Shown: positions 1 to 43,687 of the stretch, piece after piece | How the letters are laid out: the number at the start of each line of letters is the position of its first letter | Position numbering within the stretch: the stretch's first letter is position 1 | Assembly: GCF_025398335.1 (NCBI RefSeq) | Contig: NZ_JAODOO010000024.1 | Coordinates: forward strand, 1 to 43,687 | Source of the DNA: Clostridium sp. CX1 | Lineage (GTDB): Bacteria; Bacillota; Clostridia; Clostridiales; Clostridiaceae | Length of the DNA stretch: 43,687 bases | Reading direction: 5' to 3' | Notes under the pieces: generated by a model | What the model was told of the DNA's origin: nothing | The model's database searches: none | The model's input: the letters and a program-made list of their open reading frames with translations, nothing else | Position numbers and translations under genes: made by a program

Positions 1-30
1 TTTTATAAAGTAGAACTGTTATATTAACAT

Positions 31-1419
31 TTATGCAGTTTCAGCTATGTCGTTATCATTATTACCAGAGTCTTTATCTTCTAACAGTTTTACAAGCTTC
101 TTATCAAATAAGAACAGTAATGCTGCACATACAAATAAGATGACCGGAATGATAACATAGGACTGCATTATTGGATATTTTGAAGCAATAGCATACAGGT
201 ATCCATAGGATTTACCTGCAACAAAGGTAGCAAAAATCCAAACTCCCATTAATACTGAGTAGATTTTGTTTGGTGCGTACTTAGTAACAAAGGAATTTCC
301 AAGTGGTGAGAACAACATTTCTCCTATACTAAGAAGTATACCAAATGCTATGATCCAAACTATGCTTGCCTTAGATGTATCTGCTGCCCCTACACCTCTT
401 GAAAGTTCTGCAAATACAAGCATCAAGAACGACATTCCTAGAAAACCAAGTCCTAGCGCTAACTTTTTGAATAAACTTAAATCACCCTTAGGACCCTTGG
501 AAAGCTTAAACCACAATGCGGCTAATACTGGTCCAAGAGCAATACATACCAAACCATTTAGAGAGTCGAACCATGAAAGAGGCACTGCAAAGCTACCTAG
601 ATTCATGTTAACGAACTGAGCGCCGTAATCGTAAACAGCCAAATAAGTTAGATACCAGAATACCCAGAATACAACTGAAAACATAGATACTAAGACAATT
701 GCAAAAACCTTTCTTTTCTCCACTTTTGTTAATGGCTTGACTTCAGTTTCAACTTTCTTTTCAACGTGTTTACCCTCTTTAAAAGGCTTTTTACCTACTT
801 CTCCAAGAAATCTTGTCCCAAAAAGAAACCATAAAGCATCAATAAGACAGATGGCACCGCATACTTGAAACGCAGGTCTAAATCCCTGAATAGCACCATT
901 TGCAAAAGTAGTTGCTACAAGAATACCAACAAATGTTGTTCCAATAAAGGATCCCAAGTTAACAAAGGAATATTGAACTGAAAATGCTGAATCCAGCTGT
1001 TTCTCATCTTCAAATAAAGAACCGTTAATTGCGGAAACATTACCTTTGAAAAGGCCCGTACCAATGGCTACAAGGGCCACCATTATATTCATAGTTGTAA
1101 CACTGGTTGCGAATCCACCTACAAAGTATCCCACAGCCATCAAAGCTAATCCAACAGGAATACAGTATCTAGCGCCGATATATCTATCGGAAATGTATCC
1201 ACCAACAATAGGTGCAAGGTAAGTAAAAGCAACAAGATTTGATTGAATAAGTGCAGCCTCAACCTTTGTGAGACCTAATCCACCTGTTACCACCGTAGCA
1301 GCAACAAAAACGAAAATTAAATACTTGGCAGAATAATATGCCATTCTTTCTAACATGAATGATATTGAACAAACATAGAAACCAAAAGGACGTTTGTTCT
1401 TTGCTAGTGTTTCACTCAT
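31..1419 (-). CDS. POT/PTR-family peptide MFS transporter
   Basis: Proton-coupled oligopeptide symporter of the POT (PTR2) family, an inner-membrane protein of 462 residues with about 12 to 14 hydrophobic segments. The N-terminal signature E-R-M-A-Y-Y (family ExxERFxYY) sits in the first helix, followed by the conserved GG(Y)I(S)D loop between helices 2 and 3. A longer frame opens at 1473, but ATG at 1417-1419 is preceded by a perfect AAAGGAGG 7 nt away, so I use it. The C-terminal tail is short, acidic and soluble. Known POT members import di- and tripeptides with protons; the substrate here is inferred. The gene is transcribed alone from a strong promoter about 410 nt upstream, leaving an unusually long leader. 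Confidence 0.9.
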   Translation of the reverse strand: MSETLAKNKRPFGFYVCSISFMLERMAYYSAKYLIFVFVAATVVTGGLGLTKVEAALIQSNLVAFTYLAPIVGGYISDRYIGARYCIPVGLALMAVGYFVGGFATSVTTMNIMVALVAIGTGLFKGNVSAINGSLFEDEKQLDSAFSVQYSFVNLGSFIGTTFVGILVATTFANGAIQGFRPAFQVCGAICLIDALWFLFGTRFLGEVGKKPFKEGKHVEKKVETEVKPLTKVEKRKVFAIVLVSMFSVVFWVFWYLTYLAVYDYGAQFVNMNLGSFAVPLSWFDSLNGLVCIALGPVLAALWFKLSKGPKGDLSLFKKLALGLGFLGMSFLMLVFAELSRGVGAADTSKASIVWIIAFGILLSIGEMLFSPLGNSFVTKYAPNKIYSVLMGVWIFATFVAGKSYGYLYAIASKYPIMQSYVIIPVILFVCAALLFLFDKKLVKLLEDKDSGNNDNDIAETA

Positions 1420-2016
1420 AATTTTCCTCCTTTGAATATATTTTTTATTTCTCCTGTATAGGATTTCAGCCACACCCTCTATCCATCACTTAGGTGCTCT
1501 GCTAATTTCTCGTACACAAGTTTATGATAACTATTTAATATAGTTTTTCATCACCGTTAAGCTCTTCCGTATTTATGACATACGAATATATTGGAGCATA
1601 GATAACTGCATAAAAATACAAATTTTCTGCTTCAACTTTTTTGGTGTAATCTGGAATACTTTCCTTCAACAAGAAAAACGTTTTCACCAACTAGTCTATG
1701 GCAACTTTCTCATATTATACTGATAAATTAGTTGTACTTAATGTTAATTAAACTTTTTTCTTAGTACTAATAGTTTGACCTTTATCATTACCATAATTTT
1801 GTTTTAAGCACTGCAAGATTTAACTCACAATGTAATTATATGATATAGCATTATTTTGTCAAGTAAATTTAAAATATCAACCTCTTATTAGACAAAATTC
1901 TAAGCTTCTGACAGAGTTTACCTATGGTTATGGTTTAATATGTCTATTATAATGACAATTAAAGACTTTTCTCATATCTGAAACTTAGAATTTGCTAATT
2001 AAAAATTTAACTTATG
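1420..2016 (-). other. 597-nt non-coding stretch holding the long leader of the POT transporter
   Basis: No convincing gene. From the promoter at 1835-1862 a transcript would start near 1828 and run about 410 nt before the transporter start codon. Near its 3' end (about 1460-1500, minus strand) AGCACC can pair with GGGTGT and GGAT with ATCC, which together could make a small pseudoknot shortly before the ribosome binding site. I do not recognise a known riboswitch or a T-box core sequence. An open frame of 50 codons (1535-1687, minus) lies inside the leader but has no good ribosome binding site. Confidence 0.5.
1835..1862 (-). promoter_or_regulatory. Sigma-A promoter for the POT transporter
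   Basis: On the minus strand TTGACA (1857-1862) is followed after 16 nt by TATAAT (1835-1840), both perfect consensus hexamers. It points toward the transporter at 1419 and nothing else lies between, so it defines a roughly 410-nt leader. Confidence 0.75.
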
Positions 2017-2832
2017 TTATTTTACAAAGCGTCCCTGTTCTGGTACCGCAATTTCTTTAAAGTCATTAACTAACATTAGTAGGTGTTCTCTTAATTTCTC
2101 TCCCTTCATTGGTAAACCATGACTGACTATTGCCAATGCCGGCTTTAATTCTGCAATTTTTTTCACTGATTGCTCTGCTGCCTTCCAGTCTGTAGTTAAA
2201 TATTTAGGTGGTCCACTTATCTGTTCTTCTTGGCTAAGCACGGAGAATAGTGATTCCTGTTTTAAAGTACAGAAGGCATCTGCTGCTATAACTGTACGGT
2301 CTCTATCACGAAATAATGAAATATGCCCTTCTGTATGTCCCGGTGTATGTATCCAGGTCCACTCTGGCATACCAGGCACTGTTCCATCCTGTGGTAAAGA
2401 GTGAATCTTATCACCTAGATTTAAAGCCTTGTGCGGGAAGGCTGAAGACATTTCTGATACCAATCCACCATCTACTGTTGAGTCTCCTTGAGGATAGTCC
2501 TTCTTCCCTGTAAGATAAGGAAGCTCTAACTGATGAGCGTATACTGGTATATTCCAATGATTTGCTAAATTAATCACTGATCCCACATGATCAAAATGAC
2601 CATGAGTAAGTATAATTGCTTTCGGTTTAGTATTCTTACCAAATCTTTCCGATACCTCTTTTAAAATAAAATCTGTTGAATTTTCCATACCTGTATCCAC
2701 AAGAACAAATCCATCTTTACTTCCTACTAAACAGGCATTAACAATAGTAAATTGTAAAAGTACAATGTCTTCTGTAACTTGTTCGGATTTCATGGTAACA
2801 TTAGATATTTTGTGAAGCATTTCAGTTATCAT
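2017..2832 (-). CDS. Metallo-beta-lactamase-fold hydrolase
   Basis: 271-residue cytoplasmic metallo-hydrolase. The signature T-H-G-H-F-D-H-V-G (about residues 75-83) is the HxHxDH two-metal motif. The later H-T-P-G-H-T-E-G-H and A-D-A-F segments supply the third histidine and bridging aspartate, and V-S-H-G-L-P near the C-terminus supplies the last histidine. It resembles the YflN/glyoxalase II-like branch rather than true beta-lactamases; no signal peptide is present. Start ATG at 2830-2832 has GGAGG 8 nt upstream. It appears monocistronic. The physiological substrate (a thioester, lactone or similar) cannot be told from sequence. Confidence 0.85.
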   Translation of the reverse strand: MITEMLHKISNVTMKSEQVTEDIVLLQFTIVNACLVGSKDGFVLVDTGMENSTDFILKEVSERFGKNTKPKAIILTHGHFDHVGSVINLANHWNIPVYAHQLELPYLTGKKDYPQGDSTVDGGLVSEMSSAFPHKALNLGDKIHSLPQDGTVPGMPEWTWIHTPGHTEGHISLFRDRDRTVIAADAFCTLKQESLFSVLSQEEQISGPPKYLTTDWKAAEQSVKKIAELKPALAIVSHGLPMKGEKLREHLLMLVNDFKEIAVPEQGRFVK

Positions 2833-2993
2833 TATAAATACCTCCAGTAAATAACTTTAATTTACTCATATTCTATAGATATTATGTGCATATTAAAATC
2901 ACTATATTACTAGAAGCTTTAACTATCCAATAGCCTTGTCAACTTCTTCACAAGTTTGTTATTTTCAAAACATGGTTATATAACCAATATTAA

Positions 2994-3027
2994 AAGACTG
3001 ATGTCAAAATATATAATCATCAGTCTT
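2994..3027 (-). terminator. Terminator of the PAP2 gene
   Basis: Ten-base perfect inverted repeat AAGACTGATG / CATCAGTCTT with a 14-nt loop. On the minus strand it begins inside the last codons of the PAP2 gene and is followed by TTTTAAT. Confidence 0.6.
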
Positions 3028-3592
3028 CTTTTATAGTAAAGCCTTGTTTAGGAACTCCCAATTTATATTTTTTATCTGATGGATAAAATCTTAGCACTAT
3101 CTTTGCGGAAAATAATCCCACTATAACTCCTGTTAAGATATCTGATGGATAATGCACAAAGAGATATAGTCTTGATAAGGCTATCAGCACCGCTAGTATA
3201 GTAATCGGCAATCTATATTTTTTAAACTGAGTTGCTAGTATACCTGCAGCAGCAAAGGCTGTTGATGTATGCCCTGACGGAAAAGAGTATGATGATGGCT
3301 TAGGTATTATTAAATCAACAGTTGGCACTAGTACAAAAGGTCTCTGTCTTTGAAATAAATGTTTCAATATTCCTTCTCCAATAATAGTATTCACCAATAA
3401 TGCTAGTCCACATATTAATCCAATCCTTCTATACCTTTTGGTAATCACTAAAGCAACTGTTATAGTGATCCAAAGTATGCCTCCATTTCCCAAATAAGTT
3501 ATGAATGGTACTATTCTATCTAGTATAGGATTTTGCAAATTATCATGGATAAACCTTAGCAAATTTAGGTCCATATTTTGTAGGCTTTGCAT
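3020..3592 (-). CDS. PAP2-family membrane phosphatase (undecaprenyl-diphosphatase-like)
   Basis: 190-residue polytopic membrane protein of the type 2 phosphatidic acid phosphatase family. All three active-site motifs are visible: K-H-L-F-Q-R-Q-R-P (KX6RP), P-S-G-H-T-S, and S-R-L-Y-L-F-V-H-Y-P-S-D (SRX5HX3D). About five or six helices surround them. Bacterial members of this size (BcrC, YodM and relatives) dephosphorylate undecaprenyl pyrophosphate or phosphatidylglycerol phosphate at the outer face of the membrane. The ATG at 3590-3592 is chosen over the GTG one codon upstream because GGGAGG lies 8 nt before the ATG. The terminator hairpin uses the last coding bases. Confidence 0.88.
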   Translation of the reverse strand: MQSLQNMDLNLLRFIHDNLQNPILDRIVPFITYLGNGGILWITITVALVITKRYRRIGLICGLALLVNTIIGEGILKHLFQRQRPFVLVPTVDLIIPKPSSYSFPSGHTSTAFAAAGILATQFKKYRLPITILAVLIALSRLYLFVHYPSDILTGVIVGLFSAKIVLRFYPSDKKYKLGVPKQGFTIKED

Positions 3593-3718
3593 CACAATTA
3601 CCTCCCCTTTATCCTAAATATAAGGTTTCATTTTAATAACCTCTTCCTGATAGTATATATAATACAATATTTTTTTTACTTATAGTAGTACTTTTTATTG
3701 TCATTGGAGGAGTAATTA

Positions 3719-3787
3719 ATGGATTATTTATTCCTAATTTTAGCTTTAGTGGTAACTATAATTAAGAACAACTTGGAAGCAAGGTAG
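3719..3787 (+). CDS. Putative 22-residue hydrophobic peptide
   Basis: A short open frame with a strong ribosome binding site: GGAGGAG ends 7 nt before ATG. The peptide starts M-D-Y-L-F, continues with about 13 hydrophobic residues (L-I-L-A-L-V-V-T-I-I) and ends with the polar tail K-N-N-L-E-A-R, so it could span or sit in the membrane. I do not recognise a family. The second half of its coding sequence is copied 63 bp downstream (3807-3836) without a start codon. It could be a real small membrane protein, a type I toxin-like peptide, or a leader of the gene at 3894. Confidence 0.4.
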   Translation: MDYLFLILALVVTIIKNNLEAR

Positions 3788-3836
3788 TAGGTTCCTGGAT
3801 AATCTTCTTTAGTGATAACTATAATTAAGAATAACT
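3744..3836 (+). repeat. Imperfect 30-bp direct repeat, two copies
   Basis: Copies at 3744-3773 and 3807-3836 match at 28 of 30 positions, spaced 63 bp start to start. The first copy lies inside the 22-codon ORF; in the second copy the same frame would read L-V-I-T-I-I-K-N-N then stop. One difference is synonymous and the other changes Val to Ile. Either a decayed tandem duplication of the small gene or a pair of protein-binding sites before the gene at 3894. Confidence 0.7.
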
Positions 3837-3893
3837 AGCTTATAAAAAAGTAATAATAAAATAAATACTACTAGTTTAAAGGAGAGAATTTTC

Positions 3894-5222
3894 ATGATTG
3901 AAGGTATTACAGGATACGTTTCAAATGCTTTAATTGACAATATGCTTCCAAAGTTACTTACAACTCAGTACGGTGAAAATCTTTTTGACACAGTAACAAC
4001 TGCACAAAAGGTAACAGTTCATGCAGCACTAGAAGCTTGTTTGAGAGGAGAACTGGGAAAAGCACTTGAACGCCCTTTAGGAAGTCCTAATGTGCATTCC
4101 TACTGGAGTAAACTTTTCTTAAATCCTACTCAGTTGTTTTCACTGCCTACAGCTGATAACACTACTATAAGCACAGAAGTTACAATAGGAAAAAATGCAA
4201 AAAAACCATTAAAGTTAAGCATGCCTATAATGATTTCAGCAATGTCCTATGGTGGTTCCTTAAGTCTTGATGCAAAGGTTTCATTAGCAAAAGCTGCTAG
4301 TAAAGTAGGTACAGCTACTAATACAGGTGAATCTGCTCTTTCAAATGAGGAAAGAGAAAGTGCCAGCCTTCTTATAGGTCAATATAATCGATATGAAGTA
4401 ATGAATACAAAAGATCAACTTTCAAGACTTGATGCTATAGAGGTGCAACTAGGTCAGGGTGCTTGGGGCGGTGCATTACCTGCTAATATTAAGGCAGATA
4501 AAATAAGACAACACATGCGAGAAACTTGGCACCTAAAACATGGGCAAGACGGAATTCGTGGAGCAAGATTTAAAGGTATAAACAGTTCGCAGGATATCAT
4601 TAACTTGTTAAATAATTTAAAATCTCAGTATGATGTGCCTATTGGAGTTAAAATTGCAGGTACTCATTACATTGAAAAGGAATTAGACGTAATTTTACAA
4701 ACAAATGTAGATTTTATAGTAATCGATGGTTCCGAAGGTGGTACCGCAGCATCTATGGTTACTCTGCAGGATGATGTAGGACTTCCAACATTGTATTCTC
4801 TATCAAGGGCAGCAAAATACCTGGATAGTAAGGGTGTAAAGAATAAGTATGACTTGATTATAACTGGCGGTTTAAAAACACCTGGAGATTTTGTTAAAGC
4901 ATTAGCCCTTGGTGCTAATGCAGTTTATATAGGAACAATAGCACTTATGGCACTAATTCAAAGTCAAATTACTAAGGCTCTTCCTGAATATCCTGCTCCA
5001 CAAATGGTGCTGTATAATGGAAAGCTAACAGACAGGCTCGATATTGATAGAGGCGCTGAAACATTAGCTAATTTTTTAACTTCTTCTGTAGAAGAGATGA
5101 AGCTAGTATTAATTGCAATGGGAAAGGATAACATAAACCAGCTGAATTCTAAGGATTTAGTTTCCGTTGATAAGGAACTCTCAGAGGTTTTAGGAATAGG
5201 CTACGCTGGTTATCCTTCTTAA
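3894..5222 (+). CDS. FMN-binding glutamate synthase-like protein
   Basis: 442-residue protein matching the central FMN-binding TIM barrel of the large subunit of glutamate synthase (GltB/archaeal GltS type). Recognisable pieces are S-A-M-S-Y-G-G-S, N-T-G-E-S-A, the substrate/FMN region Q-L-G-Q-G-A-W-G-G, and D-G-S-E-G-G-T-A-A. It lacks the N-terminal amidotransferase domain and the cysteine cluster of complete glutamate synthase, so by itself it cannot use glutamine in the usual way. Stand-alone forms are common in anaerobes and mostly uncharacterised. Start ATG has AAAGGAGAG upstream. It appears monocistronic and ends at a strong hairpin. Confidence 0.85.
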   Translation: MIEGITGYVSNALIDNMLPKLLTTQYGENLFDTVTTAQKVTVHAALEACLRGELGKALERPLGSPNVHSYWSKLFLNPTQLFSLPTADNTTISTEVTIGKNAKKPLKLSMPIMISAMSYGGSLSLDAKVSLAKAASKVGTATNTGESALSNEERESASLLIGQYNRYEVMNTKDQLSRLDAIEVQLGQGAWGGALPANIKADKIRQHMRETWHLKHGQDGIRGARFKGINSSQDIINLLNNLKSQYDVPIGVKIAGTHYIEKELDVILQTNVDFIVIDGSEGGTAASMVTLQDDVGLPTLYSLSRAAKYLDSKGVKNKYDLIITGGLKTPGDFVKALALGANAVYIGTIALMALIQSQITKALPEYPAPQMVLYNGKLTDRLDIDRGAETLANFLTSSVEEMKLVLIAMGKDNINQLNSKDLVSVDKELSEVLGIGYAGYPS

Positions 5223-5230
5223 ATACTTAA

Positions 5231-5278
5231 GGAGAGTTCATTAATTTACCCTTGGGAATTAATGAACTCTCCTGTTTT
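5231..5278 (+). terminator. Terminator between convergent genes
   Basis: A perfect 16-bp stem (5231-5246 with 5257-5272), a 10-nt loop and a TGTTTTAT tail, immediately after the glutamate synthase-like gene and abutting the end of the convergent flotillin gene. Confidence 0.85.
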
Positions 5279-6665
5279 ATATCTCTACTTCATCTCTCTG
5301 CTCTTCTTTGAGCAAGTCGCCTTTTAAATATTTTGGCAGTTCCATGCCAGCTGTTTTGAAAACATCCTCTAGTGGTGGGATAGATTTCATCATTCCAGAA
5401 AGAAAATTAGCAGTAGCTGGTGTTCCATTACCGCCCATACTATCCCAAACAGTAATCTTATCAATTTTAATATTTTTAATAGCCTCAACCTGAAGTTTAA
5501 CAAGTTCCTCCATTTTATCAGCCATCATAAGCATTACTGCATTTTGTGCATCATCTCCTGCTGCCTCTACGATCCTTTTAAAACCTTCTGCCTGTTTACT
5601 TAGTATTTCCATTGTACCTTTAGCCTGCGCTTCCATCTTAGCAAGTATCGCATCTGCTTCCCCTTTTGCCTGTCTTCTGATTCTCTCCGCTTCTGCTTCA
5701 GCATCAATTTCTGCTTTTCTTTTTTCAATTTCTGCATGGACTATAATATCTGCTTCCTTAGTTGCTCTTTCTCTTTCAGCACGAGACTTCTCTGCTAGCT
5801 CCTCTGCTATATATGCTTCCTCTAACGCCTTTGCTGCCTGAACCTTTTCTGCAGCTATAGCTCTCCTGTTTGCTTCCGCTTCCTTTTCTCTCTTTTCTGC
5901 CTCTGAGTTAGCAACAGTTATTTTTGCTAAATTCTCCCCTTGCAGCGCCTTAGCATTTGCTTCTGATACACTGACTCTCTCTTCTTGTTTAGCATTAGCC
6001 TCACCTATAGCTCCGTCACGGTTTTTCTCTGCAACAGATTTTTTTGCATCATTTATAGCTTTAGCTGCTGCTTCCTTACCGAGGGCTTCAATATATCCAG
6101 ATTCATCCTTAATATCTGTTACATTAACATTTATAAGTTTTAAACCTATTTTCTTAAGTTCTGCTTCAACATTTTGAGAAACATTAGCAAGAAACTTATC
6201 TCTATCACAATTGATTTCTTCAATGTCCATTGTAGCTATAACCAGTCTTAGCTGACCAAATATAATATCTTTAGCAAGTTCTTGAATATCTCTTAGTTGT
6301 AATCCTAGCAATCTTTCAGCTGCATTAGGCATGATGGTAGGTTCTGTAGAAATACCTACAGTAAACCTTGAAGGAACATCAACCCTTATATTTTGTTTAC
6401 TTAAGGCATTGGTTAAATTTACTTCTATAGAAATAGGAGTTAAATCTAAAAACTCATAACTTTGAATTACAGGCCAAATAAATGCTGCACCACCATGTAT
6501 ACATTTGGCAGAACGAGAAGCTCCGTCGTTCCCTTTGCCAGTTTTACCGTAAACTACAAGAACCTTATCTGATGGACATTTTTTATACCTGGAAACTACT
6601 GAAATAACAGTAATAAAAATTACCGCTATAATAACTGAAATTAGTATAATTGAAGAAAATTCCAC
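5277..6665 (-). CDS. floT: Flotillin (SPFH-domain protein)
   Basis: 462-residue flotillin related to Bacillus FloT/YuaG. One N-terminal membrane segment (about residues 5-25, I-I-L-I-S-V-I-I-A-V type) is followed by an SPFH domain to about residue 210. A long Ala/Glu/Lys-rich coiled coil follows (about 210-350), then a C-terminal region. Flotillins scaffold membrane microdomains and modulate fluidity. The frame also has a TTG two codons upstream (6671), but the AGGGGG site is only 2-3 nt from it and 8 nt from the GTG at 6663-6665, so the GTG is preferred. The gene lies 17 nt downstream of an NfeD-like gene, the same order as yuaF-yuaG. Confidence 0.9.
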   Translation of the reverse strand: MEFSSIILISVIIAVIFITVISVVSRYKKCPSDKVLVVYGKTGKGNDGASRSAKCIHGGAAFIWPVIQSYEFLDLTPISIEVNLTNALSKQNIRVDVPSRFTVGISTEPTIMPNAAERLLGLQLRDIQELAKDIIFGQLRLVIATMDIEEINCDRDKFLANVSQNVEAELKKIGLKLINVNVTDIKDESGYIEALGKEAAAKAINDAKKSVAEKNRDGAIGEANAKQEERVSVSEANAKALQGENLAKITVANSEAEKREKEAEANRRAIAAEKVQAAKALEEAYIAEELAEKSRAERERATKEADIIVHAEIEKRKAEIDAEAEAERIRRQAKGEADAILAKMEAQAKGTMEILSKQAEGFKRIVEAAGDDAQNAVMLMMADKMEELVKLQVEAIKNIKIDKITVWDSMGGNGTPATANFLSGMMKSIPPLEDVFKTAGMELPKYLKGDLLKEEQRDEVEI

Positions 6666-6682
6666 AAGCAAATCCCCCTAAC

Positions 6683-7300
6683 TTAGTTTATTTTTTCAAC
6701 CAACAAAAGTTGGTTATCAACAACTTTAATAACTATTACTTTCTCTCCTGTAGTCAGTTTTTCTCCATAAGTAACAGCATCCATAGTCCTTAAGACCCCT
6801 TGCACCACTACCTGTATTTTTCCTGAGCCTTCCCCCTGTTTTGGTATGGTTAAATAAACTTCTCCTTCTTTTCCAATGGCATTATTAATATCCATGTTTC
6901 CTTCTTCTGTAAGTTTTTGAACAAAGTAATATATAAAGGAAACAACAAACATCATTATAAATCCTAAGGACATAGCTATTAGCAATGAAGTCAAATGCTC
7001 TTTACCATGCCTTTCAGCTACAATTCCTGCCCATGAAAACACGGTAAAAAATACAGTTATACTTCTTATTGTAAATAATTTAAATTTAACATCTAAAATA
7101 CCTGATGAATTTTCATTGCCCAATATACTATGCTCATGAAAATCTTGAGACATATCTAAATTATGCACTTCAAAGTCATGTCCATTCTCTACTCCCAATA
7201 AAGTCATAATAGTCTGAATCACAAAAATAATACTGGAAGGAAAAGCCACTATCCAAAAAAACCTTTCGAAGACTGGTATACCATTCCACCATTCTATCAT
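6683..7300 (-). CDS. NfeD-family membrane protein
   Basis: 205-residue partner of the flotillin. Membrane segments occur near residues 12-32 and in the middle (about 90-135), and the C-terminal 65 residues look like the OB-fold NfeD domain (G-K-E-G-E-V-Y-L-T then G-E-K-V-I-V-I-K-V-V). It lacks the ClpP-like protease domain of long NfeD proteins, as does YuaF. An upstream extension of the frame to 7495 exists, but ATG at 7298-7300 has GGGGGAGAG before it and begins with the hydrophobic segment. Probably co-transcribed with the flotillin and anchored in the same membrane complex (inference from family). Confidence 0.82.
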   Translation of the reverse strand: MIEWWNGIPVFERFFWIVAFPSSIIFVIQTIMTLLGVENGHDFEVHNLDMSQDFHEHSILGNENSSGILDVKFKLFTIRSITVFFTVFSWAGIVAERHGKEHLTSLLIAMSLGFIMMFVVSFIYYFVQKLTEEGNMDINNAIGKEGEVYLTIPKQGEGSGKIQVVVQGVLRTMDAVTYGEKLTTGEKVIVIKVVDNQLLLVEKIN

Positions 7301-7494
7301 AACTCTCCCCCTTTCCCATTCAATACCATTATACCATAAAACTGTAAACCATCTTGCTTTTCTCATTAAATAATTTTGTTTATTTATAAATTCAGCCTTT
7401 TCCCTATTTATCTTTAGACTACCTATAGATAAATATTCCATAATATGATAATTTATTATCATGTATTTAAGTAAAGAATAACAAGAGAGGAGCA

Positions 7495-7836
7495 ATGCAC
7501 TTGGAAATTATTAAATCAATATTTTATTTTATACTAGCTGGATTATTTGAAATAGGTGGAGGCTACTTAGTGTGGATGTGGATAAGGGATGGTAAAAGTT
7601 TTTGGTATGGATTAGCTGGTGCTATTTCTTTAATTATCTACGGAGTTGTACCAACTCTTCAACCGCCTAACTCTAACTTCGGAAGAGTTTACGCCGCTTA
7701 TGGTGGAATTTTCATAGTTCTTTCAATTTTATGGGGATGGAAGATAGATAACATAGTTCCTGATAGATTTGATTTAATTGGTGGATTTATCGCTCTCATT
7801 GGAGTACTAATAATTATGTATTCTCCACGAGGATAA
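7495..7836 (+). CDS. YnfA/UPF0060-family small membrane protein
   Basis: 113-residue protein with four helices and the UPF0060 signature [14 protein letters not shown] near the N-terminus and [12 protein letters not shown] in the middle. The family is distantly SMR-like; E. coli YnfA has been reported to act in drug efflux, but function is not settled. AGGAG ends only 2 nt before the ATG used here, whereas a TTG two codons later (7501) has an ideal 8-nt spacing, so translation may start there. The MarR gene follows 31 nt later, suggesting a regulator plus efflux pair. Confidence 0.88.
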
Positions 7837-7867
7837 CAATACAAACAAATAGGTAAAGGAGTGGTGC

Positions 7868-8326
7868 ATGGTGAATCAACAACTAATCAATTATGCTGAG
7901 GAAATTATAGATATATTTAGATTGTTAAGCAAAATTTTAAAAGGCCATATAACAAAAGAAGCAGATGACTTGGGTTTCACAGTTCCCCAAATAATGCTTA
8001 TAAATATTCTATCTGAACATCCAGGGATCACCCTAAATGAATTAAGTAAAAGATTGAGCTTATCCAAAAGCACCGTTTCTGGAATTGTAGATCGTCTAGA
8101 GAAAAATGGCAACCTAATAAGAGAAATTCCTGAAGAAAATCGTAGAACTGTTAGAATATTTCTATCTGAAAACTGTCCGGACTTTAAGCGGATTAGAGAT
8201 ATTAAAACCCAACATCTTTCCAAAATTCTAGATGAATTAGGCATAGAAGAAACAGAAAAATTCCTTATTTCCTTCAATAAACTTAAGGACGCTACTATAA
8301 GTTATGAAAAAGATTTTCTCAAATAG
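7868..8326 (+). CDS. MarR-family transcriptional regulator
   Basis: 152-residue winged-helix regulator. Helices Q-I-M-L-I-N-I-L-S-E-H-P and T-L-N-E-L-S-K-R-L-S-L-S-K-S-T-V-S-G-I-V-D-R-L-E form the DNA-binding core, followed by the wing with basic and acidic residues (E-E-N-R-R-T-V-R-I). Flanking N- and C-terminal helices would form the dimer interface. MarR proteins usually repress adjacent efflux or stress genes, and the upstream YnfA gene in the same direction is the natural target. AAGGAG lies 6 nt before the ATG; a GTG follows directly. The ligand is unknown. Confidence 0.9.
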   Translation: MVNQQLINYAEEIIDIFRLLSKILKGHITKEADDLGFTVPQIMLINILSEHPGITLNELSKRLSLSKSTVSGIVDRLEKNGNLIREIPEENRRTVRIFLSENCPDFKRIRDIKTQHLSKILDELGIEETEKFLISFNKLKDATISYEKDFLK

Positions 8327-8361
8327 TGGAATGACTTGTAATCTCATTCCACTATTCATTT
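8323..8361 (+). terminator. Terminator of the YnfA-MarR unit
   Basis: A perfect 12-bp stem (8323-8334 with 8344-8355) beginning in the stop codon of the MarR gene, then an ATTCATTT tail. Confidence 0.7.
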
Positions 8362-8460
8362 AATATTTGGATGTAGATAAAGCAAATCAAAAAAAGCATT
8401 ATGCAAACTAATATGTATCAATAACACTCTCCTATATCTTTTTTCTAAAAGTATATATTT

Positions 8461-9549
8461 CTAATCCCTTATAAAAGGTTTTAAGAGCTTGCTTATTAAC
8501 TTTAAAAAATTAAACTCAACACTTTTATCTAAGGCTCGACTAGTCAGATTTCTGTTAAGTATGGAAACTAAAACATCCAGTTTATCATTATCCAGTTTTT
8601 CTAAACCTCTTCTAAGTACTAGCGAATCTTCGTAGGATTGTCGAAGTGGCTTAGTTAATTCATCATAACTTCCCTTTCTACATATATCCAAAGCTGCATA
8701 TATACCCGTTAACATAGCTGGAATTTGCCCGCACCCGTAGGCAGGCATAATAGCACCAAAACAGTTTCCTGTAAAATAGGTGTTGTTAATCTTGGGCTTC
8801 TTACAAATACCTACCTTATATCCTTTAATACTAAAGTTATCAGTAATGTTTAAGTTATTTCCAACATCTTCTTGAACCTCTTGGTAAAATCTACTCCACA
8901 ACTCATCCTTATCTATTCTATCTTCTTTTGTATACTCTGGATATGCAATAGAAATTTGTGCTCTACTTTGTGAAAAAGGCACTAAATATCCGTATCCTTT
9001 AGGTGCAAAATCATTATTATACCAAGTACTAATATGGCTAGGATTGAATTCTCCACCTATAGTAGCACCTATTATGCTAACCTGTAAATCCTGTGTGTAA
9101 TTTTTCATGCTAGCGGCGTCGTCTCCGTTCCCTGTGGCTATTACAATATGTGAGTAATCCTTTAACAATTCATTATAACTACACTGAGAATTATAAATTA
9201 TTTGGGATTTAATCTTTAAAAGTAGCTGATTCTCGAAAGAGTCCTCATGTCTTCCCCTAATATTAGAATAACCAAAGTTACCTTTTAAGTGTCCTTTTCT
9301 GTTTTTTGAATGTGCTGTTATTTCCTGCACCTCACTTATTGGTTTTAGGGTTATTCCATAGGTATCTTTCAAGTAATTTAAAGAATCACTTACTGGTCTT
9401 TCTAGTATATTAAAAATGTTCTCCATATTTACAAACCTGTCACCAACTCTACTTCTCTTTTCAAATATAGTAGGATAAATGCCCTGTTGTTCTAAAATAA
9501 TGGCACAGGCTAGTCCGGATAATCCAGCCCCCATAATAGCAACTTTCAT
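8461..9549 (-). CDS. FAD-dependent oxidoreductase, geranylgeranyl-reductase-like
   Basis: 362-residue flavoprotein. The N-terminal Rossmann motif G-A-G-L-S-G-L-A (residues 7-14) binds FAD. A middle H-I-V-I-A-T-G segment and a late G-N-C-F-G-A-I-M-P-A-Y-G-C-G-Q segment correspond to the second FAD contacts of the para-hydroxybenzoate hydroxylase/geranylgeranyl reductase superfamily. Anaerobic members reduce isoprenoid double bonds, but the catalytic motif is not clear enough to name a substrate. The C-terminal 70 residues are helical and basic. ATG has a GAAGGTAG site upstream. Appears monocistronic. Confidence 0.7.
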   Translation of the reverse strand: MKVAIMGAGLSGLACAIILEQQGIYPTIFEKRSRVGDRFVNMENIFNILERPVSDSLNYLKDTYGITLKPISEVQEITAHSKNRKGHLKGNFGYSNIRGRHEDSFENQLLLKIKSQIIYNSQCSYNELLKDYSHIVIATGNGDDAASMKNYTQDLQVSIIGATIGGEFNPSHISTWYNNDFAPKGYGYLVPFSQSRAQISIAYPEYTKEDRIDKDELWSRFYQEVQEDVGNNLNITDNFSIKGYKVGICKKPKINNTYFTGNCFGAIMPAYGCGQIPAMLTGIYAALDICRKGSYDELTKPLRQSYEDSLVLRRGLEKLDNDKLDVLVSILNRNLTSRALDKSVEFNFLKLISKLLKPFIRD

Positions 9550-9622
9550 AAATCTACCTTCTTTCCTCCTTTTTATACTATTATTAGTTTAAATACGGCT
9601 ATTTATTAAGCATTAAAAAACT

Positions 9623-9664
9623 AAAAAGCTATTACATCTTTAATATATGATGTAATAGCTTTTT
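9623..9664 (-). terminator. Terminator of the YbjQ gene
   Basis: A perfect 16-bp stem (9623-9638 with 9649-9664) whose A-rich outer end becomes a U run on the minus transcript. It starts right after the YbjQ stop codon and could also work on the plus strand. Confidence 0.8.
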
Positions 9665-9665
9665 G

Positions 9666-9986
9666 CTATTCAATAACTACCGCTGTACCTGCTGCAGTTA
9701 CCATGAGCATATTTCCTCCTTGCCCTAGTACCTGATAATCGATATCCACTCCTACAACAGCATTTGCACCTAAATTAGAAGCACGCTGCCTTAACTCTTC
9801 TATTGCATTTTCTCTTGCTTCTATCAATTCTGTTTCATAGGACTTTGATCTTCCGCCAAAGAAATTTGTTAATCCTGCTGCAAAGTCCTTTATAAAATCA
9901 ACACCGGATATAACCTCGCCAGCTACAAGTCCTCTATACTCGATAATTTTTCTTCCTTCAATATTATTGGTAGTAGTAATAATCAT
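9666..9986 (-). CDS. YbjQ/UPF0145-family protein
   Basis: 106-residue protein of the YbjQ (DUF74) family, once described as a putative heavy-metal-binding domain. Family features: start [20 protein letters not shown]-x-G-E-V, a helical centre with [14 protein letters not shown], and the end [13 protein letters not shown]. Members form pentameric rings in known structures; the role is unknown. AAGGAGGAG stands before the ATG. Single gene with its own terminator. Confidence 0.9.
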
Positions 9987-10423
9987 TTTTACTCCTCCTT
10001 GATATATTTATAAAATTGTGAATATAAATATATATTTTACCATAACTATATTTTTATAAGCAAATATATTGAGATAAGTTTTAACATATCATGCCTAATA
10101 AGATACTAATAAGTTTTTTCATGATTTTTTATACCAACTTGCTAAATATAGTTAAAAAAATTAGTGCAGGAGGGACTGCACTAATTTTTAGGGTTATAGG
10201 GCTTTATAATTTATTTCAAACTATATTCACCTTTTTATATAGCATTTTTCATGCCAATAGTTCAAACATTGATTTATCTTAATTACATATTGAATTTTTT
10301 CATAATGATATTTTTATAATTTCAATATGATAATAAATTGCCTGTTTTTTTCATATTGAAACTTTTTCTCATTATAACTTATAATACATTAGAATTTTGA
10401 CATCCCTCCATACCTATATGATG
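9987..10423. other. Intergenic region with two inverted repeats, no supported gene
   Basis: 437 nt between two minus-strand genes. It holds a strong 13-bp hairpin at 10156-10189 and a weaker 11-bp inverted repeat (10320-10330 with 10351-10361; arms TTTCAATATGA / TCATATTGAAA). The latter may end transcription of the gene at 10424. A 63-codon frame at 10091 runs through the strong hairpin and has no ribosome binding site. Confidence 0.5.
10156..10189. terminator. Orphan terminator-like hairpin
   Basis: A perfect 13-bp stem AAAAATTAGTGCA / TGCACTAATTTTT with the 8-nt loop GGAGGGAC. It has A/U-rich flanks on both strands and so could terminate either way. It lies 234 nt past the stop of the gene at 10424 and 170 nt upstream of the YbjQ gene, so its transcript is unclear. 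Confidence 0.5.
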
Positions 10424-11011
10424 TTATTTTTTTAATTTTCCACTATGATATAAAATAGAGGCAATAAAAGCACCTAAAACCTTAACAAGAAGATCTGTTG
10501 CAGTATCAATAAGACCACCTTTTACCATATTACTTTTAAATAAATAATCTCCTACAAATTCAAATAGTTCCCATAAAGTACCTAATGCAATTGAAAAACT
10601 AAATGCAAATATTGTGTTGAAGAAAATAAATCGTTCTTTACTACTCCCTTGTTTATGTCTATATATACCTTTAATTAAGTATAATGCAATTATAACCATA
10701 TAAAAGCCTGACACAAAATGAAGAAGTAAATCCCACCACCAGAACTTAGTATATAGCCTTCCTATTTCTCCAAAATATTGTGCAGAGAAAATAAACGCCA
10801 TTACTACTACCTGAAAACTCCTTGGAAGATCTATCTTTCTCTTCTTAGCCAAATACGTTATTGCAAAAGGAATCGAAATAGATATTATACTTAGAATAGA
10901 TAAAAATAAGTTTTTCCATTCTTTCGTTACAGTGCTTGCAACAGCTGTTATTAATAAGATTACCTGAAAAACTACAAACAATATGTTACTTATAACCTTT
11001 TTATTATTCAT
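10424..11011 (-). CDS. Polytopic membrane protein, DUF2238/YjdF-like
   Basis: 195-residue membrane protein with about six helices. The conserved-looking loops are W-W-D-L-L-L-H-F-V-S-G-F, L-G-T-L-W-E-L-F-E-F and D-T-A-T-D-L-L-V-K-V-L-G-A, a pattern of D..H..E..D that matches the DUF2238 (YjdF) family of unknown function. These buried acidic and histidine residues suggest ion or metal binding, which is inference only. A GTG three codons upstream (11020) is possible, but AGAGTGAT lies better before the ATG at 11009-11011. Monocistronic. Confidence 0.7.
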   Translation of the reverse strand: MNNKKVISNILFVVFQVILLITAVASTVTKEWKNLFLSILSIISISIPFAITYLAKKRKIDLPRSFQVVVMAFIFSAQYFGEIGRLYTKFWWWDLLLHFVSGFYMVIIALYLIKGIYRHKQGSSKERFIFFNTIFAFSFSIALGTLWELFEFVGDYLFKSNMVKGGLIDTATDLLVKVLGAFIASILYHSGKLKK

Positions 11012-11139
11012 TAAAATCACTCTGCTTTACTATTTATAATTTAAGTTTTTTATTTTACAATACTTGTTAAAGTAAAGCCAATAACAAATCTATTTTTATC
11101 AATGTATACTTAAATTATACAATTAGCTTAAGCTCTTAA

Positions 11140-11826
11140 CTATTTTGCAGTTTTAATATCATTTACAATTTTTCTTTCTGAAACTGTGTCATATCCAATA
11201 GCCTTCTTAGGACATGCTATTGCACATTGGGCACATTGAATACAATCCGGATGGCTTAGAACATCTCCTTTATATTCGTAAGGTGATATACCCATTGGAC
11301 ATTTCCTATGGCATATCTTACAAGATACGCAAGATGAAGCTACCTCTAATATCTTTTTATCTTTTCTTAAGCTTGATATCAAGGCTGATATACTCCCCAT
11401 TGGACAGAAGTGACACCAGGTTCTGTGATTATAGAATAATGACAAAACTATACCTATTAAAGTAGTTATCATTATTATTCTATAGAATACCATACCTATT
11501 CCATAAAGGTTACCCCAATTTTGCTTAACACCTAACCCAAACATAGTAAACATAAATATTATAACAGCAATTCTAAAGAATTTAGATTTTAAAAATTCTG
11601 GAACCTTTCTCTTCTTGCTAAACCTTGATACTATATTGTCGTAAAAGTTTCCTCTTGGACATAAATTACCACACCAAAATCTTCCCTTGATGAAAGATAC
11701 TAAAACTGGTGCAACCATACATATAGTAGCAACTACTGCCAATCTCAAATCAAACATACCTGATATTGCAAAACCAATTAATAGTGTAAAGGAATACTTT
11801 TTCCATAACCTTAAAAACTTATCCAT
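11140..11826 (-). CDS. NapH-like membrane polyferredoxin
   Basis: 228-residue protein with about four transmembrane helices and two types of cysteine motif. Within the membrane part are W-C-G-N-L-C-P-R-G and W-C-H-F-C-P-M-G, as in NapH/CcoG/FixG proteins. The C-terminus carries two 4Fe-4S clusters (C-V-S-C-K-I-C-H-R-K-C-P and C-I-Q-C-A-Q-C-A-I-A-C-P). It should pass electrons between a membrane donor and a cytoplasmic or outer acceptor. AGGAGAG precedes the ATG. Its promoter carries a CsoR-type operator, so copper (or persulfide) control is likely; the related CcoG is a cupric reductase, but that function here is inference. A CcdA/TlpA pair is divergently placed. Confidence 0.85.
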   Translation of the reverse strand: MDKFLRLWKKYSFTLLIGFAISGMFDLRLAVVATICMVAPVLVSFIKGRFWCGNLCPRGNFYDNIVSRFSKKRKVPEFLKSKFFRIAVIIFMFTMFGLGVKQNWGNLYGIGMVFYRIIMITTLIGIVLSLFYNHRTWCHFCPMGSISALISSLRKDKKILEVASSCVSCKICHRKCPMGISPYEYKGDVLSHPDCIQCAQCAIACPKKAIGYDTVSERKIVNDIKTAK

Positions 11827-11855
11827 AATTCACTCTCCTAATAAAGTTCTACTCG

Positions 11856-11878
11856 AATATACCCCTGTAGGGTATATT
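11856..11878 (-). promoter_or_regulatory. CsoR/CstR-type operator
   Basis: Inverted repeat AATATACCC-CTGTA-GGGTATATT with perfect 9-base arms. Read on the minus strand its core ATACCC-TACAG-GGGTAT closely follows the known CsoR operator pattern TACCC-N5-GGGTA. It sits just after the expected start of transcription for the polyferredoxin gene, a position typical of repression. Confidence 0.7.
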
Positions 11879-11887
11879 ATAAATATT

Positions 11888-11915
11888 ATTATATATCCTT
11901 TATTTTAAATGTCAA
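11888..11915 (-). promoter_or_regulatory. Sigma-A promoter of the polyferredoxin gene
   Basis: TTGACA (11910-11915) and TATAAT (11888-11893) on the minus strand with 16 nt between them. Transcription would begin about 11881, directly before the CsoR-type operator. Confidence 0.75.
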
Positions 11916-12165
11916 GTACTTCAAACTACAGTCTTGAATACAATATGACATTTTATAGAAATAATTAACTCTTTTTTAACCTTAAATTAAAATTTTATTA
12001 AAACTCTCCTCTATGAATCTAATGTTTTTTTCTATTCACTATGTTATAATATTTACATTGTATAACATTCATATATCTCAATATTATAATATATGGATAT
12101 TGCCACATATTCTATTACTTTATATAAAGAATTCTTCATTATTATTGAAAGAAGGTGTTGAACTT

Positions 12166-12870
12166 TTGAATAACGTATCGCTAATCTTAGCTTTTGCTGC
12201 AGGCCTAATTTCCTTCTTATCTCCTTGCGTTTTACCACTTGTGCCTGCTTATGTAAGCTACTTTACTGGGGTGTCTGTAAAAGAAAATACCAGTAGAGAA
12301 GCTAAACTAAATATTTTAAATAAATCTCTTGGATTTATTTTAGGATTTTCTATGATATTTATAATAATGGGAGCTTCAATTACTTCTTTAGGTCAGTTAT
12401 TAATTAAAAATCAAAGTATATTTAGAAAAGCAGCTGGAATTTTAATATTTGTATTTGGATTACATACTTCCGGAATTTTTAGGATTAAGCTTCTATCTCA
12501 TGAAAAAAAACTTATTTCTTTTAAAAGCAACAAAGGAATCTTAGGATCATTTCTTATGGGTATGGCTTTTGCTGCTGGTTGGACTCCTTGCGTAGGGCCT
12601 ATTTTATCTTCTATACTTTTATATGCTGGTAGTATGGACACTATAGGAAGAGGAATTCTTCTTCTGACTGTTTATTCATTGGGTCTTGCTGTACCCTTCC
12701 TTCTAACAGCCTTAGCTGTAGGAAATTTATCTAGTAAAATTAGTAGATTACCAAAATATCTAAAAATAATATCTGTAGTTAGCGGTACGCTAATGATGAT
12801 AATGGGAATTTTAATTTTTACTAATAAGATTGCTATTCTAAGTGGCTATCTTAATTTTATCAATTTCTAA
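12166..12870 (+). CDS. CcdA-family thiol-disulfide transmembrane protein
   Basis: 234-residue protein with six hydrophobic helices. It carries the paired cysteine motifs of CcdA/DsbD-beta: S-P-C-V-L-P-L-V-P-A-Y in helix 1 and W-T-P-C-V-G-P-I-L in helix 4. It moves electrons from cytoplasmic thioredoxin to extracytoplasmic thiol proteins. The open frame extends to 12013, but the best start is TTG at 12166, 8 nt after GAAGGTG, directly before the first membrane helix; no ATG fits. The TlpA-like gene follows, the usual partner. Electrons would come from TrxB (26064) via a thioredoxin (inference). Confidence 0.88.
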   Translation: MNNVSLILAFAAGLISFLSPCVLPLVPAYVSYFTGVSVKENTSREAKLNILNKSLGFILGFSMIFIIMGASITSLGQLLIKNQSIFRKAAGILIFVFGLHTSGIFRIKLLSHEKKLISFKSNKGILGSFLMGMAFAAGWTPCVGPILSSILLYAGSMDTIGRGILLLTVYSLGLAVPFLLTALAVGNLSSKISRLPKYLKIISVVSGTLMMIMGILIFTNKIAILSGYLNFINF

Positions 12871-13028
12871 AGTTTAAATATTAAATAATTGCACTTGAAA
12901 ACAGCTGTATTATGTTAATATTTACATAACAGCAGTCAATCATTAATATAGTCAAAGCTTATGACTGATTGATATTATAGGATATAGACCTTGTAAAAAA
13001 TCATAATAATATGGATTGGAGAACTGAT
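12871..13028 (+). other. Hairpin-rich spacer between ccdA-like and tlpA-like genes
   Basis: 158 nt containing CTGTATTATGT / ACATAACAG at about 12905-12933, then nested repeats TCAATCA / TGATTGA and AGTCA / TGACT at about 12935-12975. There is no U run, so these are not plain terminators. They may set the relative expression of the two genes. Confidence 0.35.
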
Positions 13029-13559
13029 GTGAAAAAGAAAATATTATTAGCAGTTTTGTTACTTATACTTATTGGTGGAGCTTCTTATGACTACTTTATA
13101 TATAGTAAAAAACCTACTCAGAATAACAATGGTGTAAATATTAAAAATGTAAAGACAAAAGCTCCTGACTTTAAACTTAAAGATCTTGATGGTAAAGAAA
13201 TTTCTTTAAGTGATTTTAAAGGAAAAAAAGTCTATATAAATTTCTTTGCAACCTGGTGTCCGCCTTGTAAAGAAGAAATGCCTGATTTAGAAAAACTTTA
13301 TCAAGAAACGAAAAACAGTGATTTAGTAATATTAGCAATTAGTGGTGGAGAGGATAAAGCTACAGTAGAAAATTTCGTTAAAGAAAATAATTATAACTTT
13401 AAGGTACTGCTAGACCCAGACGGTGTTGCTAACATAAGTTACAATATATCCTCAATTCCAACTTCTTACTTTATCGATGAAAATGGTAATATCGTAAATA
13501 AGCGTGCAGGACTTATGACTTTAAATCAAATGAAGGCTTATGTAGAAAATATTAAATAA
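13029..13559 (+). CDS. TlpA/ResA-like membrane-anchored thioredoxin
   Basis: 176-residue protein: an N-terminal anchor helix (about residues 4-22), a short linker, then a thioredoxin fold with the active site F-A-T-W-C-P-P-C-K-E-E-M-P. It also has the cis-proline segment S-I-P-T-S-Y-F-I-D typical of the TlpA/ResA/AhpC-TSA group. It would reduce disulfides outside the membrane, re-reduced by the CcdA-like protein upstream. A longer frame starts at ATG 13011, but GGAG lies 7 nt before the GTG at 13029 and the following K-K-K-I-L-L is a proper signal-anchor start. Confidence 0.9.
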   Translation: MKKKILLAVLLLILIGGASYDYFIYSKKPTQNNNGVNIKNVKTKAPDFKLKDLDGKEISLSDFKGKKVYINFFATWCPPCKEEMPDLEKLYQETKNSDLVILAISGGEDKATVENFVKENNYNFKVLLDPDGVANISYNISSIPTSYFIDENGNIVNKRAGLMTLNQMKAYVENIK

Positions 13560-13578
13560 TTCGACGTTATATTTTAGC

Positions 13579-13626
13579 AAAAAAGTTCAGTATAAACTAC
13601 TTGATATTTTATACTGAACTTTTTTA
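13579..13626. terminator. Bidirectional terminator, tlpA-like / ABC operon
   Basis: An 18-bp stem (13579-13596 with 13608-13625), an 11-nt loop and a T run on either strand, placed between the convergent TlpA-like gene and the end of the ABC importer operon. Confidence 0.85.
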
Positions 13627-13631
13627 TTCAA

Positions 13632-14588
13632 TTAAAGCATATGACAGGCAACAATATGATTTGTTTTTATTTCTTTTAAGTCTGGTTTTTCCTCAAAGCA
13701 CTTATCTGTACATTTTGTACATCTCCATTTAAAACCGCAACCAGACTCTGTAGAAGAAGTAGTTTCTCTCTCCTCTGTAACTATACTTATCTCATGATCA
13801 TTTCTACCTTTAATATAAAACACTGAAGACAATAATGTTTCTGTATATGGATGAGCTGCATCTGTAGTAAGTCTATGACTATCAATAATTTCAACAATTT
13901 GTCCAAGATACATTACTATGATTCTGTCACTAATGTTTCTAACCACAGCTAAATCATGCCCAATAAAAATATAAGACAATCCTTTTTCCTTCTGCAAATT
14001 CATAAGAAGGTCAATTACTTGCTGTTGAGTAGATACATCTAGAGCGGAAGTAATCTCATCACATATTATAATTTCAGGTTTTAGGGACAATGCTCTAGCT
14101 ATTGCAACTCTCTGCTTTTGCCCTCCGCTTAACTGATGAGGATATCTTTCTAAAATGTTATCAGTGAGCCCAACCATTTGTAAAAGTTTTTTCACTTCAT
14201 ATTTAGCTTCTAATTTGTTCATAATCTTAAAATTTAATAGCGGCTCGCTTACAAAGTCCTCAATCTTCATACGAGGGTTAAAGAATTCAGAAGTATCTTG
14301 AAATATCATCTGTAATTTTCTTCTATGTTGTCTAAGATCTTCTCCTCTTAAATTGCTAATATCCCTATTATTATAGATAATACTTCCAGTATTTATAGTT
14401 TCCAAATGTGCAATTATCTTTGCTAAAGTACTTTTACCACATCCGCTTTCTCCAACTATACCTAAACATTCTCCTGAATATAATTCTAGACTTACGTTGT
14501 CAACTGCAGTTAATTTTTTCCCATCTGGCAAATTAAACTGCTTCGTAACGTTTTTTGTCTTCAATATAGGCTGATTTTTTTCTAACAA
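13632..14588 (-). CDS. ABC importer ATPase, OppF/NikE/DppF type
   Basis: 318-residue ATP-binding subunit. Walker A G-E-S-G-C-G-K-S-T, signature L-S-G-G-Q-K-Q-R, and Walker B I-I-I-C-D-E followed by the D-loop and H-loop (F-I-G-H-D). It has the OppF-type C-terminal Cys-rich tail (C-G-F-K-W-R-C-x-x-C-x-x-x-C and a final V-A-C-H), which in some OppD/F proteins binds an iron-sulfur cluster. The frame opens at 14642, but TTG at 14586-14588 has GGAGGAG 7 nt upstream. This makes a 56-bp overlap in another frame with the preceding ATPase gene. Last gene of the importer operon. Confidence 0.88.
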   Translation of the reverse strand: MLEKNQPILKTKNVTKQFNLPDGKKLTAVDNVSLELYSGECLGIVGESGCGKSTLAKIIAHLETINTGSIIYNNRDISNLRGEDLRQHRRKLQMIFQDTSEFFNPRMKIEDFVSEPLLNFKIMNKLEAKYEVKKLLQMVGLTDNILERYPHQLSGGQKQRVAIARALSLKPEIIICDEITSALDVSTQQQVIDLLMNLQKEKGLSYIFIGHDLAVVRNISDRIIVMYLGQIVEIIDSHRLTTDAAHPYTETLLSSVFYIKGRNDHEISIVTEERETTSSTESGCGFKWRCTKCTDKCFEEKPDLKEIKTNHIVACHML

Positions 14589-15378
14589 GGTTACACTCCT
14601 CCAATTGAGGCACTGCTGATAACAGATTTTTAGTATGCTCACAACCTGGGCTGTCTATTATCTGTTCTCTAGTCCCCCACTCAACTAATTCTCCCTGATG
14701 CATTACCCCTATGGTATCGCAGATATATGACGCTAATGCAATGTTATGGGTTACTATTATTATGCTTGTGTTAAAGTTATTTCTTAATTCCATCATCTGT
14801 CTTACAATCTGTGCTTGTACAGTTGGATCAAGAGCACTAGTAGGCTCATCTGCTAAAAAAAGTTCTGGTTCCATAGTCATTGCCATTGCAATAGCTACTC
14901 TTTGCTTCATACCTCCACTCAATTGAAATGGATAAGAGTTCATTATATTGTCTTCCTTCTTTAAGTACATTTTTTTAAGCATTTTAACTGCCTCATTATA
15001 GGCAGCAGCTTTCGAAATAGAAAAGTGACTCCTTATACTTTCAATAAATTGATCTCCAATCTTCCTAATAGGCGTTAGTGATCTTCCAGCATCCTGAAAT
15101 ACCATTCCTATCCTAGTTCCCCGAATTTCTCTCCATTCCTTCTTAGAACACTCTAATAGATTTTTCTCCTTAAAAATTATTTCTCCTGATGAAATAGAAC
15201 TTCCTTTTGGAAGCAATCCTAATATGGATCGTATAAGGGTTGACTTTCCACTTCCACTTTCACCTACAATTCCTACTATTTCTTTATGACCAATTGACAT
15301 ATTTACATTTTTTACAACCGGAGCTTCCATCCCATATTTTATAGACAAATTTTTAACTTCTAAAATTTCCCTATTCAT
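14533..15378 (-). CDS. ABC importer ATPase, OppD/NikD/DppD type
   Basis: 281-residue ATP-binding subunit pairing with the next gene product. Walker A G-E-S-G-S-G-K-S-T, signature L-S-G-G-M-K-Q-R, Walker B L-F-L-A-D-E-P-T-S-A-L-D, H-loop I-V-T-H. The region after the Q-loop (V-F-Q-D-A-G-R-S-L-T-P-I) is typical of the nickel/peptide importer group. It is shorter than many OppD proteins because the C-terminal extension is reduced. Its ATG overlaps the stop codon of the binding-protein gene (TAATG), so the two are translationally coupled. Confidence 0.88.
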   Translation of the reverse strand: MNREILEVKNLSIKYGMEAPVVKNVNMSIGHKEIVGIVGESGSGKSTLIRSILGLLPKGSSISSGEIIFKEKNLLECSKKEWREIRGTRIGMVFQDAGRSLTPIRKIGDQFIESIRSHFSISKAAAYNEAVKMLKKMYLKKEDNIMNSYPFQLSGGMKQRVAIAMAMTMEPELFLADEPTSALDPTVQAQIVRQMMELRNNFNTSIIIVTHNIALASYICDTIGVMHQGELVEWGTREQIIDSPGCEHTKNLLSAVPQLEECNLVRKKSAYIEDKKRYEAV

Positions 15379-16934
15379 TATTTTATACTCACCTTGTTAT
15401 CTAAAATATAGTAATCAAGAGGATGCATTTGTAGTCCAGTAACTGAATTTTTACTAACTATATTAAGCATTGGTGAAACCAAGAATATATCTGCATTGTC
15501 CTCTAATAATTTCTGCTGTACTTTTGTGGCAATATCATATCTTGCCTCAGTATTTTGTTCAGTCCTTAATCTGTCAATAAGTGCATCCACCTCTTTGCTA
15601 CTGTACCCACCATAATTTTCACTTCCTCCTGTTTTAAAATATGATTCTAGGAAAGACTGCGGATCTCCTGTTACTGCTGTATTTACACTTAATAAGCAAA
15701 GATCAAAGTTCTTACTCTTTAATACATTTGCAACAGATTCGTAAGATTGAAGCTTAGTTGCTATACCAATTTCCTTAAGTTGTGCTTGCATTGCTTCTGC
15801 AATCACAGGCAGTTCTGAACGAGTTGTATAAAAAGCTAAATTCAGCTCTAACTTCTTACCATTCTTCTCTAAAATACCATCTCCATCTGCATCTTGATAC
15901 CCTGCACTACTTAAAATCTTAGATGCTTCTGCTTTATTATATTTATATCCTTTAAGCTTTATATTACCAAAGGGCAGTACTCCTGGAAAAGGTCCAAGGG
16001 CCGATACCGCACTACCCTTTAACAAAGTATTAGCATAGGTTTCTCTGTCAACGCCTAAAGCAATAGCTTTACGGACTGCTGTATCCTTTAAAAACTCATT
16101 ATTTAAGTTTTCATAGGATAGTATTATTCTAAGGCTAGAAATTTTATCTATATTATATTTAGCTTTGTCCTTAAATAGTGAGATGCTATTACTGGGAATA
16201 TTGGTTGCAGCATCAATTTTCCCTGACTGTAATGCCATAGCACGGGTGTTGTCATCTTTAATATATTTGAAAGTTGCTTCATCTAAAGGAGCCTTCTCTC
16301 CCCAGTAATCCTTATATTTTTCTACTACCACCTGTGAGTTTGCAACATAAGATTTAACCTTGAAAGGGCCAGTACACACAGGAGCTCTTTCAAAGCTATC
16401 TGCCGCCGCACTAGTATCTACTATTGTAGTAAGAGGATCTGCAATATTACCTAAAAATGCTTCATGTGGTGTTTTAGTAGTTATAGTAAGTTCTTGTCCA
16501 CTTGCAACTATAGCCTTAACAAATAGTATCTCCTGTGTTCTCGGATTTAATTTTAATGCTCTTTCGAGAGATAATTTTGCAGCCTCAGCAGTAACTGCTT
16601 TGCCATTATGGAACTTAACTTTCTCCCTAATATGAAACTTCCATGTCAAAGAATCTACTCTTTGCCAGGAGTCTGCTATAGCAGGCTCTATCTTCATATC
16701 CTTATTAAATTTAACTAAAGTTTCACCTACTCCAAACCTAGAAACAAACCAGCCATTAAATTCAAGGGCAGGATCTAGATTAGTGTGAAAATTATTTAAT
16801 CCAAATATAATGTTTTTTTCCTTTTCATTATTGCTTTTATTTACAGCAGCGCTATTATTGCAAGCTGTAAGACTTGTACATAATAAAGCAGCTGCCAGTA
16901 TTGATGCTAGCTTCTTCGTTAATTGAATTTTCAT
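15378..16934 (-). CDS. ABC importer substrate-binding lipoprotein (nickel/peptide/opine family)
   Basis: 518-residue extracytoplasmic solute-binding protein of family 5 (SBP_bac_5). A lipoprotein signal ends in L-T-A-C (Cys at about residue 25). The mature part shows the family pattern A-I-A-D-S-W, W-K-F-H-I-R-E-K-V-K-F-H-N-G and A-x-A-A-K-L-S-L. The start F-H-T-N-L-D-P-A-L-E-F-N-G-W resembles nickel-type NikA relatives in Firmicutes more than peptide-binding OppA. The ligand could be nickel, a nickel-histidine or opine chelate, or a short peptide; sequence alone does not decide. AAGGAGAG precedes the ATG. Confidence 0.87.
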   Translation of the reverse strand: MKIQLTKKLASILAAALLCTSLTACNNSAAVNKSNNEKEKNIIFGLNNFHTNLDPALEFNGWFVSRFGVGETLVKFNKDMKIEPAIADSWQRVDSLTWKFHIREKVKFHNGKAVTAEAAKLSLERALKLNPRTQEILFVKAIVASGQELTITTKTPHEAFLGNIADPLTTIVDTSAAADSFERAPVCTGPFKVKSYVANSQVVVEKYKDYWGEKAPLDEATFKYIKDDNTRAMALQSGKIDAATNIPSNSISLFKDKAKYNIDKISSLRIILSYENLNNEFLKDTAVRKAIALGVDRETYANTLLKGSAVSALGPFPGVLPFGNIKLKGYKYNKAEASKILSSAGYQDADGDGILEKNGKKLELNLAFYTTRSELPVIAEAMQAQLKEIGIATKLQSYESVANVLKSKNFDLCLLSVNTAVTGDPQSFLESYFKTGGSENYGGYSSKEVDALIDRLRTEQNTEARYDIATKVQQKLLEDNADIFLVSPMLNIVSKNSVTGLQMHPLDYYILDNKVSIK

Positions 16935-16983
16935 TTGTAAATCTCTCCTTTTTAATGGACTTTATTAAAATCTTTATAGTGTA

Positions 16984-17820
16984 TTACCTACCATATTCTT
17001 TGTTTGGATCTAACATATCTCTTATACCATCCCCTAATAAATTGAATATCATAACCGTTACAAATATTGCTATACCTGGATATATCATTAGCCCTGGTAC
17101 AGTTTGCATGTAGTTTCTTCCTTCATTGAGCATATATCCCCATTCTGGAGTAGGCGGCTGAGCACCAAGACCTAGGAATGAAAGAGATGATATTTCAAGC
17201 ATCATAGTTCCAATATCCATGGTGGCCATTACAATAAGAGATGGTATTATATTTGGTAATATGTATTTTAAAATTATTTTATATTCCTTAGCGCCTCCCA
17301 TTTTAGCTGCCTTAATATAATCTTTTTTTCTAACTGACATTACTAAGCTACGGCTTACTCTAGCATACTTTACCCAGTCTACTACGGCTAGAGCTATAAC
17401 AGTGTTTATTGAGCTAGGTCCAAGTACCCCTGCAATAGCAATAGCAAAAATAATTCCTGGAAAAGCAAGAAAAACATCGGAAAACCTCATTACTATTGTG
17501 TCAGCTATTCCCCCCAAATAACCTGACACCATCCCCATTGCTGTGCCAACTATAAAGGCTATTATAACCAGAGAAAAGGTCATTTTTAAGGAATTCAGTG
17601 CTCCATATAGCAATCTTGAAAGTAAACATCTTCCAAGATTATCTGTACCTAGCAGAAATTCACCACTTGGTCCTTGAAGTGAATTTGTCATATTGGTTTT
17701 AAGAGGGTCATGTGGGGCTATGTGTGGCGCAAGTAGACTTATTAAAACTAATATCATTGCTAATGTGCAAAAACATATAAATGACTTATTTTTTCTAAAA
17801 ATTAAACTAGAACCTTTCAT
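16984..17820 (-). CDS. ABC importer permease, NikC/DppC type
   Basis: 278-residue permease with an N-terminal helix, then five more helices. It has the cytoplasmic EAA loop A-A-K-M-G-G-A-K-E-Y-K-I-I-L-K-Y-I-L-P-N that docks on the ATPase. The N-terminal segment L-A-P-H-I-A-P-H-D-P and L-G-T-D-N-L-G-R-C are standard for DppC/NikC/OppC. The start codon lies 14 bp inside the preceding permease gene, indicating coupled translation, with AGAGGG just upstream. The substrate-binding protein gene follows 49 nt later. Confidence 0.9.
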   Translation of the reverse strand: MKGSSLIFRKNKSFICFCTLAMILVLISLLAPHIAPHDPLKTNMTNSLQGPSGEFLLGTDNLGRCLLSRLLYGALNSLKMTFSLVIIAFIVGTAMGMVSGYLGGIADTIVMRFSDVFLAFPGIIFAIAIAGVLGPSSINTVIALAVVDWVKYARVSRSLVMSVRKKDYIKAAKMGGAKEYKIILKYILPNIIPSLIVMATMDIGTMMLEISSLSFLGLGAQPPTPEWGYMLNEGRNYMQTVPGLMIYPGIAIFVTVMIFNLLGDGIRDMLDPNKEYGR

Positions 17821-18760
17821 AATTAGCCCTCTTTTCTAAACGGATACGGGGATCTAAAAAATAATATGAAACGTCAACTAATATATTAATTACTGTATAA
17901 ATAACTGTAATCCATAAAACATAACCTTGTATCAATGGGTAATCTCTATCAAATATAGCTTCTACAGCTAGCTTGCCTACACCTGGCCAAGAAAAAATTG
18001 TTTCAATAATTGCTGTTCCTCCCAGTAAAGACCCCAGAGATAACCCCAATAGAGTTACAATTGACAGCAATGAACTCTGTAAGACATGATTTAATAGTAT
18101 AACTCTACCTTTAATTCCTCTAGCTTTAGCACCAATCACATAATCTTGAGATATTTCTTCTAATATAGCTACTCTAATCTGTCTTATATATTTTGATGCC
18201 ATGGCGATGGTTAAAGTAGCAACGGGCAATATAATACTTTCCCAGCCAGAATCGCCCATCACTGGCAGTATTTTAAACTTTAATGCAAATATATATATGA
18301 GCAATAGTCCAACCCAAAATCCTGGCATTGATATTCCAACAAAGGATATTATTCTAATTGCATAATCTAATATTCTATTCTTGTTTAATGCAGATATAAT
18401 GCCTAGCGGCAGTGCTATAACCATCATCATAATCATTGATAGTCCTGCAAGCTTTATCGTAGCAGGCAAACTCGATATTATTAAATCTAACACAGGTTTA
18501 TTATATTTGTACGAAATTCCGAAATCACCTTTAAATACACCAAGTAACCAATGAAAATACTGAACTAAAAATGATCTATTTAATCCTAGTTCCTCCCTTA
18601 CTTGTTCCACAAGTTTAGGAGAAGGAGTAACTCCTGTAGCATTAAGCATGAGAATTGCTGGATCACCTGGCGAAAAGTATATCAAGGCAAATGTTAAAAA
18701 TGTAACTCCGAATAAAACAGGAACTAAATATACTAATCTTTTTACTATATACTTTTGCAA
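17807..18760 (-). CDS. ABC importer permease, NikB/DppB type
   Basis: 317-residue permease beginning with the usual Y-I-V-K-R-L-V-Y-L-V-P-V-L-F-G-V first helix and carrying six helices. The docking loop A-K-A-R-G-I-K-G-R-V-I-L-L-N-H-V-L and the W-P-G-V-G-K-L segment are typical of DppB/NikB/OppB. Start is TTG at 18758-18760; the GGTGAT site is about 9 nt upstream and no ATG or GTG fits. Second gene of the operon, 45 nt after the methyltransferase. Confidence 0.9.
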   Translation of the reverse strand: MQKYIVKRLVYLVPVLFGVTFLTFALIYFSPGDPAILMLNATGVTPSPKLVEQVREELGLNRSFLVQYFHWLLGVFKGDFGISYKYNKPVLDLIISSLPATIKLAGLSMIMMMVIALPLGIISALNKNRILDYAIRIISFVGISMPGFWVGLLLIYIFALKFKILPVMGDSGWESIILPVATLTIAMASKYIRQIRVAILEEISQDYVIGAKARGIKGRVILLNHVLQSSLLSIVTLLGLSLGSLLGGTAIIETIFSWPGVGKLAVEAIFDRDYPLIQGYVLWITVIYTVINILVDVSYYFLDPRIRLEKRANYERF

Positions 18761-18805
18761 CTTATCTTATCACCCTCTCCATATTGCCCTAGAGTTTGGT
18801 ACTTG

Positions 18806-19552
18806 TTACAACTTATAAGCACATATACTAAACATAGGTGTTGTTTTATAGGCTATTTTCTCATCTTCTGTATATATATAATCTGAAATGTCCTTTTCTA
18901 CTATTACTTTTTCAAATCCGCACTTTCCTAACACTTCCTTATCCCACTCTGGACGGAACTTGTATGTAAGTGGAAGATCCTTTGCAATTTCTTCACATTC
19001 TTCTCTTTGTTTTTCGTTAGTTTTACAATCATATCCCATGTTCCTAGCTAGTTCCATATCCTTTTCATATTTCTCTTTTAGCTCTAAACTGGACAGGTAA
19101 AAATACCAATTAGCATCGAAAATAACTAATCTTCCTCCCTTGTTTAGAAGTTTAAACCAACTTTTATAAGTTTTTTCAGGCTCTTTTAGTGTCCAAGTTA
19201 CATTTCTACTAATAATTAGGTCGAAGCTTTCTCCTAATAACTCTAAATCTTCTCCGTTAGTTCTTATAAAGTTTATCTTCACTTCTGCTAATGCCGCATT
19301 AGTTTTTGCTTCCTCAATCATACTTTTTGAAGAATCAATTGCAGTTACATTAAATCCCATCTGAGCCATAATAATTGCAAAAAAGCCCGGTCCAGTACCT
19401 ATATCTAGCACCTTCACACTACTTTTATCTGAAACTTTATCCTTTATAATTTTACTCCAAGCCTCTTTTTTAAAACTGTTCATGTCTTCATTTATCATTT
19501 CGCTGTATGTATTTGCTCTGTTATTCCAATACTTTTCAATACTTAACTCCAT
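18806..19552 (-). CDS. Class I SAM-dependent methyltransferase
   Basis: 248-residue cytoplasmic methyltransferase. Motif I is V-L-D-I-G-T-G-P-G-F-F-A, motif II V-T-A-I-D-S-S, and N-G-E-D-L-E-L then F-D-L-I-I-S-R-N complete the SAM site. The C-terminal half is an unusual Glu/Lys-rich helical cap (E-K-Y-E-K-D-M-E-L-A-R and E-K-Q-R-E-E-C-E-E-I) that probably forms the acceptor pocket. It is first in the importer operon, so its product or substrate may be what the importer handles, for example a methylated metal chelator; this is inference. GGGGGAGA stands before the ATG. Confidence 0.85.
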   Translation of the reverse strand: MELSIEKYWNNRANTYSEMINEDMNSFKKEAWSKIIKDKVSDKSSVKVLDIGTGPGFFAIIMAQMGFNVTAIDSSKSMIEEAKTNAALAEVKINFIRTNGEDLELLGESFDLIISRNVTWTLKEPEKTYKSWFKLLNKGGRLVIFDANWYFYLSSLELKEKYEKDMELARNMGYDCKTNEKQREECEEIAKDLPLTYKFRPEWDKEVLGKCGFEKVIVEKDISDYIYTEDEKIAYKTTPMFSICAYKL

Positions 19553-19689
19553 TTAAGTTCTCCCCCTCTATTATTTTTATACTAATTTTTAAAGATGCGT
19601 ACTAATTGCTTATTATTTAAAATTTACTTTACTTAATTTTATACAGCAAAATTTGTGCCATACTAATTACAGAGATTCTACATGGTTTA

Positions 19690-19757
19690 AAGTAGTAAAA
19701 ATTCTCAAAGTGGTACAGGATTAATATCGTTTTGAGAATTTTCACCACTTTTTTTCA
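19690..19757 (+). terminator. Orphan terminator with alternative pairing
   Basis: AAAATTCTCAAA (19698-19709) pairs perfectly with TTTGAGAATTTT (19731-19742), and the stem extends outward with mismatches. A second, exclusive pairing AAAGTGGT (19707-19714) with ACCACTTT (19744-19751) is also possible. Seven T residues follow (19749-19755). No plus-strand gene precedes it. Confidence 0.5.
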
Positions 19758-19845
19758 TTTTGAAACTATGATTTACCTTGTCATTCTCATGCCTCATATA
19801 CGCTGCTACTTAATACCAAGTAGTTAAAACAGCTTTAGTATTTTC

Positions 19846-19896
19846 ACAAATTCATCACATTTGTCTCATAATTACCTCATAATTTATAGTTATTAT
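19846..19896 (+). promoter_or_regulatory. Shared regulator box and promoter of the DUF2680-like gene
   Basis: ACAAATTCATCACA (19846-19859), then two CTCATAATT units 11 bp apart (19865-19885), then a -10 like TATTAT (19891-19896). The same box, in the same place relative to the -10, precedes the response regulator gene (22366-22416). Units repeated at 11 bp are typical of OmpR-family regulators. Confidence 0.5.
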
Positions 19897-19936
19897 ATAA
19901 ACATCAAAACAAAAAAATTACTTGGAGGTATTAATT

Positions 19937-20443
19937 ATGAAAAAGAAAAATTTTATACTAACCTTTGCCCTGGCATTAGCCTTAGGAGCCGGAGCTACAG
20001 TTTACGCTGACTCTACTAGTGTTTCACCTACAACTACTAATACTATTCCTCAAGGTTATGGCTTTGGAAGAATCACTGGTCAACGAGGTTATGAGTTTAT
20101 GGCTGATTTGTTAAGGGATAAGTTTGGAATAAGCGACAGCGATATAGCTGCTGCTAAAAACTCTGGAAAAACTCTTTATGACCTGGCAAAGGAAAAGGGA
20201 GTAACTGACGAACAGTTTAAATCCGCTATGGTTGAAGAAAGAACTAAGACTATAGATGAAGCTATTCAAAATGGCTCTGTTACAAAAGAACAGGGAGATG
20301 CCCTTAAAGCAAGAATTATAGATAACTCAGCAAACTGTACTCTTGGTCAAGGACCTGCTCAAGGAAAAGTAAATGGCTTTGGTAGAGGACGGGGCATGGG
20401 ACAGAACTGTAGCAATTTTAACATTGCAAACACCTCTAATTAA
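19937..20443 (+). CDS. Secreted DUF2680-like protein
   Basis: 168 residues with a clear Sec signal peptide (M-K-K-K-N-F-I-L-T then a hydrophobic core, likely cut after V-Y-A). The mature part has an F-G-I-S-D-S-D-I-A-A-A-K-N-S-G-K-T-L-Y-D-L-A-K-E-K-G-V segment, as in DUF2680, and a second helical pair with T-I-D-E-A-I-Q-N-G-S-V-T-K-E-Q. The tail is Gly/Arg/Asn-rich with two cysteines. Function unknown. The ATG at 19937 has GGAGGT 8 nt upstream; an earlier ATG at 19922 has no such site. Probably controlled by the response regulator at 22512 through the shared box. Confidence 0.85.
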   Translation: MKKKNFILTFALALALGAGATVYADSTSVSPTTTNTIPQGYGFGRITGQRGYEFMADLLRDKFGISDSDIAAAKNSGKTLYDLAKEKGVTDEQFKSAMVEERTKTIDEAIQNGSVTKEQGDALKARIIDNSANCTLGQGPAQGKVNGFGRGRGMGQNCSNFNIANTSN

Positions 20444-20568
20444 GTAATAACAACTCACCCTCATCCATAAGTTGAATGTAAAACTAGTAATTACATTATT
20501 AACTATTATGTGGTAAAATACATCTATCATTAATATTACAATTAGTACTTACAGAAAGAGGGGATAGA

Positions 20569-21054
20569 ATGAAAATTTCAATTATCTATCATTCCGTTGG
20601 GGGAAATACTAAAAAGGTTGCAGATATTATTGCTGAAGGAGCAAAAATAAAGGATGACATAGAAGTTAAGTCTATGAGCATAGATGAACTAGATGAAAAG
20701 TTTATTGAAGAATCAAAGGCTGTTATTTTTGGATGTCCTACCTACCATGCAACTTTCTCCTGGCAAATGAAAAAATGGTTTGATACTAATAAAATTAGTT
20801 TTGAAGGTAAACTTGGTAGTGTTTTTGCAACAGAGAACTTCCTTGGTGGCGGTGCGGATGTTGCTGAATTATCTATGATAGGCCATATGCTTGTTATGGG
20901 AATGTTAATTTATTCTGCAGGTCATACAAAAAAAGGCCCTATTACTCACTATGGAGCAGTAACAATAAAAGATGGGGATGAGTGGCAACAAAATAGAGCT
21001 AGAATTTTAGGACAAAGAGTAGCTGAAAAATCTCTTGAGATTTTTGGAGCTTAA
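20569..21054 (+). CDS. Flavodoxin-like FMN protein
   Basis: 161-residue flavodoxin-fold protein of the WrbA/multimeric flavodoxin group. The phosphate loop Y-H-S-V-G-G-N-T-K-K (residues 7-16) and F-G-C-P-T-Y-H-A-T-F contact FMN; the F-L-G-G-G-A-D loop closes the isoalloxazine site. It is a likely one- or two-electron carrier or a quinone reductase. AGAGGGGAT precedes the ATG. Single gene with its own terminator, next to a siroheme reductase gene that could accept electrons from it (inference). Confidence 0.87.
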   Translation: MKISIIYHSVGGNTKKVADIIAEGAKIKDDIEVKSMSIDELDEKFIEESKAVIFGCPTYHATFSWQMKKWFDTNKISFEGKLGSVFATENFLGGGADVAELSMIGHMLVMGMLIYSAGHTKKGPITHYGAVTIKDGDEWQQNRARILGQRVAEKSLEIFGA

Positions 21055-21121
21055 AACAATACTAACAAAAATATCTGTTATGAACTTGACAACATAACTA
21101 TAGATTATAAAATGGTTATTT

Positions 21122-21158
21122 AAAGACCTAAAGGATCAATATTCCATTAGGTCTTTTT
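21122..21158 (+). terminator. Terminator of the flavodoxin gene
   Basis: AAAGACCTAA (21122-21131) pairs with TTAGGTCTTT (21147-21156), with a 15-nt loop and a T-rich tail. Confidence 0.8.
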
Positions 21159-21289
21159 GCTTATTAGTCTTTCTTTCAAATTATACATACATATGCCTTA
21201 ACCTTGAATATTAGTTAACATAAGTTTTGCTTATTAGTTCGCTAACAGATCTAATTGAACTTTGGTATAAATTGGTGTTATCATTAATA

Positions 21290-21317
21290 TTGTTGTGTTT
21301 TAAGTTATCTGTATAAT
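21290..21317 (+). promoter_or_regulatory. Promoter of the siroheme reductase gene
   Basis: TTGTTG (21290-21295) and TATAAT (21312-21317) are separated by 16 nt, 21 nt before the TTG start codon. The -35 element is a weak match. Confidence 0.55.
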
Positions 21318-21338
21318 ACTTTTAAGGGGTGTATTAGA

Positions 21339-22259
21339 TTGAATAAAAAATTAACTGAACAAGAAATAAAAAATTTAAAAGGACAAGGCTATATACTACA
21401 AAATGACAGAGAGCACTTTGTATGCAGAGTAATTACTGTAGATGGAAGTTTAACTCCGAAAGAAGGCAAAAAAATCTTCGATATCTCTGCTAAATATGGT
21501 AAAGGATATGCAAGTTTCACCACTAGGTTAACAGTTGAAATTCCAGGAATTAAATATGAAGATATCCCTAAGGTTAGAGCTGAACTAAAAGAAGTGGGAC
21601 TTTATGCTGGTGGGACAGGCCCAAGAGTTAGACCAGTTGTATCCTGTAAAGGAACTGTATGCAATTTTGGCTTGTTAGACACCCAAGAATTAAATAGAAG
21701 AATACATGAAAGATTTTATTTAGGCTGGTATGATGTAACCTTACCTCATAAATTTAAAATAGGTGTTGGTGGATGCCCAAATAACTGTATAAAACCTAAC
21801 CTTAATGACATTGGAATAATGGGTCAGAAAAAACCAAAAATTGATAAGAAATCCTGTTCCAGCTGCCAAAAATGTGCAGTTGAAACTTCTTGTAGGATGA
21901 AGGCCGCCAAAGTTGTTGATGAAAAAATCACCATTGATTCTAATAAGTGTATTAACTGCGGCCTATGCATTAAAAAATGCCACTTTGATGCAGTACAGCT
22001 AGAGCAAGAAGGAGTAAAAATATTTATAGGCGGTAAATGGGGAAAGACCACAAGAGTAGGTTCTGATTTAGGTGAAATATTTACCCAGGAAGAAGCTATG
22101 GATGTTATTGAAAAGTCAATATTATACTATAAGGAAAATGGAGTTACTGGTGAGAGATTCGGTGAAATGATTGATAGAATTAGTTTTAAAGAAGTACAGC
22201 AATCACTTCTTAATGCTGAAATACTAAAGAGAAAAGAAGAGATAATCAATAGATCCTAA
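21339..22259 (+). CDS. Small sulfite/nitrite reductase-like siroheme ferredoxin protein
   Basis: 306-residue reductase. An N-terminal ferredoxin-like half domain is followed by the siroheme/4Fe-4S ligands C103-K-G-T-V-C108 and G-G-C146-P-N-N-C150. A two-cluster ferredoxin insert comes next (C-S-S-C-Q-K-C and C-I-N-C-G-L-C-I-K-K-C), then a C-terminal helical part. The first Cys pair is four residues apart, one fewer than the CX5C of classical enzymes. Related small proteins (AsrC, Fsr C-terminus) reduce sulfite; others are unassigned. Start TTG has GGGGTG 7 nt upstream. It stands alone without asrA/asrB neighbours. Confidence 0.85.
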   Translation: MNKKLTEQEIKNLKGQGYILQNDREHFVCRVITVDGSLTPKEGKKIFDISAKYGKGYASFTTRLTVEIPGIKYEDIPKVRAELKEVGLYAGGTGPRVRPVVSCKGTVCNFGLLDTQELNRRIHERFYLGWYDVTLPHKFKIGVGGCPNNCIKPNLNDIGIMGQKKPKIDKKSCSSCQKCAVETSCRMKAAKVVDEKITIDSNKCINCGLCIKKCHFDAVQLEQEGVKIFIGGKWGKTTRVGSDLGEIFTQEEAMDVIEKSILYYKENGVTGERFGEMIDRISFKEVQQSLLNAEILKRKEEIINRS

Positions 22260-22272
22260 CAGCTACTAATAT

Positions 22273-22304
22273 AAAAGAAGCGGCTTACAAGGCCGCTTCT
22301 TTTA
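22273..22304 (+). terminator. Terminator of the siroheme reductase gene
   Basis: A perfect 12-bp stem AAAAGAAGCGGC / GCCGCTTCTTTT with a 7-nt loop, starting 13 nt after the stop codon. Confidence 0.9.
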
Positions 22305-22365
22305 CATTGAATTTACTTATGTATTTATAAATTGCTTTAAAATACATAATTTATCAGTTCTCTTT

Positions 22366-22416
22366 ACAAACTCATCACAATTTATTCATAGTTCTATTAA
22401 AATATTTTAGTATAAT
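22366..22416 (+). promoter_or_regulatory. Shared regulator box and promoter of the response regulator gene
   Basis: ACAAACTCATCACA (22366-22379) followed by TTCATAGTT, with TATAAT at 22411-22416. About 25 of 32 positions match the region upstream of the DUF2680-like gene, and the distance from box to -10 is the same (45 nt), suggesting autoregulation. Confidence 0.5.
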
Positions 22417-22511
22417 TATATTAGACTTATATTTAAAATATATTTATACTTATAAGATTAAGGTCATTTATAAAATATTTACAGTATAAAAACTTAAGTG
22501 AGGTTATTTTT

Positions 22512-23174
22512 ATGAAAGGTAGAATATTGATAGTAGAAGATGAAAAGAAGTTGGCAGAAGTAATGTGCTTATATCTTAGAAAAGAAGGCTATGAAGCTAC
22601 CCCTGTTTACGACGGAGAATCTGGTGAAAAATATATTGAGGAAGATACCTTTGACCTAATAATTTTAGATGTAATGATGCCTAAAAAAGATGGTTGGTCA
22701 CTGCTTAGAAAAATAAAAGCTAAAGGTTCTACACCAGTTATCTTAACTACCGCGAGGGGTGAAGAGGAAGATAGAATTTTTGGTCTAGAATTAGGGGCTG
22801 ATGACTATATGGTTAAACCAATCAGCATGAGAGAATTGGTTCTTAGAGTAAATCTAAGAATTATTAATAAGGAATCAAAAGCTGAACTTTTATTATCTGA
22901 CGGCATGTCAATTTCGGAAGATACTAGAACAGTTTTAGAAAATGATTTAAAAATTAATCTAACCCCTAAAGAATTTGATCTGCTGTTATTCCTTTGTAAA
23001 AATCCTGGTCAAGTCTTTAAGAGAGAGCAACTTTTAGATAAGGTATGGGGATATGATTTTCTTGGAGATACTAGAACTATAGACACTCATGTTAAGAACT
23101 TAAGAGAAAAACTAAACTTTTGTGAGAAAAATTTAAAAACCATATGGGGTGTTGGATATAAAATAGAACTATAG
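22512..23174 (+). CDS. OmpR-family response regulator
   Basis: 220 residues. Receiver domain with the acidic pair E-D-E near residue 10, the phosphorylated Asp in L-I-I-L-D-V-M-M-P (about residue 54), T in L-T-T-A, and K in V-K-P. Winged-helix DNA-binding domain from about residue 125 with L-T-P-K-E-F-D-L-L and the recognition part T-R-T-I-D-T-H-V-K-N-L-R. Forms an operon with the histidine kinase 11 nt downstream. GAGG precedes the ATG. Likely targets are its own promoter and the DUF2680-like gene. Confidence 0.93.
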   Translation: MKGRILIVEDEKKLAEVMCLYLRKEGYEATPVYDGESGEKYIEEDTFDLIILDVMMPKKDGWSLLRKIKAKGSTPVILTTARGEEEDRIFGLELGADDYMVKPISMRELVLRVNLRIINKESKAELLLSDGMSISEDTRTVLENDLKINLTPKEFDLLLFLCKNPGQVFKREQLLDKVWGYDFLGDTRTIDTHVKNLREKLNFCEKNLKTIWGVGYKIEL

Positions 23175-23185
23175 GGAGATTATAT

Positions 23186-24514
23186 ATGGGAAAAATAACG
23201 AAAAAACTAATAAAACATTTTATATCCATTATTACTGTTGTTGTACTTATTTGCTTTTTTGTTAGCAGTATATTCCTATCTAAGTTTTATATGGATATGC
23301 AGTATAGAGAACTTAGGTATTCTGCAGAAAAAATATATGATATTCTTAAATCAAAGGAAGACACATTAGGACCGTCTTTAATGACACAAAATTTCAGTGC
23401 CTTTCTCATAAAGGAAAATTCCATAACTACCTTAAGTCATAGTAGAATGGGAATGATGCCCCTTTTTAGTAATATAGACTTGAAAAACTTAAAAGAAAAA
23501 GGCTCTTTTAAAAGTCCTATGAATACGGAATTTCTATATTATAAATACCACAGCGATTTAGGAGATATAATTATAATTCAAAACAGCGAATTTTCATCCA
23601 GTTATCTTAATATAGCTTATTTCATTCTAATGCTTGTATTTTTATTTGCTTTAGTGCTATCAGTGCCTATTATTGCAGCCTTTGGTAAGAGATTTACTAA
23701 ACCTATTTTAGAATTGCAGAGAGCTTCCTATGACATATCTCAAGGGAACTTTAATATAAACATAGATATAAATACAAAGGACGAAATAGAAGATTTATCA
23801 AAAAGCCTTCTAGCTATGTCTGAAAGCTTAGGAAAAAGGAATGTCCTTCAAAGAAATTTTATTGCTAACGTATCCCATGACTTTAAGACACCTCTAAGCA
23901 TAATAAGAAACTATAGTGAAGCAATTTATGATGACATTCTAGATGAACCAGAGAGAAAAGAATATTCAAAATCAATAATTTCAGAGGTAGATAGATTGAA
24001 CTCCTTAGTTATGGACTTACTTGAACTTTCGAAATTACAAGGTGGGGTTTACCCTATTAATAAGGAGTACTTTAATCTAAAAGAATTTTTAACCAGTTTT
24101 CATAATACCTTTAAGTCTATTGCTGCCAGCAAAAACATAGAATTGACCTTTTCCTCACCAAATGTTCAGATAAATGCAGATCCCAAACATATATATAGAG
24201 TTTTATATAATTTTATAGATAATGCTTTAAAATTTAGTTTTAATGATAGTAAAGTTGAGATTTCAGCTATCCTACTGGATGGTAACCTGAAAATTTCTGT
24301 TAAAGACCACGGTACAGGTATTGATGCTTCCATGCTAGATGATATTTGGAATAGGTACTACAAGCATTCTAGAAAGGGCGGCATGGGCCTTGGACTTGCC
24401 ATTTGTAGTGAACTTCTAAAGCTTCATGGCTTTGTTTATGGCGTTAAAAGCCAGCCTAATGAAGAAACAGAGTTTTACTTTTTTATACCTAAGGATAGTA
24501 TAATCTTTAAATAA
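23186..24514 (+). CDS. Sensor histidine kinase (HAMP)
   Basis: 442 residues. Two membrane helices (about residues 12-32 and 150-172) enclose an extracytoplasmic domain of about 115 residues with several Met residues (M-G-M-M-P). A HAMP linker follows, then HisKA with the phosphorylated His in N-V-S-H-D-F-K-T-P and a HATPase domain (N-box D-N-A-L-K-F-S, G1 K-D-H-G-T-G-I, G2 G-M-G-L-G-L-A). The H-box has D-F instead of the usual E-L/E-I, still common in clostridia. The signal is unknown. GGGAG lies before the ATG and a terminator follows. Confidence 0.92.
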   Translation: MGKITKKLIKHFISIITVVVLICFFVSSIFLSKFYMDMQYRELRYSAEKIYDILKSKEDTLGPSLMTQNFSAFLIKENSITTLSHSRMGMMPLFSNIDLKNLKEKGSFKSPMNTEFLYYKYHSDLGDIIIIQNSEFSSSYLNIAYFILMLVFLFALVLSVPIIAAFGKRFTKPILELQRASYDISQGNFNINIDINTKDEIEDLSKSLLAMSESLGKRNVLQRNFIANVSHDFKTPLSIIRNYSEAIYDDILDEPERKEYSKSIISEVDRLNSLVMDLLELSKLQGGVYPINKEYFNLKEFLTSFHNTFKSIAASKNIELTFSSPNVQINADPKHIYRVLYNFIDNALKFSFNDSKVEISAILLDGNLKISVKDHGTGIDASMLDDIWNRYYKHSRKGGMGLGLAICSELLKLHGFVYGVKSQPNEETEFYFFIPKDSIIFK

Positions 24515-24519
24515 AAAAT

Positions 24520-24543
24520 AGCGGATTAAGCTCCGCTTTTTTT
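24520..24543 (+). terminator. Terminator of the two-component operon
   Basis: AGCGGA-ttaagc-TCCGCT hairpin flanked by an A run on the left and eight T residues on the right, just after the kinase stop codon. Confidence 0.85.
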
Positions 24544-24688
24544 ACATGTTATCTTGAAGACTAAGAACTTTTCCTACCTTGGTTAAATCTATTGACCTTC
24601 CTTGTTTTTTAATTAAGGTCACATCATAATATTCCTCCAGAAACTTAATATGTTGTGATACCGACGATGTGTTAGATTTAGTTTTTCC
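24542..24688 (-). pseudogene. Relic of a LysR-family regulator
   Basis: In one minus-strand frame between stops the translation reads S-S-V-S-Q-H-I-K-F-L-E-E-Y-Y-D-V-T-L-I-K-K-Q-G-R and then D-L-T-K-V-G. This is unmistakably the recognition helix and wing of a LysR DNA-binding domain. The first about 25 residues and the whole effector domain are missing, and the fragment overlaps the last codons of the MFS gene. A loss of the local regulator by deletion is the likely history; the adjoining MFS promoter still carries an inverted repeat of LysR-site type. Confidence 0.75.
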
Positions 24689-25889
24689 CTAAATACATAC
24701 ACAGTTTCTTCCTTAGTCCAAAATGAGAGATAAGTGCTATCGTATCAAATAGTATACCAGTTACACAAACTCCAATCCATCCAAAATGTGACCAACTGTA
24801 TGCTCCAAGAATAGATCCAGTAGAGCCTCCTATAAAATAAGAAACCATGAAGACTGTGTTAATCCTATTGCGGGCCTCTGCATTTAATGCAAAGATTCTT
24901 GCTTGGTTTGATACCTGTCCAGCCTGTGTACCGAGATCAAGCAAAATGACTCCAATAATCAGCCCCCATAGTTTGAAACCTAAAAGTAGAAAGCAAACAT
25001 AGGATATTATACAAATAACAATAGCCATACCAAGAGTAAATCTCGGACTCTTTTTATCTGCAACCCTTCCTACTAAAGATGCAGCTAAGGCACCGGTTAC
25101 CCCAACTAATCCAAACAGCCCCGCTGTTTGAGCACCTAAATTATACACAGAGCTTTCCAGTAAAAAAACAAGCGTTGTCCAAAATACACTAAAGGCAGCA
25201 AATAACATTGCTCCTGAAATTGAAGCTTCTCTTAAAATCGGTTCAGTTTTTAAGAGTCCCCATAAAGAACCTAATAATTTTTTATACGCTACCTTTGAGC
25301 TTGGCAGACTTACTGGAAGCAATGCCTTTAAAGCTGCTGCCAAAATCATCATCATGATTGCAGCAATAATATACACTGTTCTCCAACCAAAAGCAGTGCC
25401 TATAATTCCACTGAAGGTACGAGATAATAATATTCCTATAAGCAGTCCACTCATAACATTTCCAATTATCTTCCCTCTCTCACTAGGCAGAGCAAGTTGT
25501 GCTGCAAAAGGAACAATAAGCTGAGGGATAATAGATGTAAAGCCTACAGCAAAAGCAGCAAAGAATAATATACCTATGTTAAATGAAGCAGACATAATTA
25601 TAAGTGCAGCCGCAGCTACAAATAACATAAGTACAATTAAGGATCGCCGTTCTCTTATATCTCCTAAGGGCAGTAAGAACAACATTCCCATTGCATAACC
25701 TATTTGAGTAAGCATTGCTACTACTCCTATATCTGCCTGTGACACGTCAAAGGTTCTAGCAATTTCTGAAAGAAGCGGCTGAGCATAATATATATTAGCT
25801 ACAGTAATTCCGCATGCAGCAGCCATTAATAATACTAAAGAAGGGGTAATTATAAATTCCTCACGTATAACATTACTCTTTGAATTCAA
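24678..25889 (-). CDS. MFS efflux transporter
   Basis: 403-residue, 12-helix major facilitator of the drug/sugar efflux type (DHA1-like, related to YybF and similar proteins). The loop 2-3 motif appears as L-P-L-G-D-I-R-E-R-R. Helix 1 begins A-C-G-I-T-V-A-N-I-Y-Y-A-Q-P-L-L, a sequence typical of this subfamily. Start is TTG at 25887-25889 with GAGAGGAG 8 nt upstream. The substrate is unknown. Its regulator seems to have decayed into the LysR relic at its 3' end. Confidence 0.88.
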   Translation of the reverse strand: MNSKSNVIREEFIITPSLVLLMAAACGITVANIYYAQPLLSEIARTFDVSQADIGVVAMLTQIGYAMGMLFLLPLGDIRERRSLIVLMLFVAAAALIIMSASFNIGILFFAAFAVGFTSIIPQLIVPFAAQLALPSERGKIIGNVMSGLLIGILLSRTFSGIIGTAFGWRTVYIIAAIMMMILAAALKALLPVSLPSSKVAYKKLLGSLWGLLKTEPILREASISGAMLFAAFSVFWTTLVFLLESSVYNLGAQTAGLFGLVGVTGALAASLVGRVADKKSPRFTLGMAIVICIISYVCFLLLGFKLWGLIIGVILLDLGTQAGQVSNQARIFALNAEARNRINTVFMVSYFIGGSTGSILGAYSWSHFGWIGVCVTGILFDTIALISHFGLRKKLCMYLGKN

Positions 25890-25910
25890 TCTTTATTCTC
25901 CTCTCATCAA

Positions 25911-25973
25911 ATGCCACCTACATAACCAAGGGCGAAAATGTATCTTGACCTTTGTTATATAGATGGCACCTAC
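25911..25973 (-). promoter_or_regulatory. Repeat-rich control region before the MFS gene
   Basis: Two direct repeats ATGCCACCTAC (25911-25921) and ATGGCACCTAC (25963-25973) frame an inverted repeat ATAACCAAGG / CCTTTGTTAT (25922-25931 and 25949-25958, one mismatch). The layout looks like an operator, possibly for the lost LysR protein. Confidence 0.5.
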
Positions 25974-26063
25974 TCTTTTCCCACATCTTATTCTAAAATT
26001 ACATACCTTTTTAGTCAACAATAGACTGAAAACTTACTGCAAATATATTTATACCTTATAGGT

Positions 26064-27005
26064 TTAACTACTTCTTTTCCTCTCCACAATATATTTTTCC
26101 GCTGCTAAAGCTGCAATAGTTCCATCAGAAACAGCAGTTGTTATCTGTCTAAACACTTTCTCTCTAACATCGCCAGCTGCATATACTCCTTTTATGTTAG
26201 TTTGCATATTTTCGTCAGCAATAATGTATCCTCCTGCTGTAAGTTTTAAATACTCTTTAAACAACTCTGTTTTCGGCTCAGTACCTATATATCCAAAAAC
26301 CGCACTTACAGCTATCTCTTTTTCTTCTCCAGTTTGTGTGTTTTTTACAAAGGCCTTTTCTACAAATTGCTCACCATCAACATTAACTAAATCCCAATTA
26401 TACATAACCTCAACTTTAGGATGATTTAAAACTTCATCAATGGTTGATTTTTCCCCCTTAAAAAAGTCTTTTCTTCTTATCATTATGACCTTTGAGGCAA
26501 ACTTTGTAAGGAATAAAGCTTCTTCTAGAGCTGAATTCCCACCACCAACAACAGCAACTACACTTCCTTCATATATTGCACCATCACAGACAGCACAATA
26601 GTGAACACCTTTACTTGAGAACTTTTCCTCGTTAGGAATAGGGAGTTTCTTTGGCGTAGCACCGGTAGAAATAATTAATACCTTTGGTTTATATGTATAT
26701 TTTTTTGTTTCTACTACTTTTTCGTCATCACTTAAGGTAACGTTAGTAATTTGACTGAATTTTTCCATACTAGCCCCTAATTCCTTAGCCTGTTCTGCCA
26801 TTAAGTCTGATAATTCATCGCCTTTCACAGTCTTAAATCCAGGATAATTTTCTATGGTAAAGCTAGTTCTAACCTGGCCTCCTAACATCTGACTTTCAAG
26901 TAAAACCATATTCATTTTTGCTCTTGCGGCGTATATTGCAGCAGTAAGACCAGCTGGTCCTCCTCCTATTATCATTAAGTCTAATTCCTTTATTTCTTTG
27001 GTCAT
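26064..27005 (-). CDS. trxB: Thioredoxin reductase
   Basis: 313-residue flavoprotein of low-molecular-weight thioredoxin reductase type. FAD motif G-G-G-P-A-G-L-T-A-A (about 13-22), redox-active C-A-V-C-D at about 137-141, NADPH motif G-G-G-N-S-A-L-E-E-A, and the second FAD motif Y-A-A-G-D-V-R. AAGGAGAAG precedes the ATG. It lies 151 nt downstream of the UGA-containing glutaredoxin-like gene, separated by a partial terminator, so the two are probably functionally linked. The redox site itself is cysteine-only. Confidence 0.94.
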   Translation of the reverse strand: MTKEIKELDLMIIGGGPAGLTAAIYAARAKMNMVLLESQMLGGQVRTSFTIENYPGFKTVKGDELSDLMAEQAKELGASMEKFSQITNVTLSDDEKVVETKKYTYKPKVLIISTGATPKKLPIPNEEKFSSKGVHYCAVCDGAIYEGSVVAVVGGGNSALEEALFLTKFASKVIMIRRKDFFKGEKSTIDEVLNHPKVEVMYNWDLVNVDGEQFVEKAFVKNTQTGEEKEIAVSAVFGYIGTEPKTELFKEYLKLTAGGYIIADENMQTNIKGVYAAGDVREKVFRQITTAVSDGTIAALAAEKYIVERKRSS

Positions 27006-27097
27006 TTTCTCTTCTCCTTATTTTTCAATTATACTTTCTAACTAAATTCTTTATGAACATAATATTAGATTTTTTAACTTTGATTTTTGCTAAAATA

Positions 27098-27143
27098 AGG
27101 ACTGAGACTAGCTTTATATAAAATTCAATCTAGTACCAGTCCT
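27098..27143 (-). terminator. Hairpin after the glutaredoxin-like gene
   Basis: AGGACTG / CAGTCCT and ACTAG / CTAGT form one stem with a small internal bulge (27098-27111 with 27130-27143). The tail on the minus strand is TTATTTTAGC, so it may stop only part of transcription before trxB. Confidence 0.55.
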
Positions 27144-27156
27144 AAAATTTATCAAC

Positions 27157-27387
27157 TTATAAACCTAGTAGATCCTCCAGTTTATTTTGATCAAAACCAA
27201 TAACAATATCCCCATTGATGTCTATCACAGGTACTCCCCTCTGGCCAGACTTATTAATCATCTCCATAGCCGCCTCTGGATCCTCACTAACATTCTTTTC
27301 TTCAAAGGAAACGTCATTGGACTTTAGGTAATCCTTTACCACTGTACACCATGGTCAAGTTTTTGTTGTATAAACTATAACATTCAT
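27157..27387 (-). CDS. Glutaredoxin-like protein with in-frame UGA (selenocysteine candidate)
   Basis: A 76-residue YruB-type glutaredoxin. ATG at 27385-27387 follows AGGAGGAG by 6 nt and gives M-N-V-I-V-Y-T-T-K-T, then UGA (27355-27357, codon 11), then P-W-C-T-V-V-K-D-Y-L to the normal end D-L-L-G-L. Relatives have C-P-W-C here, so the UGA stands exactly for the catalytic first cysteine. The cis-proline V-P-V-I-D-I and F-D-Q segments are intact. A GGTAA-AGGA-TTACC hairpin lies 14 nt past the UGA. Selenocysteine is the best explanation; a nonsense mutation is the alternative. Standard gene calling would keep only codons after the UGA (start at 27342) and lose the active site. Confidence 0.8.
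27327..27340 (-). other. SECIS-like hairpin in the glutaredoxin-like gene
   Basis: On the minus strand a perfect 5-bp stem GGTAA / TTACC closes the 4-nt loop AGGA. The loop begins 20 nt after the UGA and has G in its second position. Bacterial SECIS elements have the apical loop about 16-37 nt after UGA with a G among the first loop bases. Confidence 0.5.
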
Positions 27388-27723
27388 TTTATTCTCCTCC
27401 TATATATCGGAATTATTTATAGTTATAATTTGCTAAAGCCACATTTTTATACTCTTATTATCTATTTACTTAAATAGGCAATGATTTCTTTTATCCACTA
27501 AGTTTTCGGGTAACTTAGAACCTATAATATATGCTTATAATTCAATAATAACCTCTATAATGATATGAATTTATAAAAAAATCTCTATAAAGATATGAAT
27601 ATATTAAACTCTCTGCTAATATATATAAATATAACGTCATTTGCTTATAAAACACACCACTTACCAAGAAAAAGGTGATATGTTTTGCTCTAAAACATAC
27701 CACCTTTTGTATTAATAAAAAGC
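27388..27723. other. Intergenic region between glutaredoxin-like and copZ genes
   Basis: 336 nt with no gene seen. It contains the copZ terminator (27670-27708) and two imperfect 21-bp direct repeats CTCTATAA-GATATGAAT-TA at 27553-27573 and 27583-27603, 30 bp apart, matching at 19 of 21 positions. These may bind a regulator of the glutaredoxin-like gene. Confidence 0.5.
27670..27708 (-). terminator. Terminator of the csoR-copA-copZ operon
   Basis: A 17-bp stem with one mismatch (27670-27686 with 27692-27708), a 5-nt loop and CTTTTTCTT on the minus strand, 15 nt after the copZ gene. Confidence 0.88.
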
Positions 27724-27933
27724 TTATTCAACGCTTACTACTTCATATCCAGCATCTTCGATTGCAGCTTTTATAGTTTCATCACTAAGCTCTCCACTAG
27801 CTTCAACTACTGCAGTCTTTGATTCTAAATCAACTGTCACACTAGTTACCCCATTAAGCTCTTCTAAAGCATTTTTAACATGATTAACACAATGTCCACA
27901 ACTCATTCCTTCAACTATTATCTTCTTTTTCAT
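27724..27933 (-). CDS. copZ: Copper chaperone (HMA domain)
   Basis: 69-residue ferredoxin-like HMA protein with G-M-S-C-G-H-C-V (Cys at 11 and 14), the CopZ form of the metal site. It binds Cu(I) and hands it to CopA or CsoR. It lies 127 nt after copA in the same direction and closes the operon. AAAGGGGAA stands before the ATG. In contrast to CopA's second domain, its site has two ordinary cysteines. Confidence 0.92.
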   Translation of the reverse strand: MKKKIIVEGMSCGHCVNHVKNALEELNGVTSVTVDLESKTAVVEASGELSDETIKAAIEDAGYEVVSVE

Positions 27934-28060
27934 TTTAATTTCCCCTTTCTTGATGAAATTTTATATAATTTATATAGATAAACAACTATAAATCTTAGTT
28001 TTTAACAGAGATTTATGAAGTTTTTCATATCATTTTATAAAAACCTTAAAGTCCCTTATC

Positions 28061-30511
28061 CTATACTGTAGGAGTAAAACCTTTTAATCTTAATGCATTT
28101 GTAAGTACAGACACAGAACTTAGACTCATAGCAAGAGCTGCTATCATTGGATTTAGCAGTGGACCTCCAAAGATATATAAGATACCCATAGCTACTGGTA
28201 TTCCTAATGTATTATATCCAAATGCCCAGAATAAATTTTGCTTTATATTGGTTATAGTTTTCTTGCTTAAGTCTATTGCTGTAACAACATCCTTCAAATC
28301 ACTTCTCATAAGAACTATATCTGCAGACTCCATAGCAACGTCTGTTCCAGACCCTATGGCTATACCTACATCAGCTTGAGCTAGAGCCGGTGCATCATTT
28401 ATACCGTCCCCAACCATGGCAACTTTTTTATTTTCAGCTTGAAGTTTTTTAACCTCATTTGCTTTATCCTGTGGTAAAACCTCTGCAAGTATCCTATCAA
28501 TTCCCACTTGCTTTGCTATAGCCTCAGCAGTTTTCTTGTTGTCTCCAGTTATCATAGCAACTTCTATTCCCATTGAATGAAGCTTTTCTATGGCCTTTTT
28601 ACTATTTTCTTTCACTGTATCAGCTACTGCAACTATACCAATTAACTTATTTTCAAGTGCTACATACATTGGCGTCTTACCTTCTGCTGCTAATTTATTT
28701 GATGTGTTCTCTAAATTTTCTAAAGAAATATTACTTTCAACCATAAGCTTTCTGTTTCCCAAAAGCACTTTTTTGTTATCTATAGTAACTTCTATTCCAT
28801 GACCTGGTATTGCCTTAAATAAATCTATCTTCTTAAACTCTAATCCTCTTTCTTCCGCTCCTTTTACTATAGCTTCTCCAAGAGGATGCTCTGAACCCTT
28901 TTCCGCAGATGCTGCTAGTTGAAGCAAGTAGTCTTCTGTTATATCTGATGTAGTTACAATATCTGTAACCTTTGGCTTACCCTCTGTTATCGTCCCTGTC
29001 TTGTCAAATACTATAGTTTGTATTCTATGAGCCGTTTCAAGGGCAGTACCACTCTTTATAAGCACACCATATTCAGCACCTTTCCCAGTGCCCACCATTA
29101 TAGCTGTCGGTGTAGCAAGTCCAAGAGAACATGGGCAAGCTATTACAAGAACAGATATAAATATTGTAAGAGCAAATACTGCTGACTCACCATATAAAAG
29201 CCAACCTACTGAAGAGACTAATGCTAATATAATTACCACAGGAACAAAATAACCAGATATTACGTCTGCAAGTTTTGCTATTGGAGCTTTAGAGCCCTGA
29301 GCTTCTTCTACTAATTTAACAATTTGAGCTAATGCTGTATCCTTACCAACTCTCGTTGCCTTATATCTTATAGAACCATTTTTGTTTATACTAGCTCCTA
29401 TAACCTTATCTCCAACAGTTTTTTCCACCGGTATGCTTTCACCAGTTAGCATTGATTCATCTACAGAGGTAACTCCCTCTACTACTTCCCCATCTACAGG
29501 AACTTTTTCACCTGGTTTTACTAGTACTATGTCTCCAACTTCTACTTCCTCTATAGGAATTTCTTCTTCTTTTCCATTTCTAATTATAATGGCAGTTTTA
29601 GGTGCAAGTCCCATTAGCTTTTTTATAGCCTCAGAAGTTTTTCCTTTAGCTACTGATTCTAGGTATTTACCTAAAGTTATTAATGTAAGTATCACACCTG
29701 CAGATTCAAAGTACAAATGATATTCATAATTTCCTGAAAGTATTTGTACTACTGAAAAAACACTGTATAAAACTGCTGCTGTAGAACCTATTGCTATAAG
29801 TGAATCCATATTAGGGCTTCCTTTAAATAAAGTTTTAAAGCCTATGGTGAAATACTTTTTACCAGCAACTACAATAGGTATTGATAGTATGAGCTGTATA
29901 ACTGCATATACCTCCTGGTGCATCATGGGATCAATAGCTGGTGGCAGCATATAATTAAACCATTCTAGAATCATTGGTCCCATAGCAATTATAAGAAGTG
30001 GAACTCCAAATACTGCCGAAATTATAAACCTGTTCCATAAACTCTTTATTTCCTGCTCTTTTTTATCCTTATCCTCATCTACAGTAATTTCTTCTTCTAA
30101 AGCCTTATAACCTGCTTTTTCTATTGCCTTTTTAATATCGGATATTCTAACCTTTGAAGCATCAAAGCTTACAGTTAACTTCTCTGACGCAAAATTTACT
30201 GTTGCCTCATATACTCCTTCTAATTTTCCTACTGCCTTCTCGACAGTTTTAACACAGGCTGCTCAGGTCATTCCCTCTACTTTTAAAGTTTTTGTGATAG
30301 CTTCAACTAAAGCCTTATAGCCAGCCTTCTCCACAGCCTTTTGTATATCTGAAAGTGATAACTTTGAGTCATCATAATTTACAGTTAACTTTTCTGTAGC
30401 AAAATTCACATTTGCTTCAGTAACTCCGTCCAATTTTTTTGAAGCTCTTTCTACTGCCTTGGCACAAGCTGCACAGGTCATGCCTTCTATCTTTAAGGTT
30501 TTACTTGACAT
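28061..30511 (-). CDS. copA: Copper-exporting P1B ATPase with in-frame UGA (selenocysteine candidate)
   Basis: 816-residue CopA read through one UGA. HMA domain 1 has C13-A-A-C16. HMA domain 2 has U83-A-A-C86, the UGA being at 30263-30265; relatives have cysteine. All 93 codons between the UGA and the next Met are open and encode the rest of HMA2 and the first helix region. Further on: C459-P-C461, D503-[16 protein letters not shown], and helix residues Y-N and M-S-L-S-S typical of Cu(I) pumps. A hairpin with its loop 21 nt after the UGA is present. Without readthrough the cell would make an 82-residue fragment and perhaps a truncated pump. csoR lies 18 nt upstream, copZ downstream. Confidence 0.85.
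30231..30247 (-). other. SECIS-like hairpin in copA
   Basis: On the minus strand ACTGTC pairs with GGCAGT (one U-G pair) around the loop GAGAA, which begins with G 22 nt after the UGA. The corresponding bases of HMA domain 1, which has a Cys codon, do not form this hairpin. Confidence 0.5.
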
Positions 30512-30529
30512 TACTTTCCCTCCTTCATG

Positions 30530-30796
30530 CTAATCTTTCATAAGCTTAGAAAGTAAATCCATTATCTCATCTACTTTCTCCTCTCCACTATTATGAATAA
30601 AAGCGTCTTTTACGCAGTGATTAAGATGTTGCTTTAATATAAGCATATTAGCTTTCTTTAAAAGAGACTGCGCTGCGATTATTTGATTGGATATATCCAT
30701 ACAGTATCTTCCATCTTCTATCATTTTAATTATGCCTTCAATTTGACCCTTTGAAGTTTTTAGGGATTGAAGTGCTTTTTTTCTTTCTTCGTTCAT
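30530..30796 (-). CDS. csoR: Copper-sensing repressor
   Basis: 88-residue all-helical DUF156 protein. C32, H57 and C61 have the same spacing (25 and 4) as the Cu(I) ligands Cys-His-Cys of Mycobacterium CsoR, so this is a copper sensor and not a formaldehyde or persulfide sensor. Cu(I) binding releases DNA. GGAGG lies before the ATG and overlaps the edge of its own operator. First gene of csoR-copA-copZ. Confidence 0.93.
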   Translation of the reverse strand: MNEERKKALQSLKTSKGQIEGIIKMIEDGRYCMDISNQIIAAQSLLKKANMLILKQHLNHCVKDAFIHNSGEEKVDEIMDLLSKLMKD

Positions 30797-30808
30797 TTTA
30801 TACCTCCT

Positions 30809-30836
30809 CCCCCCTGGGGGGTGTTATGTAATTATA
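30809..30836 (-). promoter_or_regulatory. CsoR operator and -10 of the copper operon
   Basis: CCCCCC-T-GGGGGG (30809-30821), a perfect inverted repeat in very AT-rich DNA, lies between the -10 TATAAT (minus, 30831-30836) and the csoR ribosome binding site. It has the G/C-run dyad form of CsoR operators. Confidence 0.75.
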
Positions 30837-30969
30837 ATACTACTGTTCTAAAAATATTGCAAGTGTATTTTTTGATTTTATTTTTTCATAAAATTAAACT
30901 CCCTATACAGCCTTTATAACTATATTACCTAATAATTATGAAGAAATTATAAAGAAAACATCATAAAAG

Positions 30970-31006
30970 TAGACTATGTTACCTTATAATTAAATAACAT
31001 AGTCTA
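30970..31006 (-). terminator. Terminator of the phosphodiesterase gene
   Basis: A perfect 12-bp stem TAGACTATGTTA / TAACATAGTCTA (30970-30981 with 30995-31006), then CTTTTATG on the minus strand. Confidence 0.7.
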
Positions 31007-31018
31007 TTTATCATCTTT

Positions 31019-31564
31019 TTATTCTAAATTAATTTCTTTAAATATATTTCCATTCAAATCCTTTATTTTAAATACATTTTCTTCTAAAATACCATAGGAA
31101 TTAGGATTATCCTCTTTTGGAAAAGTGATTGAACCTGGGTTTATTATAAATATATTTTCATTTTTCTCAGCTTTAGGTATATGAGTATGTCCGTAAATAA
31201 ACACATCCCCATCTCTTAATTTAGGCAGGTTGTTTTCATTGTAAATATGTCCGTGAGTTAGAAACAATCTCTTACCTTCATAAAGTACCATAGAGTATGT
31301 TGCCATCATAGGGAACTTAATTACCATTTCATCAACTTCACTATCACAATTTCCTCTAACAGCTATAATTTTATCTGAGAACTCATTAAGTAACTCCGCT
31401 ACCTCTTTTGGATTGTATTCTATGGGCAATGGATTTCTCGCTCCATGGTACAATTCATCACCTAAGATAACTATATAGTCAGCATTTTCTTCTTGGAATT
31501 TCTCTATTGCCTTTTTAGCGTAGTAAATAGATCCATGTATATCTGACACAAAAAAAATCTTCAT
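31019..31564 (-). CDS. yfcE: YfcE-type metallophosphodiesterase
   Basis: 181-residue calcineurin-like phosphoesterase. Motifs: S-D-I-H-G (residues 7-11), L-G-D-E, R-G-N-C-D, T-H-G-H and Y-G-H-T-H, the five two-metal blocks of the YfcE/MJ0936 family. These enzymes hydrolyse phosphodiesters such as bis-pNPP in vitro; the cellular substrate is not settled. AAGGAGG precedes the ATG. Monocistronic. Confidence 0.92.
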   Translation of the reverse strand: MKIFFVSDIHGSIYYAKKAIEKFQEENADYIVILGDELYHGARNPLPIEYNPKEVAELLNEFSDKIIAVRGNCDSEVDEMVIKFPMMATYSMVLYEGKRLFLTHGHIYNENNLPKLRDGDVFIYGHTHIPKAEKNENIFIINPGSITFPKEDNPNSYGILEENVFKIKDLNGNIFKEINLE

Positions 31565-31668
31565 CTTAAAAAATTCCTCCTTAAAATCTTTTGTTACTAA
31601 TAGTTTAACATTTTTTCAATTTTAAACTAGGGTAAATTAAGTTTTAACTTATAATGTCCACAATAAAA

Positions 31669-31693
31669 GACTCGTTACAAAAGTATACGAGTC
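31669..31693 (-). terminator. Terminator of the chemoreceptor-like gene
   Basis: GACTCGT / ACGAGTC 7-bp stem (31669-31675 with 31687-31693), with TTTTATTG following on the minus strand, 36 nt after the stop codon. Confidence 0.65.
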
Positions 31694-31729
31694 CATGTTA
31701 TTAATAGAATTTACTAAAACTAAAGTTTA

Positions 31730-32770
31730 TTAAGAGTCTGCTAACTTTCCCAGTTCATCTGACAAAACAACAAGCTGCTGCAAACTATTGTTTGTTTCCT
31801 CAATAGCCAATCTCTGCTGTTCCGTAGTTTCTAATGTAGAATTTGATGATTCAATAGTTTTGTCTAATGATTGATGTATTTTGTTAGTAAGTTCCGATAT
31901 TGTTAAAACGGTTTCTTTTGAGTTTTGAGATAACTTTCTTATTTCTGTGGCAACTACACTAAACCCTCTGCCTGCATCGCCTGCTCTTGCTGCTTCTATA
32001 GCAGCATTTAAACCAAGCATATTAGTTTTATCTGCTATTCGCTTTATGGAATCTAATATTGTATTTATATCCATGGAAATATCCTTAACTAGATTTATCT
32101 CTCTGCTTAACATATGCTGGTTATTAGTAACTTCTACAGAAGAACTTGTTAATTCCTCCATCGCAGCTGATATCTGGTTAAAGTTCTCAGAAAGAGTATG
32201 TGACATTGATTTAAGCTTGTATTGTTCATATCCAATCTTTGATAGTGCATTTGAAACGATGAATAATACCTCAGCAGCAGCTTTCACATTTTTTTCAGTA
32301 GTTATTTTAACTTTTTTAACTGCATTGACATACACATCTGCACTAACTCCTATTTCCCCTGCAGTTTTTATGTATTCCTCTTCTATAGGATTCTCCGTTA
32401 AAATTTGCCCGCCTAAGATAGTTCCTATCTGCTTTCCATCAATAAGAATTGGTGCAGCAAAATCAATTAACCCTGCATGACATTTATACACATAAGGCCT
32501 TCCTGTTTTTGCAGCCTCCTCTCCACCTCTCCTATGAGATTCAGCACATCTGCTAACCCCTTTATTAGTAGATTGGGTAAAATCCATACAAAAGCTTGTA
32601 TAAGAGCTTGGCTTAGTTACCGGTTTTCCATTAATATCTACAGTTACACTAGCAATATTCATACTCTCAGCAAAATTATCTTGAAATTTTTGTAGTAAAT
32701 CAATATCTATAAGATCTTTTATTTGTAGTGTACTTATGTCAAATTTATTAACAACTGTTTCTTTTATCAT
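31730..32770 (-). CDS. Soluble PocR-domain methyl-accepting chemotaxis protein
   Basis: 346 residues without membrane helices. Residues about 12-180 form a PocR ligand-binding domain with its cysteines (S-F-C-M-D-F, R-C-A-E-S-H-R and Y-K-C-H-A-G-L), which may bind a metal or small ligand. Residues about 190-340 are a short MCP signalling coiled coil with the tip [20 protein letters not shown]. The frame starts at 32785, but ATG 32768-32770 is 8 nt after GGGGG. A cytoplasmic receptor for a metabolite; no other chemotaxis genes are nearby. Confidence 0.88.
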
Positions 32771-32924
32771 TTGCATATCCCCCATTATTTAAATATTTCT
32801 ATAACTTGAAAAATATGTTACTGTAACAATATGGTTGTTGATGCACAAAGTTCTTCTTTTATTGAGTAAATTATAACAGATTTTAATAAATTATTAAATA
32901 CCTTAGTTGATACTGAGCTATTTC

Positions 32925-34100
32925 TTATTTGTAATATCCGCTAGGCTCTATAGGCTGTCCACTAGAATTTCTCACTTCAAAATGAAGGTGAGGTCCTGAA
33001 GAAACTCCGGTATTACCAGAATGAGAAATTAGTTGTCCTCCTTTTACAGATTGTCCTACACTGACATCCAAAGAAGAATTATGACCATAAACTGTAGTAA
33101 TATCACCATGATTAATCATAACTACATTGCCATACCCAGACATAGATTGAGCAGCAATTACTACACCATCTTTTAAAGCATATACAGGTGTCCCCATAGG
33201 AACTCCTATATCCATACCAGCATGAAGTCTACTATAACCTAATACTGGATGAAATCTCATACCAAAGGGTGAGGTAATTGGATAAGATCCACCAGTTACA
33301 CTATAAAGCTTTCCATTAGTTTTAACTGATGTGGAGCTAGGACTAGCAGAAGTACCCCTAGATGGATTAGTCTTTGTTCCCTCTGAAGCCCTAGCTTGTT
33401 GAATAACCTTAGCAATTTCCTCTGACTCAGATTGCTCCTTAGAAATCATATTTTCATAAAAGCTTTTGTCCTTTTCTAATTTACTAACCAAATTCTTCTT
33501 TTCATTAGATTTTCCTTGCAAAACCTTGTATTTTTCATCTGCTTCTGATTTTAAACTCACTATCTTTTTCTTGTTGTCTTCTAATTGAGATTTCTTACTC
33601 TCTAAACTCTTTTTATTTTCATCAATATAAGCTAAAAGCCTTTTATCATAATCCATGATTCTCCTAACCATTTCTACCCTATTTAGAAGATCAGAGAAAT
33701 CACTTGAGTTTAAGATGACATCTACGTATCCTGTACTTCCTGACTTATACATAGCTCTAGCTCTTTCTTTAAATAAGTCTTCTTCTCTGTCAAACTCTTT
33801 CTTTTTCTCATCAATTTCTTTTTCTTTTATCTTAATTTGTGAGTTTAAACTTATAATATTCTTATTTAACTCCTGTAATTTTGAGGACACTTGTCCCATT
33901 TCTTTATCTAAAGCATTCATTTCCTTTTCTACATCACTTTTGTTACTATTAATGTCTTCAAGTTTGCTCTTCTTTTCCTGAATGGACTGGTTTATTTCAT
34001 TTAACTTTTTTTGATTTTCTTGTAAATTTGCTGCATAAACTGTTGAAACTAAAGAACTGCTGATTGCTAAACTTATTATAAAAACTATACCCCGTCTCAC
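32925..34100 (-). CDS. Secreted M23 peptidoglycan endopeptidase with coiled coil
   Basis: 391 residues. Signal peptide ends near V-Y-A-A. Residues about 28-245 form a long Lys/Glu coiled coil of the EnvC/PcsB type. A Ser/Thr/Pro linker precedes the C-terminal LytM/M23 domain, which has all zinc and catalytic residues: H-P-V-L-G-Y-S-R-L-H-A-G-M-D and H-L-H-F-E-V-R. Such proteins are amidase activators or endopeptidases acting in division or sporulation; with the intact HxH it should be enzymatically active. GTG start with AGGAGAGG upstream. It lies downstream of a two-component operon on the same strand. Confidence 0.92.
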   Translation of the reverse strand: MRRGIVFIISLAISSSLVSTVYAANLQENQKKLNEINQSIQEKKSKLEDINSNKSDVEKEMNALDKEMGQVSSKLQELNKNIISLNSQIKIKEKEIDEKKKEFDREEDLFKERARAMYKSGSTGYVDVILNSSDFSDLLNRVEMVRRIMDYDKRLLAYIDENKKSLESKKSQLEDNKKKIVSLKSEADEKYKVLQGKSNEKKNLVSKLEKDKSFYENMISKEQSESEEIAKVIQQARASEGTKTNPSRGTSASPSSTSVKTNGKLYSVTGGSYPITSPFGMRFHPVLGYSRLHAGMDIGVPMGTPVYALKDGVVIAAQSMSGYGNVVMINHGDITTVYGHNSSLDVSVGQSVKGGQLISHSGNTGVSSGPHLHFEVRNSSGQPIEPSGYYK

Positions 34101-34288
34101 TCTTATTCCTCTCCTATCTATCTTTGGTTTATCTTGTCTAAAAATCCACTTTTCTATTATAAAAGATAAATATGAAGACTTTATGAATAAATAGATAACT
34201 TTTTTAATTTAACTTAATTTTCCATTAAAAGTTTAAATACAATTTTGAACTTATTTTATACTATGAATAATGAGTCTTTCTCTTCTCC

Positions 34289-35659
34289 TTAAGCTTTTTT
34301 AAATTCTATAATAAATTCAGTACCTTCTCCCTCTTCACTTTTAGCACTAATAGAAGCTGAATGTAGTGTGAGGATATCCTTTACTATAGTTAGTCCTATC
34401 CCACTTCCCTCAATTCTGTTTCTACTCTTATCTCCTCTATAAAGTCTCTCAAATATAAAAGGCAAATCCTCTTTACTAATTCCAATACCCTTATCTCTTA
34501 TAGTGACAATTATAGTATTTTTAGCTTCTGTTAAATTGATCCAAATTTCACTTCCATAGTCTGAAAACTTAATAGCATTAGATAAAAGATTAATAAATAC
34601 TTGTTTTAATTTATCTAAGTCTCCAATTATAGTATAGTCTTTGCCGGCTTTTGCATTATAGTATACACTTATGTTTTTCTCTTTTGACGCAACCAAAAAA
34701 TCCTCATACACCAAAGCTATTAACTTATCTAAAGAAACTACTTCTTTATTAATAGATACTATTTCTGCTTCAAATTCCTTCAAAGCATCTAAATTGTTCA
34801 GTAACTTTCCAAATCTAATAATCTCATCATTTAAAGCTATTAATTGGTCCGTATCCACAGGAAAAATCCCGTCAATCATAGCCTCTAAATTATTTTGAAG
34901 AATATTTAGTGGAGTTCTTATCTCATGAGATATATCAGAAACCAATCTTTTTCTTAGTAAGTCCTGCTGGCTGAGCTTTTCTCCTAAAGTATTTATACTC
35001 CCCTTAAGTTTTTCAATCTCCAATATGTCTGTATCTACAGTTGCTCTATGATCATAATCACCATTAGATAACCTCACGGATACATTAGACACTTCCTTAA
35101 TTGGTATTGAAAATTGCCTTGAGGCATAAATACTAATAACGATTATAATAAGAAGACTCAAAAATATACTAGCTACAATACCTTTATTTATGGATAGTTT
35201 AAAATTAATGTCTTCTGCAGATAACAAAACTGAAGAATATTGACCTATCTCTACATATCCAACAGTAGTTCCATTATATCTAATAGGAAAATTAGTTGTA
35301 TTGTAAACTCCCTTATTTACATCTTTATCCAAAACCTTGAAGTGGTCTCTTTCTCTAATATCATTTGGATCCATCATCCACACTAGCTTTTTATCACCAT
35401 CTAAAAGGGTTATGCAATAATTACTCATAAAGGCTTCATGTTTTAATTCACTTCCAGAATCCTTTGTCCATCTCCTATCCCTCTTATAAACTTCTTCAAA
35501 ATATTGTACTATTCTATCATTTCTTTTATTTTGGATGTCTAACATATACTTGCTAAATTTATTGCTTATTGTTATATTTACAAAAATAGCCGTTAAAACC
35601 GTTGCTAATATAGAACAAACTAGAATTATAATACTTAACTTTCTCCTTATACTATGCAT
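34289..35659 (-). CDS. Sensor histidine kinase
   Basis: 456 residues. First helix at about 8-28, an extracytoplasmic domain of about 135 residues with several charged clusters (E-V-Y-K-R-D-R-R-W), second helix at about 165-185, HAMP, HisKA with V-S-D-I-S-H-E-I-R-T-P, and HATPase (N-A-I-K-F-S, D-K-G-I-G-I, G-S-G-I-G-L-T). The ATG overlaps the stop of the response regulator gene (TAATG), so synthesis is coupled. It is the kinase of the second two-component pair in the window. The signal is unknown. Confidence 0.92.
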   Translation of the reverse strand: MHSIRRKLSIIILVCSILATVLTAIFVNITISNKFSKYMLDIQNKRNDRIVQYFEEVYKRDRRWTKDSGSELKHEAFMSNYCITLLDGDKKLVWMMDPNDIRERDHFKVLDKDVNKGVYNTTNFPIRYNGTTVGYVEIGQYSSVLLSAEDINFKLSINKGIVASIFLSLLIIIVISIYASRQFSIPIKEVSNVSVRLSNGDYDHRATVDTDILEIEKLKGSINTLGEKLSQQDLLRKRLVSDISHEIRTPLNILQNNLEAMIDGIFPVDTDQLIALNDEIIRFGKLLNNLDALKEFEAEIVSINKEVVSLDKLIALVYEDFLVASKEKNISVYYNAKAGKDYTIIGDLDKLKQVFINLLSNAIKFSDYGSEIWINLTEAKNTIIVTIRDKGIGISKEDLPFIFERLYRGDKSRNRIEGSGIGLTIVKDILTLHSASISAKSEEGEGTEFIIEFKKA

Positions 35660-36342
35660 TATCTGTCACCACCAAATTTGTAACCTATTCTAGGGACAGT
35701 TAAAATATACTTAGGTTTTTTACTATCCTCCTCAATTTTCTTTCTTATGTTTTTAATATGAACATCTATAGTCCTATCAAATCCTTCAAAATCCATGCCA
35801 AAAACCTTGTCAATTAATTGTTCTCTAGTAAATACCTTTCCTTTATTTGCTGCAAGAGCATAAAGAATATCAAACTCATTAGGAGTTAACATAGCTTCTT
35901 TTCCCCTAACATTTACAACCCTGCTGTCTTTATAAATTACAAGATTTTCATTATCAAAAGACAAAGTTAGATTATTATTTACCTCTAACCTTCTAAATAA
36001 AGCATTAACCCTGGCAACTAATTCCCTTGGACTAAAGGGTTTAATTAAATACTCATCTGCACCTATATTAAGACCTTCTATCCTATCCTCCAAAGCTGAC
36101 TTAGCGGTAAGCATGAATATGTGTACTCCTGACTTATCTCTTATAACCTTGCATATTTCTTCTCCGCTAATATCTGGCAGCATTAAATCAAGTATTACTA
36201 AACTGAATTTATTCAGTTGGAATATTTCTAATCCCTTCATCCCAGTAGCTGCAGTATAAACTCCATACCCTTCCTTTTCCAAATATGCTTTTAATACGTT
36301 GCTTACTTTTTCTTCATCTTCTATTATTAGAATATTGTTCAT
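35659..36342 (-). CDS. OmpR-family response regulator
   Basis: 227 residues. Receiver E-D-E at the N-terminus, phosphorylated Asp in L-V-I-L-D-L-M-L-P, T in L-T-A, K in I-K-P-F. Winged helix with L-T-P-N-E-F-D-I-L and D-R-T-I-D-V-H-I-K-N-I-R-K-K. A GTG start three codons upstream exists, but TTGAGG is 8 nt before the ATG at 36340-36342. First gene of the operon; possible target is the peptidoglycan hydrolase gene downstream (inference from position). Confidence 0.93.
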   Translation of the reverse strand: MNNILIIEDEEKVSNVLKAYLEKEGYGVYTAATGMKGLEIFQLNKFSLVILDLMLPDISGEEICKVIRDKSGVHIFMLTAKSALEDRIEGLNIGADEYLIKPFSPRELVARVNALFRRLEVNNNLTLSFDNENLVIYKDSRVVNVRGKEAMLTPNEFDILYALAANKGKVFTREQLIDKVFGMDFEGFDRTIDVHIKNIRKKIEEDSKKPKYILTVPRIGYKFGGDR

Positions 36343-36465
36343 ATAGTTCACCTCAACTTAATGTATGTTTTACAGTATTATATCCTATGATTATACACAA
36401 TTATTATGTAGATTATATGAATAAGATTACTTTTTCACTTTGATATTTAAAAATATCATTAAGAA

Positions 36466-36490
36466 AGGGAAACGAAAAATTCGTTTCCCT
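36466..36490 (-). terminator. Terminator of the 35-residue peptide gene
   Basis: A perfect 11-bp stem AGGGAAACGAA / TTCGTTTCCCT with a 3-nt loop and TTTCTT on the minus strand, 15 nt after the small gene's stop. Confidence 0.75.
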
Positions 36491-36505
36491 AGTATTTGTC
36501 TTAAC

Positions 36506-36613
36506 TTAACACCATCTTCTTCTACCATTGCAGAATACGATAAGGATTAATATGAGTATCCACCACTCTTCTCCTCTTCTTCCACATGAATGTCTTGATG
36601 TGCATCTTGACAT
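36506..36613 (-). CDS. 35-residue Cys/Arg-rich membrane peptide
   Basis: A small gene with every sign of being real: AGGAGGG before the ATG (36611-36613), a single hydrophobic helix W-W-I-L-I-L-I-L-I-V-F, and a strong terminator right after. The N-terminus M-S-R-C-T-S-R-H-S-C-G-R-R-G and the C-terminus C-N-G-R-R-R-W-C are basic and bear four of the five cysteines outside or near the helix. I do not recognise a characterised family; the form resembles small spore or membrane-stress peptides of Firmicutes. Function unknown. Confidence 0.65.
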   Translation of the reverse strand: MSRCTSRHSCGRRGEEWWILILILIVFCNGRRRWC

Positions 36614-36859
36614 ATAATATCCCTCCTTATAATCTTTAATGTTTGCTCACTTATATATCCAAAGTTTCTCTCTATGTTTATCTCTTGTTCATAGTCACTA
36701 GTAACTTATATTAATATAGTATTCTGATCCCCTAATATTGTTACTAATATTTATTTAAAATTTAAAACTAGTCTAAGTTAATTATATAAGTCCCAAAATA
36801 TTATACTGTGTTATAATAATATAAATATATGAAATTACTTATACTTAATGGAGGAAATT

Positions 36860-37282
36860 ATGGATTATGTTATTAAATTAGGTTATGAAGGAATAAGTTG
36901 GTATAGTGTTTGTGAAGTAATAAAAAAAGCTGGATTAGCAACTCACAGCTTGGAAGATACTGAAAGAGCCTTTAAACATAGTTACATTTCAGTATTTATA
37001 TTTCATAATGACTTATTAATCGGCACAGGAAGAGCGCTTTCTGACGGTGTCTACCAGGCAGCAATATATGATATTGCCGTTTTACCTGAATATCAAAAAA
37101 AAGGTATAGGCAAAATAATTATGGACGAGCTTGAAAAAAACCTAATAGGCACTAATATAATATTATATGCAAACCCTTCTGCAGAAAGTTTCTATAAGAA
37201 ATTGGGATACTCTAAAATGCTTACAGGTATGGCAAAGTTCGTGAACAACGATTCCATGCGCACTAAAGGATTTATCCAGTAG
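36860..37282 (+). CDS. GNAT-family N-acetyltransferase
   Basis: 140 residues with the acetyl-CoA site V-L-P-E-Y-Q-K-K-G-I-G-K (Q/RxxGxG/A) and the C-terminal F-Y-K-K-L-G-Y. The segment I-G-T-G-R-A-L-S-D-G is typical of small single-domain GNATs. Substrate unknown (amine, aminoglycoside or protein). A longer frame begins at 36848, but GGAGG lies 5 nt before the ATG at 36860. Monocistronic. Confidence 0.87.
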   Translation: MDYVIKLGYEGISWYSVCEVIKKAGLATHSLEDTERAFKHSYISVFIFHNDLLIGTGRALSDGVYQAAIYDIAVLPEYQKKGIGKIIMDELEKNLIGTNIILYANPSAESFYKKLGYSKMLTGMAKFVNNDSMRTKGFIQ

Positions 37283-37292
37283 CCTAAATAAA

Positions 37293-37333
37293 AAAACTGT
37301 ATCTTAACTATAGTTTCTATAAGATACAGTTTT
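37293..37333. terminator. Bidirectional terminator, GNAT / apbE
   Basis: A perfect 14-bp stem (37293-37306 with 37320-37333) with T-rich tails on both strands, between convergent genes. Confidence 0.85.
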
Positions 37334-37372
37334 CTTAATGTACTTTTATTATTCACTTCATAATTCTTATCT

Positions 37373-38416
37373 TTAATTTACCAGCTTAAATTCGCTGTTA
37401 GTAATTTTAAAGTTATTTTTTAAACCACTTGTTATATAAACGTCCTTATTTTTGGTTATAAAAATAACATCAATTCCTGGTATATTTTCAATAAACTCCA
37501 TTCCGCCCTTTAATCCTTTAGAGAATACAGATGTAGAAAGCGCATCGCCATCTATGGATTTATCACTTATTATAGTAATACCTGCAATTTCATTCTCATA
37601 GGGATAGCCAGTAAAAGGGTTTAAAATATGATGATATTTTTTTCCATCCTGTTCTATAAATCTTTCGTATATTCCAGATGTAACTACCGATTTATTGGAT
37701 ACTCCAATAGAGCCAACAATTTGTCCTCTTGAATCAAAGGGGTTTTGAATGCCTATTCTCCAAGGTTCTCCATCTGGTTTATTCCCCATTGCAAGAACAT
37801 TTCCACCTAAATCTATAACTGCACTCTTTACGCCTTCTTTCTTAAGAACTTCACTAACAGCATCGGCAGTATATCCTTTAGCAATTCCTCCTAGATCTAT
37901 AATCATTCCTGGTCTTTTTAAAAATATAGACTTATCGTTATCATTTACCTCTAGATCTTTATAGCCTACAAACTTAAGTTTTTCATCTATTTCATTCTTT
38001 GTAGGAACCTTAGCTTCTGGCAACCCGATACTCCAAAGTTTTACTATTGGTCCTACGGTTATATCAAAAGTACCTTCTGTCTTTTTCGAATACTCCAACC
38101 CTTTTTTTACTATAGTAAAGGTATCATCTTTAACCTTTACCCATTCCTTTCCAGAACCAGCATTTACTCTATCAAGTTCTGTCCCTTCTTTGTTTATGCT
38201 AACCTCGCTTTCAATTTGCCTTATTCTATCAAAGGCCTTATTCATTACATCTTCATTCTTCTTATCGTATAGCGAGACTTTAATTATTGTTCCCATAAGA
38301 AACTCCGTTTCCGTCATAGGATTATTGGAATTATTAGCAACTTTTGTACACCCAGAAATACTTAAGCTAATCACAATTGCTCCCAACATAATGGATAGTT
38401 TTTTGAAGTTAATCAT
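37373..38416 (-). CDS. apbE: FAD:protein FMN transferase (ApbE), lipoprotein
   Basis: 347 residues. Lipoprotein signal ending S-I-S-G-C (Cys23), then the ApbE fold with F-L-M-G-T-I-I-K-V-S, D-L-G-G-I-A-K-G-Y-T-A-D-A-V, V-I-D-L-G-G-N and D-A-L-S-T-S-V-F. The enzyme takes FMN from FAD and joins it to a threonine of target proteins outside the membrane, using Mg2+. The gene just upstream codes a lipoprotein with exactly such a target motif. GGAGAT precedes the ATG. Equivalent to FmnB of the Listeria extracellular electron transfer locus. Confidence 0.93.
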   Translation of the reverse strand: MINFKKLSIMLGAIVISLSISGCTKVANNSNNPMTETEFLMGTIIKVSLYDKKNEDVMNKAFDRIRQIESEVSINKEGTELDRVNAGSGKEWVKVKDDTFTIVKKGLEYSKKTEGTFDITVGPIVKLWSIGLPEAKVPTKNEIDEKLKFVGYKDLEVNDNDKSIFLKRPGMIIDLGGIAKGYTADAVSEVLKKEGVKSAVIDLGGNVLAMGNKPDGEPWRIGIQNPFDSRGQIVGSIGVSNKSVVTSGIYERFIEQDGKKYHHILNPFTGYPYENEIAGITIISDKSIDGDALSTSVFSKGLKGGMEFIENIPGIDVIFITKNKDVYITSGLKNNFKITNSEFKLVN

Positions 38417-38582
38417 TTTAGTATCTCCTAGTTATGAAAATCGTAATAAAACATAACCTACTCCCTTCCACTTTGACTTTTATATATACGATTTTTACCA
38501 AATATCTAAATACTTATAATCATTTTCACTAAAAATACTATAGATATTATAACTATTTTCATCCATAAAGTAAATAAAAGAA

Positions 38583-38615
38583 AAGACCTTAAGATTAATT
38601 AAAACCTAAGGTCTT
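38583..38615 (-). terminator. Terminator of the FMN-binding lipoprotein gene
   Basis: A 9-bp stem AAGACCTTA / TAAGGTCTT (38583-38591 with 38607-38615) followed on the minus strand by TTTTCTTTTATTT. Confidence 0.8.
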
Positions 38616-38627
38616 ATTGATAAACTA

Positions 38628-39092
38628 TTATTTAATAGTTACTTTTGATACTGCTGTATCACCCTTCTTAGCGTTGTCCACTAGTTGAGTAGATAACTTC
38701 TTAAAGTTATCTGTAGAATGTGTTGCACCAGTAACTGTATCTACTTTAGCTGGATCTTGCTTTGCAACTAAGTCCTCTGATAATTGTTTAGTATATTTAG
38801 CTGGACCTGTTTTTACCTTTGCTTCCATGTTTTTATTGTACTCAGCGTCTTCTGACTTAAACTTTCCATCCTTATTAGTGTAATCGAATTTAACAGTAGC
38901 AATTTTTCCGCCGTTAACTTCCATTTCAACGAATGGTTTCCATCCTTTATCATCGAAATCTGATGCTTCAGCCTTATATTTTCCGTCCTTTAAAGCATCT
39001 GTAGAAGCTTCCTTTTTAGCTCCGCATCCTGCTAATAACCCTGTACTTACAACCGCTGTAATTATTAATGATGATACTAGTTTCTTGTTCAT
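38628..39092 (-). CDS. FMN-binding lipoprotein (PplA-like)
   Basis: 154 residues. Lipoprotein signal with L-L-A-G-C (Cys23), then one FMN-binding domain with the flavinylation motif D118-T-V-T-G-A-T124-H-S, T124 being the expected acceptor of FMN transferred by ApbE. Listeria PplA has two such domains; this protein has one. It should be an extracellular membrane-anchored electron carrier. The frame extends to 39128, but GGGGGAT lies just before the ATG at 39090-39092. ApbE is encoded downstream and NDH-2 divergently upstream. Confidence 0.88.
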   Translation of the reverse strand: MNKKLVSSLIITAVVSTGLLAGCGAKKEASTDALKDGKYKAEASDFDDKGWKPFVEMEVNGGKIATVKFDYTNKDGKFKSEDAEYNKNMEAKVKTGPAKYTKQLSEDLVAKQDPAKVDTVTGATHSTDNFKKLSTQLVDNAKKGDTAVSKVTIK

Positions 39093-39426
39093 TTGTATCC
39101 CCCCATCACATAATCTGTTAATTATCAAACACTTTTTAATGAATCTTTAATGCAATTTAATTATACTATGAAAACCTTGTATTGTGTTAGTGATTTTTCT
39201 AATATAACATTGCTTTTACTTATATCAATAAAATGTCATAAAATCCTCCGCACTAGTATTCTCAATGGTTTTAAAGCTTCAAGTTCTCTTAAAGGTATTT
39301 ATTTATTAGTGAAACCCCTCTGTTAAACATATAGACATATTCTCAATTTAGTTATAATATTTTATTAAGGATTTATTTTATTTGTTATAATTTTATTAAA
39401 TTTTTAAGAAAATGAGGGGTGATTGC
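39093..39426. other. Divergent control region, FMN lipoprotein / NDH-2
   Basis: 334 nt without a gene. A TATAAT at 39353-39358 could serve NDH-2. ACCCCTC at 39314-39320 is complementary to GAGGGGT at 39414-39420, which is the NDH-2 ribosome binding site. If the transcript begins further left, this 7-bp pairing could block translation. Confidence 0.4.
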
Positions 39427-41340
39427 ATGTCAACTAATACTAAAATACTGATTTTAGGTGCTGGCTATGGTGGTGTTCATACCGCAAAAAAATTAGCTAA
39501 AAAATATAAAAAAGATAACTCAGTGGAAATCACTTTAATCGACAAAAATCCCTTCCATACTTTAATGACAGAACTTCATGAAGTAGCAGGGGGAAGAGTT
39601 CATCCTGAATCAGTGCAAATTCAGTTGAGTAAAATATTTAATAGAACAAAGGTTAATTTAGTTACAGACTATATTGAAAAAGTGGACACAGACAATAAAT
39701 TAGTAACTACAAAACATGGTAAATATAATTACGATTACCTAGTAGTGGGAACTGGTTCAGAGCCAACCTTTTTTGGTGTACCGGGAGTAAAGGAAAATGG
39801 ATTTACCCTCTGGTCCTTTGAAGATGCAATAAAAATTAGAACTCATATTCAATCCATGTTTAAACAAGCCTCAGTGGAAAGAGACGAAAAGAAGAGGAAG
39901 TCACTGCTTACCTTTGTAGTAGCAGGTTCTGGTTTTACCGGAATAGAAATGGCTGGTGAACTTCTTGAGTGGAAAGGTAAATTAGCTAAAGAGCATAATG
40001 TAGATGAGAAAGAAGTAAACCTTCTCGTTGTGGAAGCAATGTCTACAATATTAAACATGCTTGATAGACAACAGGCGGACAAAGCAGAAAGATATATGAC
40101 TAAACATGGAATTCAATTATTAAAGGATTCTCCAATAGTTGAGGTAACTAAAAATAGTGTAAAGTTAAAAAACGGAGAGGAAATTTCTACTGAAACCCTT
40201 ATTTGGACCTGCGGTATACAGGCTAATCAAGAGGCTGCAGAGTATGATCTTGAAAGAGGACGAGCTGGAAGACTACTTTCAAATGAGTATATGCAGGCAA
40301 TTGGAAAGGAAGATGTATTTGTAGTAGGTGATATAACTTACTACGAGGAAGAGCCTGGAAAGGGAACTCCTCAAATAGTGGAAGCCGCTATTCAAACTGG
40401 TGATGTTATAGCTAAAAACATAGCTGCTTCAATAGATAAGAAAGAAATGACTAGATTCAAGTCAAATTATCATGGTTTCATGGTCTCAATTGGAGGAAAA
40501 TACTGCGTGGCTAACCTTTCAGGTATAAAATTATCTGGTTTCTTCGCTATGGTAATGAAGCACTTAGTCAACCTTCACTATCTATGGGGAGTAAATGGTA
40601 TAAATGCTTGCTATCATTACCTAATTCATGAATTTTTCTCAATGGAAGATAAGAGAAGTATAATGAGAGGACATTTGTCTTCAAAAGGAAATAGACTATG
40701 GCTTATTCCACTAAGACTATTTATTGGTGTTACATGGCTTCTAGAAGGTTTAAAAAAATTCGTTGGCGAAAGTACCTGGGATAAAGGCGGGCTTTTATCT
40801 GTATTTAGCGGTCCAGGCTCCGATAGCTGGGTTACGGCTGGAAATATCAAAATGCCTTTTGAGTGGTTAAAAACAGCTGCAACCTCTGGTGCCTCTGAAG
40901 CTGCAACCGCAGCAACACAGGCTGCTACTCCTGAACCAATATTAAGTAGTATGCCTAGTTTTTATAGTGCAATTATGAAACTTATGATACCAAATCCAGA
41001 TATTGCAATCTGGTTCCAAAGAGTTGTAGTGTTAACAGAAGTATGCATAGGACTTGCTCTTCTTGCAGGATTATTTACTTTCCTAGCTAGTGCTGCTTCT
41101 GCCTTTATGGTTGTTAACTTTGTACTTTCAGCAATGGCTGGATGGGATATACTATGGTACTTCTTTGGTGCTATTGCTTTGATGTCTGGAGCTGGAAGAA
41201 CCTTTGGATTAGACTATTGGGTAATGCCATGGATAAGCAATCTGCTAAGCAATTGGTGGCTTGGAAAGAGAGTTCCTGTTTATAATCAAAAAACTTCTAC
41301 TAATAGATTTTTAACTTCAGAGGATAACATAAGTGTATAA
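39427..41340 (+). CDS. Type II NADH dehydrogenase-like flavoprotein fused to a DoxX-like membrane domain
   Basis: 637 residues in two parts. Residues 1 to about 420 are an NDH-2-type pyridine nucleotide oxidoreductase: FAD motif G-A-G-Y-G-G-V-H, NADH motif V-A-G-S-G-F-T-G-I-E-M-A-G, and F-V-V-G-D-I. Residues about 430-620 add four hydrophobic helices of DoxX type (P-L-R-L-F-I-G-V-T-W-L-L-E-G-L-K-K-F) interrupted by an Ala/Thr-rich loop. It would oxidise NADH and reduce a membrane quinone. The fusion matches the Ndh2 of flavin-based extracellular electron transfer loci. ATG at 39427 is preceded by GAGGGG. Confidence 0.88.
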   Translation: MSTNTKILILGAGYGGVHTAKKLAKKYKKDNSVEITLIDKNPFHTLMTELHEVAGGRVHPESVQIQLSKIFNRTKVNLVTDYIEKVDTDNKLVTTKHGKYNYDYLVVGTGSEPTFFGVPGVKENGFTLWSFEDAIKIRTHIQSMFKQASVERDEKKRKSLLTFVVAGSGFTGIEMAGELLEWKGKLAKEHNVDEKEVNLLVVEAMSTILNMLDRQQADKAERYMTKHGIQLLKDSPIVEVTKNSVKLKNGEEISTETLIWTCGIQANQEAAEYDLERGRAGRLLSNEYMQAIGKEDVFVVGDITYYEEEPGKGTPQIVEAAIQTGDVIAKNIAASIDKKEMTRFKSNYHGFMVSIGGKYCVANLSGIKLSGFFAMVMKHLVNLHYLWGVNGINACYHYLIHEFFSMEDKRSIMRGHLSSKGNRLWLIPLRLFIGVTWLLEGLKKFVGESTWDKGGLLSVFSGPGSDSWVTAGNIKMPFEWLKTAATSGASEAATAATQAATPEPILSSMPSFYSAIMKLMIPNPDIAIWFQRVVVLTEVCIGLALLAGLFTFLASAASAFMVVNFVLSAMAGWDILWYFFGAIALMSGAGRTFGLDYWVMPWISNLLSNWWLGKRVPVYNQKTSTNRFLTSEDNISV

Positions 41341-41364
41341 GCCAAAGAACAATTAAACTTAAAT

Positions 41365-41389
41365 AGGTAGGGTGGTATCCACTCTACCT
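41365..41389 (+). other. Hairpin between NDH-2 and polyprenyl synthase genes
   Basis: An 11-bp stem AGGTAGGGTGG / CCACTCTACCT with a 3-nt loop and one G-U pair. No T run follows, so it is more likely an mRNA stability or processing element than a full terminator. Confidence 0.45.
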
Positions 41390-41495
41390 TATGACTATTT
41401 GTAAGTGAACCTACCTACTTTATCCTTATAAACCATTTATATCGTAAGTTGTTTCCTTAGATATACTGTTAAAATTGATATATAGGAGTGATGAC

Positions 41496-42461
41496 ATGGA
41501 CAAGATATGGAATAAATATGAAGATATACAAAAGGAATTAGAAGCTGTTGTTTCCTTTATGGAAAAGAATACTAAATGTAAAGATAAAAAGATAGAAGGT
41601 TCCATTAAAGAGCTAATTCACTCCGGTGGAAAGATGCTGAGGCCTGCTTTTGTCATTATCTCATCTCATTTTGGTAATTATGATGCTGAAAAAACTAGAT
41701 CCCTAGCCTCTGTAATCGAACTACTTCATATGGCTACCTTAGTTCATGATGATGTTGTAGATGATGCTAAACTTAGACGTGGCCAGGAAACTGTCCAATC
41801 AAAGTATGGAAAAGACTATGCTGTATATATAGGAGATTTTCTTTTCTGTGTATGCTTTAAAATTTTAGCTTCCTCAGCAACTCTTCAAAGTATAAAAATA
41901 GATAGTAATTCCATGTCTAGAATTTGCTTAGGAGAAATAGATCAATTAAATTCAAGATTTAATAGTAATCTCTCGGTAAAAAGTTATTTAAATAGAATTT
42001 CTGGTAAAACTGCTGAGCTTCTTTCATTGTCACTATATACTGGTGCTGCTGAGAGCGGGTGTAGCGATGGCCTTTGTAAACAATTCTGGAAAATAGGGCA
42101 TAATATTGGCATGGCCTTTCAAATTATAGATGATATTCTAGACTATGTAGGTAGTAATAATGTTGTAGGTAAGGCTGTTGGGAAAGATATAAAACAGGGC
42201 ATATTCACAGTACCATTTATTTATGCTGCGAATAAGAACAGAAGAGCCTTTGAACCTTATTTTCACAAAGAAGTCTTCTCCGAGGAAGATGTAAGAAAAA
42301 TTATAGAATTAGTAAATAATAATGGTGGTATTACTAGCTCTAGAGAACTTGCAGATAAATATACAAAAAAAGCTTTCAATTTAATAAACCGTCTCCCTGA
42401 AAATAGACACAAGATAATCTTAAAAGAAATTACAGAAATGCTTCTAAAGAGAACTTATTAA
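41496..42461 (+). CDS. Polyprenyl diphosphate synthase
   Basis: 321-residue trans-isoprenyl diphosphate synthase. First Asp-rich motif H-D-D-V-V-D-D-A-K-L-R-R-G and second Q-I-I-D-D-I-L-D, both complete, and the start G-G-K-M-L-R-P. Small residues before the first motif (A-T-L-V-H) leave room for a long product, as in heptaprenyl/octaprenyl synthases that make quinone side chains. It is the DmkB-type partner of NDH-2 in electron transfer loci. The frame opens at 41475, but AGGAG is 7 nt before the ATG at 41496. Confidence 0.9.
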   Translation: MDKIWNKYEDIQKELEAVVSFMEKNTKCKDKKIEGSIKELIHSGGKMLRPAFVIISSHFGNYDAEKTRSLASVIELLHMATLVHDDVVDDAKLRRGQETVQSKYGKDYAVYIGDFLFCVCFKILASSATLQSIKIDSNSMSRICLGEIDQLNSRFNSNLSVKSYLNRISGKTAELLSLSLYTGAAESGCSDGLCKQFWKIGHNIGMAFQIIDDILDYVGSNNVVGKAVGKDIKQGIFTVPFIYAANKNRRAFEPYFHKEVFSEEDVRKIIELVNNNGGITSSRELADKYTKKAFNLINRLPENRHKIILKEITEMLLKRTY

Positions 42462-42482
42462 ATATATGTATAAAGTATAAAA

Positions 42483-42534
42483 GAACTGCTATCAAGTTTT
42501 ATTATATCGAATAAAATTGATAGCAGTTCCTTTT
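42483..42534. terminator. Bidirectional terminator, polyprenyl synthase / LysR
   Basis: A 13-bp stem (42483-42495 with 42517-42529), a bulged G and a further 7 bp (42497-42503 with 42510-42516), and a T-rich tail, between convergent genes. Confidence 0.88.
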
Positions 42535-43426
42535 ATTTAAATAGGCTTTTAGCCTGCTTTTTAAAATCATCTATTAAACTTTTTAAGTGCTTATAGGTTT
42601 CATGTTTAAAGGAAAGAAAAACTTCATAATTAAATGAAGCACCCTTTATTTTAATCTCTTTCATAAGACCACTACTAATATCTTTTTCAACAGAAATCTT
42701 AGGAAGAAGACTTATAGTTGGAGCTCCATATACTGAATTTTTCCCAATATCTATAGAGTTAGCTGTAAATACAATATTAAGGTCATCAATGTCATACCCC
42801 TGTGATGCAAGAGCCAAATGAAGCAATCTTTTGATATCTGGTCCATCCTTTAACAAAATAAAGGAGTATTTAAAAATGTCCTCAAAAGAAAGAGGGCCTT
42901 TAAGGTCAATTTCTGGGTTTGTTACAAAAACCAGTTCATCACTTCCAACTTTTAAGCTTACTATATCCTCCCGTTCAGCAGCTTCATACGTTAAAATAAT
43001 ATCTGCGAAATCATTATCCAATTCTGACTCAATACTGTTACCAATCATACTGGTTAATTTAAAAGAATAATTTTTATACTTATCTTTTAAGTTAATTATT
43101 GCTTTAAGCATTACTGAGTTTATAGAAGAGGATGGTGAGGATATGGCAAAGGTACTGTCTTTATTTCGTTTTATAATTGATATGTCATCTATTATTCTTT
43201 CATAAGCCTTAATTATAGTCTTAACATGTTTAAGTATAAGTTGCCCCTCTTTTGTAAGCTCAACACCTTTATTACTTCTCTCTAAAAGCTGAACTCCAAG
43301 TTCTTCCTCAAGCCTTAAAAGCTGCTGACTAAGTGCCGATTGAGATATATGTGAAAGTAATGCCACCTTAGATATACTTCTCAGTGTGGCCACATCGTAA
43401 AAGTTCTTTAGAGATTGAATATTCAT
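42533..43426 (-). CDS. LysR-family transcriptional regulator
   Basis: 297 residues. N-terminal winged helix (F-Y-D-V-A-T-L-R-S-I-S-K-V-A then I-S-Q-S-A-L-S-Q-Q-L-L-R-L-E-E-E-L-G-V) and a C-terminal type 2 periplasmic-binding-like effector domain. It is convergent with the polyprenyl synthase gene, so regulation of the electron transfer genes is possible but not shown. AGGAGG stands before the ATG. The effector is unknown. Confidence 0.92.
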   Translation of the reverse strand: MNIQSLKNFYDVATLRSISKVALLSHISQSALSQQLLRLEEELGVQLLERSNKGVELTKEGQLILKHVKTIIKAYERIIDDISIIKRNKDSTFAISSPSSSINSVMLKAIINLKDKYKNYSFKLTSMIGNSIESELDNDFADIILTYEAAEREDIVSLKVGSDELVFVTNPEIDLKGPLSFEDIFKYSFILLKDGPDIKRLLHLALASQGYDIDDLNIVFTANSIDIGKNSVYGAPTISLLPKISVEKDISSGLMKEIKIKGASFNYEVFLSFKHETYKHLKSLIDDFKKQAKSLFK

Positions 43427-43580
43427 AGCATCCTCCTAAGTAAGCATATTACTATTATGATAGAATACTTTCATGCTTTTTTCAATAAATAGTTAACAAC
43501 TTTAATCTTAATATTCTAGTTTGGTATCCACTAAAGTTGTTAAATGAACATACTAAACTATATATAAATATATAAAATAA

Positions 43581-43608
43581 AAAGCACTGAGTTAATACTC
43601 AGTGCTTT
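43581..43608 (-). terminator. Terminator of tRNA-Gln
   Basis: A perfect 11-bp stem AAAGCACTGAG / CTCAGTGCTTT (43581-43591 with 43598-43608) followed by TTTATTTTATATA on the minus strand. It starts in the tRNA's encoded CCA. Confidence 0.85.
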
Positions 43609-43682
43609 GGCTGGGATAGCAGGATTTGAACCTACGAATGCCAGAGTCAAAGTCTGGTGCCTTACCGCTTGGCGATATCCCA
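43608..43682 (-). tRNA. tRNA-Gln (UUG)
   Basis: 75 nt including an encoded CCA end (43608-43610). The acceptor arms TGGGATA / TATCCCA pair, the T loop has GTTCGAATC, and the anticodon stem CCAGA / TCTGG holds the loop CTTTGAC with anticodon TTG. It is not tRNA-Sec. Confidence 0.95.
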
Positions 43683-43687
43683 ATATA

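Follow-up and report, generated by a model that had tools for sequence, protein, structure and literature searches.

Selenoproteins of known function are, in the accessible part of the source, mostly oxidoreductases (PMC2398784), and it would be unusual for an ion pump to bind metal through selenocysteine (Sec). One such family has already been listed among the UxxC selenoproteins: Cation-transporting ATPase E1-E2 (heavy metal), with ABB15669.1 as its reference, whose description, in the portion available, gives neither the metal nor the position of the domain; the roles of such selenoproteins in metal detoxification need further study according to the part of a 2026 review that was available (PMC13188914). 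Two further selenoprotein models, NF041115 (UxxU metal-binding) and NF045683 (MerT/CopZ fusion), contain a metal-binding domain that resembles the heavy-metal-associated (HMA) domain, and neither represents a P-type ATPase. A copper-pump gene that is recoded by another route is copA of E. coli, in which a programmed frameshift in the 5' part yields a 70-residue putative chaperone, as given in the accessible part of the report (PMC5009743). Our searches of open-licence papers found none on a clostridial CopA with Sec in its HMA domain. We examined the copA gene in a window (the whole stretch of DNA analysed, 43,687 nucleotides) from Clostridium sp. CX1, whose genome, G000, comprises 4.24 Mb in 71 contigs. 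The gene has csoR upstream and copZ downstream (PF02583 and PF00403 neighbours), which is the context of a copper locus, and the features of the locus are as follows.

30530 to 30796, minus strand: csoR-type metal-sensing repressor gene, 88 aa (PF02583, 4.3e-27; the csoR name is given from family and position)
30519 to 30524, minus strand: Shine-Dalgarno sequence AGGAGG for copA, 7 nt before the ATG
28061 to 30511, minus strand: copA, P1B-type copper-exporting ATPase with a single in-frame UGA (TIGR01511 and TIGR01525 downstream of the UGA)
30314 to 30499, minus strand: HMA domain 1 (HMA1), Cys-x-x-Cys (PF00403, 1.2e-21, residues 5-66)
30104 to 30289, minus strand: HMA domain 2 (HMA2), interrupted by the UGA (UGA-A-A-C; PF00403, 4.4e-15 on the post-UGA piece, profile positions 10-62 of 62; 5' boundary estimated from HMA1)
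30263 to 30265, minus strand: in-frame UGA, codon 83, at the first Cys of the HMA2 CxxC, probably read as Sec
30231 to 30247, minus strand: hairpin predicted as a bacterial SECIS, with a stem of 6 bp and the loop GAGAA starting 21 nt past the UGA
27724 to 27933, minus strand: gene for a copZ-type copper chaperone of 69 aa with an intact CxxC (PF00403, 8.7e-21; TIGR00003 above cut-off, 27727-27933)

By motif and model the G000 CopA belongs to the UxxC E1-E2 kind, of which ABB15669.1 is known to us by description only: both are heavy-metal P-type ATPases with a UxxC, which in G000 is UGA-A-A-C, and TIGR01525 was passed by the post-UGA piece (692 bits, cut-off 346.25). The listed family is described with neither metal nor domain, whereas in G000 the predicted Sec lies in HMA2 of a csoR-copA-copZ copper locus. 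The sequence-only reading had called this, if confirmed, a rare or undescribed selenoprotein pump. Rare it is: the kind had come to light in computational surveys, and the support that comparison gives in the present case is unusually clear. The word undescribed has to be given up because the family had already been listed. The HMA1 piece resembles both NF041115 and NF045683, at scores below their cut-offs (66.5 against 95 and 43.2 against 375, respectively). The CopA of Clostridium akagii (L010) has the same two-HMA layout and length and is 77% identical, but is of Cys type, with Cys and not UGA in HMA2, and a search of the C. akagii genome gave no tRNA-Sec match at E<=1e-7. Like E. coli copA, the G000 gene would be recoded in its 5' part; in E. 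coli, however, the frameshift leads to the short product, whereas readthrough of the UGA in G000 would lead to the long one.

On re-reading, the copA frame comprised 817 codons including the terminal TAG and was open except for the TGA at 30263-30265, as the sequence-only reading had it, and neither a frameshift nor a second internal stop was found in that frame. The UGA, in the context VEGMT-UGA-AACVKTV, falls on the first Cys of the HMA2 GMTCxxC, and the equivalent codon of HMA1 is TGT; both statements had been made earlier and both were read again in the sequence. The earlier claim that the gene carries no other damage also held, in that the ATPase motifs CPC, DKTGT, and GDGIND were all readable, with the CPC of the transport path unaltered, and the post-UGA piece passed TIGR01511 (652.9 bits, cut-off 397) as well as TIGR01525. 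With NF007952, the model for the E. coli-type CopA equivalog, the same piece remained at 696.9 bits, below a cut-off of 1316 that applies to the whole protein, and the G000 CopA is not assigned to that equivalog. Solved copper-exporting ATPase structures matched the post-UGA part (3j09, 1.3e-197), which contains the remainder of HMA2 together with the E1-E2 ATPase and hydrolase domains; the pre-UGA part is a complete HMA domain. Restart of translation past the UGA was considered and rejected, because no in-frame start with a Shine-Dalgarno sequence was found between the UGA and codon 200. A mechanical listing of open reading frames cuts the pump into fragments of 82 and 640 residues, and such genes may therefore be missed or filed as broken. 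Among the matches listed, this was the only CopA in G000 at E<=1e-150.

The sequence-only reading had pointed to the Sec-decoding genes as the place to look, and all four were present in G000. Because control genomes also give weak hits in searches for these genes, a match was counted only if it exceeded the cut-off. The tRNA-Sec (selC) scored 62.7 bits (cut-off 47) and was also called as tRNA-SeC by ARAGORN; selB scored 380.2 bits (cut-off 242.25), selA 646 (cut-off 267.9), and selD 398.5 (cut-off 125), and all four lie on contig C10 within approximately 5 kb. The selD gene itself has an in-frame TGA, in the context UAAKIG, so that G000 has another gene expecting Sec at UGA. Over the order, tRNA-Sec exceeded the cut-off in 104 of 225 genomes, including all four that have a UGA-type copA, and tRNA-Sec, selB, and selA did so in each of the seven UGA-copA genomes tested (these four, G588, G291, and the genome of L029; G677 lies outside this count). 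All seven also had a selD match that exceeded the cut-off and carried one TGA, with the Sec position itself read in four. At locus L001 a phage-type tyrosine integrase gene (PF00589, L001:1706-2830, minus strand) lies about 110 nt from the tRNA-Sec at L001:1501-1597, as if selC were the attachment site of a mobile element.

The UGA might instead be read as some other amino acid, through a general change of the code or a suppressor tRNA. The stops in the window are compatible with such a change: of those of the 15 other genes checked, 14 were read (copZ is left out, its reference having been given without the stop), and they comprised 13 TAA, one TAG, and no TGA, so that the window itself does not show UGA as a stop. 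Nevertheless, the other window genes had no internal UGA, a weak point as the genes were picked as open frames, and, more strongly, the UGA occurs at a position of Cys/Sec exchange in a genome with a canonical Sec system and a UGA in its selD. We regard a changed code or suppressor as scarcely credible.

Reading of the corresponding codons in other CopA genes gave a consistent picture. The HMA motifs of the named CopA loci, which are the best 80 of 574 found, contained Cys codons only in 75 cases and UGA in one, namely L029 of a Tepidibacter MAG, whose otherwise open frame has the UGA at the HMA2 codon that corresponds to codon 83, and no motif appeared in a simple scan of the other four. With the C. 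akagii CopA protein as query we searched the order (225 genomes, 216 matching) and even draws of the class (391 genomes, 122 matching) and the phylum (398 genomes, 54 matching), with thresholds that differed between searches, and every listed row showing a stop was read individually. Among the matches listed, CopA-internal stops occurred in G000, G208, G168, G173, G588, G291, and G677, which together with L029 make eight, and in all eight the stop was a UGA that takes the place of the first Cys in the CxxC of an HMA domain; six of the eight lie in HMA2 and two in HMA1 (L106 of G588 and L135 of G677). The alignment of orthologues that had been proposed earlier thus gave either Cys or UGA at codon 83, with no other CopA-internal stop among the rows read. 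Apparent internal stops in other genomes were set aside: those in G134, G169, G042, G030, and G647 were in fact terminal, those in G161, G727, and G781 were 5' of the gene, and those in G441 and G510 terminate, by our reading, a distinct HMA frame that lies upstream. Two of the genomes, G168 (L100/L110) and G173 (L101/L111), have both a Sec-type and a Cys-type CopA, and these pairs are natural material for testing selenium-dependent use of two pumps.

Bacterial SECIS elements are described, in the accessible part of the review, as having a G in the first two loop positions, a loop 16-37 nt from the UGA, a loop of 3-9 nt, and a stem of 4-16 bp (PMC13188914). Our hairpin scan was built on these limits and widened to loops of 3-14 nt and internal bulges. 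The copA hairpin, ACUGUC-GAGAA-GGCAGU, is a predicted SECIS within the published limits (loop GAGAA, 21 nt, 6 bp) and was found as the sequence-only reading had drawn it, with an energy of -6.5 kcal/mol, whereas the best hairpin of this type in HMA1 reached -1.8. As evidence standing alone it was rejected, being within the range of Cys sites: the 69-nt stretch did not differ from its shuffles (z = 0.05; 104 of 200 folded at least as well), and 19% of 204 cysteine control sites folded as well as the copA hairpin. What makes it informative is that such a hairpin recurs: each of the eight CopA UGA sites had one of -5.4 kcal/mol or below with a loop of 3-8 nt starting 18-25 nt past the UGA, a result in line with the earlier suggestion of a hairpin after the UGA. 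Among the Cys sites, 16 of 115 reached that energy in the GC-matched set and 30 of 147 in the unmatched set. The eight sites differed from the GC-matched sites with a Mann-Whitney p of 2e-5, and in a first scan the seven then known differed from the 204 control sites with p 0.0009; these p-values are indicative only, because controls and Sec sites include related sequences treated as independent.

The hairpins of individual genes showed stems conserved through compensatory changes. That of L106 (ACGGUU-GAGAA-GACCGU) has the same loop and a 6-bp stem as in G000, and between the two one pair differs at both bases and two pairs differ at a single base with the stem kept, even though they belong to different families and different HMA domains (HMA2 in G000, HMA1 in L106). 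L029 and L107 have a common 8-bp stem in which one pair is changed on both sides. The L106 HMA1 segment past the UGA resembles the G000 HMA2 segment in both the hairpin and the peptide V-x-T-V-E-K-x-V-G-K-L, a likeness that suggests that the two converged on one SECIS or else that an HMA module was transferred. Applied to selD, the motif filter caught the Sec site at four of seven loci, and three of these four gave a hairpin; the G000 selD site gave none under the same limits. The sites missed by the filter were those of L116, L118, and L120, the last giving only a chance hit at a TAG, and with this chance hit included the selD rows did not clearly surpass the Cys controls (p 0.07). Since neither the G000 selD site nor the ZntA-like site described below had a hairpin, the limits are neither necessary nor decisive.

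The ATPase parts of 100 CopA sequences, including the seven Sec forms then known, were placed in a maximum-likelihood tree by a quick method. Six changes were needed, three of them forced by well-supported branches, and the Sec forms showed no significant clustering (an equally low count in 61 of 500 shuffles). Sec seems, on this comparison, to have appeared or disappeared more than once at this one metal ligand, whether in HMA1 or in HMA2; we consider this repeated exchange of Cys and Sec more informative than membership of the family itself, and if it is correct the HMA domains would be well suited to studying how Sec replaces Cys in the binding of metal, as opposed to redox catalysis. The CopA rows nearest to G000 are of the same genus and have Cys at the site: L097, whose ATPase part is 95% identical, and L090. 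Consequently, the UGA is probably young in this lineage, and by sequence comparison Sec was probably gained recently there, although loss in L097 and L090 may have occurred instead. The number of HMA domains varies within the genus: L089, L091, L093, L094, L095, and L097 have longer CopA frames of 892-904 codons, and five of these six have three GMTCxxC motifs; L094 has two, as do G000, L090, and L096.

That the closest relatives read Cys, and that the UGA sits at one tip of a small group, is what would be expected had a normal Cys-type copA been hit by a plain nonsense mutation or been misread in sequencing. Such a stop, however, would have had to strike the first Cys of an HMA CxxC, as UGA does in seven other CopA genes, with no frameshift, no second stop, and the Sec machinery in place. 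Moreover, the hairpin is absent at this site from both L097 and L090, and the amino-acid changes specific to G000 were clustered over it: 5 of 21 fell within the 20 codons past the UGA, the stretch that contains the hairpin (P 8e-5, codon 83 excluded), but only 2 of 12 by a stricter count in which the whole codon had to be shared by both relatives. In the ATPase part, codon changes found only in G000 were 99 synonymous versus 8 amino-acid, and pairwise dN/dS was 0.044 and 0.052. These substitution patterns show that the protein past the UGA is under strong purifying selection and that copA is not decaying, a record part of which may predate the UGA. A nonsense mutation or sequencing error is, in our judgment, very improbable.

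Taken together, the UGA at a metal-ligand position common to other CopA genes, the machinery, and the recurrence of a hairpin with a G in its loop indicate by comparison that the UGA in copA is very probably read as Sec at a metal-binding position, and we are highly confident that the gene encodes a selenoprotein form of the copper-exporting P1B ATPase with Sec inserted by SelB at the hairpin. SelB carrying Sec-tRNA(Sec) would recognize the hairpin, which begins 15 nt past codon 83, insertion of Sec at that codon would give the full-length pump, and the second cytosolic HMA domain would bind metal by Sec-x-x-Cys in place of Cys-x-x-Cys. Cu(I) is bound by the CxxC pairs of HMA domains, and P1B pumps are tuned by those HMA domains that are cytosolic. 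Compared with a thiolate, a selenolate is more acidic and a stronger nucleophile. A Sec-Cys pair could therefore bind Cu(I) and hold it tighter or be more redox-sensitive, with possible effects on affinity and regulation. With only one CopA found in G000 at E<=1e-150, full-length copper export would depend on the selenium supply. Since near relatives have Sec or Cys at one site, their Cu(I) affinity, their redox sensitivity, and the dependence of their copper export on selenium could be compared directly.

A Sec UGA generally also terminates a share of translation, and a dual output could be added to the Sec reading, with termination giving an 82-residue, chaperone-like HMA1 protein and selenium-dependent readthrough giving the pump. 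The pre-UGA part makes up a whole HMA domain (PF00403) and has a ribosome-binding site of its own, and the short product of the E. coli copA frameshift, as far as that report is available, offers a parallel (PMC5009743). On the other side, termination at the HMA1 UGA of L106 and L135 would leave only about 10-12 residues, a separate copZ already lies downstream of copA, and termination at a Sec UGA need not be used. We consider such a switch unlikely. Its fuller form, in which the UGA is a selenium-gated control point that releases a free HMA1 copper-binding protein at low selenium and the pump when selenium is present, coupling copper export to selenium status, we likewise consider rather unlikely.

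A DNA pattern search for GM(T/S)-UGA-A-(A/S)-C gave matches in 8 of 391 genomes of the class and 6 of 225 of the order, and a reversed-pattern control gave none in either. The 12 distinct places comprised six in CopA, one in a ZntA-like ATPase, and five due to chance (L123, L125, L126, L127, and L130), which were rejected as they had short frames only and no HMA domain in view; with five chance places among 12, the reversed control underestimates chance. The ZntA-like gene (L133/L139, minus strand, in G205 of the same family) encodes a ZntA/CadA-like P-type ATPase with UGA at the first Cys of an N-terminal GMT-UGA-ASC. No hairpin within the bSECIS limits was found at this UGA. The piece past the UGA scored 448.6 bits with TIGR01512 (cut-off 313.5), the G205 genome has a tRNA-Sec, and the gene possibly encodes a Sec-type zinc/cadmium pump.
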